The notes under the pieces were generated by a model that saw only the letters and a list, made by a program, of their open reading frames with translations, was not told the origin of the DNA and made no database searches. From Actinomadura citrea (GTDB lineage Bacteria > Actinomycetota > Actinomycetes > Streptosporangiales > Streptosporangiaceae), in assembly GCF_013409045.1 (NCBI RefSeq), contig NZ_JACCBT010000001.1, positions 186,001-250,000 on the forward strand: DNA of 64,000 bases, written 5' to 3'. The translations under genes and the position numbers were made by a program. Positions 1-64,000 of this stretch are shown here, one piece after another. The number at the start of each line of letters is the position of its first letter. Within the stretch, counting starts at the first letter, position 1.

Positions 1-606
1 GTCCAGGAAGTGCGCGGAGAGCAGGGAGAGCGTCCGCCACTGCCGGTCCATCCTGCGCTGGGTGGTGAGGCCGACCAGGATCGCGAAGACGGGGATGAGC
101 GGGAGCGTCGCCGCGATCGTCACGGCGGAGAGCCAGTCGCCCAGCAGGATCCGCGCGCCGACCGCCACCGGGACGATCACCGCGAGGACGAGTTGCGGCA
201 GGTAGCGGGAGAAGTAGTCGTCCAGCGCGTCGATCCCGCGGGTGGCGAGGGTGGCGAGCTCGCCGCTGCGCTCGCCCGACAGCCAGCGCGGCCCGAGGGC
301 CAGGGCGTGGGCGAGCAGCCGGCCGCGCAGCTGCGACTTCACCGCGGCGGCCGAGTGGTGCGCCGCGACCTCCTGGAGCCACGCGACGAGCGTCCGGCCG
401 AGGACGACGGCGAGGAGCAGCAGGAGCGGGGTCCGCAGGTCGCCGAGCGACGCGCCGTCCAGGAAGGCGCGGGTGAGCATGCCGGCGAGGAGGGTGGCCT
501 GGGCGATGATCAGTCCGGCGGTGGCGGCGCCGAGCAGGACGGACGCCGCGAGGAACGGGCGCGTCGTGCGGGCGTGGCGCAGCAGCCGGGGGTCGAGGGG
601 CTTCAT
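1..606 (-). CDS. cydD: Thiol reductant ABC exporter subunit CydD (N-terminal part, runs off left edge)
   Basis: The first 202 codons of a type-1 ABC exporter half are visible; the nucleotide-binding domain lies outside the window. The N terminus (MKPLDPRLLRHAR) and the following membrane helices (LLLLLAVVLGRTLVAW, then LAVIVPVAVGARILL), with the intervening segment ending in SGELATLATRGIDALDDYFSRYLP, fit CydD. CydDC exports thiols needed to assemble cytochrome bd. The ATG at 606 overlaps the cydB stop in an ATGA junction, so it is the third gene of a cydABD operon. The cydC partner is presumably beyond the edge or fused. Assignment is by pattern and context only. Confidence 0.85.
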   Translation of the reverse strand, partial: MKPLDPRLLRHARTTRPFLAASVLLGAATAGLIIAQATLLAGMLTRAFLDGASLGDLRTPLLLLLAVVLGRTLVAWLQEVAAHHSAAAVKSQLRGRLLAHALALGPRWLSGERSGELATLATRGIDALDDYFSRYLPQLVLAVIVPVAVGARILLGDWLSAVTIAATLPLIPVFAILVGLTTQRRMDRQWRTLSLLSAHFLD

Positions 607-1610
607 GCGACCGGCTTCTTCACCGGGATGTGGGACGTGCCGATCCGCTTGCGGAAGACCCAGTACGTCCAGCCCTGGTAGATCATCACGATCGGGGTGA
701 ACACGGCCGCCACCCACGTCATGATCTTCAGGGTGTAGCCGGACGAGGCGGCGTTCTCGGTGGTCAGGCCGCCGGTGGCGAGGGTGGACGGCAGGACGTC
801 CGGGAACAGCGACAGGAACAGGGTGGCGACGGCGAGCACGATGGCGGCGCCGGTCCCGACGAACGCCCAGCCCTCGCGGCCGCGCCGGTTGGCCGCCGCG
901 GCGGCGAGCAGCCCGGCGGCGGCGCCCGCGGCGGTCAGCCAGGTGACGGGCCTGCCGTACTGGAGCTGGGTGATCAGCAGGAAGCCGCCACCGGCGGCGA
1001 CGGCGGCGACCGCGGCGAGCCCGGCGATCCGGCGGGCCCGGGCCCGGATGCCCCCGGACGTCTTGAGCGCGAGGAACACCGCGCCGTGCAGGATGAAGAG
1101 GGTGACGGTGGTGAGCCCGCCGAGCAGCGCGTACGGGCTGAGGAGGTCGCCGAGGGAGCCGACGAACTCGTGGTCGGCGTCCAGCGGCACACCCCGGACC
1201 ATGTTCGCGAACGCGACGCCCCACATGAACGCGGGCACGAGGCTGCCCCAGAAGATCGCCTTGTCCCAGCGGGACCGCCAGCGGGCGTCGTCGCGCTTGC
1301 CGCGGTACTCGAACGCCACGCCGCGGATGATCAGCGCGAGCAGGATCGCGAGGAGCGGCAGGTAGAAGCCGCTGAACAGGGTGGCGTACCACTCGGGGAA
1401 CGCGGCGAAGGTGGCGGCGCCCGCGACGATGAACCACACCTCGTTGCCGTCCCACACGGGGCCGATGGTGTTGATGACGACGCGGCGCTCGACGTCGTCG
1501 CGGCCGAGCACGGGCAGCAGCATGCCGACGCCGAAGTCGAACCCCTCCAGGAAGAAGTAGCTCGTCCACAGGAAGGCGATGATGATGAACCAGGCGGTGG
1601 TGAGTTCCAT
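603..1610 (-). CDS. cydB: Cytochrome bd ubiquinol oxidase subunit II
   Basis: A 335-residue polytopic membrane protein that begins MELTTAWFIIIAFLWTSYFFLEGFDFGVG, typical of CydB, and carries the family motif GPVWDGNEVW near residue 50. About eight or nine hydrophobic helices follow. With CydA it forms the high-affinity quinol oxidase that reduces O2 to water under low oxygen or nitrosative stress. It lies 9 nt after cydA and overlaps cydD by 4 nt, so the three are co-transcribed. The length is normal for actinobacterial CydB and nothing looks broken. Confidence 0.95.
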   Translation of the reverse strand: MELTTAWFIIIAFLWTSYFFLEGFDFGVGMLLPVLGRDDVERRVVINTIGPVWDGNEVWFIVAGAATFAAFPEWYATLFSGFYLPLLAILLALIIRGVAFEYRGKRDDARWRSRWDKAIFWGSLVPAFMWGVAFANMVRGVPLDADHEFVGSLGDLLSPYALLGGLTTVTLFILHGAVFLALKTSGGIRARARRIAGLAAVAAVAAGGGFLLITQLQYGRPVTWLTAAGAAAGLLAAAAANRRGREGWAFVGTGAAIVLAVATLFLSLFPDVLPSTLATGGLTTENAASSGYTLKIMTWVAAVFTPIVMIYQGWTYWVFRKRIGTSHIPVKKPVA

Positions 1611-1619
1611 GACCGGCCC

Positions 1620-3038
1620 TCAGTAGGCGAACGCGAGCGAGCGCTCGGAGTCGGAGTCGGACCCGGGGCCGTCGGACGGCGGCGGCAGCACCTCGTCCTC
1701 CGACGGCGGCCCGGCCTTGGCGTACTTGAGCATCAGCCCGGTCTCGATGACCAGGAGGACGCCGTAGAGCGCGGTCAGCGAGGCGACCGAGATGAGCATC
1801 GACGACGCCGACACCCCCGGCGAGACGCTCGACGACGTCTTCAGCACGCCGAACACCGACCAGGGCTGCCGGCCCATCTCGGTGAAGATCCATCCGGCGG
1901 AGTTGCCGATGAAGGGCAGGGTCAGCGAGAGGACGCCGATCCGGTACACCCAGGGGCTGGAGGGAAGCCTGCCGCGGCGCAGCGTCCACAGCCCGGCCAG
2001 CGAGACCAGCGCCATGGCCAGCCCGGCGCCGACCATGACCCGGAAGTTCCAGTAGATGACGGGGGTCATCGGGCGGTAGTCGCCGGCCCCGTAGCGCTCC
2101 TGCTCGGCGGCCTGGACGTCGTTGATCCCCTTGACCTCGCCGTCGAGGGTGCCGGTGGCGAGGAACGACAGCACGCGCGGGACCTTGAGTCCGAAGACCT
2201 CCTCCTCGCCGTTCAGCGTCCCCACGGTGAAGATCGAGAAGGAGGCGGGCCGCTCGGTCTCGTAGAGCGCCTCGGCGGCGGCCATCTTCATCGGCTGCTG
2301 CTCGGTCATGACCTTGCCCTGCAGGTCGCCGGTGATCGCGACGCCGATGGACGCGATCGCGGTGACGGCCAGCGCGAGCTTCAGCGACGGCCGGAACACC
2401 TCGACGTTCCTGCGGCGGGCCAGGTGCCAGGCGCTGACGCCGGCCATGAACATGCCGCCGGTGGCGAACGCCGCCGTCATGGTGTGCGGGAACGCGACGA
2501 GCTGGGTGGAGTTGGTCAGGACGGCCCAGAAGTCGGTGAGGACGGCCCGTCCGGACCCGTGGTCGATCCGGTAGCCGACGGGGTGCTGCATCCAGGAGTT
2601 CGCGGCGAGGATGAAGTACGCAGACAGCAGCGTCCCGATGTGCACGAGCCAGATGCAGCCGAGGTGCAGCCGCTTCGGCAGCCGGTCCCAGCCGAAGATC
2701 CACAGGCCGAGGAAGGTCGACTCGACGAAGAAGGCGAGCAGGCCCTCGATGGCGAGCGGCGCCCCGAAGATGTCGCCGACGAACCGGGAGTAGTCACTCC
2801 AGTTCATGCCGAACTGGAACTCCTGCACGATGCCGGTGACGATTCCCATCGCGAAGTTGATCAGGAAGAGCTTGCCCCAGAACTTGGTGGCGCGCAGGTA
2901 CGCCGTCCTCCCCGTCCGCAGCCAGGCCGTCTGGAGCACCGCGACCAGCGCGGAGAGCCCGATCGTGAGCGGGACGAAGAGGAAGTGGTAGACGGTGGTG
3001 ATCCCGAACTGCCACCGGGCGATGTCGACGGTGTCCAT
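1620..3038 (-). CDS. cydA: Cytochrome bd ubiquinol oxidase subunit I
   Basis: About 472 residues starting MDTVDIARWQFGITTVYHF, the standard CydA N terminus with the haem-ligand region in the first helices. Other family signatures are GMNWSDYSRFVGDIFGAPLAIEG, the SWMQHPVGY segment and the quinol-side GRQPWSV motif. I start it at 3038 rather than the in-frame ATG at 3062: GGAAGAGG lies about 9 nt upstream of 3038, while the 3062 ATG has no ribosome site and directly abuts an operator-like palindrome. It binds the b-type and d-type haems. First gene of the cyd operon. Confidence 0.95.
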   Translation of the reverse strand: MDTVDIARWQFGITTVYHFLFVPLTIGLSALVAVLQTAWLRTGRTAYLRATKFWGKLFLINFAMGIVTGIVQEFQFGMNWSDYSRFVGDIFGAPLAIEGLLAFFVESTFLGLWIFGWDRLPKRLHLGCIWLVHIGTLLSAYFILAANSWMQHPVGYRIDHGSGRAVLTDFWAVLTNSTQLVAFPHTMTAAFATGGMFMAGVSAWHLARRRNVEVFRPSLKLALAVTAIASIGVAITGDLQGKVMTEQQPMKMAAAEALYETERPASFSIFTVGTLNGEEEVFGLKVPRVLSFLATGTLDGEVKGINDVQAAEQERYGAGDYRPMTPVIYWNFRVMVGAGLAMALVSLAGLWTLRRGRLPSSPWVYRIGVLSLTLPFIGNSAGWIFTEMGRQPWSVFGVLKTSSSVSPGVSASSMLISVASLTALYGVLLVIETGLMLKYAKAGPPSEDEVLPPPSDGPGSDSDSERSLAFAY

Positions 3039-3063
3039 GGGCGCAGGCCTCTTCCGGCTCATC

Positions 3064-3114
3064 TACTACAAGCTGTAGTACTACATCCTGTCAGAAATAC
3101 TACGAGCTGTAGTA
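3064..3114 (-). promoter_or_regulatory. Two tandem palindromic operator-like sites upstream of cydA
   Basis: TACTACAAGCTGTAGTA at 3064–3080 has perfect 7-nt arms. TACTACGAGCTGTAGTA at 3098–3114 differs at one base. Each is followed directly by another TACTAC[A/G] half-site, so a 22-nt unit repeats with a 34-nt period. The TACTACA/TGTAGTA form resembles operators of BlaI/MecI/CopY winged-helix repressors. They sit 26–76 nt upstream of the chosen cydA start, where a repressor would block the promoter. The identity of the regulator is inference. Confidence 0.7.
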
Positions 3115-3156
3115 CTACGACCGGTGGTTAGTTGGGTCACTCCCCCCGGACACGGC

Positions 3157-3193
3157 TGGACGGGGCGGCGCGAGGGGTGCGCCGCCCCGTCCA
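3157..3193 (-). terminator. Strong hairpin downstream of the secreted protease gene
   Basis: Perfect 15-bp inverted repeat (TGGACGGGGCGGCGC at 3157–3171 and its complement at 3179–3193) around a 7-nt loop. There is no T-run, as is common in high-GC actinomycetes. It lies 50 nt after the stop of the leftward gene ending at 3243 and separates it from the cyd promoter. Confidence 0.75.
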
Positions 3194-3242
3194 GGGCAGG
3201 TCTGTGTTTCGGTCTAACGGGCCGCGCCGCGGCGGCGGCGGG

Positions 3243-4106
3243 TCAACTCCTGGCGCGCGGGACCAGGCAGCCCGGGCGGTTGAAGTCGAGGACGCTGCCG
3301 GGGGCGATGCAGGTGGCCAGGATGTAGGTCTGCTGGGCGTACCCGATGTTCGGGTGCACCGTGACGGTGCCGGACTGGTCGACCTCGCACGGGTTGTTCA
3401 GCGTGCAGCGGCCGCCGTCCTCGTTGATGGTGTTGTTCGCCCCGACGACCTTGCCGGTCGAGGCGTCGACGAGCGGGGAGCCCGAGGTGCCGCCGATGAC
3501 GTTGCAGGAGGGGGTGTAGCGGATCGAGTCCTTCCACGTCCACTCCCCTTCCTTGACGCGGTAGGCGAAGCCGTCGATGTTGCAGGAGTAGATCCTGCGC
3601 CAGTAGCCGGAGACCACGCGCACGTCGGCGCCGGCGGTGGGGTGGCTGATCGAGAGCTGGAGCGCCGGCGTCCCGTAGGCCTGCCGGATGGCCGCGTAGC
3701 TCTGGTTGAGCCGGTACAGGGTCACGTCGGTGTCGGTCATGGTGGCGTACAGAACCCTGTTGGCGCGCAGGGTGCCGAGCGTGCCCGAGCCGCTGGGGTT
3801 GAGCAGGCTGAACGTGCGGCTGGACGCCCGGTTCGTAATGACCTGTCCGGCACTGGGCATGCCGCCCTCGTAGCAGTGGCCGTTGGTGAGCACGAGCGCC
3901 GGGTCGCTGTCGGCGGCGGTCGGGGTGCGGACGAGCGAGCCGGAGCAGTTGCTCAGGGCGACGATCCCGGTGAAGTCGACGGCCTTGACCTGGGCGGGGC
4001 GCGCGGGCGCGGCGGCGGGCGCGGCGGAGGCGGGGGCGGCGCCCGCGGTCAGCGCCGCGGCGCCGACGGCCGCGGCGGCGAGCATGCCGAGAATGCGTCT
4101 GTGCAT
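3243..4106 (-). CDS. Secreted trypsin-like serine protease
   Basis: 287 residues with a clear signal peptide (MHRRILGMLAAAAVGAAALT, cleavage expected near the ASA at about residue 28). The chymotrypsin fold is indicated by CSGSLVRTP, the catalytic-His motif TNGHCYEGG and the catalytic-Ser motif GGTSGSPLVD. The Asp probably lies in the MTDTDVTLYRL segment. It should be an extracellular S1-type endopeptidase; the natural substrate is unknown. GAGAGGACC about 7 nt before the ATG supports the start. It is monocistronic, ending at the hairpin at 3157–3193. Confidence 0.85.
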   Translation of the reverse strand: MHRRILGMLAAAAVGAAALTAGAAPASAAPAAAPARPAQVKAVDFTGIVALSNCSGSLVRTPTAADSDPALVLTNGHCYEGGMPSAGQVITNRASSRTFSLLNPSGSGTLGTLRANRVLYATMTDTDVTLYRLNQSYAAIRQAYGTPALQLSISHPTAGADVRVVSGYWRRIYSCNIDGFAYRVKEGEWTWKDSIRYTPSCNVIGGTSGSPLVDASTGKVVGANNTINEDGGRCTLNNPCEVDQSGTVTVHPNIGYAQQTYILATCIAPGSVLDFNRPGCLVPRARS

Positions 4107-4195
4107 GGCGGGGGGTCCTCTCCAGTGAGGGGTGGCAGCGTGATGCTAACCACGGCCCCGCCGTACAGAAAGGGCGAAAGTGGACGAAAGCGGAG

Positions 4196-4241
4196 GGCGC
4201 CGCGAATCTGGCAGGCATTGCACAGCCGGACCCGCGGCGCC
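4196..4241 (-). terminator. Possible terminator of the SznF-like operon
   Basis: GGCGCCGCG (4196–4204) and CGCGGCGCC (4233–4241) form a 9-bp stem around a 28-nt loop just after the stop at 4252. The long loop makes this a weaker call. Confidence 0.35.
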
Positions 4242-4251
4242 TCCTGGGCGA

Positions 4252-5535
4252 TCAGTAGTGGAACGCGGAGGTCACCCTCGCGCCCTTCGTGCCGAGGTTG
4301 ACGACCGACGCCCCGCCGGACGGGACGGCCCGGCAGAACGCGCCGCCGTAGCCGTCCGGGAAGACGAAGAGGCCCCACACGCCCAGCCAGTCCTCGACCG
4401 CGCCGGTCTCCGCGTTGAGCATCGGCTCCCCGGCGGGGACGACGCGGCGCTGGACGATGTAGTCCTCCTTCAGGCACTCGGCGACCGTCTCGGCCCACTC
4501 GCGGTCGGTCTGGTCCCAGCCCACACGGATGCCTCTCCCCGACAGGCCCGCGACGGGCTTGAGGATCAGGTCGTCCCGTTCGGCGCGGACCCGGTCGGCC
4601 AGGTCGGGGGTGAGGGTCCGCGTCCACGGCAGAATGCGGTCGATCAGGGCGTTCTCGTCCGGCGACAGCTCCGCGCGCATGTCGGGATCGGAGACGAGCG
4701 GCAGGCAGCTCTTGTAGGAGAACATGGACGCCGTCAGGGGAGTCCACAGGACGACCTTGCCCTCCTCATAGGCGCGCATGACGGCCTCGACGGGCTTGTC
4801 GTTCCGCGGGTCCCGCGCCACCTGGTGGGCGGAGAAGTACCGCAGGACGAGGTCGAGCGGACGGTCGTGCAGGTACAGCCGCCCGTCCTTCTCCTGCACC
4901 TGGTCCACTTCTCCGATGAGCAGCTCGATGCCGTACCGCTTCATCGACTCCTGGAAGGAACGGTGCAGCGACTCGTAGGCCGCCATCCCGTCGACGGCCT
5001 CAAGCGTGGCGACGACGGGCGCCTCCTTCTGCGTGGCCTCGACGAACTGCCGCGCGATGGCCGCCGGAGTGTCGACGGTGGACAGGCCGTGCTCGTCGGC
5101 GAACGCGGCGAACTCCTTGTTCGCCAGCAGGCAGCGGTTGGCCTCGCTCATGTCGACGCCGCCCAGCTCGCTGCCGATGTTGAACTCCAGCAGCCGGAAG
5201 CGCGAGCCGTCGTCGTAGAGATCGGCCCGCCCGTACAGGATCGGCTCCGCGTCGAACCGCGTCATGAGGTCGGTGCGGCGCGCGTCCGCGCCGACCGCGG
5301 CGCAGAACCTGCGGCGGTCGCCGTCGAACAGCCGGTCGGGCAGGGCCGTCATCAGCCGGAACAGCCCGGCCAGGTCGTCGGCCGCCTGGCGCGTCCGCGC
5401 CTCGGACGAGAACAGCGGCCGCGTCGCCAGGTACCTGCCCCACGCCTCGGCGAACACGGGCGGGTACTCGGCCTCCGCCATGGCGTCGCGCAGGGGCCCC
5501 TCGCCGGCCGCCGCCATGTACTTCGCGGTGACCAT
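4252..5535 (-). CDS. Circularly permuted ATP-grasp family protein (glutathionylspermidine-synthase-like)
   Basis: 427 residues. RLLEFNIGSELGGVDMSEAN (about 115–135) resembles the pre-ATP-grasp/metal-binding part, and DDLILKPVAGLSGRGIRVGWD near residue 345 is the ATP-binding glycine-rich stretch. The order fits circularly permuted ATP-grasp proteins (CP_ATPgrasp / glutathionylspermidine synthase type), which ligate carboxylates to amines or thiols. The start overlaps the upstream stop by one base (TGATG), so translation is coupled. Last gene of the 14966→4252 operon and probably an amide-forming step. Substrate unknown. Confidence 0.75.
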   Translation of the reverse strand: MVTAKYMAAAGEGPLRDAMAEAEYPPVFAEAWGRYLATRPLFSSEARTRQAADDLAGLFRLMTALPDRLFDGDRRRFCAAVGADARRTDLMTRFDAEPILYGRADLYDDGSRFRLLEFNIGSELGGVDMSEANRCLLANKEFAAFADEHGLSTVDTPAAIARQFVEATQKEAPVVATLEAVDGMAAYESLHRSFQESMKRYGIELLIGEVDQVQEKDGRLYLHDRPLDLVLRYFSAHQVARDPRNDKPVEAVMRAYEEGKVVLWTPLTASMFSYKSCLPLVSDPDMRAELSPDENALIDRILPWTRTLTPDLADRVRAERDDLILKPVAGLSGRGIRVGWDQTDREWAETVAECLKEDYIVQRRVVPAGEPMLNAETGAVEDWLGVWGLFVFPDGYGGAFCRAVPSGGASVVNLGTKGARVTSAFHY

Positions 5536-6800
5536 CAGCCGGTTTCCTCCACGTCGACGATCAGGTCCTTCTCGACCTTGCGGATGGCCTCGCGGTCGGC
5601 GTAGATCTGCTCCGGGTCCTCGTGGGCGAGGATGATGTAGCCCATCGTCATGCTGGCGAACAGGTCCGTGCTGGCGTCGACGCGGTCCCCGGTGCGCACC
5701 ACGTGCACCGGGGAGTGGTAGCTGGGCAGGTCGCGCGCCTGATCGTAGATCTCGGCGTTGCGCACGATCCCCGTGGAGTGCGACATGAGGAACACGGCCA
5801 TGACATTGCGGCGCAGGGTGTAGCCGGGCGGCATCTGCGGGCCGAGGCCGCGGCACACGTCCACGATCCTCGTGACCTGGCTCTCTCCGGTGGCGATCTC
5901 GGTCACCGCGGGGTTGCCCGCTCCGGCCAGCCGCGCGTTGACCTCCAGCAGGCGCGGCCCGTCCGGGGTCATCATGATCTCGGTGTGCGCCGCCCAGTTG
6001 CGCAGCCCCACCGCGTCCAGCGCGGCGAGCCCGTAGTCGATCAGCTCGCCGTAGGCGCCCGTGTCGTAGGGGAGCCACTCCACGTAGTCGTACACGGCGA
6101 TGCCCTCGCCGAACGGCACCCGCCGGTACTTGATCATGTCGGTGATCGAATGCCGGCCGTCGTGGCTGACGGTGTCGATGGCGTACTCGGTACCGGTCAT
6201 CAACTCCTGGACGAGGACCTCCTCGGCCAGCACGTCGAGCTTGTCGCGGGTGCCGAGCATCGCCGTGAACAGCTCGCGCCAGCCCTGCCCGCCGGGAGCG
6301 CGGCTGACCCCGACCGTGCCGGCGCTCGTCGGCGGCTTGACGACGAGGTCCTTGCCGGCGAGCCCCTCGCGCTCGATCCAGGCGGCGACCTCGTCGGGGT
6401 CGGTCGTGGAGATCTGCCGGGGGACGGGCAGCCCCGCTTCGGCGAGAGCCTGGTGCATGAGGTACTTGTGCCGCCGAGCGTCGACCCTCTCCGGATCGTT
6501 GGAGAACTCCGGCGCGAGGGCGTCCGAGCACTCCTGCGCGAGCCGCAGCGCCGCCTCGACCCCGGGAATGACGGCGATCGGGTTCAACGCGCCGAGCCGG
6601 GCGATCGTCTCCGCCATGTCGCCGTGATGGTTGATGACCGCGTCGTAGTTGCCGGGGTCGTGCGAGGAGTGCAGCGGGGCGAGCGCGGGCCCCGTGTAGT
6701 CCATCACGGCCACCGGGCTGAACCCCGCCTCCCGGAGCGCGGGAGCGACCATCGCCGCCGAGGTGAAGGGCCGCACGATTGCGACGACTGGCTTGTCCAT
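5535..6800 (-). CDS. ATP-grasp domain ligase (first of two classical copies)
   Basis: 421 residues starting MDKPVVAIVRPFTS. AGAAGGTGA about 6 nt before 6800 picks this ATG over an upstream in-frame candidate at 6875. ATP-grasp hallmarks are KDLVVKPPTSAGTVGVSRA (phosphate-binding loop), QELMTGTEYAID and the metal-binding ending EIMMTPDGPRLLEVNARLAGAG. Such enzymes activate a carboxylate as acyl phosphate and join it to an amine, often an amino acid. It follows the MFS gene by 88 nt and is coupled to the next ATP-grasp gene. Substrate unknown; probable amide-bond step in the cluster. Confidence 0.8.
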   Translation of the reverse strand: MDKPVVAIVRPFTSAAMVAPALREAGFSPVAVMDYTGPALAPLHSSHDPGNYDAVINHHGDMAETIARLGALNPIAVIPGVEAALRLAQECSDALAPEFSNDPERVDARRHKYLMHQALAEAGLPVPRQISTTDPDEVAAWIEREGLAGKDLVVKPPTSAGTVGVSRAPGGQGWRELFTAMLGTRDKLDVLAEEVLVQELMTGTEYAIDTVSHDGRHSITDMIKYRRVPFGEGIAVYDYVEWLPYDTGAYGELIDYGLAALDAVGLRNWAAHTEIMMTPDGPRLLEVNARLAGAGNPAVTEIATGESQVTRIVDVCRGLGPQMPPGYTLRRNVMAVFLMSHSTGIVRNAEIYDQARDLPSYHSPVHVVRTGDRVDASTDLFASMTMGYIILAHEDPEQIYADREAIRKVEKDLIVDVEETG

Positions 6801-6888
6801 GGTGGTCACCTTCTGTTTCGTTCCGTTCGTTGTGCGGTGCCCGTCCTTCCGGGCGCGGCCGCCGGCGTAGGTCACGTGCCGTCTCGCC

Positions 6889-8145
6889 TCAATCGCCGCC
6901 CTCGGCCGCCGTGGCCGGCTCCAGGGCGGGCTCGGGCTCGTCCGCCGGCCGCCGCCGCGCCAGCCCGGCGCCGGCGCCGACGGCCGCGGCGCCCACGAGG
7001 CCGAACACCCCGGTCAGGACCCAGACGCCCGAACCCCACGCGTGCCACGCCGCGACACCGATCATGGGGCCGACGGCGTAGCCGACCTGCTGCGGGATCG
7101 TCGCCGCCGCGATGTATCGGGCGCGCAGCGCGGCCGGCGCGACGAGGCCGGGGTAGGCCATCATGGACGGCGCCGCGATGACCTCCCCGAACGTCCACAC
7201 GACCGTCGCGAGGAGGAGCAGCGCGACGGGCGTCGGTCCGGTGTAGATCAGATGGCCGACGCCCAGCATCGCCATGCCGAACGTCATCGGCACCCCGATC
7301 GGCAGCCGCTGGAGCCACTTGGACAGCAGCACCTCGAAGGCGATGACGATGCCCCCGTTGACGGACAGCAGCATCGCGAACACCCGCTCGTCGTGACCCG
7401 AGCCCGTCACGAACAGCGGCAGGGCGGCCGACGACTGGATGTAGGTCACCGCGGTGAGGAAGAGGCCGAGCACCACGAGCATGAACCGCCGGTCGGCCAG
7501 CACCTGCCCGTAGCCGGCGCGCTCCCCGCCGGATCCGCCGCCACCGGGCGCGGGCTCGGCGTCCGACCGCAGCGCCACGTAGGCGACCACGCCGAACGCC
7601 AGCGACGTCGCCGCGTCCACGTAGAACAGCGCGCCGTAGGACGCGTAGGTCAGCAGCAGTGCGGCGCCCATCGGGCCGACCGTCGAGCCGACGTTGAACG
7701 TCAGCCGCAGCACCGAGAAGACCATCACGTGCCGGTCCTTGGGCGTGAGCTCGACGACCCACGCCATCGCCGCCGGGCGGTACGCCGTCGCGGTCAGACC
7801 CGCTCCCCCGGCGACGAGGGCGCCGATCCACACGTTCGGCACGTGCACGAGGGCCGCGGTGAGCGCCGCCGTGCCCGCCATCGAGCCGACGATGACCCAG
7901 CGGTACCCGACCCGGTCCGCGGCGGCGCCGCCCACCGCGGACCCGGAGATCCGGCCGACCATGAGCGCGGTCAGCACGACGCCGCTCTCCCACGCGGTGA
8001 AGCCCTCGCCGGTCAGGAACAGCACGAGGAACGCGTTGAGGAACGCCGCCAGGTTGCTGATCAGGTTGCCGAGGACCAGGATCCGGACGGTCCCGCTCAT
8101 CTCGCGCAGCGTGGCGAGAATCGTCGGGTGCTCCGCGGACTTCAT
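6889..8145 (-). CDS. MFS transporter, likely product exporter of the cluster
   Basis: 418 residues with about 12 hydrophobic helices. The conserved loop 2-3 region of MFS drug-export type reads GRISGSAVGGAAADRVGYRW. The start (MKSAEHPTILATLREMSG) forms an ATGA overlap with the upstream ATP-grasp gene, so it belongs to the same operon. Placement inside a biosynthetic operon suggests export of the product or self-resistance. Specificity cannot be read from sequence. Confidence 0.85.
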   Translation of the reverse strand: MKSAEHPTILATLREMSGTVRILVLGNLISNLAAFLNAFLVLFLTGEGFTAWESGVVLTALMVGRISGSAVGGAAADRVGYRWVIVGSMAGTAALTAALVHVPNVWIGALVAGGAGLTATAYRPAAMAWVVELTPKDRHVMVFSVLRLTFNVGSTVGPMGAALLLTYASYGALFYVDAATSLAFGVVAYVALRSDAEPAPGGGGSGGERAGYGQVLADRRFMLVVLGLFLTAVTYIQSSAALPLFVTGSGHDERVFAMLLSVNGGIVIAFEVLLSKWLQRLPIGVPMTFGMAMLGVGHLIYTGPTPVALLLLATVVWTFGEVIAAPSMMAYPGLVAPAALRARYIAAATIPQQVGYAVGPMIGVAAWHAWGSGVWVLTGVFGLVGAAAVGAGAGLARRRPADEPEPALEPATAAEGGD

Positions 8146-9410
8146 GGCGCCTGCTCCAGCGGGGTGCCCTCGAAGGTGAAGAACCGCCCGGCGTCCGGTA
8201 TGGCGGCGCGGGTCTGGGCCGGCGTCTCCCCGACCGCGATCACGTAGCCGGAGCGGGCCAGCCCGTGCGGTGGCAGCCGCACCCGCGCGCCCGGTTGCGT
8301 GCCGAGTTCGACCTCGGCGACCGGCGGGCGCATCAGCTCCTTGTGCGCGGTCGCCGACGTGATCTCCATGTCGAACGGGGGATAGGCGAACCGGATGGAC
8401 GCGGCCCTGCGGGGCCCCGGGAACCGCGGGGCCGGGCGGCGTCCCACCGCCACGTCCGCCGCCGCGAGCGGCCCGTCGACGCCGGAGGTCAGCAGCCCGA
8501 GGTAGGGGATCATCCCGCCGCCCAGCCGGACGTTGATCTCGATGACGTGCCTCGCGCCGTCCGGGGTCAGCTTGAACTCGATGTGCGTGAACCCGTCGGT
8601 GAACCCGACGGCGGCGTGCACGCCGGTCAGCGTGTCGCGGAAGTCCGCGTCCGAGAGCAGCGGGTCGTTGGCGTCGACGTCGTGGCCGATCTCCTCGAAC
8701 GCCAGATCGCCGCTGCCGCCGAGCACCTTGCGCGCCACGATCAGCGGCGTGCACTCCCCCTGGAACAGGACGCACTCGACGGAGATCTCCGGGCCGTCGA
8801 GGAACTCCTCCACGACCACGTAGTCCTCGAACTGGCGGATGCCGCCCATCCGCGTCCCGTCGGTGAGCGCGAACGCGGCGTCCAGGTCCTCCGGCCTCTC
8901 GACCTTGCTGAGGCCGAGGCTGCCGCCGAGGTTGCGCGGCTTGACGATGATCGGGTAGCCGATCTCGCCGGCGAACGCGCGCGCCTCCTCCAGCGAGGCC
9001 ACGGCGCGGGACGCGGGCTGCGGGAACCCGGCGTCCCGCAGCGCCTCCCGCGTCGCGGACTTGTCCCGGCACCGCGCCACCGCGCCCGGGTCGAGGACGG
9101 GGAACCCGAGCGCCGCGCTGAGGTGCGCGGACGTCTCGATGTAGACCTCGTCGTAGCAGAACACGCCGGCGACCTCGTGGTCGCGGGCGACCTCGCGGGC
9201 CGCCGCCGTCAGCTTGTCCAGGTCGAGGCAGTCGACGACGGTGTGTCCGTCGATGTAGGGCTCCTCCCAGCTCGCCGGGGACGGGTTGAGCAGCCAGAGC
9301 CGGTACCGCTGCGACACCGACTCCAGGATGTACTTGCGGTAGACCCAGTAGCTGCTCGCGACCAGGAGAAGGAGCGGACGCTCGCCGCCCGCGGGCGGGT
9401 CATACGACAT
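8142..9410 (-). CDS. ATP-grasp domain ligase (second classical copy)
   Basis: 422 residues, MSYDPPAGGERPLLLLVASS at the N terminus. ATP-grasp motifs: YPIIVKPRNLGGSLGLSKV, VVEEFLDGPEISVE and IEFKLTPDGARHVIEINVRL, the last giving the usual Glu/Asn metal ligands. It resembles L-amino-acid ligases and carboxylate–amine ligases of natural-product pathways. It is only distantly similar to the copy at 5535–6800, so each may add a different unit. It starts 22 nt after the amidinotransferase stop and overlaps the MFS start by 4 nt. Confidence 0.8.
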   Translation of the reverse strand: MSYDPPAGGERPLLLLVASSYWVYRKYILESVSQRYRLWLLNPSPASWEEPYIDGHTVVDCLDLDKLTAAAREVARDHEVAGVFCYDEVYIETSAHLSAALGFPVLDPGAVARCRDKSATREALRDAGFPQPASRAVASLEEARAFAGEIGYPIIVKPRNLGGSLGLSKVERPEDLDAAFALTDGTRMGGIRQFEDYVVVEEFLDGPEISVECVLFQGECTPLIVARKVLGGSGDLAFEEIGHDVDANDPLLSDADFRDTLTGVHAAVGFTDGFTHIEFKLTPDGARHVIEINVRLGGGMIPYLGLLTSGVDGPLAAADVAVGRRPAPRFPGPRRAASIRFAYPPFDMEITSATAHKELMRPPVAEVELGTQPGARVRLPPHGLARSGYVIAVGETPAQTRAAIPDAGRFFTFEGTPLEQAP

Positions 9411-9431
9411 ACGGACCTCGATCGCAGGTTG

Positions 9432-10550
9432 TCAGGAGAAGTAGTCCTCGGGCCCGCCGCGGCGGCGGACGTCGAGGGTGGCGCAGTGGAAGCCGCCGCC
9501 GAAGGTGTTGACCGTGCGGAACGGGACGGGGACGGGGGTGAACCCCTCCTTCTCCAGCAGCCGCAGCAGGTCGGTCTCCTGCGCCTCGACGAAGATCCGG
9601 TCCTGGTCGAGCATCAGGGTGTTCATCGCGATCCACCGGCTGCAGAAGTACATCGTCTGGTCGGCGGGGATGGCGGGCTCCGGGCAGATCAGCACGTCCC
9701 AGTCGGCGAACATCTCCGGCAGTTCCGGCACCCGCTCGGGGTTGATCAGTACCCGGCCGGGACGCAGCGGGACGAACGTGGCGTTCATGTGCATCGGGTG
9801 GTCGTCGGCGAACGCGACCTCGTGCACCCGGAACTCGCCGCCGAGCAGCCGCCGCACCCACTCGATGCCGAACCGGTTGGTGACGTGGCTGCGCTGGACG
9901 AGGATGTCGCGGCCGAACCGCATGAAGTCGCCCGCGTCCACGATCGGCTCGAACTCGGTGATGACGGAGGTGGCGTCGGGGAACGGGTCGTCCAGGGACA
10001 TGGCCTCCGGCTTGGCCGCGGCGTAGCCGGGGTTGAAGGACGCGTCGGTGAGCTGCGGCTTCGGCGCCGCGACCCAGCGGGCGCCGCGCCGGAAGTAGTC
10101 CTTGAAGATCGTCCGGAACGGGTGGGTGGCGAAGTAGTACGACCGCCAGCCCATCGTCGCCTCGACGATCTGGTCGCCGGCGACCAGGGCGATGTCGCGG
10201 GGGAAGGTGTGCGACGAGCCGCCGGTGGACGTCCAGTCGGCGGTCCCGAACGGTCGGGACTGGTCGACCGGGTCGGGGCGCCGGACCGTCACGCCCTCGC
10301 CCTCCAGGATCGACACGAACCCTTCGAGCTCCTCGCGGGCCGCCTCGACCTGGTCCTCCGGGAAGCCGCCGCCGCCGTTGCGGCGGTAGAAGTCCCACGC
10401 CTCGGGCGGCACGGTCGCCTCGATCGCCGGATGCCACGGCGGGACGGCGGCGCCGTCGACGACGCCGACGATCACCTCTTCCAGCGGGTCCCACTCGTTG
10501 TACGAGCCGACCGGGGCGGGCTGCCCGGCCGACGGCGCGTTCTCGGTCAT
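9432..10550 (-). CDS. Arginine:X amidinotransferase (AGAT-like)
   Basis: 372 residues. The catalytic triad of glycine/inosamine amidinotransferases is complete: Asp205 in EPIVDAGDFMR, His254 in PMHMNATF and Cys356 in GGGFHCATLDVRRRG. These enzymes move an amidino group from L-arginine via a Cys-amidino intermediate to an amine acceptor. In this operon the donor could be free arginine or an N-methylated/N-hydroxylated arginine made by the neighbours; that is inference. The start overlaps the upstream stop (ATGA). The Asn following the His motif (animal AGAT has Asp there) may alter specificity. Confidence 0.85.
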   Translation of the reverse strand: MTENAPSAGQPAPVGSYNEWDPLEEVIVGVVDGAAVPPWHPAIEATVPPEAWDFYRRNGGGGFPEDQVEAAREELEGFVSILEGEGVTVRRPDPVDQSRPFGTADWTSTGGSSHTFPRDIALVAGDQIVEATMGWRSYYFATHPFRTIFKDYFRRGARWVAAPKPQLTDASFNPGYAAAKPEAMSLDDPFPDATSVITEFEPIVDAGDFMRFGRDILVQRSHVTNRFGIEWVRRLLGGEFRVHEVAFADDHPMHMNATFVPLRPGRVLINPERVPELPEMFADWDVLICPEPAIPADQTMYFCSRWIAMNTLMLDQDRIFVEAQETDLLRLLEKEGFTPVPVPFRTVNTFGGGFHCATLDVRRRGGPEDYFS

Positions 10551-12016
10551 CGCGACGTCCTCTCGACGGTTCGAACGGTCACCCGGGCCTCGGGCGAGGC
10601 GGCCTTCAGGCCGTGCAGGCGGCCGCGCGGCACCAGCAGCACGTCGCCGGTGCCGAGCCGGTGCGGGTGGTCGGTCGCCCACGCGTACACGTCCGCCTCG
10701 CCGCTCGTGACCTCCACGAGCCGGTCGGAGTCGTACACGCCGGTACAGAACGGGCTGTCCGGACGGAGCGTGCTCGACTCGGCGTCGTCCATCGCGGAGG
10801 ACGCCAGCGCGGCGCCCGCCTCGGTGTACCGGTCGAGGCCGTCGGCCCAGGCGATCTGCGCGCGGAAGTCGGCGTCGCCGAGGCGCAGCAGCAGCTTGGT
10901 GTCCTCGATGCCGCGCACCAGCTCGGGGATGACGAGCTCGCCGTGCGTGCGGGCCAGGCCGAGCAGCAGGTTCTCGTAGGTCATCCGCCCGTGGTGGACG
11001 TCGATGTGCGCGTGCTCGTCGCAGTACTTGGCGTCCACGCGGTCGCCGTAGACGGCGCGGAGCATGGCGCCGGTGTCGGCGAACCCCTGCGCGAACAGCC
11101 ACTCCAGGTACGTCACCGCGGCCATGTAGCGGAACATGCCGCGGTGGTCCTCGGTGAGCCAGTTGAAGTAGTTCACCCCGACCAGGGAGCTGGTCAGGTA
11201 GAAGTTCCAGTAGGCGTGCAGGTCGGTGCGCAGCCCGACGCTGGCCAGCATCTCCTTGAAGATCGTGCTGTGCTTGGCGCCGTAGAGCCCGTACCCGAAC
11301 TCGTCGTTGAAGATCTTGAAGAGCTCGGACTGCTCGACGCCGTAGGAGCCGCCGAGGTTGCGCGCCATCGCCGACGCCTCGGTCAGCGCGTCCAGGGCGA
11401 GCTGGACGAGGTGCAGCGCCGCGGCCTCCTCCGGCCGCCGGCACTCGGTGATCAGCCGCATGGTCCCGGTCACCTCGGCCGCCGCGTCCACCGCCGGGTT
11501 GCTCCCGGACGCGTCCGCGGGCGCTCCGGCCCCGCCGACCTCGGCGAGGAAGTACGCCTGCAGCTCCTCCAGGGTCCGCACCGGCGGGACGGCGACGGCG
11601 TCGTCCAGGAAGGAGAAGGCGTACCGTTCCAGGCCCGGCCGGACGGCGTCGCGCAGCGCCCGTACCTCGTCGCCGTAGAAGAGCGCGAAGTCGTCCTTCG
11701 CCGAGGCCAGCCCGGCGGGCGGCAGCAGGATCATGTCGCTCTCGTAGGCGTTGCACAGCACGCGGCCGGCGACGAGCTGCCCGCTGCCGAGGAACTCGGC
11801 CTCCGTCGCCGGGACGGAGAAGTCCCGGTCGCCGGCGCCGGGCGGGCCGATCGGGCGCCGGAACGGGTTGCCCTCGATGAGGACCTCGGGCCCCGGCCGG
11901 AAGATCCGCTGCGAGCAGTACGCGGCGAGGGCGCTCGCCGCGGCCGCCGTCGGCGCCGCACCCGTCGTCACCATGCCCGTCGCCGGTGCGCCGATCGCCT
12001 CGGTAACGGTCGTCAT
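10547..12016 (-). CDS. SznF-like heme-oxygenase-fold diiron oxygenase with C-terminal cupin remnant (copy 2)
   Basis: 489 residues: N-terminal helical region, central HDO domain (about 185–375) and a C-terminal cupin-like region (about 415–485). Diiron ligands are Glu213, Glu239, His249, Glu305, His335, Asp339 and His342; spacings of 26, 10, 56, 30, 4 and 3 are identical to those I recall for SznF, which N-hydroxylates Nω-methyl-arginine. The cupin part keeps GDVLLVPRGRLHG (His468) but the first strand (CTGVYDSDRLVEV) has no H-x-H; a displaced H450-P-H452 sits in the next turn. AGGAGGTGG precedes the ATG. Overlaps both neighbours by ATGA junctions. Confidence 0.85.
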   Translation of the reverse strand: MTTVTEAIGAPATGMVTTGAAPTAAAASALAAYCSQRIFRPGPEVLIEGNPFRRPIGPPGAGDRDFSVPATEAEFLGSGQLVAGRVLCNAYESDMILLPPAGLASAKDDFALFYGDEVRALRDAVRPGLERYAFSFLDDAVAVPPVRTLEELQAYFLAEVGGAGAPADASGSNPAVDAAAEVTGTMRLITECRRPEEAAALHLVQLALDALTEASAMARNLGGSYGVEQSELFKIFNDEFGYGLYGAKHSTIFKEMLASVGLRTDLHAYWNFYLTSSLVGVNYFNWLTEDHRGMFRYMAAVTYLEWLFAQGFADTGAMLRAVYGDRVDAKYCDEHAHIDVHHGRMTYENLLLGLARTHGELVIPELVRGIEDTKLLLRLGDADFRAQIAWADGLDRYTEAGAALASSAMDDAESSTLRPDSPFCTGVYDSDRLVEVTSGEADVYAWATDHPHRLGTGDVLLVPRGRLHGLKAASPEARVTVRTVERTSR

Positions 12017-13098
12017 GCGACCACCTCCTCGGACTCGACCTCGAAGCGGACGCACTCGCCGTCGTGGGCGGCGACCAGTGACACCGGCAGGTCCGGCTGG
12101 ACGTGCAGCGGGACGGGCAGGCACTGGATCGCCTGCTTCCAGTGCGAGTCATGGCCGGGCGCGTTGTCGACGACGATCCCCGGCAGCAGTTCCATCTCGA
12201 ACCAGAACGCGACCGCGTGCATCTTGCCCGCGGCCGTCGGCTGGACCGTCAGCTCGGTGCGCTGGGGCCGCGCGTCCGCGGTGTAGAAGTCGAACTCGAA
12301 CACCGTCATCGGCTCCGACAGCGTCCGGTGCTCGTGCCGGTGCAGCCGGGAGTCGAAGTACTCCAGCGTGGACAGCCGGTTGAAGGGCGCGAGGTCGAAC
12401 CCGTAGAGCTTGCCGACGTGGTTCTTGCGGTGCAGCGGCTCGCTCTCGATGAGCTGCGCGATGATCCGTCCCCGCGACGGCATGATCGTCGCGTCCGGGG
12501 CGAGGAGATGCTCGCGGGCGTGCGCGATCGTGCCGAGGATGCCCTCGCCGAGCAGCCCGCAGTCGACGATCTCGGTGACCAGCAGGCCGGCGCGCCTCGG
12601 CAGGTCCCCGGGCACCGTCATGCGGGTGGACATCTTCGACACGACGCCGACCGCGTCGTCGTACCCGGCCACCCGGACCACCCGCGCCGCCGTCTCGGCG
12701 ACGGACGGCTGGCCCTCGCAGGCCACGACCTCGCGCGCCCCGGCCCGCGCCGCCATCATCGCCAGCAGGCCCGACCCGGCGCCGATGTCGAGGACCAGCG
12801 CCTCCGGTGCGGACGCCACCGCCTGCCGGATCGCCCTGTCGTACAGCTCGGCGCGCTCCTCGTCGTGCAGCATCTCCCAGTGCCAGCGGGGGACGGAGCG
12901 CCGGACGGCCCGGTTCCGGCCGATCAGGGCCTCCTGGTTGTCGGCGTCCATGCCGAGGATCAGTTCGAAGGCCCGGGCCGCGTCCTCGTAGCGGCCCTGG
13001 TGGTGCAGGTCGCGCCCCCACCTGAGGAACTCGCCGAGCTCCATTCCGTCACGGATCCCGGCGACCGCGCTCTGCGTCTGCGGCTGTGCGCTGTTCAT
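12013..13098 (-). CDS. PRMT9/SznE-like arginine N-methyltransferase with N-terminal TPR
   Basis: 361 residues. One TPR-like helix pair lies at about 23–60 (LHHQGRYEDAARAFELILGM). Then comes the PRMT signature VPRWHWEMLHDEERAELYDRAI, SAM motif I DIGAGSG (104–110), acidic Glu128, double-E loop glutamates 176 and 185 (TEIVDCGLLGEGIL) and a SHW loop at 318–320 equivalent to THW. The RIIAQLIES segment matches PRMT7/9. PRMT-type SznE makes Nω-methyl-L-arginine as the SznF substrate in streptozotocin synthesis, so free arginine is the likely substrate here. Coupled to the Rieske gene and the HDO gene by 4-nt overlaps. Confidence 0.85.
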   Translation of the reverse strand: MNSAQPQTQSAVAGIRDGMELGEFLRWGRDLHHQGRYEDAARAFELILGMDADNQEALIGRNRAVRRSVPRWHWEMLHDEERAELYDRAIRQAVASAPEALVLDIGAGSGLLAMMAARAGAREVVACEGQPSVAETAARVVRVAGYDDAVGVVSKMSTRMTVPGDLPRRAGLLVTEIVDCGLLGEGILGTIAHAREHLLAPDATIMPSRGRIIAQLIESEPLHRKNHVGKLYGFDLAPFNRLSTLEYFDSRLHRHEHRTLSEPMTVFEFDFYTADARPQRTELTVQPTAAGKMHAVAFWFEMELLPGIVVDNAPGHDSHWKQAIQCLPVPLHVQPDLPVSLVAAHDGECVRFEVESEEVVA

Positions 13099-13457
13099 CG
13101 GCTCTCGGCCCCTTCGTCGTGGGTCGGATCGGGCGGCAGGTTGGCGAGGATCTCCTTGTGGATGACCGAGACGGGGGCGCCCGTCTCCGGAAGGACGACG
13201 ACGGCCTCGTCCCCGCTGCGCACCATCGGCAGGCAGGAGCGCTTCACGGCGGAGACGCCGACCTTGGTGCCGTGCCACGGGCAGCTGAGCCGCCGCCCGT
13301 CGGGGGTGCGGCGGGCCAGGCTGAGCGGGCCGCCGCGGTGCGGGCAGTGGTCGCGGACGAGCAGCGACCGCTCGCCCTCGTGCAGGACGAAATAGCGGTC
13401 GTGGCCGACCATCACGGTGTTGTGCCGGCTCAGATCCATCACGATGACGCGGGCCAT
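13095..13457 (-). CDS. Rieske [2Fe-2S] protein
   Basis: 120 residues; Cys38-x-His40 (CPHRGG) and Cys59-x2-His62 (CPWHGT) are the four Rieske ligands. It is a stand-alone Rieske-type ferredoxin with no oxygenase domain. The start at 13457 is chosen for GAGGAG just upstream. In the operon it lies between the two SznF-like genes, so it may deliver electrons to their diiron centres, which otherwise need an outside reductant. That role is inference. Overlaps the methyltransferase by 4 nt. Confidence 0.85.
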   Translation of the reverse strand: MARVIVMDLSRHNTVMVGHDRYFVLHEGERSLLVRDHCPHRGGPLSLARRTPDGRRLSCPWHGTKVGVSAVKRSCLPMVRSGDEAVVVLPETGAPVSVIHKEILANLPPDPTHDEGAESR

Positions 13458-13574
13458 CGGCTCCTCTTGTCTTCGGGCGCGGCCGGTGACGGGCGGGGGC
13501 GGCACTGGGCATGGCGCTGTCAGGCGGGGCGGGAGAGACGGGAGTCTCGGTGGGAGCGTCGGGGGTGGGGAGTG

Positions 13575-14966
13575 TCAGGCGGGAGAAACGGCGTGCAGCA
13601 GGCAGGCGGTCTCCGGCGTCGCCGGCCGGATCCCGTAGAGGCGTCCGCCGGGGATCAGCACGGCCTCGCCGCGCGCCAGCCGCTCGGGCGGTCCGGTGGG
13701 GGTCGTGACGAGGTCGGCCTCACCGTGCTCCACCTCCAGGACGACGTCGCCGTCGTGGCTGCGCGTGCCGAACGGGCTCTCGGCGGTCAGCGCGACGCGC
13801 TGCGGCGGTTCGGATCCGGTCCGCGCCGAACCGGCGAGCTCCCGGTGCCGGGGGAGGCCGTCCGACCAGCGGATCTGCGCCGCGGTGTCGTCCTCGAACC
13901 AGCCGCCGACGAGCCGCGCCTCCGCGATGCCGCGCAGGAGCTCGGGGACGACCCGCGGGCCGTGCCGCCCGGCCAGGGCCAGCAGCACCTGGTCCCGGGT
14001 GATGCGCCCGTGGTGCTCGTCGATGTGCGCGTGCTCGTCGCAGTAATGCAGATCGACGGTGTCCCCGAATATGCTGCGGAAGACTTTGATCATTTCCACG
14101 AATGCGGGCGCGAAAACAGCCTCCGCATAAGTGACGGCGCCCGCGTAGCGGAAGAACTTCGCATGGTCGCGGGACAGGTAGTAATAGTAGTTGTTCGTCG
14201 CCAGCGGCCCGGCCAGGTAGAAGTTCCAGTACGCGTGCACATGGGTCGCCATCGCGCGGCTGCGCAGCATTTTGGCGAAGATCGTGGTGTGCTTGGCGTC
14301 GTAGACCCCGTAGCCGAATTCATCGATGAAGATCTTGAACAGGGCGGACTGCTCGGGGCCGTAGGCGCCGGCGAGGTTGCGCGACATGGCGGAGGCCTCG
14401 GTGAGCCCGTCCAGCGCGAGTTGCACCAGGTAGAGGTCGGCGGCGCTCTTGCGGTCGCGGGCGTCGGCGATGGCGGTCAGCGCGGGCGACGGCCCGGCGG
14501 CGGCCTCCTCCACGACGTGCTGGAAGTAGGCCTCCAGCACCTCGGGCGTGGCGGCGCCGCTGACGTCCACGGCATCGTCCAGACAGCCGAACGCGAAACG
14601 TTCCAGTTCCGAGACCGAGGTCTCCCGGAGTTCTTTGAGGTCGCGCCCGTAGAAGAGGTCGAAATCCTCGTACAGGCCGTCGAGCCCCTGCTCGGGGAGC
14701 AGCACCGTCTCGGCCTCGTAGAAGGTCCCGAGCAGCCGGTGTGCGGCGAGGGAGCGATGGGTCGCCCAGTCGCCGGGGCCCGGCGGGCGGTCGAAGTCGG
14801 ACTCGGCCAGCGAGCCGGGCACGAGCATGCGGCGGTAGGGGTTGCGGCCGTGGACGACCTGGGCGTCACCGCGGAACAGCGGATGGCCGGCGAACGCCAG
14901 GATCCGCTTTCCGAGGGTGCCGCCGGCGTGTGTGGCGGCAGGAGCCGCCTGCGGTTGAACTGTCAT
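13575..14966 (-). CDS. SznF-like heme-oxygenase-fold diiron oxygenase with degenerate cupin (copy 1)
   Basis: 463 residues, close to SznF length. Diiron ligands Glu190, Glu216, His226, Glu282, His312, Asp316, His319 fall one residue from the SznF positions I remember (189, 215, 225, 281, 311, 315, 318). The C-terminal cupin region keeps one His in strand 1 (His404 in TRSHDGD) and has Tyr444 where motif 2 normally has His (GEAVLIPGGRLYG). Thus N-hydroxylation looks possible, but the three-His iron site used by SznF for rearrangement is not intact. First gene of the operon; 117 nt separate it from the Rieske gene. No strong ribosome site is visible. Confidence 0.85.
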   Translation of the reverse strand: MTVQPQAAPAATHAGGTLGKRILAFAGHPLFRGDAQVVHGRNPYRRMLVPGSLAESDFDRPPGPGDWATHRSLAAHRLLGTFYEAETVLLPEQGLDGLYEDFDLFYGRDLKELRETSVSELERFAFGCLDDAVDVSGAATPEVLEAYFQHVVEEAAAGPSPALTAIADARDRKSAADLYLVQLALDGLTEASAMSRNLAGAYGPEQSALFKIFIDEFGYGVYDAKHTTIFAKMLRSRAMATHVHAYWNFYLAGPLATNNYYYYLSRDHAKFFRYAGAVTYAEAVFAPAFVEMIKVFRSIFGDTVDLHYCDEHAHIDEHHGRITRDQVLLALAGRHGPRVVPELLRGIAEARLVGGWFEDDTAAQIRWSDGLPRHRELAGSARTGSEPPQRVALTAESPFGTRSHDGDVVLEVEHGEADLVTTPTGPPERLARGEAVLIPGGRLYGIRPATPETACLLHAVSPA

Positions 14967-15491
14967 TAACTTGTACCGTTCACCTGACTACTCAAGGGTC
15001 GGGTGTAGCTGAAGGCGTGCGCGGCCGATTGTGTCGGCCATGGTCACTGAGAACGGCTTCCATTTGTTGGTGGGATGAACAAATGTCGCTGAGCGGAAGT
15101 GATCTATCACTAGCAGTAAGAGATCGCTTCCCCCTGGCTGCCGGGCAGATTAACAAAGGCTTCGGCCGATGATCAACGATTGATCTGGAACTTTGTGCCG
15201 GCGTTCGGATTTCCCGGCCCGGCGGCCGGACGTTTCGGTCCCGTCCAAAATGATCTTGTGGGCGTTCGGGCCGTTCGGCGCCGCGCCCCTCCCGCGCACC
15301 CTGACAGCCGTGCTGACCTCGTCGCCCCTCACGGTCACCGCAGGCGCGCACTACCGGCCGCCACGGCGCAACTCACCCATGACATCGGTGACTCCTGCTG
15401 GTCAGGAAGCTCCGGAGACACCCCCCGCTTCGTGACCGTAACCGGACGCCCGCCCCGCCTCCCGCCCGTGCCCGACGCGCGAGGCGTGGGG
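14967..15491. promoter_or_regulatory. 525-bp control region upstream of the SznF-like operon
   Basis: No credible gene. The part from about 15050 to 15190 is unusually AT-rich for this genome and holds three inverted repeats: CATTTGTT/AACAAATG (15061–15068 and 15078–15085), AGTGAT-CT-ATCACT (15098–15111) and GGAAGTGATC/GATCGCTTCC (15095–15104 and 15122–15131, one mismatch). A further GGCCGA/TCGGCC repeat is at 15023–15039. These are candidate operators or hairpins for the 14966→4252 operon. The right part up to the GlxA-type gene's stop shows nothing clear. Confidence 0.5.
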
Positions 15492-16475
15492 TCAGGGGGC
15501 GGTGGTGGTGCGGAAGGTGCGGCGGTAGGCGGACGGGGAGGTTCGCATCGTCCGGGCGAAGTGGTGGCGGAACGTCGCGGGGCTCTCGAAGCCGACCGCC
15601 GCGCCGACCTCCTCGATCGGCGCGCCGCCTCCCTCCAGCAGCGGCAGCGCGGCCAGGACCCGCTGGCCGACCACCCAGCGCAGCGGGCTCGTCCCGGTCC
15701 GCTGCTGGAAGTGCCGCAGGAACGTGCGTGGCGCGAGGCACGCCTCCCGCGCCATCAGGGCGACAGTGATGGGCTCGGCGAGGTGGTCGAGCGCCCAGGC
15801 CATGGCCCTCGCGACCGGGTCGTCCTCCCCAGGCGGGACCACCGCCGCCTCCACGAACTGCGCCTGCCCGCCGTCCCGGTGCGGCGTGACGACCAGCCGC
15901 CGCGCCACCGCGTTGGCGACCCGGGCGCCGTGGTCCTTGCGGACGAGGTGCAGGCACATGTCGAGACCCGCCGCGCTGCCCGCCCCGGTGAGCACGTCGT
16001 CGCCGTCCACGTAGAGGACGTCGGGCGTCACCCGGACGTCCGGGAAGCGGCGGTGCAGCAGGTCGGCGTACCGCCAGTGCGTGGTCGCCTCCCGTCCGTC
16101 CAGGAGCCCGGCGGCGGCCAGGGCGAACGCGCCCGAGCAGATGGACACCACGCGGGAGCCCCGCGCGTGCGCCTCCCGGAGCGCCGCGACGACCTCGGGC
16201 GGCGGGTCCCCGCGGACGTCGGGGACGGCGACGACCAGCACGGTGTCCGCCGACGCGAACGCGTCCAGACCGTGTTCGGCCGTCATCGTGAAACCGCCCA
16301 CCGCCCGCATCGGGCCGCGTTCCAGTGAGCAGACACGCAGGTCGTACCAGGGGACGTCCAGCTCGGGCCTGGGCAACCCGAACACCTCGACGACCGTGCC
16401 GAGCTCGAACGGCGCCATGCCGTCGAACACCAGCACCGACACCGTGTGCCGGCGGGACGGGGTGGCGACGCGCAT
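15492..16475 (-). CDS. GlxA-family AraC transcriptional regulator
   Basis: 327 residues. The N-terminal DJ-1/PfpI-like domain (about 10–185) has the nucleophile-elbow motif SICSGAFALAAAG. The C-terminal AraC helix-turn-helix pair includes REACLAPRTFLRHFQQRTGTSPLRW and ends with FESPATFRHHFARTMRTSP. Such proteins sense small molecules and activate nearby operons. It lies upstream of and in the same direction as the SznF-like operon, 525 nt away, so it could control that cluster. It is divergent from the rhodanese gene with 108 nt between. Target unknown. Confidence 0.85.
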   Translation of the reverse strand: MRVATPSRRHTVSVLVFDGMAPFELGTVVEVFGLPRPELDVPWYDLRVCSLERGPMRAVGGFTMTAEHGLDAFASADTVLVVAVPDVRGDPPPEVVAALREAHARGSRVVSICSGAFALAAAGLLDGREATTHWRYADLLHRRFPDVRVTPDVLYVDGDDVLTGAGSAAGLDMCLHLVRKDHGARVANAVARRLVVTPHRDGGQAQFVEAAVVPPGEDDPVARAMAWALDHLAEPITVALMAREACLAPRTFLRHFQQRTGTSPLRWVVGQRVLAALPLLEGGGAPIEEVGAAVGFESPATFRHHFARTMRTSPSAYRRTFRTTTAP

Positions 16476-16583
16476 GGCGAGATCTTAGCGATAAGCGGCA
16501 TTCACGCCACTTCCGGGCGCGGCGCCGCCACCGGAGGATCGAGGTGGCCACGAGAGACTTCTCACGTTCGAGGGAGCCCGCAC

Positions 16584-17042
16584 ATGAACGCAGTCAGCCC
16601 GGTGCCCGCCACCGCCGACGAGGCGCTCCGGCACTTCGCCGCCCGCCTGGCCTTCGAGACGGACGCGTCCGACGTGGCCGCCCGACTCGCCGAGGGGACG
16701 CCGGGCATCGTGGTCGTCGACACCCGGAGCGCCGAGAGCTGGGCGCAGGGCCACGTCCGGGGCGCCGTCCACCTGCCCACCGCCGAGATCGCCGAACGCG
16801 CCGCCGCGCTCGTCCCCGCGGGCGCGGACGTGGTCGTCTACTGCTGGGGGCCGGGCTGCAACGGCGCTCAGAAGGCGGCGCTGGAGTTCGCCAGGCTCGG
16901 CCGTCCCGTCAAGGAGATGCTCGGCGGATTCGAGTACTGGGCGCGGGAGGGCCACCCCGTGGAGACCGGTGGCGGCGCCGTCACGCGGCGTTCACCGGAC
17001 CCGCTCACCGCCCCCGTCAACGGTGTTTCCTGTGCTTGCTGA
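16584..17042 (+). CDS. Rhodanese-like sulfurtransferase domain protein
   Basis: 152 residues, one rhodanese domain: VVVDTRSAESWAQGHVRGAVHLP at about 43–65 and the active-site loop with Cys87 (VVYCWGPGCNGAQKAA). The loop carries a second Cys (92), so a C-x4-C pair is possible. The C terminus ends Cys-Ala-Cys. Expected role is sulfane-sulfur transfer or persulfide handling in the cytoplasm. The start follows GAGGGAG. Divergent from the GlxA-type regulator, a common pairing in actinomycetes, so it is probably that regulator's target. Confidence 0.8.
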   Translation: MNAVSPVPATADEALRHFAARLAFETDASDVAARLAEGTPGIVVVDTRSAESWAQGHVRGAVHLPTAEIAERAAALVPAGADVVVYCWGPGCNGAQKAALEFARLGRPVKEMLGGFEYWAREGHPVETGGGAVTRRSPDPLTAPVNGVSCAC

Positions 17043-17209
17043 GCGTGACGTGGCGCATGTTCCTTCCGGGACGGGGCATAAGGTCGTCCTCCGACGACGT
17101 TAGACTCTAGGAATCACTCTTCGGCGCCGACGACGGCGCCAGGCTCGTCCTTGCAGGCCACACCCACGCGGTGCCTCCCGAGACGTGCCCCCCTCTCGGA
17201 AGGTAATGC

Positions 17210-18700
17210 GTGACCACAGCTGCCGCTGAACAGAACCCCACCATGCCCGCCATCGCGGACGAGGAGAGGGTTCCCACCTTCGCCGAGCTCGGCCTCCCGC
17301 CGGTGCTGGTGAGCGCCCTGGTCCGCCAGGGCATCGAGGCGCCGTTCCCGATCCAGGCCGCCGCCATCCCCGACGTCATGACGGGACGCGACGTCCTCGG
17401 GCGCGGCAAGACCGGCTCCGGCAAGACCCTGGCGTTCGGGCTGCCGCTCCTGGCCCGCCTCGCCGGCCGCAAGGCCGCCCCCAAGCGTCCCCTGGCGCTG
17501 ATCCTCGTCCCGACCCGCGAGCTCGCCCAGCAGGTCCAGACGAACCTGGAGCCGCTCGGCCGCGGGCTCGGCCTGCGCTTCAAGACCGTCATCGGCCAGA
17601 CCTCGATGTTCAAGCAGATCGACGCCCTGCGCCGCGGCGTCGAGGTGCTCGTGGCCACCCCGGGCCGGCTCAAGGACCTGATGCGCCAGGGCGCCTGCGA
17701 CCTGTCCGACGTCGAGATCGCCGTGCTCGACGAGGCCGACCACATGGCCGACATGGGCTTCCTGCCCGACGTCACCGACATCCTGGACGCCGCCAAGCCC
17801 GGCGGGCAGCGGCTGCTGTTCTCCGCCACCCTCGACAAGGACGTCGACGTCCTGGTCCGGCGGTACCTGCATGAGCCGGTCACGCACGCGATCGGCCCGG
17901 TGGACGAGTCCGTCGCCACCATGGACCACCACCTGCTGCTCGTGGCGCCCAAGGAGAAGAGCGCCATCACCGCCGAGATCGCCAACCGCGAGGGCCGGAC
18001 GATCCTGTTCGCCCGCACCAAGCACGGTGTCGACCGGCTCGCCAAGCAGCTCACCCAGGCGGGGGTCCGCGCGGCGGGCCTGCACGGCGGCAAGAGCCAG
18101 GGCCTGCGCACCCGCACCCTCGCCGAGTTCCGCGAGGGCACCATCAGCGTGCTGGTCGCCACCGACGTCGCCGCCCGCGGCATCCACGTCGACGACGTGT
18201 CCCTGGTGATGCACGTCGACCCGCCCGCCGACCACAAGGACTACATGCACCGCGCCGGGCGCACCGCCCGCGCCGGCGAGCGCGGCACCGTCGTCACGCT
18301 CGTCCTGCCGCACCAGGTGCGCGCCACGTCCGCGATGACGCGCCGCGCCGGCATCAACGCGCCCCGGACCCGGGTGTCCGCCGGCGACTCCGAGCTGGTC
18401 AAGGTGACCGGCGCCCGGCAGCCGTCCGGCATCCCGATCGAGGAGCCGATCATCCCCGAGCGGCCGGCGCGCCGTGAGGGCGGCCGCGGCCGGCAGGGCG
18501 GCGGGCGTCGGGGCCGCGGCCCGCGCACCTTCGACCGCGAGGGCGGCAACCGCCGCCGCGACGGCGAGGGCGGGCACGGCGAGCACCGCTCCTACTCGTC
18601 CGGCGAACGCCGCGGCGGCCCCCGGACCGGCGGCGGCTCCCACGGCAACCGCCGGGGCGCCTCCTACGGGGGCGACCGCCGGACCGCCCGGACCAGCTGA
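17210..18700 (+). CDS. DEAD-box ATP-dependent RNA helicase
   Basis: 496 residues with GTG start; GGAAGG lies 6 nt upstream. Motifs in order: Q-motif FAELGLPPVLV…PFPIQ, Walker A GRGKTGSGKT, PTRELAQQ, TPGR, DEAD (VLDEADHMADMGF), SAT, ARGIHVD and HRAGRTARAG. The C-terminal tail from about residue 420 is rich in Arg/Gly (RGRGPRTF, GGRGRQGGGRRG), typical of RhlE-like proteins that bind RNA. It unwinds structured RNA, commonly in ribosome assembly or cold adaptation. The 167-nt gap before it may be a leader. It ends at a strong terminator. Confidence 0.9.
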   Translation: MTTAAAEQNPTMPAIADEERVPTFAELGLPPVLVSALVRQGIEAPFPIQAAAIPDVMTGRDVLGRGKTGSGKTLAFGLPLLARLAGRKAAPKRPLALILVPTRELAQQVQTNLEPLGRGLGLRFKTVIGQTSMFKQIDALRRGVEVLVATPGRLKDLMRQGACDLSDVEIAVLDEADHMADMGFLPDVTDILDAAKPGGQRLLFSATLDKDVDVLVRRYLHEPVTHAIGPVDESVATMDHHLLLVAPKEKSAITAEIANREGRTILFARTKHGVDRLAKQLTQAGVRAAGLHGGKSQGLRTRTLAEFREGTISVLVATDVAARGIHVDDVSLVMHVDPPADHKDYMHRAGRTARAGERGTVVTLVLPHQVRATSAMTRRAGINAPRTRVSAGDSELVKVTGARQPSGIPIEEPIIPERPARREGGRGRQGGGRRGRGPRTFDREGGNRRRDGEGGHGEHRSYSSGERRGGPRTGGGSHGNRRGASYGGDRRTARTS

Positions 18701-18711
18701 CCGACGACAGG

Positions 18712-18739
18712 AGAGCCCCGCCGGCAACGGCGGGGCTCT
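18712..18739 (+). terminator. Terminator after the DEAD-box helicase
   Basis: 12-bp perfect stem (AGAGCCCCGCCG and its complement) with a GCAA tetraloop, followed by TTCC. Starts 12 nt after the stop codon. Confidence 0.85.
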
Positions 18740-18777
18740 TCCGCGTTCCAGGTCGGGTGGCCGCCGCGACCGGACGG

Positions 18778-19587
18778 TCAGCCGGCTTCCTCGCTGAGGA
18801 CGTCGCCCTCACGGGCGGCGGACTCGGCGCGCAGCCTGTCCTGGAGGATCTGCAGGCCCTCCAGGCCGTCCACCGAGAGGGACGCGAGCTCGTCCAGGGA
18901 CATGAGGGGGTCGGTGCGCAGGGGCGGCTGCCAGCCGTTCTCCTTGTCGTGGCTGCGCAGGATCTTGGCCGGAACGCCGCCGATGACCGAGTGGTCGGGG
19001 AACTCGCCGCGGACGACGGCACCGCCGGCCACCGCGACGTTGCGGCCGAGGCGGGTGCCGGGAAGGATGATCGCCCCGGTGCCGATCCAGCAGCCGTCCC
19101 CGATCACGACCGGGTTGTTCTCCGGCCACTGCCGCCCGATCGGCGTGTGCAGGTCGCCGTAGGTGTGGTTCTGGTCGGTGATGTAGACGTTCGGGCCGGT
19201 GAAGACGTCGTCGCCGATGTCGATCGACTGGTGGCCGACGATGTGGGTGCCGCGGCCGAGCGAGCAGCTCCCGCCGATCCGGACGATGACGTCCGGCCCG
19301 AGGTCGAGGCCGGGCACGAACCCGGCGGAGATGGTGACGTGCGTGCCGACCAGCGTGTGGTCGCCGATCGAGATCCAGGGCTCGCCGTAGATCGCGCCGG
19401 TCGGGAATCCGATGCAGGCGCCCTCGCCCAGGTAGGCGAACTCGCGGCGGCCCGGCGTGTGCGGGGTGATCTCCCCGTGCCGCTGGATCCATTCCCAGGC
19501 GTGGTGCACGACCGTGTGCACGCCCTGGCGCGCCCGCTGCTTCACGCGGGCCGCCAGCACCTGCCGCAAGGGGCGTTTTGGCGACAT
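18778..19587 (-). CDS. Left-handed beta-helix (hexapeptide) acyltransferase
   Basis: 269 residues from the ATG at 19587; the only upstream in-frame alternative is a TTG. Repeated hexapeptide turns are visible (ISIGDHTLVGTHVTISAG, IDIGDDVFTGPNVYITD, PVVIGDGCWIGTGAIILPG), and ITDQNHTYGD corresponds to the acceptor loop with a catalytic-type His. The family transfers acetyl or other acyl groups from CoA to sugars or small molecules. The C-terminal 50 residues are non-repetitive. It is convergent with the helicase gene and appears monocistronic. Substrate unknown. Confidence 0.8.
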   Translation of the reverse strand: MSPKRPLRQVLAARVKQRARQGVHTVVHHAWEWIQRHGEITPHTPGRREFAYLGEGACIGFPTGAIYGEPWISIGDHTLVGTHVTISAGFVPGLDLGPDVIVRIGGSCSLGRGTHIVGHQSIDIGDDVFTGPNVYITDQNHTYGDLHTPIGRQWPENNPVVIGDGCWIGTGAIILPGTRLGRNVAVAGGAVVRGEFPDHSVIGGVPAKILRSHDKENGWQPPLRTDPLMSLDELASLSVDGLEGLQILQDRLRAESAAREGDVLSEEAG

Positions 19588-19636
19588 GGCGTTCACCGTA
19601 CCGGGTGGTAGCAACCCCCCGTCCGCACGGGGACGG

Positions 19637-19671
19637 TGAAGGGTCCGGCCGCCGTGCGGCCGGACCCTTCA
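19637..19671 (-). terminator. Terminator between the DUF5324-like gene and the acyltransferase gene
   Basis: 16-bp perfect inverted repeat (19637–19652 and 19656–19671, TGAAGGGTCCGGCCGC arm) with a 3-nt CGT loop. It is downstream of the gene at 19699–20181 and just upstream of the acyltransferase gene. Confidence 0.85.
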
Positions 19672-19698
19672 CCTGTGCGCTCAGCGCGTTCGCGGGGC

Positions 19699-20181
19699 TC
19701 AGTGCGGTGAATGCACCTGCCCGTCCGCGTCGGCGCCGCTGACCGTCATGGAGTCGGCCGAGGTCGCGCTGCCCGCGTGTTCGTTCGACCCTTTGGCCAT
19801 GTCACGGACGGCGCCGCGGCGTGTCGCCACCGCGCCCGCCACGCCGACGGCGGCGACCACCCCCATCATGGCCATGAGGGCGCCGCGCCCGGGCTTGGCC
19901 GACTTCGGCGGTTCCACCCGTCCGGCGACATCGCTCAGGAACGAGCTCACCCGCGGGGCGAGCCCGGTCTCCACGTACCGGGCCGCCTGCCGCAGCCTCG
20001 GTGCGCTCCATCCACGGGCGATCATCACGCGTTCGTTCGCGATCGGCCCGATCCGCTCGGCCGCGTCGGCGGCGCTCTGCCGGCACGCGTCGGCGCCCTG
20101 GCGGGCCGCCTGCTGGACGAGGGCGAGCCGGTTGACGACCTCGTCCTGCGGCTTCCGGCGGATATTGATCATTAGGGACAC
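19699..20181 (-). CDS. Small membrane protein, DUF5324-like
   Basis: 160 residues, GTG start at 20181 chosen because AGGGAGG lies 5 nt upstream; the in-frame ATG at 20172 is too far from it. An Arg/Ala-rich helical region (about 10–85) is followed by one transmembrane helix (GALMAMMGVVAAVGVAGAVAT, about 99–119) and a Ser/Gly-rich tail. Its place beside the PPIase and rhomboid genes matches a conserved actinobacterial locus that carries a DUF5324 protein. Function is not known. Confidence 0.65.
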   Translation of the reverse strand: MSLMINIRRKPQDEVVNRLALVQQAARQGADACRQSAADAAERIGPIANERVMIARGWSAPRLRQAARYVETGLAPRVSSFLSDVAGRVEPPKSAKPGRGALMAMMGVVAAVGVAGAVATRRGAVRDMAKGSNEHAGSATSADSMTVSGADADGQVHSPH

Positions 20182-20342
20182 GCTAACCTCCCTGTTTGCG
20201 AGGTCCTGTCAGGCAGCCTTCCCAGCGAACGGAAGGTAAACACCGCGATCGTGACGAGTCTTTCACTCAAGGTGACGAATCCGGGCCCGGCCGGACCGCG
20301 CACCGGTTGTCACAGAACCCATCTCAAGAGGAGGCGGCCAGC

Positions 20343-20867
20343 GTGGCCAACGAGATCTTCGCGACGCTCAACACGTCGCTCGGCAAGATCGTGATCCAGC
20401 TGTACCCGGAGCACGCGCCCGAGACGGTGGCGAACTTCGTCGAGCTGGCGGAGGGCACCCGCACCTGGACCGACCCGCGCACGGGCCAGAAGTCGGACGT
20501 GCCGCTCTACAACGGGACGATCTTCCACCGGGTCATCGACCAGTTCATGCTCCAGGGCGGCGACCCGCTCGGCACCGGTACCGGCGGCCCCGGCTACGAG
20601 TTCAAGGACGAGTTCCACCCGGACCTGAAGTTCAACCGCCCGTACCTGCTGGCGATGGCGAACGCCGGGCCCGGCACCAACGGCTCCCAGTTCTTCATCA
20701 CGCTGAGCGTCGCGCACACCCAGCACCTGACCGGCCGGCACACCATCTTCGGCAAGGTCATCGAGGGCACCGACGTCGTCGACCGCATCGGCAAGGTCCC
20801 GACGGGGCGGATGGACCGTCCGCAGAACGACGTCGTCATCGAGTCGGTGACGATCGAGCGCCGTTAG
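20343..20867 (+). CDS. Peptidyl-prolyl cis-trans isomerase (cyclophilin type)
   Basis: 174 residues from a GTG with GAGGAGG 8 nt upstream. Cyclophilin motifs: FHRVIDQFMLQGGDPLGTGTGG (catalytic Arg), MANAGPGTNGSQFFIT and HTIFGKV. No signal peptide, so it should act in the cytoplasm on Xaa-Pro bonds during protein folding. The position next to rhomboid and crgA is conserved in actinomycetes. Nothing unusual. Confidence 0.92.
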   Translation: MANEIFATLNTSLGKIVIQLYPEHAPETVANFVELAEGTRTWTDPRTGQKSDVPLYNGTIFHRVIDQFMLQGGDPLGTGTGGPGYEFKDEFHPDLKFNRPYLLAMANAGPGTNGSQFFITLSVAHTQHLTGRHTIFGKVIEGTDVVDRIGKVPTGRMDRPQNDVVIESVTIERR

Positions 20868-20939
20868 ACGTTCGTCACGGTGAGACCCCGTTACGGGTGA
20901 GCCGAGCACCCACCGTACGTACGGCCCACGGAGCCACTG

Positions 20940-21836
20940 ATGAGCACAGACCAGAGTCCCGCCCCCGAGACCTCGGTGCCGACCTGCTACCGGCATCCGA
21001 GCCGCGAGACGTATGTGCGCTGCACCCGTTGCGACCGCTTCATCTGCCCCGAGTGCATGCGGGACGCGGCGGTGGGGCACCAGTGCGTGGAGTGCGTCGC
21101 CGAGGGCAACCGGGGGGCCCGCAAGGCGGTCCCCCGGACGGTCCTCGGCGCGCGGGGCCCGGCGGCCGCGGTGCCGGTCGTCACCTACACGCTCATCGGC
21201 GCGTGCGTCGCGGTGTACCTCGCCGAGCTGGCGTCCTGGCGCGTGGTCTGGGACTTCATGATGCTCGGCCGGGGGGTGCTGCCCGGCGGGGAGGTCGGCG
21301 GGGTCGCCGAGGGCGAGTGGTACCGGCTGTTCACCACGATGTTCCTGCACCAGCGCGGCGGATCGTTCGGCATCACCCACATCCTGTTCAACATGTGGGC
21401 GCTGTGGGCCGTCGGTCCCGCGCTGGAGCAGGTGCTCGGACGGTGGCGGTTCCTCGCCCTCTACGTGCTGTCGGGGCTCGGCGGCTCGGTGCTGCTGTAC
21501 CTGGTCGGCTCGCCGCAGGACTCGGCGGTCGGCGCGTCCGGGGCCATCTTCGGGCTGTTCGGGGCGTACTTCGTGATCGGCCGCAGGCTCGGCGGGCCGG
21601 TCGGCCCCATCGTGGTGCTGCTGGTGATCAACCTGGTGATCACGTTCTCGGTGCCGGGCATCTCCTGGCAGGGCCACGTCGGCGGCCTCGCGGTGGGGGC
21701 GGCGCTGGCCGCGGCCTACGCCTACGCACCCGAGGCTCGGCGCCGGCTGTTCCACTTGGGCGCGCCGCTGGCTGTGCTGGTGCTGCTCGCGGTGCTCGTG
21801 ATGCTCAGGACGGCCGAGCTGAGCCCGGCGGTGTAG
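20940..21836 (+). CDS. Rhomboid-family intramembrane serine protease with N-terminal zinc-binding motif
   Basis: 298 residues. Residues about 16–52 hold a Cys/His cluster (CYRHPSRETYVRCTRCDR…CPECMRD…CVEC) like a B-box zinc site. Six or seven hydrophobic helices follow. The catalytic Ser is in GASGAIFG and the catalytic His in WQGHVGG. The HILFNMWALW motif on the second helix is also present. Rhomboids cleave single-pass membrane proteins within the bilayer; the target here is unknown. A hairpin begins in the stop codon. Confidence 0.9.
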   Translation: MSTDQSPAPETSVPTCYRHPSRETYVRCTRCDRFICPECMRDAAVGHQCVECVAEGNRGARKAVPRTVLGARGPAAAVPVVTYTLIGACVAVYLAELASWRVVWDFMMLGRGVLPGGEVGGVAEGEWYRLFTTMFLHQRGGSFGITHILFNMWALWAVGPALEQVLGRWRFLALYVLSGLGGSVLLYLVGSPQDSAVGASGAIFGLFGAYFVIGRRLGGPVGPIVVLLVINLVITFSVPGISWQGHVGGLAVGAALAAAYAYAPEARRRLFHLGAPLAVLVLLAVLVMLRTAELSPAV

Positions 21837-21862
21837 CCGTGCGCGGGGCCGCCGCGCACGGC
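21836..21862 (+). terminator. Terminator overlapping the rhomboid stop codon
   Basis: GCCGTGCGCGG (21836–21846) pairs perfectly with 21852–21862 around a 5-nt loop. The first base is the last base of the TAG stop. Confidence 0.7.
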
Positions 21863-21919
21863 CGCACGGGCCGCACCGGCCGCACGGCTCACGCGCGGCG
21901 GCGTCCGCGCTCCGGCGCC

Positions 21920-21983
21920 TGTGGACACCCGCTGTGGAAAACCTGGGGAAAGGCGCGGTGAGGGATCCTCAACCTGTGGATAA
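21920..21983. promoter_or_regulatory. Three DnaA-box-like nonamers upstream of convergent crgA
   Basis: TGTGGATAA at 21975–21983 is a perfect DnaA box (complement TTATCCACA). TGTGGAAAA at 21933–21941 and TGTGGACAC at 21920–21928 are near matches in the same orientation. They lie between the rhomboid terminator and the crgA stop in a block that is near oriC in relatives. Too few for an origin; possibly a DnaA-titrating or regulatory site. Confidence 0.4.
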
Positions 21984-21990
21984 CGTGCGT

Positions 21991-22248
21991 TCAGCGCCAG
22001 CGGGTCGAAAGGATCACACCCAGGATGATCGCGGTGAAGCCGATTCCCAGATTCCAGTTGTGCAGGTCGGTCATGTACGGCACGTCCGTACCGGTGCTGG
22101 CCGTCACGTAGAAGACAGCGATCCAGATCAGGCCGACGAGCCACAGGCCGACCATCGTCGGCACGAGCCAGCGCGGGCTGACCTCGGGAGCCTTGGACTT
22201 CTGCGGGGGCGTGTAGACGGCCTTCTTGCGCACTTTGGACTTGGCCAC
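21991..22248 (-). CDS. crgA: Cell division protein CrgA
   Basis: 85 residues: basic N terminus (MAKSKVRKK), then the CrgA core RWLVPTMVGLWLVGLIWI (helix 1), NWNLGIGFTAIILGVILSTRW (helix 2) and the linker. CrgA is a small divisome membrane protein that interacts with FtsZ, FtsQ, FtsI and wall-synthesis proteins in actinobacteria. Length and topology are typical. It is divergent from the DUF881 gene, as in other actinomycetes. Confidence 0.95.
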   Translation of the reverse strand: MAKSKVRKKAVYTPPQKSKAPEVSPRWLVPTMVGLWLVGLIWIAVFYVTASTGTDVPYMTDLHNWNLGIGFTAIILGVILSTRWR

Positions 22249-22329
22249 GGTGGGATCGATCTCCTCGGGCGTCCGGCGGCCGGAGCGCCGGGCCGCGCAT
22301 GGGTGTTTTGTCGGTTAGCGTAGTCGCTG

Positions 22330-23085
22330 GTGAGCAGCGTACGGCGTCCAGCGTGGGGAAGCATCATCCCAGTTCTCACGCTCCTTGCGGGAACCTTGTT
22401 CGCGGCGAGCGCGAGCACGGCCCGCGGCACGAGCCTGCGCGAGCAGGGCCGGACCAGGATCACCGAGCTCATCACCGCGGAGCAGCGCCGGGGCCGGCAG
22501 GATCGCGCCGAGTACCGGCGGCTGCGCCGCCAGGTCGACGGTATCTCCCGGGAGGCCGGACGTCACGACGCCCGGGTGAAAAACGCTCAGGCGGAGGCCG
22601 ACCGGCTGGCCGCCGAGGCCGGGTTCACCCCCGCCGCCGGCCGCGCCGTCCGGGTCTCGCTGGACGACGCGCCGCCGCCGAAGTCGGGCGAGCTGCCCCG
22701 CGGCGTCCGCCCGGACGACCTGGTGGTGCACCAGAGCGACGTCCAGGCCGTCGTCAACGCGCTGTGGGCGGGCGGCGCCCGCGCCATGCAGATCATGGAC
22801 CAGCGGGTGATCTCGACCAGCGCGGTGCGGTGCGTCGGCAATACGCTGATCCTCCAGGGCGTCGTGTACTCCCCGCCGTTCCGGATCACCGCCGTCGGCG
22901 ATCCGGACCGGCTGCGCGCGGCGCTCGGCGCGTCCCGCGAGATCGCGATCTACCGCAGGTACGTCCGCGCCTACGGGCTCGGCTACGCGGTGCGGACGGT
23001 GGAACGCGCCACGTTGCCGCCCTACACCGGCAACGTGACCATGAAGCACGCTACGGTTCCGGCGGAACCGCCCAAAGGCGGCTGA
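22330..23085 (+). CDS. DUF881 family membrane-anchored protein
   Basis: 251 residues, GTG start without an obvious ribosome site. An N-terminal transmembrane anchor (IIPVLTLLAGTLFAASAST) is followed by a charged coiled-coil region (about 40–95) and then the DUF881 core with LDDAPPP, VVHQSDVQAVVNALWAGGA and the LILQGVVYSPPFRI segment. The family is found at cell-division/sporulation loci of Gram-positive bacteria; its biochemical role is unknown. It leads the sortase and pabA genes in the same direction with short gaps. Confidence 0.85.
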   Translation: MSSVRRPAWGSIIPVLTLLAGTLFAASASTARGTSLREQGRTRITELITAEQRRGRQDRAEYRRLRRQVDGISREAGRHDARVKNAQAEADRLAAEAGFTPAAGRAVRVSLDDAPPPKSGELPRGVRPDDLVVHQSDVQAVVNALWAGGARAMQIMDQRVISTSAVRCVGNTLILQGVVYSPPFRITAVGDPDRLRAALGASREIAIYRRYVRAYGLGYAVRTVERATLPPYTGNVTMKHATVPAEPPKGG

Positions 23086-23108
23086 ACCCCCCGGCAGAGG
23101 AGGACGCG

Positions 23109-23750
23109 GTGCGGACGGTGATCCGTGGCATGGGCGAGCTGTGCATCACCACCGGGCTGATCGTCATGCTGTTCGTGACTTACGAGCTCTGGGGCACCGG
23201 CCAGTACACCAAGGGCGCGCAGGACAGGCTGGGCGACGAGATGCTGAAGAACTGGCGGGCCACCAAGGTCACCACCGAGAGGGTCGAGCTCGGCAAGGGC
23301 CTCGCCGTGATCCGCATCCCCCGGTTCGGCGAGCACTACCGCTTCGTCGTGATCGAGGGCGTCGACCGGGCCGACCTGCGCAAGGGGCCCGGCCACTACC
23401 CGGGCAGCGCGCTGCCCGGCCAGGTCGGGAACTTCGTGGTCTCCGGCCACCGGACGACCTACTCCGCGCCGTTCAACCGGCTCGGCGAGCTCGACCGCGG
23501 CGACAAGATCCTCATCGACACCCGGGACGAGCAGTACGTCTACCAGGTCACCGACCGGCGGATCGTGAAGCCGTCGGCGACGGAGGTGACCGCTCCCGTC
23601 CCGCTCCACCCGAAGCGGCGGCCGACCGAGCGGCTCCTCACGCTCACCACCTGCCACCCCAAGTACTCCGCCGCCCAACGAATGATCATCTTCGGCGAGC
23701 TGGTCGAGACGCTGCCGCGCGCGGCGTCGGCCCGCGCCGCCGGGACGTAG
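23109..23750 (+). CDS. Class E sortase
   Basis: 213 residues from the GTG at 23109, preceded by AGAGGAGG. N-terminal membrane anchor at about 9–27, then the sortase barrel with catalytic His114 (SGHRTTY), Cys182 (TLTTCHPKYS) and Arg191. The sequence TLTTCHP fits class E (housekeeping sortases of high-GC Gram-positives that usually favour LAXTG-type signals). It would attach surface proteins to the peptidoglycan precursor. No sortase substrate is recognisable in the window. Followed after 8 nt by a small membrane protein gene. Confidence 0.9.
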   Translation: MRTVIRGMGELCITTGLIVMLFVTYELWGTGQYTKGAQDRLGDEMLKNWRATKVTTERVELGKGLAVIRIPRFGEHYRFVVIEGVDRADLRKGPGHYPGSALPGQVGNFVVSGHRTTYSAPFNRLGELDRGDKILIDTRDEQYVYQVTDRRIVKPSATEVTAPVPLHPKRRPTERLLTLTTCHPKYSAAQRMIIFGELVETLPRAASARAAGT

Positions 23751-23758
23751 GAGGCCTC

Positions 23759-23947
23759 GTGTACGCCTGGATCTGGCGCCGACTGCCCGGCGCGTGGCAG
23801 ACCAAGACCGCGACCGCGCTCGGCCTGTTCGTGGCGATCGCCGTCCTCCTCTGGTACGTCGTGTTCCCGTGGGTCGAACCCAAGGTCCAGTTCGACCACG
23901 GCGTGGTGCAGGACCCGGCGCCGTCCGGCTCCGCCACCCCGGGCTGA
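23759..23947 (+). CDS. Small single-pass membrane protein
   Basis: 62 residues, GTG start with GTAGGAGG 4 nt upstream. Trp-rich N terminus (MYAWIWRRLPGAW), one membrane helix (ATALGLFVAIAVLLWYVVFPW) and a short acidic/Pro-rich tail. It sits between the sortase and pabA genes with 8- and 6-nt gaps, so it is co-transcribed. A short gene in this slot is common in actinomycetes. No known function; the location suggests a membrane partner of the sortase. Confidence 0.75.
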   Translation: MYAWIWRRLPGAWQTKTATALGLFVAIAVLLWYVVFPWVEPKVQFDHGVVQDPAPSGSATPG

Positions 23948-23953
23948 CCGGCG

Positions 23954-24556
23954 ATGCGCGTCCTCGTCGTCGACAACCACGACAGCTTCGTCTACAACAT
24001 CGTCCAGTACCTGCTGGAACTCGGCGCCGACTGCGTGGTCAGGGACCGTTCGGACGTCGCCGTCCAGGACGCCGCCGACGTCGACGGCGTCCTGCTCAGC
24101 CCCGGACCCGGCCATCCCGCCGACGCCGGGGTCTGCCTCGACCTCGTGCGGGACGCCGAGCGCCGCGGCACCCCGCTCCTCGGCGTCTGCCTCGGCCACC
24201 AGGTGATCGCCCACGTGCACGGCGCGACGGTCGCCCGCGCCCCCGAGATCGTCCACGGCTTCACGAGCGAGATCCACCACGACGGCGCCGGCGTCTTCCG
24301 CGGCCTGCCGGACCCGTTCGCCGCGACCCGCTACCACTCGCTCGCCGTCGTGCCCGGGACCGTCCCGCCGGACGTCCTGGAGGTGACCGCCCGCACCCGC
24401 GACGGCGTCGTCATGGGCCTGCGCCACCGAGGCCGGCCCGTCGAGGGCGTCCAGTTCCACCCCGAGTCGATCCTCTCCGTCGCCGGCCATCGACTGCTTC
24501 GGAACTGGCTCGACACCTGTGCTGACCAGCGCCTTCACCGGGTGGGCGGGAGCTAG
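23954..24556 (+). CDS. pabA: Aminodeoxychorismate/anthranilate synthase glutamine amidotransferase subunit
   Basis: 200 residues, class I glutamine amidotransferase: MRVLVVDNHDSFVYNIVQYL at the N terminus, SPGPGHP, nucleophile Cys79 in GVCLGHQVIA, and the His/Glu pair in VQFHPESI. It supplies ammonia to a chorismate-using partner (PabB or TrpE), which is not in this window, so PabA versus TrpG cannot be separated; PabA is favoured because of the conserved location beside pknB. End of the rightward operon starting at 22330. Confidence 0.88.
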   Translation: MRVLVVDNHDSFVYNIVQYLLELGADCVVRDRSDVAVQDAADVDGVLLSPGPGHPADAGVCLDLVRDAERRGTPLLGVCLGHQVIAHVHGATVARAPEIVHGFTSEIHHDGAGVFRGLPDPFAATRYHSLAVVPGTVPPDVLEVTARTRDGVVMGLRHRGRPVEGVQFHPESILSVAGHRLLRNWLDTCADQRLHRVGGS

Positions 24557-24635
24557 GCACTCCCATCTCGTCCCAAGCTAGAAAATATCGGTTGAAATAC
24601 GTAACGTTCCCTGGCGTCGTGACGAAGACCATGAC

Positions 24636-24676
24636 GAAGGGCTTCCGCCATTGCCCCCGAGTGGCGGAAGCCCTTC
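24636..24676 (+). terminator. Terminator downstream of pabA
   Basis: GAAGGGCTTCCGCCA (24636–24650) pairs perfectly with 24662–24676 across an 11-nt loop; followed by TCTC. It lies in the convergent pabA/pknB gap. Confidence 0.75.
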
Positions 24677-24726
24677 TCTCATGCCCGGGCCCGTCCGGCC
24701 CCCCGCGACGCGGCCTGCGAAACGCC

Positions 24727-24762
24727 CGAGGGCCCCGCCTCCTGCCGGAGACGGGGCCCTCG
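24727..24762 (-). terminator. Terminator downstream of pknB
   Basis: CGAGGGCCCCG (24727–24737) pairs with 24752–24762. It lies 13 nt past the pknB stop at 24775 in the direction of pknB transcription and is followed by a second hairpin at 24636–24676. Confidence 0.75.
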
Positions 24763-24774
24763 AACAACTTTCGG

Positions 24775-26586
24775 TCAGCCCTGGCCGTTGCCCGGTGGGA
24801 AGCCGGGGAAGCCCGTCGTCGGCGTGCCCGGGCCGGGCGTCGGCGTCGGCGGCTTCTGCGCCACGAAGATGGTCACCGTCTCGCCCGGCGCGACCGTCGC
24901 GCCCTCACCCGGCTGCTGGTCGTAGACGAAGCCGGGAGCGACCTGCTTGTCGGGCGGCGGCGTGCCCTTCTGCACGCTGCACTTCAGGCCGAGACCCTCC
25001 AGCTTGCCGCAGGCGGCCCGCTGGCTGTTGTTGAACAGGCTCGGCACCTTCATGCTCGACGGGCCGGTCGACACCGTCACCGTGACGTTCGAGCCCTTCG
25101 CCGCCTTCGAGCCGCCGGTCGGATCGGTCGAGATCACGTTGCCCCGCGGCACGGTGTCGTTCGAATCGACCCGCTTGTCGACCTCGAACCCGCGCTCCTC
25201 CAGGATCTTCTTCGCCGCGGCGTACGGCTTGCCGGTCACGTCCGGGATCTCGATCTCCGTGGGCGGCTTCTTGCCCTTGGAGACCAGCAGCGTCACCGAA
25301 GCGCCCTTGGCGGCGTCCGTGCCGGGCTGCGGATCGGAACTGATCACGAACCCCTTCCGGACGTCGTCGTTGAAGTCGGTCCTCGGCTCGCCGACCTTGA
25401 AGCCGAGCTTGGTGAGCTGGGCCGTCGCGTCGTTCTGCGAGACGTTGACGATGCTCTTGGGGATCGCGACCTGGTCGGCCGCGTCGTCCCCGCCGCTCAT
25501 CAGCAGGCCGATGAGCGCAGCGCCGCCGATGAACAGCACCGCGAGGCCCACCCACAGCGCGGCCTTCTTGCCGCCGCCGCCGCGTCCGGCCTCGTCGTCG
25601 TAGTGGACGGGCGGCAGGCCGTAGCCGTCGTCCTGCGGCCGCCGCACCTGCGTGCGCGCCGGGCCGCCGTACGCGCCCATCACCTGGGTGCCCTGCGGCT
25701 GCTGGCCGCCCATCAGCATCGTGGACGCCGCCGTCGACGACACGGGCTGGCCCTGCAGGACGCGCTGGATCTCCTGCCGGAACTCCGTCGCGTTCTGGTA
25801 GCGGTGGTCGGCTTCCTTCGCCATCGCCTTCAGCACGATCGCGTCCGCCCACTGCGGGATCTGCGGGTCCACCTGCGACGGCGGGACCGGCTCCTCCCGC
25901 ACGTGCTGGTAGGCGATCGCGACCGGGGAGTCGCCGGTGAACGGCGGCTTGCCGGTGAGCAGCTCGTACAGCACGCAACCGGTCGAGTAGATGTCGCTGC
26001 GGGCGTCCACCCGCTCCCCGCGCGCCTGCTCGGGCGACAGGTACTGCGCGGTACCGATCACCTGGGCGGTCTGCGTCATCGTGGACGCCGTGTCGGCCAT
26101 GGCCCGGGCGATGCCGAAGTCCATGACCTTGACCTCGTGCTGCCGGGTGAGCATCACGTTGGCCGGCTTGATGTCGCGGTGCACGATGCCGCCGCGGTGG
26201 CTGTAGTCCAGCGCCCGCAGGATCCCGTCAGTGATCTCCAGGGCCTTGTCCGGCAGCAGCGCGCGGTTCTCCCTCAGGAGGTCGCGCAGCGTGCTCCCGT
26301 CCACGTGCTCCATGACGATGTACGGGATCGGCGTGTCGCCGATCATGTCCTCGCCGGTGTCGTACACGGCGATGACCGAGGGGTGGTTCAGCGACGCGGC
26401 CGACTGGGCCTCGCGCCGGAACCGGGCCTGGAACGTGGGGTCACGGGCCAGGTCCGACCGCAGCGTCTTGACCGCGACGATGCGATCGAGACGGCGGTCC
26501 CGGGCACGGTAGACCTCGGCCATGCCGCCGCGCCCGATCACCGTTTCGAGCTCGTAGCGGCCGCCGAGCAGCCGAGGTTGACTCAT
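24775..26586 (-). CDS. pknB: Serine/threonine protein kinase PknB with PASTA repeats
   Basis: 603 residues. Kinase domain about 11–275: GRGGMAEVY loop, Lys40 (VAVK), catalytic Asp138 in HRDIKPAN, DFG and YLSPEQARG. The juxtamembrane linker is followed by one transmembrane helix (342–363) and three PASTA repeats (about 371–435, 436–505, 506–575), then a short Pro/Gly tail. Mycobacterial PknB has four PASTA repeats, so one fewer here. PASTA domains sense peptidoglycan fragments; the kinase phosphorylates division and wall-synthesis proteins. Last gene of the fhaA→pknB operon. Confidence 0.95.
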   Translation of the reverse strand: MSQPRLLGGRYELETVIGRGGMAEVYRARDRRLDRIVAVKTLRSDLARDPTFQARFRREAQSAASLNHPSVIAVYDTGEDMIGDTPIPYIVMEHVDGSTLRDLLRENRALLPDKALEITDGILRALDYSHRGGIVHRDIKPANVMLTRQHEVKVMDFGIARAMADTASTMTQTAQVIGTAQYLSPEQARGERVDARSDIYSTGCVLYELLTGKPPFTGDSPVAIAYQHVREEPVPPSQVDPQIPQWADAIVLKAMAKEADHRYQNATEFRQEIQRVLQGQPVSSTAASTMLMGGQQPQGTQVMGAYGGPARTQVRRPQDDGYGLPPVHYDDEAGRGGGGKKAALWVGLAVLFIGGAALIGLLMSGGDDAADQVAIPKSIVNVSQNDATAQLTKLGFKVGEPRTDFNDDVRKGFVISSDPQPGTDAAKGASVTLLVSKGKKPPTEIEIPDVTGKPYAAAKKILEERGFEVDKRVDSNDTVPRGNVISTDPTGGSKAAKGSNVTVTVSTGPSSMKVPSLFNNSQRAACGKLEGLGLKCSVQKGTPPPDKQVAPGFVYDQQPGEGATVAPGETVTIFVAQKPPTPTPGPGTPTTGFPGFPPGNGQG

Positions 26587-26608
26587 ATGTGCACTTTCCC
26601 TCGTACGT

Positions 26609-28047
<1,439 letters not shown>

Positions 28048-28051
<4 letters not shown>

Positions 28052-29529
28052 TTCTGCAGGACCTTCGCCATGATCGCCCCGGCGATGGGGCCGGCGTTGG
28101 CGGCGCCGGAGCCCGGGGCCTCGGTCATGACGGCGAACGCGTAGCGCGGGTTCTGGGGCGGGCTGAACCCGACGAACCAGTTCGCGTTCGGGTTGCCCGG
28201 GCCCTGCTCGGCGGTACCGGTCTTGCCGGCGATCCGCATGCCCGCCAGGTTCTTCGCGGTGCCCTCGGAGACCACCGCGCGCATCATGTCCTCCAGCTGG
28301 CCGGCCTGGCCGTCGCTCATCGCCTCGCCGAACTCCTTCGGGGAGACGTTGTAGAGCTCGCTCTGGTCCTTCGCGCGGACCTTCTGCACCACGTACGGGT
28401 TCATGATCTTGCCGCCGTTGGCGATCGAGCAGGCGACCATCGCCATCTGCAGCGGCGTGGCCCGCACGTTCTCCTGGCCGATGCCGGACCGCGCCGTGCC
28501 GTCCTTGCCGGTCTCGATCGTGTTGCCCTTGGCGTCCTTGATCGACACCGGGACGTCGCTCTCCGCGGCGTACATGTCGGGCTCCAGCTGCACGTGCTTG
28601 CCGAACCCGAACCTCGTGGAGCCGTCGTGCAGCTCCTGGATGCCCATGTCCAGCGCCATCTTCGCGAACGAGGTGTTGCAGGACTCGGCGAAGGCGCCGC
28701 GCAGCGGGGCCGACCCGGCGCAGCTGCCGCTGTCGTGCGAGTTCGGCAGCGGGCGGCCCGACTCCGGCAGGATCAGCTGCCCGGTGTTCACCGTCGACGA
28801 GCTGTTGAGGCCGAGCTTCTGCATCCCGATCGCCGACACCACCGCCTTGAACGAGGAACCGGGCGGGAACGTCTGGCTGAGGGCGTTGTCGACCAGCGGC
28901 TTGATGACGCCGTCGCCCTTGTCGAGCTGCTCCAGGCGCTTGCCGCCCTTCTCACCGGTCTGCGGCGCGACCTCGTTCGGGTCGAACGACGGCCACGACG
29001 CCGCCACCTTCACCGCGCCCGTCTTCACGTCGATCACGACGGCGCCGCCGCGGCGGCCGCCGGCCGTCCGCGCCTTCAGCTGCTCGTACGCCGTGCGCTG
29101 CGCCTGCGGGTCGATCGTCAGCTCGACGTTCGCGCCCTCGGCCTTCTTGCCGATGAACGTGTCGAACCAGCGCTGCTGCGTGATCCGCGTGTCCTTGCCG
29201 CCGAGCAGCGAGTTGTAGGCCCGCTCGACCTGGGTGGCGTTGCCGTTGAAGTACCCGGTGATCGGCGCGAAGATCGGCCCGTCCTTGTAGGTCCGGCCGT
29301 ACTTCGGGTTGTCCTTGCCGGTCTCCTTCGAGGTCACCAGCACCTCGCCGCCCGCCGAGATCTGGCCGCGCGGCGAGTTGAACACGTCCGCGTACTGGCG
29401 GCTGTTGCGCGCGTCGGTCCGCAGGTCCTCCGCCTGGCTGCCCTGGACGTAGTTGACCTGCGCCATCAGGCCGAAGAAGAGCAGCAACGCGAAGATCGCC
29501 ACCCGCCGAACCGGCTTGTCCATGTTCAT
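28048..29529 (-). CDS. pbpA: Class B penicillin-binding protein PbpA
   Basis: 493 residues with an N-terminal membrane anchor (FALLLFFGLMAQVNYVQ). Transpeptidase motifs are SxxK at Ser225–Lys228 (PPGSSFK), SxN as S283-C-N285 and KTG at 436–438 (AGKTGTAEQG). It is a peptidoglycan DD-transpeptidase that pairs with the RodA glycosyltransferase encoded just upstream. GAGGTGA 10 nt before the ATG supports the 29529 start. The gene order rodA–pbpA–pknA–pknB is the actinobacterial standard. Confidence 0.95.
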
Positions 29530-29539
29530 AGGGGGGAAG

Positions 29540-31126
29540 TCACCTCGTGCTCACGATCTGGGTCATGCCCTCGTCCTGGATCGCCTGCGGGGCGGGCTTG
29601 CGCGCGTCATGGCTCATCCGCACCAGGATCGCGATCAGGATCCAGTTGGCCATCAGCGACGAGCCGCCCTGGGACAGGAAGGGCGTCGTCAGGCCGGTGA
29701 GCGGGATGAGCCGTGTGACGCCTCCGACGATCACGAAGACCTGGAGGGCCAGCACGAAGGACACGCCGCCCGCGAACAGCTTCAGGAACGGGTCCCGCGC
29801 CGCCACGGCCGTCTTCATCCCGCGTTGCACGATCAACGCGTATATCAAGAGCAACACCATCAACCCGGTCAGCCCGAGTTCCTCGCCGAGCGAGTCGAAG
29901 ATGAAGTCGCTGAAGGACAGGGGCGTCCGCCACGGCTCGCCCTGGCCGAGCCCGGTGCCGAGGACGCCGCCCTGGCCGAGCGCGAACAGGCCCTTCATCA
30001 GCTGCGCGCTGTCGGAGTACTCCCCGCCCAGCTCCGCGCAGGCCGAGAAGCCCGGCGAGATGCTGCCCTGGTCCTTGTACTTCTTGTAGATGGTGGTGTC
30101 GGGGTTGACCGGGACGACCTTGCCGCTGTCCAGCAGGCAGCCGCCGTCGAAGTACGGCTTGGGGTTCTGCCAGATGTCGATGCGCTGGTTCACGTGGCCC
30201 ATGAACGGCAGCAGCGTCGCGATGAAGATGCCGACCGCCAGCAGCCCGACACCGATCACCACCCAGGACACCCGCTGGGTCGCGATGTACAGCATCGACA
30301 CGAACAGGCCGAAGAACAGCAGCGCGGTGCCGAGGTCCTTCTGCATGAACAGCACGCCCAGGCAGAAGAACCAGATCACCATGATCGGGCCGAGGTCGCG
30401 GGCCCGGGGCAGGCTGATCGGGCCGACCTTCTTGCCGATCAGCGACATCGCCTGCCGCTTGTTCACCAGGTATCCGGCGAAGAAGACCACCAGCAGCAGC
30501 TTGGCGAACTCGCCCGGCTGCACCGAGAACGGACCCAGGTGGATCCACACGCGGGCGCCGTTGATCTGCTGGCCGATGCCCGGGACGATCGGGAGCAGCA
30601 GCAGGATGACCGCGGTGAGCCCGATCAGGTACGTGTAGCGCTGCGCGGTCTTCGGCGGGAACGAAAGCGGGGCGTCCGGCTTGTCGGTGTCGCGCATGAT
30701 CAGCACGGCGCCGACGAACAGGGCGATTCCGACGAACGTCCACATCAGCTGGCCGGGCGCGTCGGCGGCGTCCGGGAGCAGCTTCTTGCCCGCGGCCGCC
30801 GCGACCTTGCGGTCATGGCTGGTGTCGAGGTCCAGGCGGTAGATCATCGCCAGCCCGATGCCGTTCAGCGCCACCGCGAGCGGCAGCAGCAGCGGGTCGG
30901 CGTAGGGGGTGAACTTCGCCTGGAAGAAGTAGGCGACGAACGCCAGCACGGCGAGACCGCCGCCGTACACGAACAGGCCGCCGGGGATGTTCCCGTCACG
31001 GGCGAGGCCGACCTCCGCGAACGCCGACAGCGTCAGGATCATCGCGAAGGCCAGCAAGGCCAGCGAAGCGGCGTTGCGCCGCTGGTACGGGAGGTGGGCC
31101 CGGATCTGCTCCCCGATCGATTGCAT
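29540..31126 (-). CDS. rodA: RodA/FtsW/SpoVE-family peptidoglycan glycosyltransferase
   Basis: 528 residues, ten or more membrane helices. SEDS-family motifs include GARVWIHLGPFSVQPGEFAKLLLVVFF, KDLGTALLFFGLF and GLTTPFLSQGGSS near the C terminus. A long extracellular loop (FDGGCLLDSG… region, about 325–385) is present. It polymerises lipid II glycan strands together with PbpA. GGAGGGAG about 6 nt upstream fixes the start; it directly follows the pstP stop. Confidence 0.95.
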   Translation of the reverse strand: MQSIGEQIRAHLPYQRRNAASLALLAFAMILTLSAFAEVGLARDGNIPGGLFVYGGGLAVLAFVAYFFQAKFTPYADPLLLPLAVALNGIGLAMIYRLDLDTSHDRKVAAAAGKKLLPDAADAPGQLMWTFVGIALFVGAVLIMRDTDKPDAPLSFPPKTAQRYTYLIGLTAVILLLLPIVPGIGQQINGARVWIHLGPFSVQPGEFAKLLLVVFFAGYLVNKRQAMSLIGKKVGPISLPRARDLGPIMVIWFFCLGVLFMQKDLGTALLFFGLFVSMLYIATQRVSWVVIGVGLLAVGIFIATLLPFMGHVNQRIDIWQNPKPYFDGGCLLDSGKVVPVNPDTTIYKKYKDQGSISPGFSACAELGGEYSDSAQLMKGLFALGQGGVLGTGLGQGEPWRTPLSFSDFIFDSLGEELGLTGLMVLLLIYALIVQRGMKTAVAARDPFLKLFAGGVSFVLALQVFVIVGGVTRLIPLTGLTTPFLSQGGSSLMANWILIAILVRMSHDARKPAPQAIQDEGMTQIVSTR

Positions 31127-32710
31127 CTACGAGCTCCCTCCGCTGGAGGGGCAGTCCTTGATGGACGGGGTGCGCTGCTTGCACTCTTCCCGGTGCGCGC
31201 CGAGCTGGTCGAGCTTGGCCTGCGCCGCCTTCTGCCCGATGAACACGAGGGTGCCCTTCTCGACCGCGGTCACGTCCGAGGCGGGCAGCTCGTCGATCCG
31301 GATGTCGCTGCTCTTGACGGAGGTCTGCCGGCAGTTCTGCTGCTCCCGGCCCTTCACCATGGCGACCTTGCCGCCCTGCCCGATGAGCGAGTACTTGCAG
31401 ACGGCGCTCTCCAGCTGCTTCAGCGCCTTCGGGCCGTCGACGGTGTAGGTGTCCTTGACCTGCTGCTGGAGGTCCTGCGGGAGGTCGGCCACCAGGATCG
31501 GCTGCTTCGGCTGTTCCTTCTTGGCGGCCTCGCGGGACAGGCTGAGGCCCGGCACCTTCTGCGTCGTCCCGCGGTAGAGGACGACCTCGCCGGCCTTGTT
31601 CGCGCCGACGTAGTAGCCGTTCCGGACGTTCTGCAGCAGCACGAACCCGCCCGCCACGACGCCCACGACGACCACGCCCGCCACGACGACCAGCCACGTC
31701 CAGCGCCGCGTGCCGCCCCGCCCCCGCATCCGCTGGGACTGCGGCATGGTGCCCGGCGCCGGCGGCGGGCCCATCGCGTCGCCCATCGGCATCGGGGCCT
31801 GCGGCGGCGGCATCTCGTCCACCGCCACCGGCGGATGCGGTCTGGTGTCGCGCAGCTGCGCGGCCCGCCCCGCCGGGGTGTCGGCGACGGTCGTGTTCGG
31901 CCCCGTCCCCCCGCCCGGCGGCTCCGGCGGCGCCGCGTTGGCCGCCGCGCCGACCGCGTGGCCGGGGCCGCCCGTCGGGGGCCGGCGCTCCAGGTCCACC
32001 ACGTCGGCGACGACGCAGGTGATGTTGTCGGGGCCGCCGCCCCGGTTCGCCAGGTCGATCAGTTGCCGGACGGCCTGCTCGGGGTCGTCCACCTCCGTGA
32101 GCACCTGGAAGATCGTCTCCGCCGTGACGACGCCCGACAGGCCGTCCGAGCACAGCAGGTACCGGTCGCCGACCTTCGCCTCGCGCAGCGACAGGTCCGG
32201 ATCGACCTCGCCGCGGCCGTCCAGCGCCCGCAGCAGCAGGGAGCGCTGCGGGTGCGAGGCCGCCTCGTCCGGGCTGATCCGACCCTCGTCGACCAGGGAC
32301 TGCACCAGCGTGTGGTCGTGCGTGATCTGGAACAGGCTGCCGTCGCGCAGCAGGTAGGCGCGCGAGTCGCCGATGTGCACCAGCGCGACCTGGTTGCCCG
32401 CCCACAGCATCGCGGTCAGCGTCGTCCCCATGCCCTGCAGGGCGGGGTCGGACTCCACGATGCGGTGCAGGTTGTCGTTCGCCGTCTTGACCGTGTGCTC
32501 CAGCGCGGCCAGCAGCTCGGTCGCCGGGAGGTCCTTGTCGAGGGCCCGCAGCGCCTCGATCGCCGCGGCGCTCGCGATCTCGCCGCCGACGTGCCCGCCC
32601 ATCCCGTCGGCCACCGCGAGCAGGTGCGCGCCCGCGTACGCCGAGTCCTCGTTGCCCTCGCGCAGCATGCCGACGTCGGAGCGCGCGGCGTAGCGGATTC
32701 CCAGTGTCAT
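31127..32710 (-). CDS. pstP: PP2C-family serine/threonine phosphatase PstP
   Basis: 527 residues from the ATG at 32710, which overlaps the fhaB stop. PP2C domain about 5–240 with metal motifs NEDSAY, DGMGGHVGGE, IGDSRAYLLRDG, CSDGLSG and GGPDNITCVV. A Pro-rich linker leads to one transmembrane helix (337–359) and a C-terminal extracytoplasmic region of about 165 residues. It removes phosphates placed by PknA/PknB on themselves and on FHA-bound partners. Typical for the locus. Confidence 0.95.
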   Translation of the reverse strand: MTLGIRYAARSDVGMLREGNEDSAYAGAHLLAVADGMGGHVGGEIASAAAIEALRALDKDLPATELLAALEHTVKTANDNLHRIVESDPALQGMGTTLTAMLWAGNQVALVHIGDSRAYLLRDGSLFQITHDHTLVQSLVDEGRISPDEAASHPQRSLLLRALDGRGEVDPDLSLREAKVGDRYLLCSDGLSGVVTAETIFQVLTEVDDPEQAVRQLIDLANRGGGPDNITCVVADVVDLERRPPTGGPGHAVGAAANAAPPEPPGGGTGPNTTVADTPAGRAAQLRDTRPHPPVAVDEMPPPQAPMPMGDAMGPPPAPGTMPQSQRMRGRGGTRRWTWLVVVAGVVVVGVVAGGFVLLQNVRNGYYVGANKAGEVVLYRGTTQKVPGLSLSREAAKKEQPKQPILVADLPQDLQQQVKDTYTVDGPKALKQLESAVCKYSLIGQGGKVAMVKGREQQNCRQTSVKSSDIRIDELPASDVTAVEKGTLVFIGQKAAQAKLDQLGAHREECKQRTPSIKDCPSSGGSS

Positions 32711-33204
32711 TTGCGCAGCTCGATCACGGTCTTGCCGATACGGACCGGAACGCCCGGGGGAACCGGCATCGGCCGGCTCACCTTCGTGCGTCCGAGATAC
32801 GTCCCATTGGTCGAGCCGAGATCTTCCACGATCCACTGACCGTCCTGCGCGAAAAGTCGGGCATGCCGGCTCGAAGCGTAGTCGTCGGTCACGACGAGCG
32901 TGGCGTCATTGGCACGGCCGATGGTGATGGGCACCCCGGTGAGGTCGATGACAGTGCCGGCCCGTTCGCCCTGGACGACCACGAGTTTGGTCGGGGCGCC
33001 GTTCTGGGCGCTGCGCTGTGGCCGGGGTGGCTTCGGCTGCCTGGCCGCCCGGGGGGGACGGGGCTGGGATGCGCGCGTGGCCGCCTTGGACGCGGCCTTC
33101 GAGCCGAACAGGTCGGCCCTGATCACGCCGACGGCCGCGATGACGAACAGCCACAGCACCGCGAGGAACGCCAGCTTGATCAGCGTGAGGGTGAATGGGG
33201 ACAT
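32707..33204 (-). CDS. fhaB: FHA-domain protein FhaB (FipA-like)
   Basis: 165 residues: N-terminal membrane helix (LTLIKLAFLAVLWLFVIAAVGVI), basic linker (RAARQPKPPRP) and an FHA domain from about 80 with ITIGRANDATLVVTDDYASSRHARL and LGSTNGTYL. It binds phosphothreonine on PknA/PknB targets at the divisome. Overlaps pstP by 4 nt and follows fhaA by 11 nt. Confidence 0.92.
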   Translation of the reverse strand: MSPFTLTLIKLAFLAVLWLFVIAAVGVIRADLFGSKAASKAATRASQPRPPRAARQPKPPRPQRSAQNGAPTKLVVVQGERAGTVIDLTGVPITIGRANDATLVVTDDYASSRHARLFAQDGQWIVEDLGSTNGTYLGRTKVSRPMPVPPGVPVRIGKTVIELRK

Positions 33205-33215
33205 CGGAGTCGGGG

Positions 33216-33971
33216 TTACTCCCTATCGCGGCGGAACACAAGAGTGGTGCGGCCCATCGTGACCCGGGAGCCGTCGACCAGCGTGACCCGCCGGATCGGC
33301 TGCCCGTTCACGAACGAGCCGTTGGTCGACCCTAGATCCACGAGAGCGATTTCGGGACCTTCTACGCGGATCTCGGCATGGTGCCGGGACACGCCCGGGT
33401 CGACGAGACGCAGGTCGCAGTCGGTACCGCGACCCAGCAGGGTCACGGGAGTGTTGATCTCATAGGTGCGCTGAGTCGTGTCCGATCCCTCCAGCGCCGT
33501 GGTCACCAGCAGGCGCGGATGCCCCCCGAACACCCCGCCCCGGCCCCCCTGCGGCACGTCGCTCACCGGCCGGCGGATCTCCCCGCCCTCGACCGTCGAG
33601 CCCCGGATCACCCCCGACCTGATGCGGAACATGCCCGTGGCGAGATCCCCCGCGTTCTCGAACCGCACGCGCACCGGACCCACGAAGGAGTACCCCTGCT
33701 CCTTCGCGTACTCGCGCGCGAGATTCGCCAGCTCCTGGCTCAGGCTGTCGGCGTACACCTGGAGCCGCTGCCCGTCCTGCTGAGAGATCTCCACGACGAA
33801 GTCGTTCGGCACGAGCGTGCGGCCCTGTGCCACGATCGCCGCCCGATCGTCCATCTCGCGCTGCACAGCACTGGCCACCTCGACCGGCTGGAGCTCGGAC
33901 TTGAAGGCACGGGCGAAGGCCCCTTCGACCATGCCCTCAAGCCGTCGCTCGAAGCGCTGAATGACGCCCAC
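33216..33971 (-). CDS. fhaA: FHA-domain protein FhaA (DUF3662 plus FHA)
   Basis: 251 residues. I start it at the GTG at 33971 (MGVIQRFERRLEG) because GGGAGG lies 5 nt upstream; the in-frame GTG at 33977 overlaps that ribosome site. The N-terminal DUF3662 region (about 1–115) includes VEVASAVQREMDDRAAI. The C-terminal FHA domain has VTLLGRGTDCDLRLVDPGVSRHHAEI and DLGSTNGSFVNG. Unlike mycobacterial FhaA there is little linker between the two domains. It begins the leftward operon to pknB. Confidence 0.92.
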   Translation of the reverse strand: MGVIQRFERRLEGMVEGAFARAFKSELQPVEVASAVQREMDDRAAIVAQGRTLVPNDFVVEISQQDGQRLQVYADSLSQELANLAREYAKEQGYSFVGPVRVRFENAGDLATGMFRIRSGVIRGSTVEGGEIRRPVSDVPQGGRGGVFGGHPRLLVTTALEGSDTTQRTYEINTPVTLLGRGTDCDLRLVDPGVSRHHAEIRVEGPEIALVDLGSTNGSFVNGQPIRRVTLVDGSRVTMGRTTLVFRRDRE

Positions 33972-34099
33972 GGGCACCTCCCTTCCCCACTGGTAGACGA
34001 TCGTATCGGTGCGAAGGTTCGCTCGGCGTATCTGGATACCTAACCACCCTGGACCCCGTGCTAGCCTTTTCAGGCACCCGGAAACGGGACGGCGCCCAC

Positions 34100-34182
34100 G
34101 GGCGGGTGGCGGAACGGCAGACGCGCACGGTTCAGGTCCGTGTGTCCGAAAGGATGTGAGGGTTCAAATCCCTCCTCGCCCA
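34100..34182 (+). tRNA. tRNA-Leu (anticodon CAG)
   Basis: Class II tRNA with long variable arm. Acceptor strands GGGCGGG (34100–34106) and CTCGCCC (34175–34181, one G·U) close the cloverleaf, with discriminator A at 34182. The T-arm is GAGGG-TTCAAAT-CCCTC and the anticodon loop contains TTCAGGT. No CCA is encoded. It sits next to the fhaA operon as in other actinomycetes; the DNA to its right is accessory. Confidence 0.93.
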
Positions 34183-34218
34183 CGCGGGGTCAGTGACGCA
34201 AGTCCTCCCCTAACAGTG

Positions 34219-34324
34219 ACGGAAAGAGCCCCCCAGCGACAAGCTGGGGGGCTCTTCCGCTTCCCGGAGGCCTCACCTGGCCCCCCGCGAGGGCCGCGAC
34301 CACCCGATCCCAGGAGCGTCCGGA
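34219..34324 (+). repeat. Diverged direct repeat, copy A
   Basis: About 106 nt that is recognisably similar (very roughly 70 % by eye) to 35771–35872 in the same orientation, with shared blocks such as CAAGCTGGG, CCTGGCCC, GAGGGCCGCG and CCGATC. The two copies flank the AhpD-like gene pair. In this copy the first third forms a strong terminator hairpin. Confidence 0.6.
34224..34256 (+). terminator. Terminator downstream of tRNA-Leu
   Basis: 14-bp perfect stem (AAGAGCCCCCCAGC at 34224–34237 with 34243–34256) and a 5-nt loop, about 40 nt after the tRNA. The remainder to 34508 holds only the repeat tail and no gene that I can support. Confidence 0.85.
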
Positions 34325-34508
34325 CTCGCGTCGAGCGCCTTCGGGGCATGCCTGTGAAGGTGCTGGTCATGTGGCCGGTGGTGCTGGTGATGTTGCCGAA
34401 CGGTGCCCGTCACGCTGGACCGCGGGTGTTCAGGCGACGATGCCGTCGGGCCAGATGAGCAGGGCAGTGAAGCTGGAGAGAGGTCGGGCCGCGAAGGGAG
34501 TCCGGGAG

Positions 34509-34994
34509 TCAGTTCGCCATGTCGGCGAACTGGCCGGGCTGGTAGGCGCCTCCGGGGTTGTGGATCATGACGTTGAGCCGGTTGTTGGCGTTGATCATGG
34601 CGATCAGGGAGAGCAGTGCGGCGATCTGGTCGTCGTCGTAGTGCTCGCGTGCCTTCGCCCAGGTTTCATCGGACACGCCGGGGTGGGCGTCGGCGATGCG
34701 GGTGCCCTCCTCGGTCAGTGCCAGCGCGGCCCGTTCGGCGTCGGTGAACACCGTGGACTCGCGCCAGGCGGCCACGAGGTGGAGGCGGACGGCGTCCTCG
34801 CCGGCGGCGGTGGCGTCCTTGGTGTGGTAGTCGACGCAGAAGCCGCAGCCGTTGATCTGGCTGGCGCGCAGCATCACCAGGTCCTGGGTGGAGCGGGGCA
34901 GCGACGAGTCGGTGATCGCCAGGGCGACGTTGTAGATGCGCTTGGCGATCTTGGCGCCGAGCGGGTTGGCCATCAGGTCGAAACGGGGTTCCAT
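34509..34994 (-). CDS. Carboxymuconolactone decarboxylase/AhpD-family protein with intact CxxC
   Basis: 161 residues from the ATG at 34994. The active-site motif is Cys50-G-F-Cys53 followed by His57 (NGCGFCVDYHTKD), as in AhpD-type alkylhydroperoxidases that reduce peroxides using a dithiol. A proton-relay-like Glu lies downstream. It has a paralogue directly upstream with a long nearly identical central block (AAWRESTVFTDAERAAL, then EEGTRIADAHPGVSDETWA), so the pair arose by duplication. Physiological reductant unknown. Confidence 0.82.
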   Translation of the reverse strand: MEPRFDLMANPLGAKIAKRIYNVALAITDSSLPRSTQDLVMLRASQINGCGFCVDYHTKDATAAGEDAVRLHLVAAWRESTVFTDAERAALALTEEGTRIADAHPGVSDETWAKAREHYDDDQIAALLSLIAMINANNRLNVMIHNPGGAYQPGQFADMAN

Positions 34995-35082
34995 GACGTG
35001 GTTCTCACTTTCGAGGGGTTGGGCGGCGCGCGTATCGTGCGCGCGACTCTGAACCGGCCGAGGGGTCACGGGGTGTGCGGGA

Positions 35083-35565
35083 TCAGCCGAGTCCGCCGGG
35101 CTCGTACTCGCCGCCGCGCTGGCCGATGATGACGGCCATGCGGTTGGTGGCGTTGATCAGGGCGATGAGCATCACCAGATCGGACAGCTGGTCGTCGTCG
35201 TAGTGCTCGGCGGCGTTCGCCCAGGTCTCGTCGGACACGCCGGGGTGGGCGTCGGCGATGCGGGTGCCCTCCTCGGCCACCCGCAGGGCGGCGCGCTCGG
35301 CGTCGGTGAACACCGTCGACTCGCGCCAGGCCGCGACCAAGTTGATGCGGGTGGCGCTCTCCCCCGCGTGAGCGGCGTTCTTGCTCCACACGTCGGTGGC
35401 GTAACCGTCGCCGTTGATCTGGCTGGCGCGCAACACGACCAGCTTCTGGGTCGCGGCCGGCACCGTCGACTCCGCGAGGATCGTCTGGCTTGCCGTTCCG
35501 AAGTGCTTGGCGGCCTTGGCGGCGGTCGCGGTCGGGTCACCGAAGAGGTTCAAACGAGCGGTCAT
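35083..35565 (-). CDS. AhpD-family paralogue lacking the catalytic CxxC and His
   Basis: 160 residues from the ATG at 35565 with AGGGAG upstream. It aligns end to end with the neighbouring protein (34509–34994). The active-site stretch reads NGDGYATDVW: the two cysteines are replaced by Asp53 and Ala56 and the following His by Trp60. Classical peroxidase chemistry is therefore not expected. It may be a regulatory or structural partner, since AhpD proteins form trimers/hexamers, or a decaying copy. The frame is intact. Confidence 0.8.
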   Translation of the reverse strand: MTARLNLFGDPTATAAKAAKHFGTASQTILAESTVPAATQKLVVLRASQINGDGYATDVWSKNAAHAGESATRINLVAAWRESTVFTDAERAALRVAEEGTRIADAHPGVSDETWANAAEHYDDDQLSDLVMLIALINATNRMAVIIGQRGGEYEPGGLG

Positions 35566-35770
35566 CGTGAGCTCCCTGCTGTTGTGAGCGGTCGGACAAG
35601 AGATGCCGGCGGCCTGGTTCCTGTGACACCGGACCAGAGGGACGCGCGTCACATCACCGCCTCAGGGGTTCAGAGTCCGAAGGCCCCCAGGGCGCGGGCG
35701 TTCCCAGAGGCAGGGCGGCGCTCAGGTCGGGGATCACGGGCTGGAGGATCCCTGTGGCGCTGCCGGTCAG

Positions 35771-35872
35771 ACGGAGCGAGCCCCAGCGGCAAGCTGGGAG
35801 CTTCTCTGCTTTGCCGAGGTTCTACCTGGCCCTTCGGAGGGCCGCGCCCAGCCGATCACGAGAGTGTCCGAA
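35771..35872 (+). repeat. Diverged direct repeat, copy B
   Basis: Partner of the repeat at 34219–34324, same orientation, with a weaker hairpin (CCCAGC/GCTGGG). It lies in the 363-nt gap between the AhpD paralogue and the ArsR-type gene; nothing else is recognisable in that gap. Confidence 0.55.
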
Positions 35873-35928
35873 GCCATGGACACGCGCCGAAGGCGGCGGT
35901 CGCCCTTGTTCTGGTAGACCGAAGCCAC

Positions 35929-37014
35929 TCAGCGCAGTACGGCCGCCAGCAGGTCGGTTCCCAGCGCCGTCAGGTCGGGCAGATTGACGGTGTAGCGGAC
36001 GTAACGGCCCTGCCGCCGGGCCGTGAGCAGGCCCGCGCGGCGCAGGACAGCGAGGTGGCGGGAGACTTCCGGGGGCGAAAGTTCCCAGGCGTGGGCCAGC
36101 TCACCGGTGGTGTGCGGGCCGCGGGCGAGGGTGCGCAGCAGCCGGAGCCGTACCGGATGCGCGAGCGCCTCCAGCCGTAGCGTGACCGTTTCCAGCGATA
36201 CCGGCTCCGACGGACTCGCCTCGGCGACGGGGTACTGCACCACCGGCTGCCACCCGGGCGCGTGGACCGCCACCAGGTGCGGGCGGCCGAAGACGCTGGG
36301 GAGGAAGGTGACCCCCGTGCCGTGGGCGGAGGTCGCACTGTCCTGCAGCTTGTCCACGATGATGCAGTCGCCGTCCGGCGCCAGGGTCACGGCACCGGAG
36401 ACCGACGCCAGTGCCGCCCCGATGCCCTGGCGCTTCAGCAGGTCGTTCTTCAGACGCAGGTCGGTGGCCAGTCGCACGGCGACGCTCGACCAGGCGGCGT
36501 CGAAGAAGGCCTCGGCACACTGTTCGAGGGTGTGACGCACGCGCGCCCGCACGGCGGCCGGGTCCGCGAGCAGCCGTTCCGCGAAGGCCTCCTGGAGCGC
36601 GCCGCGGGCCTGGGCCAGGTCCAGGGCCCGCTCGCGCGCCGCCGCGTCGGCGAGCGGCGACGGCGCGGCGAAGTGGACCCGGTTGCTGCCGCACGTGGTG
36701 ACGAGCGCGGCGGTCACATAGGTTTCGTCGTCGATCCGGTCCACCTCGTCCAGTTCCTCGGCGAGGGTCGGCCGGGGACGGGCCGGGACCAGGAAGTCGG
36801 CTCGTGAGGAACGCCAGAGGAACTCCGCCTCTCTGAGCCGCTCGGCCAGCTCCGGACGCAGCCCGGCCCAGACGTCCGCAGCCCAGCCGGCGAGCTGCGG
36901 GTGATGCCCGGGCTCGGCCAGCACGTGCAGCATCGCGGTCAGCTCGGCCAGCGGGGAGGCGGCGAACCGCAGTCGCCCGGACGGCGGGCCGCCGATGTCG
37001 ATCCTCAACGTCAC
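35929..37014 (-). CDS. ArsR-family transcriptional regulator (DUF5937-like plus winged helix)
   Basis: About 361 residues if started at the GTG at 37014 (MTLRIDIGGPP); a GTG at 37044 is also in frame and no start has a clean ribosome site. A long N-terminal ligand-type domain (1–270) is followed by an ArsR winged helix: LEALAHPVRLRLLRTLARGPHTTGELAHAWELSPPEVSRHLAVLRRAGLL. It is divergent from an MFS gene with a perfect palindrome between them, so it probably represses that pump and itself. Inducer unknown. Confidence 0.82.
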   Translation of the reverse strand: MTLRIDIGGPPSGRLRFAASPLAELTAMLHVLAEPGHHPQLAGWAADVWAGLRPELAERLREAEFLWRSSRADFLVPARPRPTLAEELDEVDRIDDETYVTAALVTTCGSNRVHFAAPSPLADAAARERALDLAQARGALQEAFAERLLADPAAVRARVRHTLEQCAEAFFDAAWSSVAVRLATDLRLKNDLLKRQGIGAALASVSGAVTLAPDGDCIIVDKLQDSATSAHGTGVTFLPSVFGRPHLVAVHAPGWQPVVQYPVAEASPSEPVSLETVTLRLEALAHPVRLRLLRTLARGPHTTGELAHAWELSPPEVSRHLAVLRRAGLLTARRQGRYVRYTVNLPDLTALGTDLLAAVLR

Positions 37015-37053
37015 CCCCTCATTCTCGCTGGTCGGACGGCCCACGACCGCGTC

Positions 37054-37074
37054 GGTTGACGGTGTTCGTCAACC
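37054..37074. promoter_or_regulatory. Palindromic operator between the ArsR and MFS genes
   Basis: GGTTGACG-GTGTT-CGTCAACC, perfect 8-nt arms, overlapping a TTGACG that could be a −35 element for the rightward MFS gene. A further CGTTGACG copy lies at about 37104. Expected binding site for the divergent ArsR-type regulator. Confidence 0.6.
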
Positions 37075-37113
37075 GGTGCGCTCGGCCCGGCGGCCGAACG
37101 CACCGTTGACGCC

Positions 37114-38427
37114 ATGGCAACCACCACCAAGATCCAGCCGCGCGCCCTCGTCCGGGCCTCCGGAGGCCCCCGCTATGCCGTCGCCCTGGCGGTGGACGCG
37201 CTCGGCACCGGCCTGCTGCGGCCCTTTCTGCTGCTCTACGGGGTGATGGTGCTGAGGCTGTCCGCGTCGGCCACCGGCATCGCCATGACGGCCGGCATCG
37301 TCGTGGGTCTGGTGTGCATGCCCGCTGTCGGCCGGTGGCTGGACCGGGGCGCGCGCAGCACGGTCGTGGCGGCGTCGATGCTGGTGCGGGTGCTGGGCGT
37401 GGCGCTGCTGCTGGCCGCCCCGGAAGAGCACGTCTGGCCGTTCGCGGCGGCGGCGCTCTTCCTCGGCATCGGCAACCAGGCATGGCCGGCCGCCCACGCC
37501 GCCCTCGTGGCCACGGTCGCTCACGGCCGCGAACGCGACGCCGCTCTCGCGGGAGGCCGCGCTCTGCGCAACGCCGGCCTGGGCGTGGGCGCCCTCCTCG
37601 CCACCGCATGCCTTGCGGGCGGCGCCACTGCGCTGCAGGTGCTGGCAGCCGTCACCGGGCTCGCCTATCTCGCTGCGGCGGCCTTGGCATGGTCGGTCCA
37701 CCTGCACACGCATCCGGCCGCTGTTCCGGCCGAGGGCAGGGCCGGCGGGCCCGCACCTCGGATGCGCGCGTTGCTGGCCGCCAACGTGGTCTACGTCTTC
37801 TGCCTCAACGTCCCCGAAATCGCGCTGCCTCTGATCCTGGTGACCCAGTTGCACGCGTCCCCGATGTGGTCGGCGGCCATCTTCGTGGCGAACACGGTGC
37901 TGGTGGTCACCCTTCAGGTGCCGGTCACCGTCCTGATGTCCCGCTTCTCCCGGCGGACCGTGCTGGCTCTCGCCGGCGTGGTACTCGCCGCGTCCTACCT
38001 CGGCTTCCTGGCGGCCACGTCGCTGGGAAACCGCTGGAGTGCCCCGGCCGTCGCCACGGTGTCCGTGGTCTGCACCATCGGCGAGATCATCTATGCCGGC
38101 AGCGCAACCGCGCTCGTCACCGCCCTCGCCCCGGCCCCCGTCCTCGGACGCGCCCTCTCCCGCTTCCAGCTCTCCACGGGCTTCGGCCTCGCCGTCTCCC
38201 CGGCGGTCATCACCGCGCTCGCCTCCTACGGCGCGTCCGCCCTCTGGGGCGGCCTCTCCGCCGCGACGCTCCTCTCCGCCTCCGCCGTCGCCACCGAAAA
38301 GGACCAAGGAACAGGCTCATCGCCTCGGGGGCGAGACGTTCTCCGGCTTCGTGTGCCGGGACTTCGCCATCGGCATCAACCGGGAGAGCCGCCCCCACAG
38401 GTGACCGTGATTACGGACGGAGCATAA
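37114..38427 (+). CDS. MFS transporter
   Basis: 437 residues, about 12 hydrophobic helices, with the cytoplasmic loop 2-3 motif AVGRWLDRGARSTVVAA. No ribosome site precedes the ATG at 37114, so it may be leaderless or poorly started. The last 45 residues (from about GTGSSPRGRD) are hydrophilic, Arg/Pro-rich and unlike the rest, which hints at a shifted or extended C terminus. It is controlled by the divergent ArsR-type gene by context. Substrate unknown. Confidence 0.82.
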   Translation: MATTTKIQPRALVRASGGPRYAVALAVDALGTGLLRPFLLLYGVMVLRLSASATGIAMTAGIVVGLVCMPAVGRWLDRGARSTVVAASMLVRVLGVALLLAAPEEHVWPFAAAALFLGIGNQAWPAAHAALVATVAHGRERDAALAGGRALRNAGLGVGALLATACLAGGATALQVLAAVTGLAYLAAAALAWSVHLHTHPAAVPAEGRAGGPAPRMRALLAANVVYVFCLNVPEIALPLILVTQLHASPMWSAAIFVANTVLVVTLQVPVTVLMSRFSRRTVLALAGVVLAASYLGFLAATSLGNRWSAPAVATVSVVCTIGEIIYAGSATALVTALAPAPVLGRALSRFQLSTGFGLAVSPAVITALASYGASALWGGLSAATLLSASAVATEKDQGTGSSPRGRDVLRLRVPGLRHRHQPGEPPPQVTVITDGA

Positions 38428-38474
38428 TTGAACACTGATAGTGACCGATAGTCGATCGCCGAAGGAACTCCCGC

Positions 38475-38990
38475 ATGAGGATGGACGACACGTCGCCGCC
38501 GGGGGCCGGACCCGGAGTCCGGACGATCCGGCTCACCGTCAACGGCCGCACGCGGGAGCTGCGGATCGAGCCCCGGGTGAGCCTTCTGGACGCGCTGCGC
38601 GAGCATCTCGCGCTGACCGGTTCGAAGAAGGGCTGTGACCAGGGGACGTGCGGTGCCTGCACCGTGTGGGTGGACGGCAGCCGGGTGCTGGCCTGCCTGA
38701 CGCTCGCGATCGCCTGCGAAGGACGTGAGGTCACCACCATCGAGGGCATGTCGGACGGCGACCGCCTGCACCCCATGCAGGAGTCCTTCATCGCCCATGA
38801 CGCGTTCCAGTGCGGCTACTGCACGCCGGGGCAGATCATGTCCGCGGTCGCGCTGCTGGACGAGGGGCACTCCGCCGACGGCGAGATCGCCGAGTGGATG
38901 AGCGGCAACCTCTGCCGGTGCGCGGCCTATCCGAACATCCGGGCCGCGATCCGCGAGGTCCGCGACGCGACGGGCGGTGCGGGACGATGA
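38475..38990 (+). CDS. Molybdenum hydroxylase [2Fe-2S] subunit (xanthine/aldehyde dehydrogenase type)
   Basis: 171 residues. Plant-type [2Fe-2S] cluster CDQGTCGACTVWVDG, and the second cluster from QCGYCTPGQIM and GNLCRCAAYPNI. It carries electrons from the molybdenum site to FAD in the three-subunit enzyme. AAGGA upstream of the ATG at 38475. Overlaps the FAD-subunit gene by an ATGA junction. Similar to the YagT/PaoA branch (periplasmic aldehyde oxidoreductases) but no Tat signal is seen. Confidence 0.9.
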   Translation: MRMDDTSPPGAGPGVRTIRLTVNGRTRELRIEPRVSLLDALREHLALTGSKKGCDQGTCGACTVWVDGSRVLACLTLAIACEGREVTTIEGMSDGDRLHPMQESFIAHDAFQCGYCTPGQIMSAVALLDEGHSADGEIAEWMSGNLCRCAAYPNIRAAIREVRDATGGAGR

Positions 38991-39832
38991 GGCCCTTCGA
39001 CTACGCGCGGGCGGCCGATGTCGACACGGCGATCGCGACGGTCTGGAGGAATCCGGGCGGCGCCTTCCTCGCCGGCGGCACGACCCAGGTGGACCTGGTG
39101 CGCCAGAACGTGCTGCGGCCGGATCTGCTGGTCGACATCAACGACCTGCCCCTGAACCGCGTCGAGGATCTGCCGGACGGTGGCCTGCGCATCGGCGCGC
39201 TGGCACGCATGAGCGACGTGGCGCAGGCGGCCGGGGTGGTGGACAGGTTTCCCCTGGTCTCGCAGGCCCTGCTGCTCGGCGCCTCGGCGCAACTACGGAA
39301 CATGGCCTCGATGGGGGGCAACCTGTGCCAGCGGGTGCGGTGCGGCTACTTCCGTGATGCCGTGTCGCCGTGCAACAAGCGCGAGCCCGGCAGCGGTTGC
39401 GCGGCCATCACCGGCTTCCATCGCGGGCACGCCGTTCTCGGCACGAGCGACAGGTGCATCGCCACCCACCCGTCCGATGTCGCGGTCGCGCTGGTCGCCG
39501 TGGACGCGGTGCTGCGCACGCGGGGCCCGGGAGGCGAGCGTTCCGTCCCGATCGACGACTTCTTCCTGCTGCCGGGGGAGACCCCGCAGCGCGAGAATCC
39601 GCTGGAGCATGGGGAGCTGATCACGGCGATCGAGGTCCCCGCGGTTCCGGTGGCGCGCCGGTCGGTCTATCTGAAGGTCCGTGACCGTGCGTCCTACGAG
39701 TTCGCGCTCGCCTCGGTCGCGGCGGCGGTGGAGATCCGCGACGGCGCCGTCGCGGACGTCCGGCTGGCGCTCGGCGGGATCGCGACCAAGCCGTGGCGCG
39801 GGCGCTGGCCGCGGCGGCGCCACGGCCGCTGA
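38987..39832 (+). CDS. Molybdenum hydroxylase FAD-binding subunit, frameshifted at the C terminus
   Basis: 281 residues as read. FAD-binding motifs AFLAGGTTQVDLVRQNV and ASMGGNLCQRVRCGYFRD fit the YagS/PaoB type, with Cys residues near 125–140 (CNKREPGSGCAAI) that can bind an extra cluster. After LGGIATKPWR the frame runs into GRWPRRRHGR and stops. In another frame the same DNA continues RALAAAAPRPLNSFKVELAQ… and ends at a TGA (39907–39909) in an ATGA overlap with the next gene, exactly where the normal gene should end. So an indel near 39799 has broken the C terminus, or the base calls are wrong. Confidence 0.85.
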   Translation: MRPFDYARAADVDTAIATVWRNPGGAFLAGGTTQVDLVRQNVLRPDLLVDINDLPLNRVEDLPDGGLRIGALARMSDVAQAAGVVDRFPLVSQALLLGASAQLRNMASMGGNLCQRVRCGYFRDAVSPCNKREPGSGCAAITGFHRGHAVLGTSDRCIATHPSDVAVALVAVDAVLRTRGPGGERSVPIDDFFLLPGETPQRENPLEHGELITAIEVPAVPVARRSVYLKVRDRASYEFALASVAAAVEIRDGAVADVRLALGGIATKPWRGRWPRRRHGR

Positions 39833-39905
39833 ACTCCTTCAAGGTCGAGTTGGCGCAGCGGACGATCGTCCGGGCGCTGACGATGCTCACGAACGGGGAT
39901 GACCG

Positions 39906-42155
39906 ATGAGCGGAGCCGTCGGCCGGGAGGTCGCGCGCGTGGACGGCCGGGAGAAGGTCACCGGCACGGCGCGTTACTCGGGAGAGTTCGCCCTGCCGGA
40001 CCTGGCGTACGCGCAGATCGTCGGAGCGCGGGTGGCCAGCGGACGCGTCACCTCGATCGACACGACGGCGGCGGAGGAGGCCGGCGGGGTCGCCGCGATC
40101 CTGACCCGGTCCGACCTGCCGCGGGTCGCCCGTGTGCCGCTGGTCCCCTCCCTGCTGGGCGCGCCGGCGCCCGGAGAGACGTTCTTCCCGATGCAGGACG
40201 ATGTGGTGCACTACGCGGGTCAGCCGGTCGCGATCGTCGTGGCCGACAGCCTGGAGCAGGCGCAGCACGTCGCCTCCCTCGTCCAGGTCGAGTACGCCGA
40301 GACGCCGTCCGTCACCGTCATCGAGCAGGGCCGCGCCGACGCCTACGAACCGGAGAAGATCTTCGGTGGCTTCATGCCGGCCCAGCTGCGCCGCGGGAAC
40401 CTCGAGGAAGGATTCTCGGCGGCGGACGTGCACGTCGACACCACGTTCCGGTTCTCCCCCAACCACCATAACGCGCTCGAGCCGCTGACCACCACCGCCG
40501 TGTGGGAGGGCGACAGGCTGACGCTGTACGACTCCTGCCAGGGCATCAAGGCCGTGCAGCTGACCGTGGCCGCCCTGCTCGGCCTGTCCCCGTCCAAGAT
40601 CCGGGTGCTGACCCGGTTCGTGGGCGGCGCGTTCGGGTCCAAGGCGATGGTCTGGCCGCACGTGACCCTCGCCGCGCTGGCGGCCCGGCACGTCCGGCGT
40701 CCGGTCCGGCTCACGGTCACGCGTGAGCAGATGTTCACCTCCTGCGGGCACCGCGAGGAGCAGGAGCAGCAGGTCAGGCTCGGGGCGCGGCGGGACGGCA
40801 CGATCACCGCGATCCGGCACCACAAGATCTCCGTCACCTCGCCGTTCGACGACTGGGCCGAGCCCGCGTTCGGCGCCGCCTCCCAGGTGTACGCCTCTCC
40901 CGCCTTCGAGGGCGTGCACCGGCTGGTACGCGGCAACACGATGACGCCCACGTTCACGCGCGGTCCGGGGGAGTCCGCGGGGATGTTCAGCCTCGAATGC
41001 GCGATGGACGAGCTCGCCTGCGAACTCGGCATCGACCCGGTCGAACTGCGGATGCGCAACCTCACCGACGTCGACCCGAACACCGGTCATCCCTGGTCCA
41101 GCGGCGGACTGGCCGAATGCCTGCGGCGGGGCGCGCAGCGGTTCGGCTGGGACGGCCGCGACCCCCGTCCCGGCGTCCGGCGCGAGGGGAACCGGCTGAT
41201 CGGGACCGGCATGGCCGTCGCGGCGTACCCGGTGGCCTTCTTCATGCGAACCCAGCGGGCCCGCGCCCGCCTGTACCCCGACTGCACCGCCGTGGTGTCC
41301 ACCGCCGCCCAGGAATTCGGCACCGGCATGACCACCGTCCTGACCCAGGTCGCCGCCGACGGCCTTGGGATCGACCTGGAAGACGTGCGCCTGGACTACG
41401 GCGACACCGACATGCCGACCGCCGGCTCCCCCGTGGGCTCCAACGGCGCGATGATGGTCAGCGCCGCCGTGCACGACGCCGCCATCGCCGTACGCGACCA
41501 GATGGTCGCCGCTGCCGTCGGCGACCCCCGGTCACCCCTGCACGGCGCCGACACTGCCGGGATCACCGTCACCGGCGGACGCATGAGCGTCGCCGACGGC
41601 ACCGGCGAGACCTACGGCGACCTGATGGAACGGCAGATGATGAACGACGCCGAAGCCGTCGGTAGCTGGGACCCGCCGCCGCTGGACACGCCGCACGGGC
41701 TGCTGACGTTCGGGGCCCAGTTCGCGGAGGTCGCGGTCGACGCCGACCTCGGTCTCGTCCGGGTCCGGCGCATGACCGCGGCGTTCGCGCCCGGCCGCGT
41801 CCTCAACCCCATGACGGCCCGCAGCCAGCTCATGGGCGGCATGCTCTGGGGGATGAGCCAGGCCCTGCTCGAAGGGACCCGCATGGACACGGGCCTCGGC
41901 CGCTGGGCCAACGCCAGCCTCGGCGACTACCTCGTGCCCGTCAACGCCGACGCACCCGACATCGAGATCGAACTGGTCGAAGTGGACGACCAGGTCACCG
42001 GCCCGCTCGGCGTCAAGGGCGTCGGCGAGATCGGCCAGGTGGGCTCGGGCGGCGCGATCGCCAACGCCGTCCACCACGCCACCGGCCACCGCGTCCGCGA
42101 GCTGCCGATCAGCGCCGAACACCTGCTGGCCCACCTGCCGGTCCCGGACGCGTGA
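39906..42155 (+). CDS. Molybdenum hydroxylase molybdopterin-binding subunit
   Basis: 749 residues. Motifs: VGGAFGSKAMVWPH (molybdopterin dinucleotide contact), RGPGESAGMFSLECAMDELA, TAAQEFGTGMTTVLTQVAADGLG, and the C-terminal GVKGVGEIGQVGSGGAIANAV with the catalytic Glu. It is a xanthine dehydrogenase/aldehyde oxidase large subunit of the YagR/PaoC branch. Substrate cannot be fixed; aldehydes or N-heterocycles are likely. It overlaps the membrane protein gene after it by 4 nt (GTGA). No cofactor-insertion gene (XdhC type) is adjacent. Confidence 0.92.
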   Translation: MSGAVGREVARVDGREKVTGTARYSGEFALPDLAYAQIVGARVASGRVTSIDTTAAEEAGGVAAILTRSDLPRVARVPLVPSLLGAPAPGETFFPMQDDVVHYAGQPVAIVVADSLEQAQHVASLVQVEYAETPSVTVIEQGRADAYEPEKIFGGFMPAQLRRGNLEEGFSAADVHVDTTFRFSPNHHNALEPLTTTAVWEGDRLTLYDSCQGIKAVQLTVAALLGLSPSKIRVLTRFVGGAFGSKAMVWPHVTLAALAARHVRRPVRLTVTREQMFTSCGHREEQEQQVRLGARRDGTITAIRHHKISVTSPFDDWAEPAFGAASQVYASPAFEGVHRLVRGNTMTPTFTRGPGESAGMFSLECAMDELACELGIDPVELRMRNLTDVDPNTGHPWSSGGLAECLRRGAQRFGWDGRDPRPGVRREGNRLIGTGMAVAAYPVAFFMRTQRARARLYPDCTAVVSTAAQEFGTGMTTVLTQVAADGLGIDLEDVRLDYGDTDMPTAGSPVGSNGAMMVSAAVHDAAIAVRDQMVAAAVGDPRSPLHGADTAGITVTGGRMSVADGTGETYGDLMERQMMNDAEAVGSWDPPPLDTPHGLLTFGAQFAEVAVDADLGLVRVRRMTAAFAPGRVLNPMTARSQLMGGMLWGMSQALLEGTRMDTGLGRWANASLGDYLVPVNADAPDIEIELVEVDDQVTGPLGVKGVGEIGQVGSGGAIANAVHHATGHRVRELPISAEHLLAHLPVPDA

Positions 42156-43351
42156 CCCGGGACCGGACGACCCGCGGCCGGATCCGGCTGGAATGCCTCG
42201 TCTGCGGCACCACCTCACCCCTGCCCGAACGGCCCTCTCTGACCACCCCGCCCCACCTGCTGCCCGCGCACACCGCCGAGCGGCACTGGAATCTGGCCGC
42301 CCAGCCCTGGTCGGGCCTGGGCGGCGCGCTGCTCACCGCGGTCGTGTTCTTCGCCCTCGCCCTCGGCACCGGCAGCGCGACGACATCGCTGGTGGTTCTC
42401 GGCCCGCTGGCCACGTTCGCGCTGCCCGCCGTCGCCATGATGGCGTTCTGGTGGAACGACTGGCCCGGCTCCCGGCTGTCCACACCATGGACGGGCCTGA
42501 TCGACACCGCCCTGCTCGCGGCCGCCGCCGTGGTGCTGACGTTCGCCGGGCAGGCCGTCGTCGAGGACTCCGACCCGCGCGGGATCTTCCAGGCCGAGCC
42601 CGGGCCCGCCGTCCCGGCCACGTTCCCCGCGACGCTCCCCCTGGCCGCCGCGGTGTTCACCGCCATGCTCCAGCTGACTCTGGTCAGCGAGCGGTGGCCG
42701 CTGGCCGCCCTGGGCCGGCTCCTCTCAGGCGTCGCCGCGCTCGCGCTCACCTGGGCGGTCGGGACCGGCGCGTATCTCCTGCTCGTCAACCACCACGCCG
42801 TCCCGGCCGCGGACCGGACCGCCGCCGGGCTCCGCGATCCCGGCGGCCCCATCGCCGCCGCCGACTTCGGGTCGGCGCTCGTCGCGGTCGGGGTCTGGCA
42901 GACGGTGATCTTCATCGCCCTGCGCGGCTGGCCCGTCAACGTCCTCGCCCCGCGCGCGCCGCGCCTGCTCGCGGGCAACGCCCTCGTCATCGTCTCCGGA
43001 ACCCTCACCTACCTGGCGCTCCGCGAGCTCGCCGGGTGGGAACCGGCGGCCATCAGCGCCGCCTGCGGCTGCGTGATCAGCGCCGCCCTCATCGTCGCGA
43101 TGCTGTTCGACGGGTGGCCCGCCGCTCACCTGCCGCCCGTACCGAACCGCTGCCTCACCCTCGTCCTCGTCGCGCTGGTCGCGCTCGTTCTCGACCGCGC
43201 CCTCACCGCCTACGCCGACGGCACGGACTGGACGCGAGCCACCGCCGACGACTGGGTCACCACGGCCGCACTCAGCTTCCTCGGCACCGGCATCATCCTG
43301 CACGTGGGCGTGGGACTCCGCTGGCCCTTCGCCCCGAAGCAGGACCGCTAG
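42152..43351 (+). CDS. Polytopic membrane protein of unknown function
   Basis: 399 residues with a short Cys-containing N terminus (RIRLECLVCGTTSPLPER) and about ten hydrophobic segments (LLTAVVFFALALGTG, VVLGPLATFALPAVAMMAF and so on). I do not recognise a family. Translational coupling to the molybdenum hydroxylase suggests a related role, perhaps membrane anchoring or transport. Its TAG stop overlaps the TAG of the convergent TetR gene within CTAG (43348–43351). Confidence 0.7.
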   Translation: MTRDRTTRGRIRLECLVCGTTSPLPERPSLTTPPHLLPAHTAERHWNLAAQPWSGLGGALLTAVVFFALALGTGSATTSLVVLGPLATFALPAVAMMAFWWNDWPGSRLSTPWTGLIDTALLAAAAVVLTFAGQAVVEDSDPRGIFQAEPGPAVPATFPATLPLAAAVFTAMLQLTLVSERWPLAALGRLLSGVAALALTWAVGTGAYLLLVNHHAVPAADRTAAGLRDPGGPIAAADFGSALVAVGVWQTVIFIALRGWPVNVLAPRAPRLLAGNALVIVSGTLTYLALRELAGWEPAAISAACGCVISAALIVAMLFDGWPAAHLPPVPNRCLTLVLVALVALVLDRALTAYADGTDWTRATADDWVTTAALSFLGTGIILHVGVGLRWPFAPKQDR

Positions 43352-43953
43352 GCCGGCTCCGCCGGCGCGGGGCCCAGCGCGCGGACGGCGAAGTCGATCG
43401 CGGTGGCCAGCCGCCGCGGGTCATGTCCGGCGCGTTCCCGGACCCGCAGTCCCAGCACCGTGGTGAACAGCATCTCCACGGCCGCGTCGAGATCGAGTTC
43501 GGCGCGCAGCTCGCCGTTGCGACGCCCCTCGTCCAGCAGTGACCGCAATGCCCGCCGGGTGACCTCGAAGGCCGCCTCCGTCCGCGCGCTGACCTCGGTG
43601 TCCGTGGTGCCCAGTTCGGTGGCGGTGTTCACCACCAGGCAGCCTGGGCCGGGTTCGGCGCCGGCGGTGCAGCCCACCAGCCACAGCAGCCAGTCCCGCA
43701 GCCCGTCGCGGACCGGCCGGCCGGCGGTCGCCAGCCGTTCCCTGGCCTGGGCGGACTCGGTCGCGCGGTAGTGGTCGAGGGCGCGCAGGAACAGCGTGTG
43801 CTTGTCCTCGAACGTCCGGTAGAGGCTGCTGGGCGTGAGGTGCAGTTCGGCGCCCAGGTCACGGACCGAAGTGGCGTTGTAGCCGCGACGCCAGAACAGG
43901 TCGGTCGCCTGGGCGACCGCCTCCTGCTCGTCGAACTGCCGAGGTCGTGCCAT
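43348..43953 (-). CDS. TetR/AcrR-family repressor
   Basis: 201 residues. N-terminal helix-turn-helix: ATDLFWRRGYNATSVRDLGAELHLTPSSLYRTFEDKHTLF. The C-terminal part is of the TetR_C type found with MFS pumps. It is divergent from the MFS gene at 44055 with two palindromes in the 101-nt gap, so it most likely represses that pump. Inducer unknown. Confidence 0.88.
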   Translation of the reverse strand: MARPRQFDEQEAVAQATDLFWRRGYNATSVRDLGAELHLTPSSLYRTFEDKHTLFLRALDHYRATESAQARERLATAGRPVRDGLRDWLLWLVGCTAGAEPGPGCLVVNTATELGTTDTEVSARTEAAFEVTRRALRSLLDEGRRNGELRAELDLDAAVEMLFTTVLGLRVRERAGHDPRRLATAIDFAVRALGPAPAEPA

Positions 43954-43975
43954 GCGCCCACCCTAGCCGACTTGT

Positions 43976-44034
43976 GGAGCGATCGCTCCCATACTAGGGT
44001 CCGACCCAGTATTTGGGAGCGATCGCTCCCAAAT
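43976..44034. promoter_or_regulatory. Paired TetR operators, including a 24-bp perfect palindrome
   Basis: GGAGCGATCGCTCC occurs at 43976–43989 and again within a perfect 24-bp palindrome at 44011–44034 (core GGGAGCGATCGCTCCC with ATTT/AAAT ends). A third imperfect palindrome (ATACTAGGGTC facing GACCCAGTAT) lies between them at 43991–44012. They fill the gap between the divergent TetR and MFS genes. Confidence 0.8.
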
Positions 44035-44054
44035 GGATTCCTGGGGAGGTCGAC

Positions 44055-45251
44055 GTGACGAGTACCGAGCGGACCGCCCGCGCCGTACGGCAGGAGCCGG
44101 AGCCAAGCCGCTGGGCGGCCGTGGCGGCGGTGGCGCTGGGCACGTTCCTGTTGGTCACCGCCGAACAACTGCCCATCGGCCTGCTCACCGAGGTGGGCTC
44201 GGCGCTGCGGGTGTCCGAAGCCACGGCCGGACTGATGGTGACCGTGCCCAGCCTCGTCGCGGCGATCGCGGCCCCGGTGGTCCCGGCGCTGGTCGGCGGG
44301 CTGGACCGGCGGCTGCTGCTACTCGGCCTGATGGGGTTGATGACCTGCGCCAACCTGACGTCCGCGCTGGCGCCGAACTTCGGCGTGCTGGTGTCGTCCC
44401 GCGTGGTGGTCGGGGTGGCGATCGGCGGGTTCTGGGCGGTCGCGGGCGGGCTGGCGGTCCGGCTGGTGAACGAGGCGCACGTGCCGCGCGCCACCGCGAT
44501 CATCTTCGGCGGGGTCGGCGCGGCGAACGTGTTCGGCGTGCCCATCGGCACGGTGGTCGGCGGCTTGACCGGGTGGCGGATCGCGTTCGCGTCGCTCAGC
44601 GCGCTGGCGCTGGTCGCGCTGGCCGCACTGCTCAGCGTGCTGCCCCCGCTGGCCGCCTCCCAGGTGATGAGCCCGCGCCTGCTGGCCCGGCAGCTGCGCA
44701 ACCCCGGCGTCCGGGTCGGCATACTGGCCACCTTCCTCGTGGTGACCGGTCATTTCGCGGCCTACACCTTCGTCAGCCCGGCCCTGCAGCGGCTGTCCGG
44801 GATCGACGCGCGGCTGGTCGGGCCGCTGCTGTTCGGGTTCGGAATCGCGGGCATGATCGGCAACTTCGCCGCCGGGGCGGCACTGGCCCGCCGGACGCAC
44901 CGCACCGTGCAGGTGATCACCCTGACCCTTGCCGTCGCGATGCCGCTGTTCCTGCTTCTGGGCCGGGGCACGGTCGGCGGCATCGCGCTGCTGGTCGTGT
45001 GGGGCCTGGCCTACGGTGGGGTGTCGGTCGGACTGCAGACCTGGATGATCAAGGCCGCGCCGCGCGCGGTGGAGCCGGCCTCCGCGCTGTGGGTGGCGGT
45101 GTTCAACCTGTCGATCGGCCTGGGCGCGCTGGTCGGCGGCGTCGCCCTCGACTCGCTCGGCCTGTCGGGCGTGCTGTGGCTCGGCGGCGCCGCCGCTCTG
45201 GTCGCGGCGCTGGCGGTGTCGACCGCACGAGGCCACGCCGACCTGCGCTGA
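44055..45251 (+). CDS. MFS transporter (sugar-efflux/AraJ-like)
   Basis: 398 residues from the GTG at 44055, preceded by GGGGAGG at 5 nt. Twelve predicted helices; FLLVTAEQLPIGLLTEVGSALRVSEATAGLMVTV and VVVGVAIGGFWAVAGGLAVRLV are typical of the AraJ/YdhP group that exports drugs or sugars. Regulated by the divergent TetR protein through the 43976–44034 operators by context. Confidence 0.87.
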   Translation: MTSTERTARAVRQEPEPSRWAAVAAVALGTFLLVTAEQLPIGLLTEVGSALRVSEATAGLMVTVPSLVAAIAAPVVPALVGGLDRRLLLLGLMGLMTCANLTSALAPNFGVLVSSRVVVGVAIGGFWAVAGGLAVRLVNEAHVPRATAIIFGGVGAANVFGVPIGTVVGGLTGWRIAFASLSALALVALAALLSVLPPLAASQVMSPRLLARQLRNPGVRVGILATFLVVTGHFAAYTFVSPALQRLSGIDARLVGPLLFGFGIAGMIGNFAAGAALARRTHRTVQVITLTLAVAMPLFLLLGRGTVGGIALLVVWGLAYGGVSVGLQTWMIKAAPRAVEPASALWVAVFNLSIGLGALVGGVALDSLGLSGVLWLGGAAALVAALAVSTARGHADLR

Positions 45252-45276
45252 CCGGAGGCCACTCCGGCACCGCACC

Positions 45277-45295
45277 CCGCCCGCCGTCCGGGCGG
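45277..45295. terminator. Weak hairpin between convergent MFS and TetR genes
   Basis: CCGCCCG (45277–45283) pairs with CGGGCGG (45289–45295) across a 5-nt loop in the 124-nt convergent gap. Confidence 0.35.
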
Positions 45296-45375
45296 CCGAC
45301 CGAACCCGGCCCCACGGCCGCCGCCTTGCGTGAACTGCACACCGATCGCACCGCTGCGACGGGCCGGGTTCCGTT

Positions 45376-46029
45376 TCACTGATCTGTTGTCTCCCCGGCC
45401 GGCCGCCCGTAGAGGGTGGCGGTCCAGGTGTCGGTGAGGACGTCGACGAGGGTGTCCTCGTCGTCGAAGGGCGGGATCCCGGCTGCGGCCAGATAGTAGA
45501 GCCGCTCACCGTGCCAGGTCAGTGATGCGGCGACAGCGCGCACGTTCATGCCGGAGAGTCGTCGCAGGGCCTGCGGGTCGGACTGGATACGCGCCACGGC
45601 GGCGTCGGTGAACAGGTCCATCTGTTCAAGCCAGAGAGCTCGCAGGTCGGGGTCGGAGGCCCAGTTCTCCACGATCGCCATGAGGACGCCCGCGTTCTCG
45701 CGCCACAGCCGGGCGCCTTCCTGGGTCCCCGCCCGCAGTGCGGTGACCGGGTCCTGCCGTCCGTCGGTCCAGGGATGGGCCGCCTGCCGGCCCTGCGCCA
45801 CGGCCCGGCGTACCAGCTCGGCCAGCACGGCCTGCTTGTTGGGGAAGTAGAAGTAGAAGCTGGCGCGGGACACCCCGGCGGCGGTCAGGATGTCGGCCAC
45901 GCTGAGGCCGTCGAACCGGCGCTCCCGCAGCAGCTCGCGCGTCGCGGACAGGATCTGTTCCCCGGGTGGGCCGGAGGTGGGCGGGGTGTCGGATCGGCGA
46001 GCGGGCCGGGAGGAGCGCTTGGCGGACAT
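45376..46029 (-). CDS. TetR/AcrR-family transcriptional regulator
   Basis: 217 residues. Helix-turn-helix: DGLSVADILTAAGVSRASFYFYFPNKQAVLAELV. The C-terminal region (TALRAGTQEGARLWRENAGVLMAIVENW) fits the EthR-like TetR group. It is divergent from the VOC–aldo/keto reductase pair with a candidate operator in between. The long basic N terminus (MSAKRSSRPARRS) is typical of such repressors. Confidence 0.87.
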   Translation of the reverse strand: MSAKRSSRPARRSDTPPTSGPPGEQILSATRELLRERRFDGLSVADILTAAGVSRASFYFYFPNKQAVLAELVRRAVAQGRQAAHPWTDGRQDPVTALRAGTQEGARLWRENAGVLMAIVENWASDPDLRALWLEQMDLFTDAAVARIQSDPQALRRLSGMNVRAVAASLTWHGERLYYLAAAGIPPFDDEDTLVDVLTDTWTATLYGRPAGETTDQ

Positions 46030-46051
46030 GAGGGCATCATACGCGATGTCT

Positions 46052-46077
46052 ATACACAGTGTCCGTACAACGTGTAT
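46052..46077. promoter_or_regulatory. Candidate TetR operator upstream of the VOC–AKR pair
   Basis: ATACAC (46052–46057) faces GTGTAT (46072–46077) in a 26-nt imperfect palindrome located 12 nt before the VOC start and 23 nt before the divergent TetR start. Confidence 0.5.
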
Positions 46078-46088
46078 GGTCCCGGTTC

Positions 46089-46535
46089 ATGGCAGAGATA
46101 GCGATCCATTTGGTCGTCACCGATCCCGACCAGGCCGCCGCCTGGTACGCCGAGGCGTTGGGCGCGCGCGAGACGAGCCGCGTAGCGATTCCCGGCGGGG
46201 CGACGCTGACCGTCGAACTGCGGCTCAGCGGCACGGTGCTGGCGGTGGCGGGAGAGATGCCCGAACGCGGCATGCGCTCACCGGCGAGCCTCGGCGGCAC
46301 GCCCGCCGCACTGCATGTCCCCGTCTCCGACGTCGACGCGGCCTGGGCGCGGGCGACGGCGGCCGGAGCCACGGTCTTCGAGCCGGTGCACGACGCGTTC
46401 TGGGGTGATCGCACCGGCCAGTTCCTGGATCCGTTCGGGCACCGGTGGGCGCTGGACCAGCACGTGCGCGACGTGCCGCACGAGGAGGTCGTCGCGCAGG
46501 CCGCGCAGCTGTTCTCCGGGTCGGGGAAGGCGTGA
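46089..46535 (+). CDS. VOC-family (PhnB/glyoxalase-like) protein
   Basis: 148 residues: IHLVVTDPDQAAAWYAEALGA at the N terminus and FWGDRTGQFLDPFGHRWALDQHV at the C terminus, the two βαβββ modules of a vicinal oxygen chelate fold. Metal ligands are not certain. It may bind or detoxify small electrophiles. Overlaps the aldo/keto reductase start (GTGA), so they form an operon under the divergent TetR regulator. Confidence 0.8.
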   Translation: MAEIAIHLVVTDPDQAAAWYAEALGARETSRVAIPGGATLTVELRLSGTVLAVAGEMPERGMRSPASLGGTPAALHVPVSDVDAAWARATAAGATVFEPVHDAFWGDRTGQFLDPFGHRWALDQHVRDVPHEEVVAQAAQLFSGSGKA

Positions 46536-47548
46536 GATATCGGACGCTGGGCGCCAGCGGCCTCCGGGTGTCCGAGGCGATCCTGGGTGCGATGACCTTC
46601 GGTGAGCACGGCGGCGTGGGCGCGCCCCTGCCCGAGTGCCGCCGGATGCTCGACCAGTACGCCGAAGCCGGCGGAAACATGATCGACACCGCGGTGAACT
46701 ATCGCGACGGGGCCAGCGAGGAGTTCCTCGGCGAACTCCTGGAAGGCCGGCGGGACTCGTTCGTGCTCGGTACCAAGTACACCGTCTCCCGCGACCGCGA
46801 CGACCCGAACGCCGCAGGCAACCAGCGCAAGAACCTGCGCGCCTCGCTGGAGACCAGCCTGCGCCGGCTGCGCACCGACTACCTCGACGTGTACTGGGTG
46901 CACATGTGGGACCGGCACACGCCGGTCGAGGAGACCATGCGCGCGCTCGACGACGCGGTTCAGGCCGGCAAGGTGCTGTACGTGGGGATCTCCGACACCC
47001 CCGCCTGGGTCGTCGCGCACGCCAACACACTGGCCCAGTGCCGCGGCTGGAGCCGGTTCATCGCCCTCCAGGTCCCCTACAGCCTGCTGAAGCGCGACAT
47101 CGAGCGAGACCTGCTGCCGATGGCCGAGACGCTCGGACTCGCCGTCACGGCGTGGAGCCCGCTGGCCGGCGGGGTGCTGTCGGGAAAGTACACCCGCTCG
47201 GGGACTGCCAGTGGCCGGCTCGCCGGCGCATCGCTCTCGGACGGCGACCACGCCGTCGCCCGCGTCGTCGCAGAGGTCGCCGACGAGCTGGGAGCCACGC
47301 CGGCGCAGGTGGCGATCGCCTGGACGATGAGCCGTTCGCCCATCGTCCATCCCATCATCGGGGCACGCACCAGTGATCAGTTGCGCGACAACCTCGCCGC
47401 ACTCGATCTCACCCTCCCGCCCGAGATCGTCGCTCGACTGACCGAGGCCACCGAGTTCACGCCCGGGTTCCCGAACGACTTCATCGCCGAAACCTCTCCC
47501 TGGGTCTTCGGCGCCGCGCTCCCCACCCCCGGAAGACCGCAGGAGTAG
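46532..47548 (+). CDS. Aldo/keto reductase
   Basis: 338 residues, GTG start overlapping the VOC stop. AKR motifs: the conserved N terminus RYRTLGASGLRVSEAILGAMTFG, catalytic Tyr in NMIDTAVNYRDGASEE, Lys in FVLGTKYTVS and His in DVYWVHMWDRHTP, with IGARTSDQLRDNLAAL as NADPH-binding end. It reduces aldehydes or ketones with NADPH. Substrate unknown; co-regulation with a VOC protein and a TetR repressor suggests a detoxification unit. Confidence 0.9.
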   Translation: MRYRTLGASGLRVSEAILGAMTFGEHGGVGAPLPECRRMLDQYAEAGGNMIDTAVNYRDGASEEFLGELLEGRRDSFVLGTKYTVSRDRDDPNAAGNQRKNLRASLETSLRRLRTDYLDVYWVHMWDRHTPVEETMRALDDAVQAGKVLYVGISDTPAWVVAHANTLAQCRGWSRFIALQVPYSLLKRDIERDLLPMAETLGLAVTAWSPLAGGVLSGKYTRSGTASGRLAGASLSDGDHAVARVVAEVADELGATPAQVAIAWTMSRSPIVHPIIGARTSDQLRDNLAALDLTLPPEIVARLTEATEFTPGFPNDFIAETSPWVFGAALPTPGRPQE

Positions 47549-47614
47549 GGCCCGGCTGACGCACGCGTCCACTGGATCGCGAGGGGGAGGAATCCGGCGC
47601 AGCCGATGGTCAGT

Positions 47615-47647
47615 TCAGTCGGCGCTGAGCCCTGGGCGCCTATTCAT
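47615..47647 (-). pseudogene. Remnant of a sensor histidine kinase gene (first ten codons only)
   Basis: An ATG at 47647, overlapping the end of the response regulator gene as kinases do, encodes MNRRPGLSAD and then stops at 47615. Actinomycete OmpR-type operons often continue with a kinase starting MNRRPGLS(V/A)R. The rest of the kinase is absent; aldo/keto reductase DNA lies beyond. This looks like a deletion or recombination junction. Confidence 0.55.
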
Positions 47648-48335
47648 CAGTGCCGCCGGGGTGGACGGGGTCGGTCCCGGTTTCGATTCGGTAGCCGACG
47701 CCGGGCACCGTGGCGATGAGCCAGGGTTCGCCGAGTCGTTTGCGCAGGGCGGAGACGGTGATGCGGACGGCGTTGGTGAACGGGTCGGCGTTGGCGTCCC
47801 AGGCCCGCTCCAGGAGCTCTTCGGCGCTGACGACACCGCCGTCGGCGGCGACGAGGACGTCGAGCACGGCGAACTGCTTGCGGGTGAGCGCGACGTAGCG
47901 TCCGTCGCGGTAGACCTCCCGGCGGAAGGGGTCCAGCCGCAGGTCCGCGATCTCGCGGACCGGGGGGCGGGCGTGCGCGCGCCTGCGGTCCAGCGCACGC
48001 AGCCGCATGACGAGCTCTCGAAGCTCGAACGGTTTGGTGAGGTAGTCGTCGGCGCCGAGCTCGAACCCCGAGGCCTTGTCGTCGATCCGATCGGCGGCGG
48101 TGAGCATGAGGATGGGGATGCCGCTGCCGGAGGCCACGATCCACCGGGCGACCTCGTCGCCGGAGGGACCGGGGATGTCGCGGTCCAGGACCGCCAGGTC
48201 GTAGGAGTTGACGCTGAGCAGTTCCAGGGCGGAGTCGCCGTCGCCGGCGATGTCGGCGGCGATCGCCTCCAGCCGCAGACCGTCACGGACGGCTTCGGCC
48301 AGGTAGGGCTCGTCCTCAACGACCAGCACGCGCAT
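47640..48335 (-). CDS. OmpR-family response regulator without a partner kinase
   Basis: 231 residues. Receiver domain 1–115: acidic pair ED near residue 8, phospho-acceptor Asp51 and KPF near 101 (YLTKPFELRELV). DNA-binding winged helix about 130–222 (LTRKQFAVLDVLVAADGGVVSAEELLERAW…VRITVSALRKRL). The usual histidine kinase downstream is missing except for ten codons. It may be activated by another kinase or be an orphan left after deletion. Confidence 0.9.
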   Translation of the reverse strand: MRVLVVEDEPYLAEAVRDGLRLEAIAADIAGDGDSALELLSVNSYDLAVLDRDIPGPSGDEVARWIVASGSGIPILMLTAADRIDDKASGFELGADDYLTKPFELRELVMRLRALDRRRAHARPPVREIADLRLDPFRREVYRDGRYVALTRKQFAVLDVLVAADGGVVSAEELLERAWDANADPFTNAVRITVSALRKRLGEPWLIATVPGVGYRIETGTDPVHPGGTDE

Positions 48336-48402
48336 ACCTGAAGGCTAGGCGGGACGGCATATCGCCGACATATGCAAAGCCGGGCCGCCACCGAGAGCAC
48401 GA

Positions 48403-48840
48403 TCACCGAGCCTTACCTTCACCTGTGGCTTGGGTGAACCGGAGGAGGTTTCCGGAGGGGTCGAGGAAGGCGCAGTCGCGGATTCCCGGACGGTCGATCG
48501 GTTCCTGCATCACCTCGGTGCCCGCGGCCTCCAGGCGCTCGAAGACGGCGTCGCAGTCGTCGGTCGCGAAGACGAGGCGGTGCACGAGGTCGTCCGCGAC
48601 CGTCCTGCGCTCGGCCGACGGGTCCGCGGGGCGTGGCACGAGGAAGATCCGCATGTCCGGCTGCCGTGGCGGTGCGACGGCTGGTGCCTCCAGGGAGGCG
48701 GCGTTGTCGTTCACCTCGAAGCCGAGCACGTCCCGGTAGAAGGCGAGCGCCTGTTCGAGGTCGTCGACGGCCAGGGCGCAGGACGAGAGCCGCAAGCTCA
48801 AGCTCGCGGCGTGAATCGGCCGAAGGTCGTCGCCCGTCAC
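48403..48840 (-). CDS. VOC-family glyoxalase-like protein
   Basis: 145 residues: LSSCALAVDDLEQALAFYRDVLGFEV at the N-terminal module and RDCAFLDPSGNLLRFTQ at the end are typical of the vicinal oxygen chelate superfamily. Its GTG overlaps the sigma-factor stop, so it is in the sigma-factor operon and a likely member of its regulon. Reaction unknown. Confidence 0.82.
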   Translation of the reverse strand: MTGDDLRPIHAASLSLRLSSCALAVDDLEQALAFYRDVLGFEVNDNAASLEAPAVAPPRQPDMRIFLVPRPADPSAERRTVADDLVHRLVFATDDCDAVFERLEAAGTEVMQEPIDRPGIRDCAFLDPSGNLLRFTQATGEGKAR

Positions 48841-49709
48841 TGCTCCACCGAGTGGGAGGGCAGGAAGACGACATCGAGGGCGCGGAGCCGGTCGGGGTCG
48901 GTATCGACGCTGATGCTGGTGATCTGGCCGTCTTCGACGGTGAATGTGATGACGGCTCTGTTCACGCCCTGGTGGGCCCAGACGGCCGCGGGCTCCCCGT
49001 CGACGAGGGCGAGGCGTGCGGCCTGGGCGCGGCCCGTGAAGAAGGACGCCACGGCTTCGGCGCCGCGGGACTCGCCGACGATCACCGCGTCGGGATCGAG
49101 GAGGTCGAGCAGGGCGTGGAAATCGCCGCCGCGCGCCGCCGCGAGGAACGCCGCGACGATCTCCCGTTTCGCGGAACGCGCGGCGCCGGACGCCCCGGCG
49201 GCGCCCTGCACACGCCGCCGTGCCCGGCTGGCGAGCTGCCGGGCCGCCGCCGGTGACCGGTCGATGATGGAGCCGATCTCCCCGAACGACACCGCGAAGA
49301 CGTCGTGCAGGACGAACGCGAGCCGCTCGGCGGGCGTCAGCGTGTCCAGCACCACCGTCAGCGCGACGCCCACCGAGTCGGCCAGCAGCGCCTCGTCCTC
49401 GGGATCGGCCTCGCCGACCGGATGGACGCGCGCCTGAGGCGTCCTCGGCTCGGGCGGCAGTGCCCCGGTGGCGTCCTCACGTCTGCTCCGGCGCGCCTCC
49501 AACTGGTTCAGACACACCCGCGCGACGACGGTCGTCAGCCACCCGGCGGGGTTCTCCACCTGACCGGTGTCGGCGCGGCTGACCCGAGCCCAGGCCTCCT
49601 GCACCGCGTCCTCGGCCTCGCTCCGCGAGCCCAGCATCCGGTACGCCACCGCCTGCAGGTGCCGTTGGTGTTCGGCGAACCGCGCGCTCAGCCAATCCTG
49701 CTCGGCCAT
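48837..49709 (-). CDS. ECF41-type (SigJ-like) RNA polymerase sigma factor with SnoaL-like C-terminal extension
   Basis: 290 residues. Sigma region 2 is at about 10–75 (LQAVAYRMLGSRSEAEDAVQEAWARVSR), region 4 at about 115–170 (LDTLTPAERLAFVLHDVFAVSFGEIGSIIDRSPAAARQL). A C-terminal extension of about 110 residues resembles SnoaL/NTF2 folds. That extension controls activity in ECF41 factors in place of an anti-sigma protein. It ends with a TDPDRLRALD variant of the NPDKL-like motif; a DGGGK-like motif is not evident. Divergent TGTCACA promoters lie upstream. Confidence 0.87.
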   Translation of the reverse strand: MAEQDWLSARFAEHQRHLQAVAYRMLGSRSEAEDAVQEAWARVSRADTGQVENPAGWLTTVVARVCLNQLEARRSRREDATGALPPEPRTPQARVHPVGEADPEDEALLADSVGVALTVVLDTLTPAERLAFVLHDVFAVSFGEIGSIIDRSPAAARQLASRARRRVQGAAGASGAARSAKREIVAAFLAAARGGDFHALLDLLDPDAVIVGESRGAEAVASFFTGRAQAARLALVDGEPAAVWAHQGVNRAVITFTVEDGQITSISVDTDPDRLRALDVVFLPSHSVEQ

Positions 49710-49710
49710 C

Positions 49711-49773
49711 TGTCACACTCCCGCGAAAGTCCCTGTCATACGAAGTGACCGGCGCGATCGCGCCGATGTGACA
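49711..49773. promoter_or_regulatory. Divergent ECF41-like promoters
   Basis: Rightward: TGTCACA at 49711–49717, 16-nt spacer, TGTC at 49734–49737. Leftward, toward the sigma gene: TGTCACA (complement of 49767–49773), 16-nt spacer, GGTC (complement of 49747–49750). ECF41 promoters are reported as TGTCACA-N16-CGTC, so both match except one base of the −10. A 14-bp palindrome GGCGCGATCGCGCC (49751–49764) fills the leftward spacer. Confidence 0.6.
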
Positions 49774-49835
49774 TCCGGGCCCGGCTGTCCTCCCCGCCGC
49801 ATCCGGCGGACCACTCGCACATGAAGGAGACGACC

Positions 49836-50249
49836 ATGAAGGCTCACGTCAGTTCCATCCTTCTCGGCGTCCGGGACTTGGACCGGGCCAAGCGGTTCTA
49901 CACCGACGGACTGGGCTGGACGATCAAGGACGACTGGGGCATCTCGGTGTTCTTCGAATCGGACGGCGCCTCGCCCGTCGGCTTCTACGGCCGCAAGGGC
50001 CTGGCCGACCAGGTCGGCACCAGCCCGGACGGCAGCGGTTTCGGCGGCGTGGTCCTGACCTACGTCGTCCGCAGCCGGGCGCGGGTCGACGAGGTCATGG
50101 CGGAGGCCGAGAAGGCCGGCGCCACGATCCTCAAGCCCGCCGGTCCCCTGCCCTGGGGAGGCTACGGCGGCACCTTCGCCGACCCTGAGGGCCACATCTG
50201 GAGCCTCGGCCACAGCGATCAGGGCGAGGACCAGCCCTACGCCGAGTAG
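49836..50249 (+). CDS. VOC-family protein, likely sigma-factor target
   Basis: 137 residues from the ATG at 49836, which has AAGGAG at a proper distance. MKAHVSSILLGVRDLDRAKRFYTDGLGW and the C-terminal YGGTFADPEGHIWSLGHS are typical VOC modules. It is related to the next gene (50333–50725). It begins downstream of the rightward ECF41-like promoter. Substrate unknown. Confidence 0.83.
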   Translation: MKAHVSSILLGVRDLDRAKRFYTDGLGWTIKDDWGISVFFESDGASPVGFYGRKGLADQVGTSPDGSGFGGVVLTYVVRSRARVDEVMAEAEKAGATILKPAGPLPWGGYGGTFADPEGHIWSLGHSDQGEDQPYAE

Positions 50250-50332
50250 CGCGAGCCATCACGTGCCCGGGCACCCGCCACGGGCACTCCAGAAAGCCGA
50301 TCCCGGTACCGCGCACCCGTGAGGAGAACACC

Positions 50333-50725
50333 GTGTCACCGCAGATGAGCGCCGTCATGCTCGGCGTCGACGACCTGGACCGCGCCAAGCGGTTCTACGC
50401 CGAAGGCCTGGGCTGCGAGATCGACAAGGACACCCGCCACTTCGTCTCGTTCCACCTGGGGGAGGGCTCACCGCAGCTCGCCCTCTACGAGTGGGACGCC
50501 GCGGCCGAGGACGCCGGCGTCCCGCCCGAGGGATCCGGATTCCGAGGGGCCTCCTTCCACCTGAACCCCGACTCGCGGGACGCGGTCGACGAGACGATGC
50601 GCAAGGCCGTCGCGGCCGGCGGCAGCGTGGTCAGGGAAGCGGCCCCCGCCCCGTGGGGCGGCTACTTCGGCTACTTCGCCGACCCCGACGGGTACCTGTG
50701 GAAGGTCACCACCTACGCCTCGTGA
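50333..50725 (+). CDS. VOC-family protein
   Basis: 130 residues, GTG start with GAGGAGA upstream. MSAVMLGVDDLDRAKRFYAEGLGCEID and PWGGYFGYFADPDGYLWKV mark the two VOC halves. It resembles the preceding VOC protein across both modules, suggesting duplication. Followed by a terminator at 50742–50768. Confidence 0.83.
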   Translation: MSPQMSAVMLGVDDLDRAKRFYAEGLGCEIDKDTRHFVSFHLGEGSPQLALYEWDAAAEDAGVPPEGSGFRGASFHLNPDSRDAVDETMRKAVAAGGSVVREAAPAPWGGYFGYFADPDGYLWKVTTYAS

Positions 50726-50741
50726 TCGCCGGAACTCAGCA

Positions 50742-50768
50742 CGGGCCCGGTCGGCACGGCCGGGCCCG
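50742..50768 (+). terminator. Hairpin after the second VOC gene
   Basis: CGGGCCCGG (50742–50750) pairs with CCGGGCCCG (50760–50768), 9-nt loop. Confidence 0.55.
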
Positions 50769-50807
50769 CGCGTCCACGGCGATCCGGCATGACAGAAGGG
50801 GCAGATC

Positions 50808-51242
50808 ATGAAGTTCCGCACCGTGGTCGAACCTCCGGAGCCCATGCGCGGCCTGGAGGTCCCCGCCGAGGTCGTGGAGGAACTCGGCGGAGGCGCGCGA
50901 CCGAGGGTGACGATCACCATCAACGGACACTCGTGGCAGAGCAGGGTGGCCATCATGCGCGGCCGCCACCTGCTCGGCCTCAGCAACGCCAACCGGCGGG
51001 CCGCGGATGTCGCGACCGGCGACGAGGTCGAGGTGGAGCTGGAGCTCGACACCGAACCGCGCGTCGTCGTCGAACCCGCGGACTTCGTCCGGGCCCTGGA
51101 CGACGACCCCGTCGCCCGCGCCGCCTACGACGGTCTCTCGGACAGCCGCAGGCGCGAGCACGTGCGCGCCATCGAGAGCGCGAAGAGGCCCGAGACGCGT
51201 CGGCGGCGTATCGAGAAGGCCATCGCCACCCTGCGGGCCTGA
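50808..51242 (+). CDS. DUF1905/YdeI-OmpD-associated domain protein
   Basis: 144 residues. An N-terminal DUF1905 β-domain (FRTVVEPPEPMRGLEVPAEVVEELGGGARPRV) is followed by a YdeI/OmdA-like helical tail (LDDDPVARAAYDGLSDSRRREHVRAIESAKRPETRRRRIEKAI, spanning about 98–140). Proteins of this pair of domains are common in actinomycete accessory loci near VOC and ECF41 genes. Function unknown. Confidence 0.8.
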   Translation: MKFRTVVEPPEPMRGLEVPAEVVEELGGGARPRVTITINGHSWQSRVAIMRGRHLLGLSNANRRAADVATGDEVEVELELDTEPRVVVEPADFVRALDDDPVARAAYDGLSDSRRREHVRAIESAKRPETRRRRIEKAIATLRA

Positions 51243-51323
51243 AACCGGAAGCGGGAGTCCGCCGGCGGAGGAATCGCCGCGCGGACGCCTGACCCTGCCC
51301 GACTTCCCCGGAAGGAACGAAAG

Positions 51324-51752
51324 ATGTTGAAGCGGCTCACGACCGGTCTGTACTGGTTTCTGGCCTTGGAATTCGCGCTGGGCGCCGTGACCAAGTACTG
51401 GCCGGGCGACACGTTCGTCAGCTCGGCGTACTCGGTGAAGTTCGTTGACTGGGGTTACCCGTCCTGGATGCGCTTCGTGGTCGGCGCCCTGGAGGGTGCA
51501 GCCGCCGTCCTGCTGGTGATCCCCGACAAGCGAACACGCTTCGTCGGTGCCACGACGCTGGTGCTCGTGCTCACCGGCGCGGTCACCACCCACATCGTCA
51601 ATCACGACCCGGCCGTGGAGAGCTGGGCCGCGCCGACCCACTTCGTCATCATGGGCGTCATCGCTCTGGCCAACTGGCCCGCCGACTGGCGAGATCTCCT
51701 GCGGAGCCCCACGCCGTCACAGACTGATCATCATGTCCAGCCAACGAACTGA
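51324..51752 (+). CDS. DoxX-like small membrane protein
   Basis: 142 residues with four hydrophobic segments (TGLYWFLALEFALGAVTKYW, FVVGALEGAAAVLLVIP, ATTLVLVLTGAVTTHIV, FVIMGVIALANW). The arrangement fits DoxX-like proteins, which often occur with ECF41 factors and oxidative-stress genes. GGAAGGAA lies upstream of the ATG. Function unknown. Confidence 0.65.
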   Translation: MLKRLTTGLYWFLALEFALGAVTKYWPGDTFVSSAYSVKFVDWGYPSWMRFVVGALEGAAAVLLVIPDKRTRFVGATTLVLVLTGAVTTHIVNHDPAVESWAAPTHFVIMGVIALANWPADWRDLLRSPTPSQTDHHVQPTN

Positions 51753-51809
51753 CGGGGGTGGCACCTTCAAGGGAACCCTTCACCGGCCTGGGCCCGAAGG
51801 GCCGCGCGG

Positions 51810-52298
51810 TCAGGGCGCCGGGAGTCTGCGGACGGCCACGCCGATGAACCGGTCGGCGGGGACGAATCCGTAGTCGCGGGAATCCCAGCTGGTGGGCGCG
51901 TTGTCGCCCAGCACGACGAGGGCACCCGGCGGCACGGTCGTCTCCCGCGTCTCCCGCAGGCACGGCACCCGGTCCACCGGGACGGGATCACCGGCCACCG
52001 CGATCGCCCGCTTGACGAGCAGGAGCCCGTCCGGGTGGACCCGCATGACCGGGGTCTCCTCGTCCGGGGCGGGGGCATCGGGGGGCGGCGCGTCCAGCGT
52101 CGGCGGCTGGATCCGCACCACCACGATCTGGCCCGCGCGCACCCGCCGGGTCCGGCGGACGAGGAGCCGGTCGCCGGAGTGGAGCGTCGGCTCCATGCTG
52201 GGTCCGTCGACCGTGGTGATCAGGTACCGCAGGCGCACCCAGCCGGTGAGGGCGCCGGACACCAGGAGCACGCCTGCCGCGGCGGCGAGCCACATCAT
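51810..52298 (-). CDS. S26-family signal peptidase (LepB-like) of the peptide cluster
   Basis: 162 residues. N-terminal membrane helix (about 3–19), catalytic Ser34 in TTVDGPSMEPTL, catalytic Lys96 in LLVKRAIAVAGD and the C-terminal box LGDNAPTSWDSRDYGFV. It has a Pro/Asp-rich insertion at about 66–82. The start overlaps the ABC transporter stop (ATGATG), so it is dedicated to this operon. It likely cleaves a peptide after Ala-x-Ala; the TASA–G site in the peptide encoded upstream (55255–55416) fits. Confidence 0.85.
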   Translation of the reverse strand: MMWLAAAAGVLLVSGALTGWVRLRYLITTVDGPSMEPTLHSGDRLLVRRTRRVRAGQIVVVRIQPPTLDAPPPDAPAPDEETPVMRVHPDGLLLVKRAIAVAGDPVPVDRVPCLRETRETTVPPGALVVLGDNAPTSWDSRDYGFVPADRFIGVAVRRLPAP

Positions 52299-54130
52299 CC
52301 GATGTCCTCGGAAGGCCGCGGAGCCTCCTGGTATCCGGCCGCCTGCAGCCGGAACAGGCGGGCGTAGTGGCCGCCCGCCGCCAGCAGCGTCTCGTGCGTG
52401 CCGAGCTCGGCCACGCGCCCGCCGTCGAGGATCGCGATGAGCCCGGCGTCCCGTACGGCGCTGAGCCGATGCGAGATCAGCAGGCTGGTCCCGCCGGACC
52501 GGTGGAGGCGCATCTGGGCGTGGACCTCGTGCTCGGCCTCGGGGTCGAGACCGGAGCTGGGCTCGTCCAGGATCATCAGGTCCCGGCCGTCGCGGACGAA
52601 GGCACGGGCCAGCGCGAGGCGCTGCCACTGGCCGCCGGACAGCACCACCCCGGTGCCGGCGTCGTCCTTGTCCGCCTCGGAGAAGAACATCCGGGTCAGC
52701 AGGGTGTCATAGCCGTTGGGCAGCCCGGCGAGCTTGTCGTGGACGCCCGCGCGGGCGGCCGCCCCCTGGACCGCCTCCGGCCGGTCGAGCGCCCGGAGGT
52801 CGCCGACCGCGATGTTCTCCCTCGCGGTCATGTCGTAGTTCATGTGGTCCTGGAACACCGCGCTGATGCGCTCGCGCAGCGCGTGCGGCGGTATGTCCCG
52901 CAGGTCGACGCCGTCCCACAGGATCCGCCCGCGGGTCGGGTCGTACATGCGGCAGAGCAGTTTGACCAGCGTGCTCTTGCCCGCGCCGTTCAGGCCGACC
53001 AGCGCGACGGCCCAGCCGTGCGGGATCGTCAGGTCTACGCCGCGCAGCACCCAGGGGTGGTCGTCGCTGTAGCGGAACCACACGTCCTGGAATTCGATGC
53101 CCCGCCGCAGTCGCGGTGCCTCGCCCGTCGCGGCGCTCGGCAGGTCCGGTTCCGCGCGGGTCACCGCGACGTAGTGCGTGAACACGAGCAGGCGGCCGTG
53201 GGCGGTGGCGATGGAGGACGTCAGCAGGGTCAGGGCCGCCTGGACGCCGCCGACCGCGGCGACGAACATGGTGATGTCCCCGACGCCGAGCGTGCCGTGC
53301 CGTGCCGCCGTGATCGCCCACCACAGGCCGCCGCCCGCCACCGCGGCGCTCAGCGCGGTGAGCCCGCCCTGGACGGCCAGTTCGCGCCGGCTCATCCGTT
53401 GCTCGGCCCGGTTGCCGCGACGGCGTTCGGACATCATCCGGGCGCGCAGGAAGGCGCCGATGCCGAACAGCCGGATCTCGGTGGCCGCCTCCACGTCCGT
53501 CAGCAGGCGGCTGTAGAAGAACTCGCGGCGGTGGGTCTGCTCGGTCGTCCACTGCATGGTCGCCCGGCTCCGCGACAGCAGGAGTTCGGCGATCAGTGCC
53601 GGTACGGCGGCCAGCAGCACCAGCCCCGTCATCTGCGGGCTGATCACCAGAAGCGAGGTGAGGAAGCCGATGAGGGACAGCGCGCCGCGCGCGGTGCCGC
53701 AGACGGCGTCGACCAGGTACCCGGCGCTGCCGGCCGCCTCCTGCGCCAGGCGCAGCCGGTCCAGGAAGACCGGATCCTCGAACCGGCGGAGCCCGACCTG
53801 GCGTTCGGTCGCGGCGAACAGCCGGTCGGTCGCCCGGACTCCGGCGGCCCGGCCGCCCTGGTCGCGCAGGTACTTGCCGATCCCGGGCAGGGCTGCGGCG
53901 GCCAGACCTGCCGCCACCAGGGCGGCGGCCGGGCCCGCGACCGAACCCTGAGACGTCGCCAGCCGGTCGACCACCGTCTTCATCAGCCATGCGGTCGCGA
54001 CCGGCGCGGCGGCCTCGGCCAGGGTGATCAGCAGGTAGCCGGACACGCCGCCGGGCGCGGACCGCCAGACGAGCGCGGCCGCCTCGGTCCCGGCGGCGGC
54101 CACTCCGCGGACGGGGGGACGTCCGCTCAC
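52295..54130 (-). CDS. ABC exporter (fused permease and ATPase)
   Basis: 611 residues: type-1 exporter membrane domain about 20–330 with five or six helices, then the ATPase with Walker A GLNGAGKST at 379–387, signature LSGGQWQRLALARAFV, Walker B DLMILDEPSSGLDP and the switch His in LLISHRLSAV. There is no N-terminal C39 peptidase domain, so cargo is not trimmed by the transporter; the adjacent signal peptidase may do that. By context it exports the six-Cys peptide. Confidence 0.9.
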   Translation of the reverse strand: MSGRPPVRGVAAAGTEAAALVWRSAPGGVSGYLLITLAEAAAPVATAWLMKTVVDRLATSQGSVAGPAAALVAAGLAAAALPGIGKYLRDQGGRAAGVRATDRLFAATERQVGLRRFEDPVFLDRLRLAQEAAGSAGYLVDAVCGTARGALSLIGFLTSLLVISPQMTGLVLLAAVPALIAELLLSRSRATMQWTTEQTHRREFFYSRLLTDVEAATEIRLFGIGAFLRARMMSERRRGNRAEQRMSRRELAVQGGLTALSAAVAGGGLWWAITAARHGTLGVGDITMFVAAVGGVQAALTLLTSSIATAHGRLLVFTHYVAVTRAEPDLPSAATGEAPRLRRGIEFQDVWFRYSDDHPWVLRGVDLTIPHGWAVALVGLNGAGKSTLVKLLCRMYDPTRGRILWDGVDLRDIPPHALRERISAVFQDHMNYDMTARENIAVGDLRALDRPEAVQGAAARAGVHDKLAGLPNGYDTLLTRMFFSEADKDDAGTGVVLSGGQWQRLALARAFVRDGRDLMILDEPSSGLDPEAEHEVHAQMRLHRSGGTSLLISHRLSAVRDAGLIAILDGGRVAELGTHETLLAAGGHYARLFRLQAAGYQEAPRPSEDIG

Positions 54131-54161
54131 GCGCCCGCCCCCCGGTTCGCTTCCGGCGCCC

Positions 54162-54674
54162 TCACGCCGGGGCTTCGAGGGGCAGGTCCTCCAGGCGCCC
54201 GCCCGTGGCCACCACGCGCTGCCCGCCGTCGACGATGTAGAGCGCCGGCGTCCAGGTGTTCTGGAAGGCGCCGCTCACGGCGCCGTCGTAGTCCTCGACG
54301 ACGACGCGGACCGCCGGTGACAGGACCGCGACCAGCTCGGGATCCTCGCCGGTCACGACCGCGAGCCGGGGCAGCCCCGTCGTGAGCTCCGCGAAGCGCG
54401 GAGCCAGCTCGTGGCAGGGAGGGCAGTTCGCGGAGAAGAAGGCGACCAGGGCGGGGAGGTCCGCCTGGGAGACCGGCTCGCCCTCGGTGGTCGTCGCGGT
54501 GAAGTCGCCGATCTGCGAGCCGGGCTCGAGCGCCATCGGCGGGCCCGCGAGCTCCCCGTGGCCCGGGTGCGCGGCGCCGTGCCCCCGCAGCCTGCGGATC
54601 AGGGTGAGCGTGAGGACGAGGTTGAACGCGGACAGCAGCCCGAGGAGGACGACGGCGGCGATGAGATAGGGCAT
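54162..54674 (-). CDS. Membrane-anchored thioredoxin-like protein (MauD/TlpA-like)
   Basis: 170 residues. N-terminal membrane helix (MPYLIAAVVLLGLLSAFNLVLTLTL), then a thioredoxin fold with FFSANCPPCHELAPRFAEL (Cys84-P-P-Cys87) and the cis-Pro region NTWTPALYIVDGG. The domain faces outside, so it can form or shuffle disulfides in exported proteins. It shares one base with the MauE-like gene, and MauD/MauE pairs assist disulfide formation in methylamine dehydrogenase. No methylamine dehydrogenase gene is nearby, so the client should be the cysteine-rich peptide. Confidence 0.85.
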   Translation of the reverse strand: MPYLIAAVVLLGLLSAFNLVLTLTLIRRLRGHGAAHPGHGELAGPPMALEPGSQIGDFTATTTEGEPVSQADLPALVAFFSANCPPCHELAPRFAELTTGLPRLAVVTGEDPELVAVLSPAVRVVVEDYDGAVSGAFQNTWTPALYIVDGGQRVVATGGRLEDLPLEAPA

Positions 54675-55180
54675 CAGGGGTTCCTCGCGAACAGCTCGAC
54701 GATGTCGTCGAGAAAGACGATCAGCACGGCTCCGGCCAGCCCGGCCGCGGCGGCCACCGCGATGCCGCCCGCGGGCGGCAGGCCGCCGGGGGCCAGGGCG
54801 CCGAGCACGGCGCAGGTGAGCAGCGCTCCGTTGCGGACGAGATGGCGCGGACCGAGCGGAACGCTGGACGGGCCGAAGCAGCGGCAGGCGGTGCGGCGTC
54901 CGCGCCGGACCGCGGCCGCGACGGCCGCGGTGAAGGCGGCCAGCAGCACGGCGGCGAGACCGAAGCCGAGGGGGGCGGTGACCGGCGCGATCAGCAGCGG
55001 CGGCACCAGTGCCTCAAGAGCGGTCGTGGTGATCGCCAGGAGCCGGGCGCGGCCGGGCCACGCGGGCACCAGCGCTGGAACGGACCTGGCGAAACCGTCG
55101 AAGTCGCGGAGTTTGGATACGGCCGACACGGCGAAGACCAGCCCGATCAGGCAGGCGCAGCCGATCCGCACGAGTTCCAT
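54674..55180 (-). CDS. MauE/DoxX-like redox-associated membrane protein
   Basis: 168 residues from the ATG at 55180, chosen by GAGGAG 5 nt upstream over a GTG at 55186. Four membrane segments and a Cys99-R-Cys101-F-G motif, the conserved CxCFG of MauE-type proteins. It should recycle the thioredoxin-like partner or transfer electrons across the membrane. It follows the peptide gene after a hairpin and is coupled to the MauD-like gene. Confidence 0.82.
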   Translation of the reverse strand: MELVRIGCACLIGLVFAVSAVSKLRDFDGFARSVPALVPAWPGRARLLAITTTALEALVPPLLIAPVTAPLGFGLAAVLLAAFTAAVAAAVRRGRRTACRCFGPSSVPLGPRHLVRNGALLTCAVLGALAPGGLPPAGGIAVAAAAGLAGAVLIVFLDDIVELFARNP

Positions 55181-55198
55181 GCGCACTCCTCACAGGAC

Positions 55199-55248
55199 GA
55201 CCCCTCACGGGCGGCGGCGCGGCGGCGCGCCGGCGCCCACGAGGGGTC
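55199..55248 (-). terminator. Attenuator-like hairpin between the peptide gene and the redox genes
   Basis: GACCCCTC (55199–55206) pairs with GAGGGGTC (55241–55248) and encloses a very GC-rich segment (GGCGGCGGCGCGG…GCGCCGGCGCC) able to extend the stem. It begins 7 nt after the peptide stop in the direction of transcription. Partial termination would give more peptide than processing enzymes. Confidence 0.6.
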
Positions 55249-55254
55249 TCACGG

Positions 55255-55416
55255 CTATCCGCAGGCGCCGATCACCCAGGACTGACAACCCTGGTCGAGG
55301 CAGCACATGCGGCGCATGTACAGGGTGCGGTAGCAGTAGTTGCTGTAGCTGCAGCCGGCGGACGCGGTGGCCTTGGGGGCCACGCGCTCCAGCAGGCGGT
55401 CGACGAGACGGCTCAT
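55255..55416 (-). CDS. Cysteine-rich 53-residue precursor peptide (candidate bacteriocin/disulfide peptide)
   Basis: ATG at 55416 with GAGGAG 6 nt upstream; an in-frame upstream extension lacks a ribosome site. Residues 1–20 (MSRLVDRLLERVAPKATASA) form an amphipathic, basic leader ending in Ala-Ser-Ala, a signal-peptidase-type site. The remaining 33 residues begin GCSYSNYCYRTLYMRRMCC and contain Cys22, 28, 38, 39, 44 and 52, six in total, with aromatics and a hydrophobic WVIGACG end. The neighbours (MauE, MauD/TlpA, ABC exporter, S26 peptidase) provide oxidation, export and cleavage. I know of no matching family. Confidence 0.75.
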   Translation of the reverse strand: MSRLVDRLLERVAPKATASAGCSYSNYCYRTLYMRRMCCLDQGCQSWVIGACG

Positions 55417-55758
55417 GCGTGTCTCCTCTCCCCGGCCGTCGGGCGGCCGTGGGCTGTGATCATGAATCGGACCAACCGGATTACAGCACATCAGGGGCCC
55501 GCGATCCCGTTTAAAGATCATTTTTCTCCCTGAGGGCATGTTCGGCCAGGGGTGGGCGGGCTTCTCGGCGGAGGTGGGTCGTCCGCCCTGCCTTGAAGAA
55601 CGCCCTCGGAGCGAGCGTCAATCGGTCTTCGGGGTGATCTTCTGAAGCGGAGGTCGGGTCCGGCGGTGGATCACGGGGACAGGTAGCGCATTCGAGAATC
55701 ACTGGACCAATCCGTGCAATTGCGCGGGAGAGGCATCGATCCCCACGAAGGGAACCTC
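55417..55758. promoter_or_regulatory. Divergent promoter region between the peptide gene and the S33 peptidase gene
   Basis: 342 nt without a credible gene. An AT-rich patch at about 55508–55530 (TTTAAAGATCATTTTTC) is unusual for this genome and lies 90–115 nt upstream of the peptide start. GAAGGGAA at 55748 is the ribosome site of the rightward peptidase. No palindrome of note was found. Confidence 0.4.
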
Positions 55759-57543
55759 ATGCGTCTCGGACACAGGATTCTCGCGGCCGGCGTGGCCGGT
55801 GCGGCGCTCGTGCCCGCCTTAGCGGTCACCGCCCTGGCCGCCCCGGGCGAAACGACGAGCACGGTCGAGAAGGAGCGCGTCGACCGGGTGCCCGCCCCGA
55901 AGCCGGCCTGGTACAAGTGCTATGACTACGCGGAATGCGCGACCGTCCGGCTGCCCCTGGACTACGACGATCCGAAAGGTGCGACCACGGAGATCGCCCT
56001 CCTGAGGGTGAAGGCGCGCAACGCCAAGAAGCGGATCGGCAGCCTGTTCGTCAACCCTGGCGGGCCCGGCGGTCAGGGCACCGCGATCGCGTACCAGGCG
56101 CCCGACTTCCTCGGTAAGGACGTCCTCGACCGCTTCGACGTCGTCGGCTTCGACCCGCGAGGCATCGGCTTCAGCTCCAACGTCGCCTGCTTCGCGTCCA
56201 CCAGGGACCAGACGCTCGCGCTGGCGGGGATGAACGTGGCGTTCCCGGTCGGCGCGAAGCAGGAGGCCGCCTACATCAAGTCCGCGAAGGCGGTCGGCAA
56301 GGGCTGCTCGACGACGGGGAAGAAGCTGGCGGGCGCGATGTCCTCGGCCGAGGCGGCGCGCGACATGGACGTCCTGCGCCGTGCGGTCGGCGACAAGAAG
56401 CTGTCCTACCTGGGCTTCAGCTACGGCACGGCGATCGGCCAGTACTACGCGAACATGTTCCCCGACCGGCTGCGCGCCGTGGTCGTGGACGGTGTCATCA
56501 ACCCCGTCTCCTGGGTCGGCACCCCCAGGACCGCGAACCAGATCCTGGACGACCGGCTCCGGTCCGCCGACGGCGCCTACAAGGCGCTGCGGGAGATCCT
56601 CGTCCGATGCGGCAAGGCGGGCAAGGCGAAATGCCAGTTCGCCGCCTACGGGGACCCCGTCAAGAACTTCGACGCCCTCGCCAAGCGGCTGAAGGCGAAG
56701 CCCGCCGAGATCGACGGCGAGAAGGTCACCTACGCCGACCTCGTCGGCGGCGCGCTCGGCTCGCTGTACGACCCGGGCGGCTACGAGTACATCGACGCCA
56801 TGGTCACCGACCTGTGGGTGGCGACCTCGCCCGCCTCGACGGCGGCGCAGGCCGCCAGGGCGCGCAAGGCCCTCGCCGCCCGCATCGCCGAGCGCCGGGC
56901 GGAGGTCAGGCGGCAGAAGGAGGCCGCGGAGAAGGTCTCGGCCAAGGACTTCCCCTACGACAACGGCCTTGAGGCGTTCAGCGGTGTCACCTGCACCGAC
57001 GGCCTGCACCCGAAGAAGGCGGGGAGCTGGCCCGCGCTGACGGCGGCGTCCGACAGGCGGGCTCCCTACTTCGGGCGCGCGTGGGGCTGGGGAAGCGTCC
57101 AGTGCGCCCGTGACGCCTGGAAGGTCCGCGACGAGGACGCCTACACAGGTCCCTTCAACCGGCGGACGAACGCCCCCGTCCTGTTCGTGGGGAACTACTA
57201 CGACCCGGCCACGAACTACAACGACGCGGTCTCGTCCAGCAAGCTGCTGCCCAACAGCCGCCTGCTGTCCAGCAACAGCTGGGGGCACACCGCCTACGGC
57301 ACTTCGGCGTGCGTGACGAAGGCGGTCGACGGCTACCTCGTCGGCGGGACGCTGCCGCCCGCGGGCAAGGTGTGCGTCGGCGACACCCAGCCGTTCGCCG
57401 ACAGCCCTGAACCGGCGCTCGCGACCAGGGGACCGGCCGACGCGAGCGCGATGGCGCCCCAGGCGGCCGCCGTCGGAAACAGCACGAAACTCCCACCGGT
57501 GGCCACGCGGGTGCCCTCGTCCCTCCTGCTCGGAACCCGCTGA
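55759..57543 (+). CDS. Secreted S33-family alpha/beta hydrolase (tripeptidyl-aminopeptidase-like)
   Basis: 594 residues from the ATG at 55759. Signal peptide LAAGVAGAALVPALAVTALAAP, cleavage near residue 28. Hydrolase motifs: oxyanion region SLFVNPGGPGGQG, nucleophile in YLGFSYGTAIGQYYANMFPDRLRAVVVDG, probable Asp in NYYDPATNYND and catalytic His in SSNSWGHTAYG. Like Streptomyces SlpD/SlpE and tripeptidyl aminopeptidases it should release short peptides outside the cell. A possible coiled segment (ARARKALAARIAERRAEVRRQKEAAEK) lies near residue 375. Ends at a terminator. Confidence 0.9.
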   Translation: MRLGHRILAAGVAGAALVPALAVTALAAPGETTSTVEKERVDRVPAPKPAWYKCYDYAECATVRLPLDYDDPKGATTEIALLRVKARNAKKRIGSLFVNPGGPGGQGTAIAYQAPDFLGKDVLDRFDVVGFDPRGIGFSSNVACFASTRDQTLALAGMNVAFPVGAKQEAAYIKSAKAVGKGCSTTGKKLAGAMSSAEAARDMDVLRRAVGDKKLSYLGFSYGTAIGQYYANMFPDRLRAVVVDGVINPVSWVGTPRTANQILDDRLRSADGAYKALREILVRCGKAGKAKCQFAAYGDPVKNFDALAKRLKAKPAEIDGEKVTYADLVGGALGSLYDPGGYEYIDAMVTDLWVATSPASTAAQAARARKALAARIAERRAEVRRQKEAAEKVSAKDFPYDNGLEAFSGVTCTDGLHPKKAGSWPALTAASDRRAPYFGRAWGWGSVQCARDAWKVRDEDAYTGPFNRRTNAPVLFVGNYYDPATNYNDAVSSSKLLPNSRLLSSNSWGHTAYGTSACVTKAVDGYLVGGTLPPAGKVCVGDTQPFADSPEPALATRGPADASAMAPQAAAVGNSTKLPPVATRVPSSLLLGTR

Positions 57544-57560
57544 ACGGAACGACCGTGACG

Positions 57561-57589
57561 CCGGGCGGGCCGCATGCCGGCCCGCCCGG
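57561..57589 (+). terminator. Terminator after the S33 peptidase
   Basis: CCGGGCGGGCC (57561–57571) pairs with 57579–57589 across a 7-nt loop, 17 nt after the stop. Confidence 0.75.
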
Positions 57590-57654
57590 TGAGCGGCCCC
57601 GGCACGACGGCCCCCGCGATCGAGCGCGGGTGAACTGCGCGTCCGGCCGGCCGC

Positions 57655-58716
57655 TCAGCTGACGCGCAGCGAACTGATCAACGTGTTGACGTCCGGCCAG
57701 AGCCGCTTGTGGGACCCGGGCACGTCCAGCCACACGAACGAGGGCCGCGGACGCCCGGTGTCGACCACCACGACGGCGGACAGATCCATCGTCGAGCTGA
57801 CGCCCTCCTTCCGGAAGTGCATCTCGCGGACGATCACCCAGGCCTTCCGGCCGCTCACGTCGATGGGCTGGGACGCGACATCACGGCCGGTCGTCGTGTC
57901 GGTGAAGGCGCTGTGCTGACGGGCGTCCTGGACGGCCGTGGTCAGGGCCCGGAGCCGGTCGGGGCCTTTGTACGCGCCCATGAGGGCGCTGCTCACCTTC
58001 CCCGATGCGAGCACGGCCTGCCACGAGGCATCGGTGTCGAAGACCTGCCGGCGGCCATACCCGGTCACCTCCGGGTCCGACCGGCGGCTCGGGCCCCAGG
58101 CGCCGCCCAACTCGGCGTACGACAGACGCGCGTCGCCATCGCCGACCCGCCCGAGGACCGGTGACCCGCTCCCCTTGTAGCGCGGGACCCGAACGACCTT
58201 GGTCAGGCGCACCTCACCCTTCGGGAGCTGCGGTGCCGTCAGCGGAGGAACCTTCGCGCCCGGCACCGGCCTGCTCATGCCCGCCAGCCCGTCGCACGAC
58301 GCGGTCGCGAATCTGCCCGACGCGGACGCCTGCTTCACGACCGCCCCGTTCGCGACGATCGTGCACATCATGTGGCCCGGTCCGTTCTGATAGCGGTTCT
58401 GGACGCGCAGCGACACCGTCTCGCCCTTCTCGAACCGGTACTGCGCCTTGAACGGCAGCGCGAGCGCCTCATGGTCCTCAGAACCGTTCGGGGCGTCGTA
58501 CTCGACGTCCGCGGTCGGACGGTCCCCGGTGACGATGTAGGTGATCGCGACCGTGCCGTCGTCCTTCGCGGTCGCCGCGCGTCCGGGCTCGCCCCCCGGC
58601 GTGTGCGCGACCCACACGACCAGCGCCACCGCCTGGCCGGCGACCGCCGCGAACCCCAGGGGCAGCGGGAAGCGCCCGCCCAGCCGCCGCCCGCCCGCCG
58701 ACAGCTCGAACCTCAT
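57655..58716 (-). CDS. Membrane-anchored protein of unknown function with MmpS-like region
   Basis: 353 residues. One N-terminal membrane helix (about 18–38), then a β-rich region (VAITYIVTGDRPTADVEYDAPNG… VSLRVQNRYQNGPGHMMCTIVANGAVVKQASASG) that resembles MmpS-type extracytoplasmic domains. The C-terminal half (about 180–353) matches nothing I recognise. It overlaps the upstream membrane protein by an ATGA junction. Two Cys (about 117 and 139) could pair. Function unknown. Confidence 0.7.
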   Translation of the reverse strand: MRFELSAGGRRLGGRFPLPLGFAAVAGQAVALVVWVAHTPGGEPGRAATAKDDGTVAITYIVTGDRPTADVEYDAPNGSEDHEALALPFKAQYRFEKGETVSLRVQNRYQNGPGHMMCTIVANGAVVKQASASGRFATASCDGLAGMSRPVPGAKVPPLTAPQLPKGEVRLTKVVRVPRYKGSGSPVLGRVGDGDARLSYAELGGAWGPSRRSDPEVTGYGRRQVFDTDASWQAVLASGKVSSALMGAYKGPDRLRALTTAVQDARQHSAFTDTTTGRDVASQPIDVSGRKAWVIVREMHFRKEGVSSTMDLSAVVVVDTGRPRPSFVWLDVPGSHKRLWPDVNTLISSLRVS

Positions 58717-59672
58717 GCCGGCTCCTTCTCACCCGCGGCCAGGACGAGCCCGGCCTGCCGCGCCTCCTCGACCGTCCTCCGCAGCTCGGTCAGCGGCGTC
58801 TTCTCCGCGAGATGGCCGATCTCGGCGACGGCCAGCTCGTCCTGGACGGTCCTGGCGAGCAGTTCCTGCACGTCGGCCCTGAGGTCCTCCAGCTCCTCCA
58901 TCACCTGCCACTCGCGGTAGGCGGCGTCGGCGGCCGCCGTCCGCTCCGCGTACCCCTCGAGCGCGGCCACGCGCCGCCGCACCCCCTCGATGGATCTTGC
59001 CAAGGCCCGGCGCTGGGGTTCGAGCATCTCGTCCAGCCCGGCGTCGCCGTCCCGCAGGGACCGGATCCGCCGATCGATGCGCGTCACCTCCGCGCAGGTC
59101 CTGGCGACGTCCCATTCCTGACGCGGCAACTCCAGCGTGTTGGCGATGTCGTCCAGCAGGCCGGCGGCGTCGACCGCCGACCCCAGCACGGCCGCGACCG
59201 CGTCCTGTGCACGCCTGACGAGCGGCAGCATCTGGTCGTCGAAGTCGTCCTCGACGTAGTAACGGGTGTGGTGTTCGCGACCCAGCCGCTGGGCCCGCCC
59301 CTCCCAGCACAGGACGAAGAGCGTCACGAAGAAGCCGATCTGGAGCATGGTCCCCGCCACCAGAAAGAACCCGAGCCCACCGAACCACCAGGTCGCGACG
59401 AGCCCGCCTTGGACGGCGATCCCGACGGCGGCTCCGACCCGTCCGAACAAGAACGGAAGCGCGAGCGCGGGCAAGAAGCCGGACGCCGTCCCCGCGAGGA
59501 AGGAGAGCCCGGCGTCCGCCCAAGTACGCCCTCCCAGGGGAGGAGGCGCCGGCGGCTTCTCGCCCGCCGGTGTCAGGACGTGGGGATGGGCGACGAGGAT
59601 GTCCCGGTCGGCCTCCGGCAACTCCGGATCCACAATGGGTCTCAGCGCCCGGCCCACTTCCCACCTGCCCAA
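58713..59672 (-). CDS. Membrane protein with C-terminal coiled coil, function unknown
   Basis: About 319 residues if started at the TTG at 59672; a GTG at 59657 is the alternative. Two or three hydrophobic segments at about 55–120 (SFLAGTASGFLPALALPFLF, AVGIAVQGGLVATWWFGGLGFFLVAGTML) precede a long cytoplasmic helical region (about 125–310) rich in Arg/Glu heptads. No family recognised. Its coupling to the MmpS-like gene suggests a two-protein membrane complex. Confidence 0.65.
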   Translation of the reverse strand: MGRWEVGRALRPIVDPELPEADRDILVAHPHVLTPAGEKPPAPPPLGGRTWADAGLSFLAGTASGFLPALALPFLFGRVGAAVGIAVQGGLVATWWFGGLGFFLVAGTMLQIGFFVTLFVLCWEGRAQRLGREHHTRYYVEDDFDDQMLPLVRRAQDAVAAVLGSAVDAAGLLDDIANTLELPRQEWDVARTCAEVTRIDRRIRSLRDGDAGLDEMLEPQRRALARSIEGVRRRVAALEGYAERTAAADAAYREWQVMEELEDLRADVQELLARTVQDELAVAEIGHLAEKTPLTELRRTVEEARQAGLVLAAGEKEPA

Positions 59673-59916
59673 CTCGATCAGCGATCACCGATTATGCCCG
59701 GTCCGCGCACTCACCGGCCGCGCAGAGATGTCTCGCGCCCGGCGGGGGAGCCCGGTGAACGCCGGTACCGCACGGGACGGGGCCGCACCGCCGTCGGCCC
59801 CGGGGCACCGCGCGCTGGTCGACGAACGCGGGGAGGGCCGGGAACGGTTCGTGCGCAGCGGCCTGTCGATCGCGGGGCGGAGGTGGGAGCCCGCGGATGC
59901 TGGGTAGCGCGACGGC

Positions 59917-60366
59917 ATGGACAGAATCACGCGCGGACTGGCCGCCGGGGCGGCCGGGACCACCGCCCTCAACATGGTGACCTATCTCGATATGGCGGTG
60001 CGGGGACGGCCGGCCAGCAGCACGCCCGAGCAGAGCGTGGAGAAGCTGGCCGACGTCGCCGGGGTCGAGCTGGGCGAGGGGGAGAAGGCCGAGAACCGCA
60101 AGGCCGGGCTCGGGCCGATGCTCGGTTTCGGCACCGGACTCGGCGCGGGACTGCTGTACGGCCTGCTGGCGGGGCGCCGTCGCTTCCCGCGGCCGGTCGG
60201 GACCGTCGTGCTGACCGGGCTGGCGATGGCCGGGTCGAGCGCCCCGATGACCGCCCTCGGCCTGACCGATCCCCGCGAATGGTCGGCGTCGGACTGGGCG
60301 TCCGATGTCGTCCCCCACCTGGCCTACGGCGCGGTGGCCGCCCTCGTCTACGAGGCGCTGAACTAG
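59917..60366 (+). CDS. Small membrane protein of unknown function
   Basis: 149 residues with hydrophobic segments at the start (GLAAGAAGTTALNMVTYLDMA), middle (GFGTGLGAGLLYGLLAG; VGTVVLTGLAMAGSSAPM) and end (LAYGAVAALVYEAL). GEGEKAENRKAG forms a charged loop. No known domain. Its TAG stop overlaps that of the convergent hydrolase gene (CTAG at 60363–60366). The gap before it (59673–59916) shows only a doubtful 60-codon frame. Confidence 0.65.
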   Translation: MDRITRGLAAGAAGTTALNMVTYLDMAVRGRPASSTPEQSVEKLADVAGVELGEGEKAENRKAGLGPMLGFGTGLGAGLLYGLLAGRRRFPRPVGTVVLTGLAMAGSSAPMTALGLTDPREWSASDWASDVVPHLAYGAVAALVYEALN

Positions 60367-61235
60367 GGCCAGGGAGCGGCGAACGCCCTGGCCGGGTTCG
60401 TGGTGAAGATGGCCGTCGCCGCCTCGCGGCCCAGTTGCCGTTCGACGCGCGGGCGCAGTGCCCGGAGCGTGTGGGGGACGCCCAGCTCCGCGCGGGCGCT
60501 CGCCGTCGTCGTGTCGCCTCCGATCAGGAGCCGGTCGGTGTGTCCGGCTTCCGCGAGCGCGGTGAGCGAGGCGAACAGGTGCCAGTCGGTGGCGTGGTGG
60601 GTGCGGGACGGGCCGTCGAACGCCAGGTAGGCGCCCGATTCCGCGGCGCGGTGGTGGACCCACGGGTCGGGAGAGCGGTTGAGGTGCCCGAGGATCACCC
60701 GGTCCGGCGGCACGCCGAGGGCCCCGCAGAGCAGGTCGAGGACGTCGAGGGCCGACGTCCCCTGCTCCAGGTGGACGCCGATGGGGGCGCCGGTCGCGTT
60801 CGACGCCCCGGCCGCCGCGGTCATGACGCGCCGGGCGTGGGCGTCCAGGCCGTGGAAGGCGGTGGCGACCTTGATCATGCCCGCCCGGCCGCGGGTCAGC
60901 TCGTCGGCGAACAGGACGTCCGGCTGGAGGCGTTCCAGCAGGGCGGCGTCGTAGTGGGCGGCCTGGTGCAGGCCGGTGGCGGCGATGACGTGGACGCCGG
61001 TGGCGCGCGAGACGTCCGCGAGGTCGTCGATGCGGCGTCCCATCCCGTGGGGCGTCCACTGGGCGACCGCCCGGCCGCCGAGCGCGGCGAAGGCGCGGAG
61101 CTGGGCGGCGGCCGCGGCGGGGTCGTCGAGCTCCTCGCCCGGCAGCCGGGGCGAGCGGAGGAAGAGGTGGTCGTGGGCGTCGCAGACGCCGAGGTCGCCG
61201 GGGGCGATGTCGCCGAGGACCGTCCTGATCCTCAC
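60363..61235 (-). CDS. Phosphotriesterase-family metal-dependent hydrolase
   Basis: 290 residues. Binuclear-metal ligands are all visible: His21 and His23 (DAHDHLF), Lys122 for carbamylation (AGMIKVAT), His155 (GVHLEQ), His184 (LGHLNRS) and Asp241 (IGGDTT). Relatives act as lactonases or aryldialkylphosphatases. GTG start overlapping the CMD-family stop (GTGA). Same operon as the CMD-family protein and probably controlled by the GTAACG repeats at 61635–61681. Confidence 0.85.
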   Translation of the reverse strand: MRIRTVLGDIAPGDLGVCDAHDHLFLRSPRLPGEELDDPAAAAAQLRAFAALGGRAVAQWTPHGMGRRIDDLADVSRATGVHVIAATGLHQAAHYDAALLERLQPDVLFADELTRGRAGMIKVATAFHGLDAHARRVMTAAAGASNATGAPIGVHLEQGTSALDVLDLLCGALGVPPDRVILGHLNRSPDPWVHHRAAESGAYLAFDGPSRTHHATDWHLFASLTALAEAGHTDRLLIGGDTTTASARAELGVPHTLRALRPRVERQLGREAATAIFTTNPARAFAAPWP

Positions 61236-61621
61236 AGCGCCGCCGCCACCACGCGCAGGCCGGCGAGGACCTTCGGGACGCCGAGGTAGGGCGCGAGGTG
61301 GACGAGCGCCTCGACGATCTCCTCGCGGGCCATGCCGAGCCGGAGGCAGGTCGTCACGTGCCCGGTGAGCTGCGGGTCCACGCCGCCCATCGCGGTGAGG
61401 GCGGCGAGGTTGAGCAGCTGCCGGTCGCGCAGGGACAGGCCCTCGCGCTGGTAGGTGCCGCCGAACAGGCTCGTGACGATCCAGTCGGCGAAGCCCGGCG
61501 CGAGGTCGTCGAGGCCGGGAAGGGCGGCGTTCTGGGTGGCCTCGTCCTGGAGGACGTCCAGCAGCCGGTAGGCCGCGTCCCGGTCGAGGCGGGTGCGGGT
61601 CAGGTGCTCGGCGAGCGGCAT
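61232..61621 (-). CDS. Carboxymuconolactone decarboxylase family protein
   Basis: 129 residues from the ATG at 61621 with GAGGAG upstream. LSLRDRQLLNLAALTAMGGVDPQLTGHVTTCLRLGMAREEIVEALVHLAPYLGVPK (about 63–118) is the CMD fold, with a single Cys and His in the usual region and no CxxC. It may be a lactone decarboxylase or a non-peroxidase relative. Pairing with the phosphotriesterase-type lactonase hints at an aromatic or lactone degradation step; this is inference. Confidence 0.82.
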   Translation of the reverse strand: MPLAEHLTRTRLDRDAAYRLLDVLQDEATQNAALPGLDDLAPGFADWIVTSLFGGTYQREGLSLRDRQLLNLAALTAMGGVDPQLTGHVTTCLRLGMAREEIVEALVHLAPYLGVPKVLAGLRVVAAAL

Positions 61622-61634
61622 GGTGATCTCCTCT

Positions 61635-61681
61635 GTAACGCTTGAGTCGTTACCGTAGCATCGTAACGGGTCGAGCGTTAC
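61635..61681. promoter_or_regulatory. Four GTAACG half-sites between divergent genes
   Basis: GTAACGCTTGA (61635–61645), CGTTAC (61648–61653), GTAACG (61663–61668) and TCGAGCGTTAC (61671–61681) form nested inverted repeats; the outer pair matches at 10 of 11 positions. They fill the gap between the leftward CMD–PTE operon and the rightward CGNR gene, which lacks a ribosome site and may be leaderless. Probable operator of the CGNR protein. Confidence 0.65.
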
Positions 61682-61690
61682 CCTTGTCCC

Positions 61691-62263
61691 ATGAAGGACG
61701 ATCCGCCGGCGTTCCGGCTCGACTGCGGTGCGACCTGGCTGAACCTGCTCGCCACGCGCGGCCGCGCCTTCGGCGCGCGGTCGGTCGAGCGCCTTCCCGA
61801 TCCCGGCCGGTTCGCCGAGTGGCTGGACCTCTGCGAGCTCGCTCCCGTCCGGCCGCCCGACCGGCACGATCTGGACAGGGCCCTCCTCCTGCGCGAACTG
61901 CTCCGTCCCATCGCCCTCGCGACCGTGGACGGGCGTCCGCCGGACGGGGACGACGTGCGGAGCCTCGCCGGCTACCTCGCCGAGGAGGACCCGGTCGACC
62001 TGTCGGTCGGCGGACGGATCACGAGGTCCGCGCCCCCGACCGCCGGGGCGGCGCTGGGGCGCATCGCGCGGCAGGCCGTCGACCATCTGACCGGCCCTGG
62101 ACGGAGCGACCTCAAGGTCTGCCCCGAGGACGACTGCCGCGGCGTCTTCGTCGACACGGCCGGCCGTCGCCGCTGGTGCCCGTCCCCTGCCTGCGCCAGC
62201 CGCGGCCGGGTACGCGCCCTGCGCGCGCGCCGCGCGGCCGAGGCGAAGAACCCGAACGCCTAG
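61691..62263 (+). CDS. CGNR zinc-finger transcriptional regulator
   Basis: 190 residues. N-terminal ABATE (stress-induced ligand-binding) region about 8–125 (FRLDCGATWLNLLATRG, LRELLRPIALATVDGRPPDGDDV) and a C-terminal zinc finger CPEDDCRGVFVDTAGRRRWCPSPACASRGRVRALRARR, where C-x4-C and C-x4-C surround the CGNR-type stretch (here CASR). It probably represses itself and the divergent CMD–phosphotriesterase operon via the GTAACG sites. Confidence 0.88.
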   Translation: MKDDPPAFRLDCGATWLNLLATRGRAFGARSVERLPDPGRFAEWLDLCELAPVRPPDRHDLDRALLLRELLRPIALATVDGRPPDGDDVRSLAGYLAEEDPVDLSVGGRITRSAPPTAGAALGRIARQAVDHLTGPGRSDLKVCPEDDCRGVFVDTAGRRRWCPSPACASRGRVRALRARRAAEAKNPNA

Positions 62264-62372
62264 CTCCAGGACGGCGAGCGCGCGTTCTTCGGTGCAACCG
62301 CTGGGGGCGGGATGGGGTTCAGAGGGCGAGGCGCGTCCGGGGTGGGCGCGCCCGCCTTATGAGAGGAAACCC

Positions 62373-63179
62373 ATGGACCTGAGGCTTGCCGGGCGCGTCG
62401 CGATCGTCACCGGGGCGTCGAAGGGGATCGGGGCGGCCGTCACGCGGACGCTGCTGGACGAGGGCGCCCGCGTGGTGGCCGTGTCCCGCAAGCCCGGCGG
62501 GGAGCTGGACGCGCTCGCCGGTCCGAACCTGCTGCACGTGCCCGCCGACCTGATGGACGCCGACGCCCCGGCGCAGGTCGTGGCGCGGGCCGTGGAGGAG
62601 TTCGGCCGGCTCGACGTCCTGGTCAACAACGCGGGCGGGCCGCCGCCCGGCGCGACGCTCCCCCGGTTCGGATTCCTGACCCCGTCCGACGACGACTGGC
62701 GCGAGATGTTCGAGTTCAACCTGTTCGCGGTGGTCCGCTCGGTGCGGGCCGCGATGCCGCACCTGCTGGAGAGCGACGCGGCGTCGATAGTGAACGTCTC
62801 GTCGGGGAACGGGCGGCGCCCCGGGCCGATGAACTACGACTACAACGCGGCGAAGGCGGCGCTGAACAACCTGACGAAGGGGCTGTCGGAGGAGTTCGCG
62901 CCGCAGGGCGTCCGGGTCAACTCGGTGTCGCCCGGTCCGGTCCGGACGCCGTGGTGGACGGACGAGGGCGGCGCCGCCGACATCATCGCCGGGGCGATGG
63001 GCTCCGACCGCGACGCGGTGCTGGACGGCGGCGCGGCCGAGATGATGAGCCTCACGACCGGGCGTCTCGCGACGCCGCAGGAGGTCGCGGACGTGATCGT
63101 GCTGCTGGCCTCGCCGCGGTCGGCGAGCACGACGGGGGCCGACTTCGCCGTCGACTCCGGCTTCCTCAAGGAGGTCTGA
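62373..63179 (+). CDS. Short-chain dehydrogenase/reductase
   Basis: 268 residues from the ATG at 62373, preceded by GAGAGGAAA. Rossmann motif VTGASKGIG (about 12–20), NNAGG, catalytic Ser in VNVSSGNG and Tyr/Lys in NYDYNAAKAAL. The C-terminal VDSGFLKEV is typical of 3-oxoacyl-ACP reductase-like SDRs. Oxidises or reduces an alcohol/ketone with NAD(P). Substrate unknown. Ends before the bidirectional hairpin at 63188–63215. Confidence 0.9.
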   Translation: MDLRLAGRVAIVTGASKGIGAAVTRTLLDEGARVVAVSRKPGGELDALAGPNLLHVPADLMDADAPAQVVARAVEEFGRLDVLVNNAGGPPPGATLPRFGFLTPSDDDWREMFEFNLFAVVRSVRAAMPHLLESDAASIVNVSSGNGRRPGPMNYDYNAAKAALNNLTKGLSEEFAPQGVRVNSVSPGPVRTPWWTDEGGAADIIAGAMGSDRDAVLDGGAAEMMSLTTGRLATPQEVADVIVLLASPRSASTTGADFAVDSGFLKEV

Positions 63180-63187
63180 GCCCCGCC

Positions 63188-63215
63188 GGCCCCCGGCCCC
63201 GGCCGGCCGGGGGCC
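63188..63215. terminator. Bidirectional terminator between SDR and MFS genes
   Basis: GGCCCCCGGCC (63188–63198) pairs perfectly with GGCCGGGGGCC (63205–63215), 6-nt loop, between convergent stops at 63179 and 63223. Confidence 0.75.
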
Positions 63216-63222
63216 CGACGCG

Positions 63223-64000
63223 TCAGCCGGTGGGGCGGCGCGGCAGCAGCAGTGCCGGGATCAGGGCCAGGGCCAGCATCCCGGCCGCGAAGAGGTAGGT
63301 GTGCTGGAACGCCTCCGCCAGCGGCCCGGCGATCGCCCGGCGCTCATCCGGGCCCATCCCGTGGACGGCCTGGAGCGCGCCGCCCCGCCCGTCCGGCACC
63401 AGGCCGTTCATCAGCGATGACAGCACGACCGACGCCGTCGCCAGCCCGATCGCGCCCGACATCGTGTTGACCAGGTTGACGGTCGCGCTCGCCGCCGGGG
63501 CCCGGTCGTGGGGCATGCCGCGGGTCGCCGCCGTCATCGCGGGCATCATCGTCGCTCCGCCGCCCGCGCCCATCAGCAGCATCGTCGCGCACAGCCCCCA
63601 GTAGGAGGCGTCCGCGTCGAGCTGCACGGTGAGCAGCGCGAATCCGGCGAGGGCCGTCGCGGCCGACACGGGGACGAGCCGTCCGGGCGGCACCCGGTCG
63701 GCGATCCGGCCGGCGACCTGCATCGCCGTCCCGGAGCCGAAAGCGAACGGGACTCCGAGCATGCCCGCCATGGTCGCGCTCTCGCCCCGGACGACCTGCA
63801 GGTACAGCGGGAGCAGCAGCATCGATCCGAAGTAGCCGAAGGAGAACAGGGTCAGCGTGCCGGTCGCGGCGGCGAACGTCCGGTCCCGGAAGCCGCGCAG
63901 GTCGATCAGCGGATGCCGGGCCGTCAGCGCCCGGACGACGAACGCGGCGACCAGCGCTCCGCCCGCGACCATCGGCACCACGACGCCGGGCGAGCCGAAC
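63223..64000 (-). CDS. MFS transporter, EmrB/QacA (DHA2)-like, C-terminal part
   Basis: The last 259 codons are in the window; the 5' end lies beyond the right edge. Six or seven hydrophobic helices, with LIDLRGFRDRTFAAATGTLTLFSFGYFGSMLLLPLYLQVVRG and MPAMTAATRGMPHDRAPAASATVNLVNTMSGAIG (about 35–75 and 150–185 of the visible part), which are characteristic of 14-helix drug:H+ antiporters. Substrate unknown. Confidence 0.85.
   Translation of the reverse strand, partial: FGSPGVVVPMVAGGALVAAFVVRALTARHPLIDLRGFRDRTFAAATGTLTLFSFGYFGSMLLLPLYLQVVRGESATMAGMLGVPFAFGSGTAMQVAGRIADRVPPGRLVPVSAATALAGFALLTVQLDADASYWGLCATMLLMGAGGGATMMPAMTAATRGMPHDRAPAASATVNLVNTMSGAIGLATASVVLSSLMNGLVPDGRGGALQAVHGMGPDERRAIAGPLAEAFQHTYLFAAGMLALALIPALLLPRRPTG

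What the first reader, a model, noticed from the sequence alone, without database searches (positions are those of the whole stretch)
4252..14966. Streptozotocin-like arginine-oxidising gene cluster with new tailoring genes
Nine leftward genes are nearly all joined by 1–4-nt overlaps. They combine a PRMT/SznE-like arginine methyltransferase, two SznF-like diiron N-oxygenases, a Rieske protein, an amidinotransferase, three ATP-grasp proteins and an MFS exporter. SznE and SznF convert arginine to an N-nitrosourea in streptozotocin synthesis (established). The presence of two SznF-like proteins with altered cupins, plus an amidinotransferase and a Rieske protein, suggests a different N–O or guanidine-derived product (inference).
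Basis: partly seen in the sequence, partly recalled or inferred. Interest (0 to 1): 0.93.

Follow-up and report, generated by a model that had tools for sequence, protein, structure and literature searches.

The report
Twin arginine N-oxygenase cluster, nitrosation lost
This actinobacterial gene cluster carries two relatives of the enzyme that builds the anticancer drug streptozotocin; both keep the iron-binding residues of its oxygen-activating site but lack two of the three histidines needed to form the drug's N-N bond, so the cluster likely makes a different, N-hydroxylated arginine-derived small peptide.

Summary
The nine-gene operon is real. Both SznF-like proteins match SznF over nearly their full length (E 5e-95 and 2e-85) and keep 7 of 7 diiron ligands. 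Each has lost two of three cupin histidines. None of the 120 listed homologues has His at position 407. They belong to a cupin-dead actinobacterial clade, the mirror image of ChmM-type proteins, which keep the cupin and lose the diiron site. Distinctive are the tandem oxygenase pair, the dead cupins and an AGAT-family amidinotransferase with Asn where human AGAT has Asp305 (50 of 50 close rows; Asp in 90 of 91 distant rows). I infer that the pathway methylates arginine, N-hydroxylates it with Rieske-supplied electrons, skips nitrosation, and builds the product into a small peptide for export. The product and the amidinotransferase's role are unproven. Verdict: a new variant of a known kind. 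The comparison also offers a candidate electron donor for SznF itself.

The parts
13575..14966 (-). HDO1: SznF-like diiron (heme-oxygenase-like) protein, 463 aa, predicted N-oxygenase
   Evidence: PDB SznF E 5e-95; 7/7 diiron ligands; AF2 pLDDT 83, Foldseek best SznF 6vzy TM 0.88
13614..13787 (-). degenerate cupin of HDO1: R402/H404/Y444 in place of SznF H407/H409/H448
13095..13457 (-). Rieske [2Fe-2S] protein, 120 aa, predicted electron donor to HDO1/HDO2
   Evidence: Pfam PF00355 E 2e-7; CPHRGG...CPWH motif; found beside live diiron HDOs and not beside dead ones
12013..13098 (-). SznE-like (PRMT7-like) arginine methyltransferase, 361 aa
   Evidence: PDB PRMT7 E 9e-51; 40-43% identical to the methyltransferases beside SznF in L039 and L043; E-x8-E pair at residues 176-185
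10547..12016 (-). HDO2: second SznF-like diiron protein, 489 aa
   Evidence: PDB SznF E 2e-85; 7/7 diiron ligands; 46% identical to HDO1
10574..10756 (-). degenerate cupin of HDO2: G426/Y428/H468 in place of SznF H407/H409/H448
9432..10550 (-). AGAT-family amidinotransferase, 372 aa, catalytic Asp/His/Cys kept
   Evidence: PDB human AGAT E 1e-108, HsvA, SxtG; residues
9783..9785 (-). codon (AAC) for Asn256 of the amidinotransferase, equivalent to Asp305 of human AGAT
   Evidence: Asn in 50/50 close rows, Asp in 90/91 distant rows; position checked
8142..9410 (-). ATP-grasp A (amino-acid-ligase-like), 422 aa
   Evidence: PF13535 E 8e-16; PDB L-amino acid ligase 3vot E 8e-20
6889..8145 (-). MFS transporter, 418 aa, predicted exporter
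   Evidence: PF07690 E 4e-36
5535..6800 (-). ATP-grasp B (DdaF/L-amino-acid-ligase-like), 421 aa; shared with szn-type clusters
   Evidence: NF005543 above cut-off; PDB L-amino acid ligase 30vh E 2.5e-43; 17/17 szn-type loci
4252..5535 (-). ATP-grasp C, glutathione/glutathionylspermidine-synthetase-like fold, 427 aa
   Evidence: weak Pfam only; AF2 pLDDT 91; Foldseek glutathione synthetase E 1e-17, TM 0.66

Best explanation
The operon encodes an SznE-like methyltransferase, two SznF-like proteins that keep all seven diiron ligands but lack two of the three cupin histidines, a Rieske protein, an AGAT-family protein, three ATP-grasp proteins and an MFS protein, and it likely makes an N-hydroxylated N-omega-methylarginine that is predicted to be built into a small peptide and exported, without an N-nitroso group. 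Predicted steps: (1) the methyltransferase makes N-omega-methylarginine. (2) HDO1 and HDO2 hydroxylate guanidine nitrogens (SznF's own HDO domain does N-delta, then N-omega), possibly one nitrogen each, with electrons from the Rieske protein. (3) Because neither cupin can assemble SznF's 3-His iron site, the pathway stops at the hydroxylated guanidine, as SznF cupin-His variants do. (4) The amidinotransferase, whose amidino pocket is changed, acts on this modified guanidine, most likely transferring the substituted amidino group to another amine. (5) ATP-grasp ligases attach amino acids and the MFS exports the product. Shown here: gene content, ligand conservation, synteny, phylogeny. Inferred: every reaction.
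For: Ligands: 7/7 diiron ligands in HDO1, HDO2 and the 120 listed homologues (of 219 found); His407 in none of them, all three cupin His in none. SznF with H407, H409 and H448 substituted accumulates the dihydroxy intermediate (review PMC11705231, passages). Class A, szn-type: 17 rows, HHH cupin, each with Rieske, methyltransferase and ATP-grasp B. Class B, diiron-dead, HHH: 13 rows (11 genomes), none with a detected Rieske or methyltransferase. Class C, diiron-live, cupin not HHH: Rieske in 49 of 53 rows. So Rieske and methyltransferase go with the diiron site. Of the 48 class C rows placed on the tree, 45 form one actinobacterial clade (SH-aLRT 99). Three single-HDO class C loci are HDO, Rieske, methyltransferase and amino-acid permease, which suits a free modified amino acid as the core product. 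AGAT-family Asp305 is Asn in 50/50 close rows; human AGAT, HsvA and SxtG have Asp. A dedicated redox partner for another HDO is known (MboB, PMC13185094, section 8).
Against: No metabolite or assay exists. The cupin fold is kept and still constrained (pairwise dN/dS 0.26-0.50 in three comparisons), so it may do something. Non-canonical metal binding cannot be excluded. The Asn argument rests on a recalled role of Asp305; 10 of 10 dimethylargininase-family proteins that I fetched (13 scored over the family's cut-off) keep His-x-Asp, so enzymes annotated for methylated arginine need not lose it. The amidinotransferase is absent from 3 of 21 distinct pair loci, so it is not essential to the core. 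Four of 53 class C rows lacked a detected Rieske: L006 and L025 near contig ends, and both L017 rows, where HDO1 is broken and one search does find a Rieske. Seven of the 13 class B rows had at most about 1.5 kb of flank; L064, L065 and L067 keep three of the seven diiron ligands. The methyltransferase shows nearly the same distribution as the Rieske, so the electron-donor link is correlative.
Confidence: 0.6

Rival explanations
1. The amidinotransferase uses ordinary arginine to cap glycine or another amine (as in pseudouridimycin biosynthesis) and an ATP-grasp ligase joins this guanidino acid to the N-hydroxylated methylarginine.
For: Amidinotransferase plus ATP-grasp ligases plus an N-hydroxylase occur together in the pseudouridimycin (pum/sap) cluster (PMC6586884, passages); catalytic Asp254/His303/Cys407 kept.
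Against: Asp305 is Asn in 50/50 close rows while 90/91 distant rows and AGAT, HsvA and SxtG have Asp, which suggests a changed amidino group.
Confidence: 0.22
2. The AGAT-like protein is a hydrolase (deiminase) that cleaves the modified guanidine of the amino acid or peptide, not a transferase.
For: MboE in mangotoxin biosynthesis, a putative amidinotransferase, deiminates an arginine tripeptide in an HDO plus ATP-grasp cluster (PMC13185094, section 8).
Against: Nothing that I saw in the sequence specifically favours hydrolysis; the solved relatives found by sequence are transferases.
Confidence: 0.15
3. The cupins still make an N-nitroso group through non-canonical ligands, or across an HDO1-HDO2 heterodimer, so the product is an N-nitrosourea after all.
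For: The cupin strands are present in the HDO1 model and the region is still under constraint; the window's two paralogues keep different single histidines.
Against: Substitutions of H407, H409 and H448 in SznF stop product formation (PMC11705231, passages); His407 is gone in 122 of 122 sequences (HDO1, HDO2 and 120 listed homologues) and its replacements vary (R, G, V, D and others).
Confidence: 0.1
4. The Rieske protein has no electron-transfer role for the HDO and is only co-inherited with the methyltransferase.
For: Methyltransferase and Rieske show the same presence pattern in nearly all loci, so their partners cannot be separated fully.
Against: L062 has HDO plus Rieske without a detected methyltransferase; HDO turnover needs outside electrons (recalled), and another HDO has a dedicated 2Fe-2S partner.
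Confidence: 0.2

Closest known systems
SznF/StzF and the szn (streptozotocin) cluster
   Same: SznE-like methyltransferase, SznF homologue with 7/7 diiron ligands, adjacent Rieske, B-type ATP-grasp, as seen in 17 szn-type loci
   Different: two SznF paralogues, cupin His sites lost, an amidinotransferase (0/17 szn-type loci)
ChmM (chalkophomycin) type SznF homologues
   Same: one half of SznF decayed
   Different: the opposite half: most of that group lack many HDO ligands and keep the cupin (PMC11177257, section 5); ChmM works in an NRPS/PKS cluster with a heme N-oxygenase (passages)
Mangotoxin mbo cluster (MboA HDO, MboB redox partner, MboC/D ATP-grasp, MboE AGAT-like)
   Same: HDO with a dedicated 2Fe-2S redox protein, ATP-grasp ligases and an AGAT-like enzyme acting on arginine
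   Different: MboA is a peptide acetylenase; MboB is a flavin/2Fe-2S reductase, and the word Rieske does not occur in that paper's main text; no methyltransferase described in the passages read
Human AGAT, HsvA, SxtG amidinotransferases
   Same: sequence family and catalytic Asp/His/Cys
   Different: Asn at the Asp305 position
Pseudouridimycin (pum/sap) cluster
   Same: amidinotransferase plus two ATP-grasp carboxylate-amine ligases plus an N-hydroxylase (passages)
   Different: flavin N-hydroxylase, nucleoside scaffold, no SznE/SznF homologues in the gene table seen

Membership tests
szn-type N-nitrosourea cluster | SznE-like arginine methyltransferase next to SznF homologue | tested here: met
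   (SznE itself was not at hand; compared with methyltransferases beside SznF in szn-type loci)
szn-type N-nitrosourea cluster | complete diiron site (E189, E215, H225, E281, H311, D315, H318; six of these named, E189 recalled) | tested here: met
   HDO1 and HDO2
szn-type N-nitrosourea cluster | 3-His cupin iron site (H407, H409, H448) that forms the N-N bond | tested here: not met
   R/H/Y and G/Y/H; so it is not filed as a nitrosourea cluster
szn-type N-nitrosourea cluster | Rieske and B-type ATP-grasp genes (observed in 17/17 szn-type loci here) | tested here: met
szn-type N-nitrosourea cluster | genes proposed for glycosylation (SznH, SznJ, SznK) | not tested
   their sequences were not at hand
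SznF-like 3-His/4-carboxylate HDO N-oxygenase | fold and full ligand set | tested here: met
   (model for HDO1 only)
SznF-like 3-His/4-carboxylate HDO N-oxygenase | N-hydroxylation of N-omega-methylarginine | not testable with these tools
   needs enzyme assay
ChmM-type cupin-only homologue | diiron ligands lost, cupin 3-His kept | tested here: not met
AGAT-type amidinotransferase | catalytic Asp254/His303/Cys407 | tested here: met
   catalytic roles from PMC3684758, passage
AGAT-type amidinotransferase | Asp305 (recalled as binding the amidino group) | tested here: not met
   Asn in the window and in 50/50 close rows
Rieske protein | C-x-H ... C-x-x-H cluster ligands | tested here: met
   51 of 51 rows including the window

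The most novel reading that the evidence does not exclude
The cluster runs a guanidine relay: two cupin-dead SznF paralogues N-hydroxylate N-methylarginine with electrons from a dedicated Rieske ferredoxin, and an AGAT-family enzyme with a remodelled pocket (Asp305 to Asn) then moves the N-hydroxy-N'-methyl-amidino group onto a different amine, releasing (N5-hydroxy)ornithine and giving a peptide with an N-hydroxyguanidine on a non-arginine scaffold: a modified-amidino transferase.
Probability: 0.2. Interest if true: 0.85.

Novelty: new variant of a known kind. Interest (0 to 1): 0.66.

Why it matters
SznF is a two-engine enzyme: a diiron site that oxidises arginine's guanidine and a cupin that rearranges it into an N-nitroso group. 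Homologues that keep only the cupin were known (chalkophomycin). This family appears to run the diiron half alone, as a tandem pair found in 22 of 65 same-genus genomes, so it would make hydroxyguanidines, not nitrosoureas. The same comparison offers a direct candidate, the adjacent Rieske protein, for the physiological electron donor of SznF-type enzymes; no such assignment appeared in the papers searched. Both points can be tested with four soluble proteins.

Tried and rejected
Rejected: 'the Rieske protein marks cupin loss'. My first locus scan suggested it, but a more sensitive HMM scan found Rieske genes in all 17 szn-type loci too. Rejected: 'Rieske, ATP-grasp and MFS are new tailoring genes', for the same reason. 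Weakened: using dimethylargininases to argue that Asp305 is lost whenever the guanidine is methylated; 10 of 10 fetched proteins of that family keep His-x-Asp. One search picked wrong reading frames and was replaced. NCBIfam gave no family for HDO1, HDO2, the Rieske protein and ATP-grasp C. The phylum search with L045's HDO (1 of 396 genomes, the window's own) added nothing. The original szn papers that I tried are not held, so whether they named the Rieske gene is unknown to me.
Full report
WHAT IS THERE. Nine - strand genes from 14966 down to 4252: HDO1 (13575-14966), Rieske (13095-13457), methyltransferase (12013-13098), HDO2 (10547-12016), amidinotransferase (9432-10550), ATP-grasp A (8142-9410), MFS (6889-8145), ATP-grasp B (5535-6800) and ATP-grasp C (4252-5535). 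Five of the eight junctions overlap by 1-4 nt; the rest are gaps of 117, 21 and 88 nt. The window lies in a 9.0-Mb single-contig genome in which a search with HDO2 found only these two SznF-like genes. The genus is Actinomadura, judged by the nearest named loci.

FAMILIES. HDO1 and HDO2 align with SznF over nearly the whole length (E 5e-95, 2e-85) and are 46% identical to each other. An AlphaFold model of HDO1 (pLDDT 83) matches SznF 6vzy with TM 0.88 over 456 columns; HDO2 was not modelled. The methyltransferase is PRMT7-like with an E-x8-E pair and is 40-43% identical to the methyltransferases beside SznF in L043 and L039. The Rieske protein has the full C-x-H/C-x-x-H set. The amidinotransferase is AGAT-like (E 1e-108). 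ATP-grasp A and B resemble L-amino-acid ligases. ATP-grasp C, nearly invisible to Pfam, has a glutathione/glutathionylspermidine-synthetase fold (pLDDT 91; Foldseek E 1e-17, TM 0.66).

THE CENTRAL RESULT: DIIRON KEPT, CUPIN LOST. Using SznF numbering, HDO1, HDO2 and the 120 listed homologues (of 219 at E<=1e-20) keep E189, E215, H225, E281, H311, D315 and H318. None has His407 and none has all three cupin histidines. In SznF, substitutions of H407, H409 and H448 led to accumulation of the dihydroxylated intermediate with no product (PMC11705231, passages). The 2024 survey of 426 SznF homologues describes, in the section I read, the converse: a group in which all but one lack many HDO ligands and keep the cupin histidines (PMC11177257, section 5). 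Its Figure 1D covers ligand diversity and may include sequences like these; figures are not held, so I cannot say that they were overlooked.

THREE CLASSES. I scanned the fetched loci for the nine families and read both metal sites (six duplicate loci left out; recount). Class A (diiron live, cupin HHH; szn-type): 17 rows, each with Rieske, methyltransferase and ATP-grasp B; 7 with ATP-grasp A, 5 with a clear MFS match (a sixth is a 26-bit hit; the Pfam scan shows an MFS in L059 that my model missed), 2 with ATP-grasp C, 0 with the amidinotransferase. Class B (diiron dead, cupin HHH): 13 rows from 11 genomes (L031/L041 and L033/L042 are the same genes), none with a detected Rieske or methyltransferase. 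The strong part is six rows with longer flanks (L041, L042, L064-L067; L041 ends 0.7 kb past the gene). Three class B rows (L064, L065, L067) keep H311, D315 and H318 but not the other four ligands. Class C (diiron live, cupin not HHH): 53 rows, 49 with Rieske; of the four misses, L006 and L025 lie near contig edges and two are in L017, whose HDO1 is broken, whose cupin cannot be read, and where tblastn does see a Rieske. L051 repeats L015, so two class C rows are duplicates. One further row (L048) is a fragment. All 51 Rieske rows have the cluster motif (some rows repeat a locus). A tree of the region without the cupin (77 rows; L006, L017, L024, L025, L048 and duplicates left out; quick method, SH-aLRT only, long-branch warnings) puts 45 of its 48 class C rows in one branch (99): HDO1 clade 21, HDO2 clade 21, a single-HDO clade 3. 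The other three are L062 (Y-H-H), inside class A, and the two Acidobacteria rows, which branch apart, so cupin ligands were lost more than once.

WHAT THE RIESKE PROTEIN PROBABLY DOES. It follows the live diiron site across two classes and was not found where that site is dead, so I infer that it feeds electrons to the HDO. Precedent: MboA, another HDO, needs the flavin/2Fe-2S partner MboB, described in 2026 as possibly the first characterised dedicated pair (PMC13185094, section 8). The word Rieske occurs 0 times in the main text of the two N-N papers searched and only in unrelated contexts in the HDO review; the listings showed no paper linking it to SznF. That SznF's natural reductant is unknown is recalled. 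The methyltransferase has nearly the same distribution, so the link is correlative.

VARIANTS TELL THE CORE FROM THE TRIMMINGS. Pair loci: 22 rows including the window, 21 distinct; the amidinotransferase in 18 of the 21, absent from A. harenae (L018), A. rupiterrae (L020) and Dactylosporangium (L022). L007, L009, L012 and L015 lack a detected ATP-grasp C and have a 40-42% identical ATP-grasp A. All nine genes were detected in 11 fetched loci plus the window. Three single-HDO class C loci (L045, L046, L063) have HDO, Rieske and methyltransferase and, directly after the methyltransferase, an amino-acid permease: the simplest reading is manufacture and export of a free hydroxylated methylarginine. 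In Acidobacteria L026 the module sits beside an NRPS and ABC transporters. Distribution: 26 of 65 same-genus genomes have a match, 22 of them the pair; 33 of 345 in the order.

THE AMIDINOTRANSFERASE. Catalytic Asp254/His303/Cys407 are kept, but the position of Asp305 is Asn in 41/41 rows at >=70% identity and 9/9 at 58-70%, against Asp in 90/91 rows below 58% (rows are the best 120 of 4570 proteins plus the window and fetched loci, not deduplicated). AGAT, HsvA and SxtG have Asp. A changed amidino group, that is the methylated and hydroxylated one, is my preferred reading. Against it: 10 of 10 fetched dimethylargininase-family proteins keep the Asp, and an AGAT-like protein can turn out to be a deiminase (MboE).

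SELECTION. Pairwise dN/dS against three close relatives is 0.14-0.31 for the diiron parts and 0.26-0.50 for the cupins (simple counting method, no test): the cupins are constrained but appear looser.

JUDGEMENT. Works like: the first half of streptozotocin assembly (methylation and N-hydroxylation). Is not: an N-nitrosourea cluster, because the defining cupin site was tested and not met. The product is unknown; an HDO survey reports at least 25 unique HDO plus ATP-grasp clusters (PMC13185094, passage), so this neighbourhood type may already be listed there without characterisation.

Noticed in passing
L045:5033-9187, L046:5745-9873, L063:8558-12941: Four-gene cassettes: cupin-dead HDO, Rieske, methyltransferase, amino-acid permease; candidates for minimal producers of a free N-hydroxylated methylarginine.
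   Followed up: partly
L028:9803-16193: Pseudomonas salomonii has an SznF-like protein with both metal sites intact, a Rieske-like gene, a methyltransferase and an ATP-grasp gene: a szn-type locus outside Actinomycetota.
   Followed up: partly
L026:4416-16639: Acidobacteria MAG: cupin-changed HDO, Rieske and methyltransferase beside an NRPS and two ABC transporters; E215 is Asp here and in L027.
   Followed up: partly
L062:9136-10895: SznF-like protein with Tyr at position 407 and a Rieske gene but no detected methyltransferase, branching inside the szn-type group.
   Followed up: no
L017:10001-12001: HDO1 is broken in this UNVERIFIED_ORG Actinomadura viridilutea record (real or sequencing error); left as found.
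   Followed up: no
window:15492-16475: DJ-1/AraC-type regulator (FtrA-like, just under the NCBIfam cut-off) upstream on the same strand, found by tblastn in 7 of 26 fetched loci; it may be a chromosomal neighbour and not the cluster's regulator.
   Followed up: no
window:603-3062: Genes that look like cydAB (cytochrome bd, named by eye, no family search) lie past the cluster, and relatives of one or both also occur in L007, L009, L012, L014, L024 and L025.
   Followed up: no
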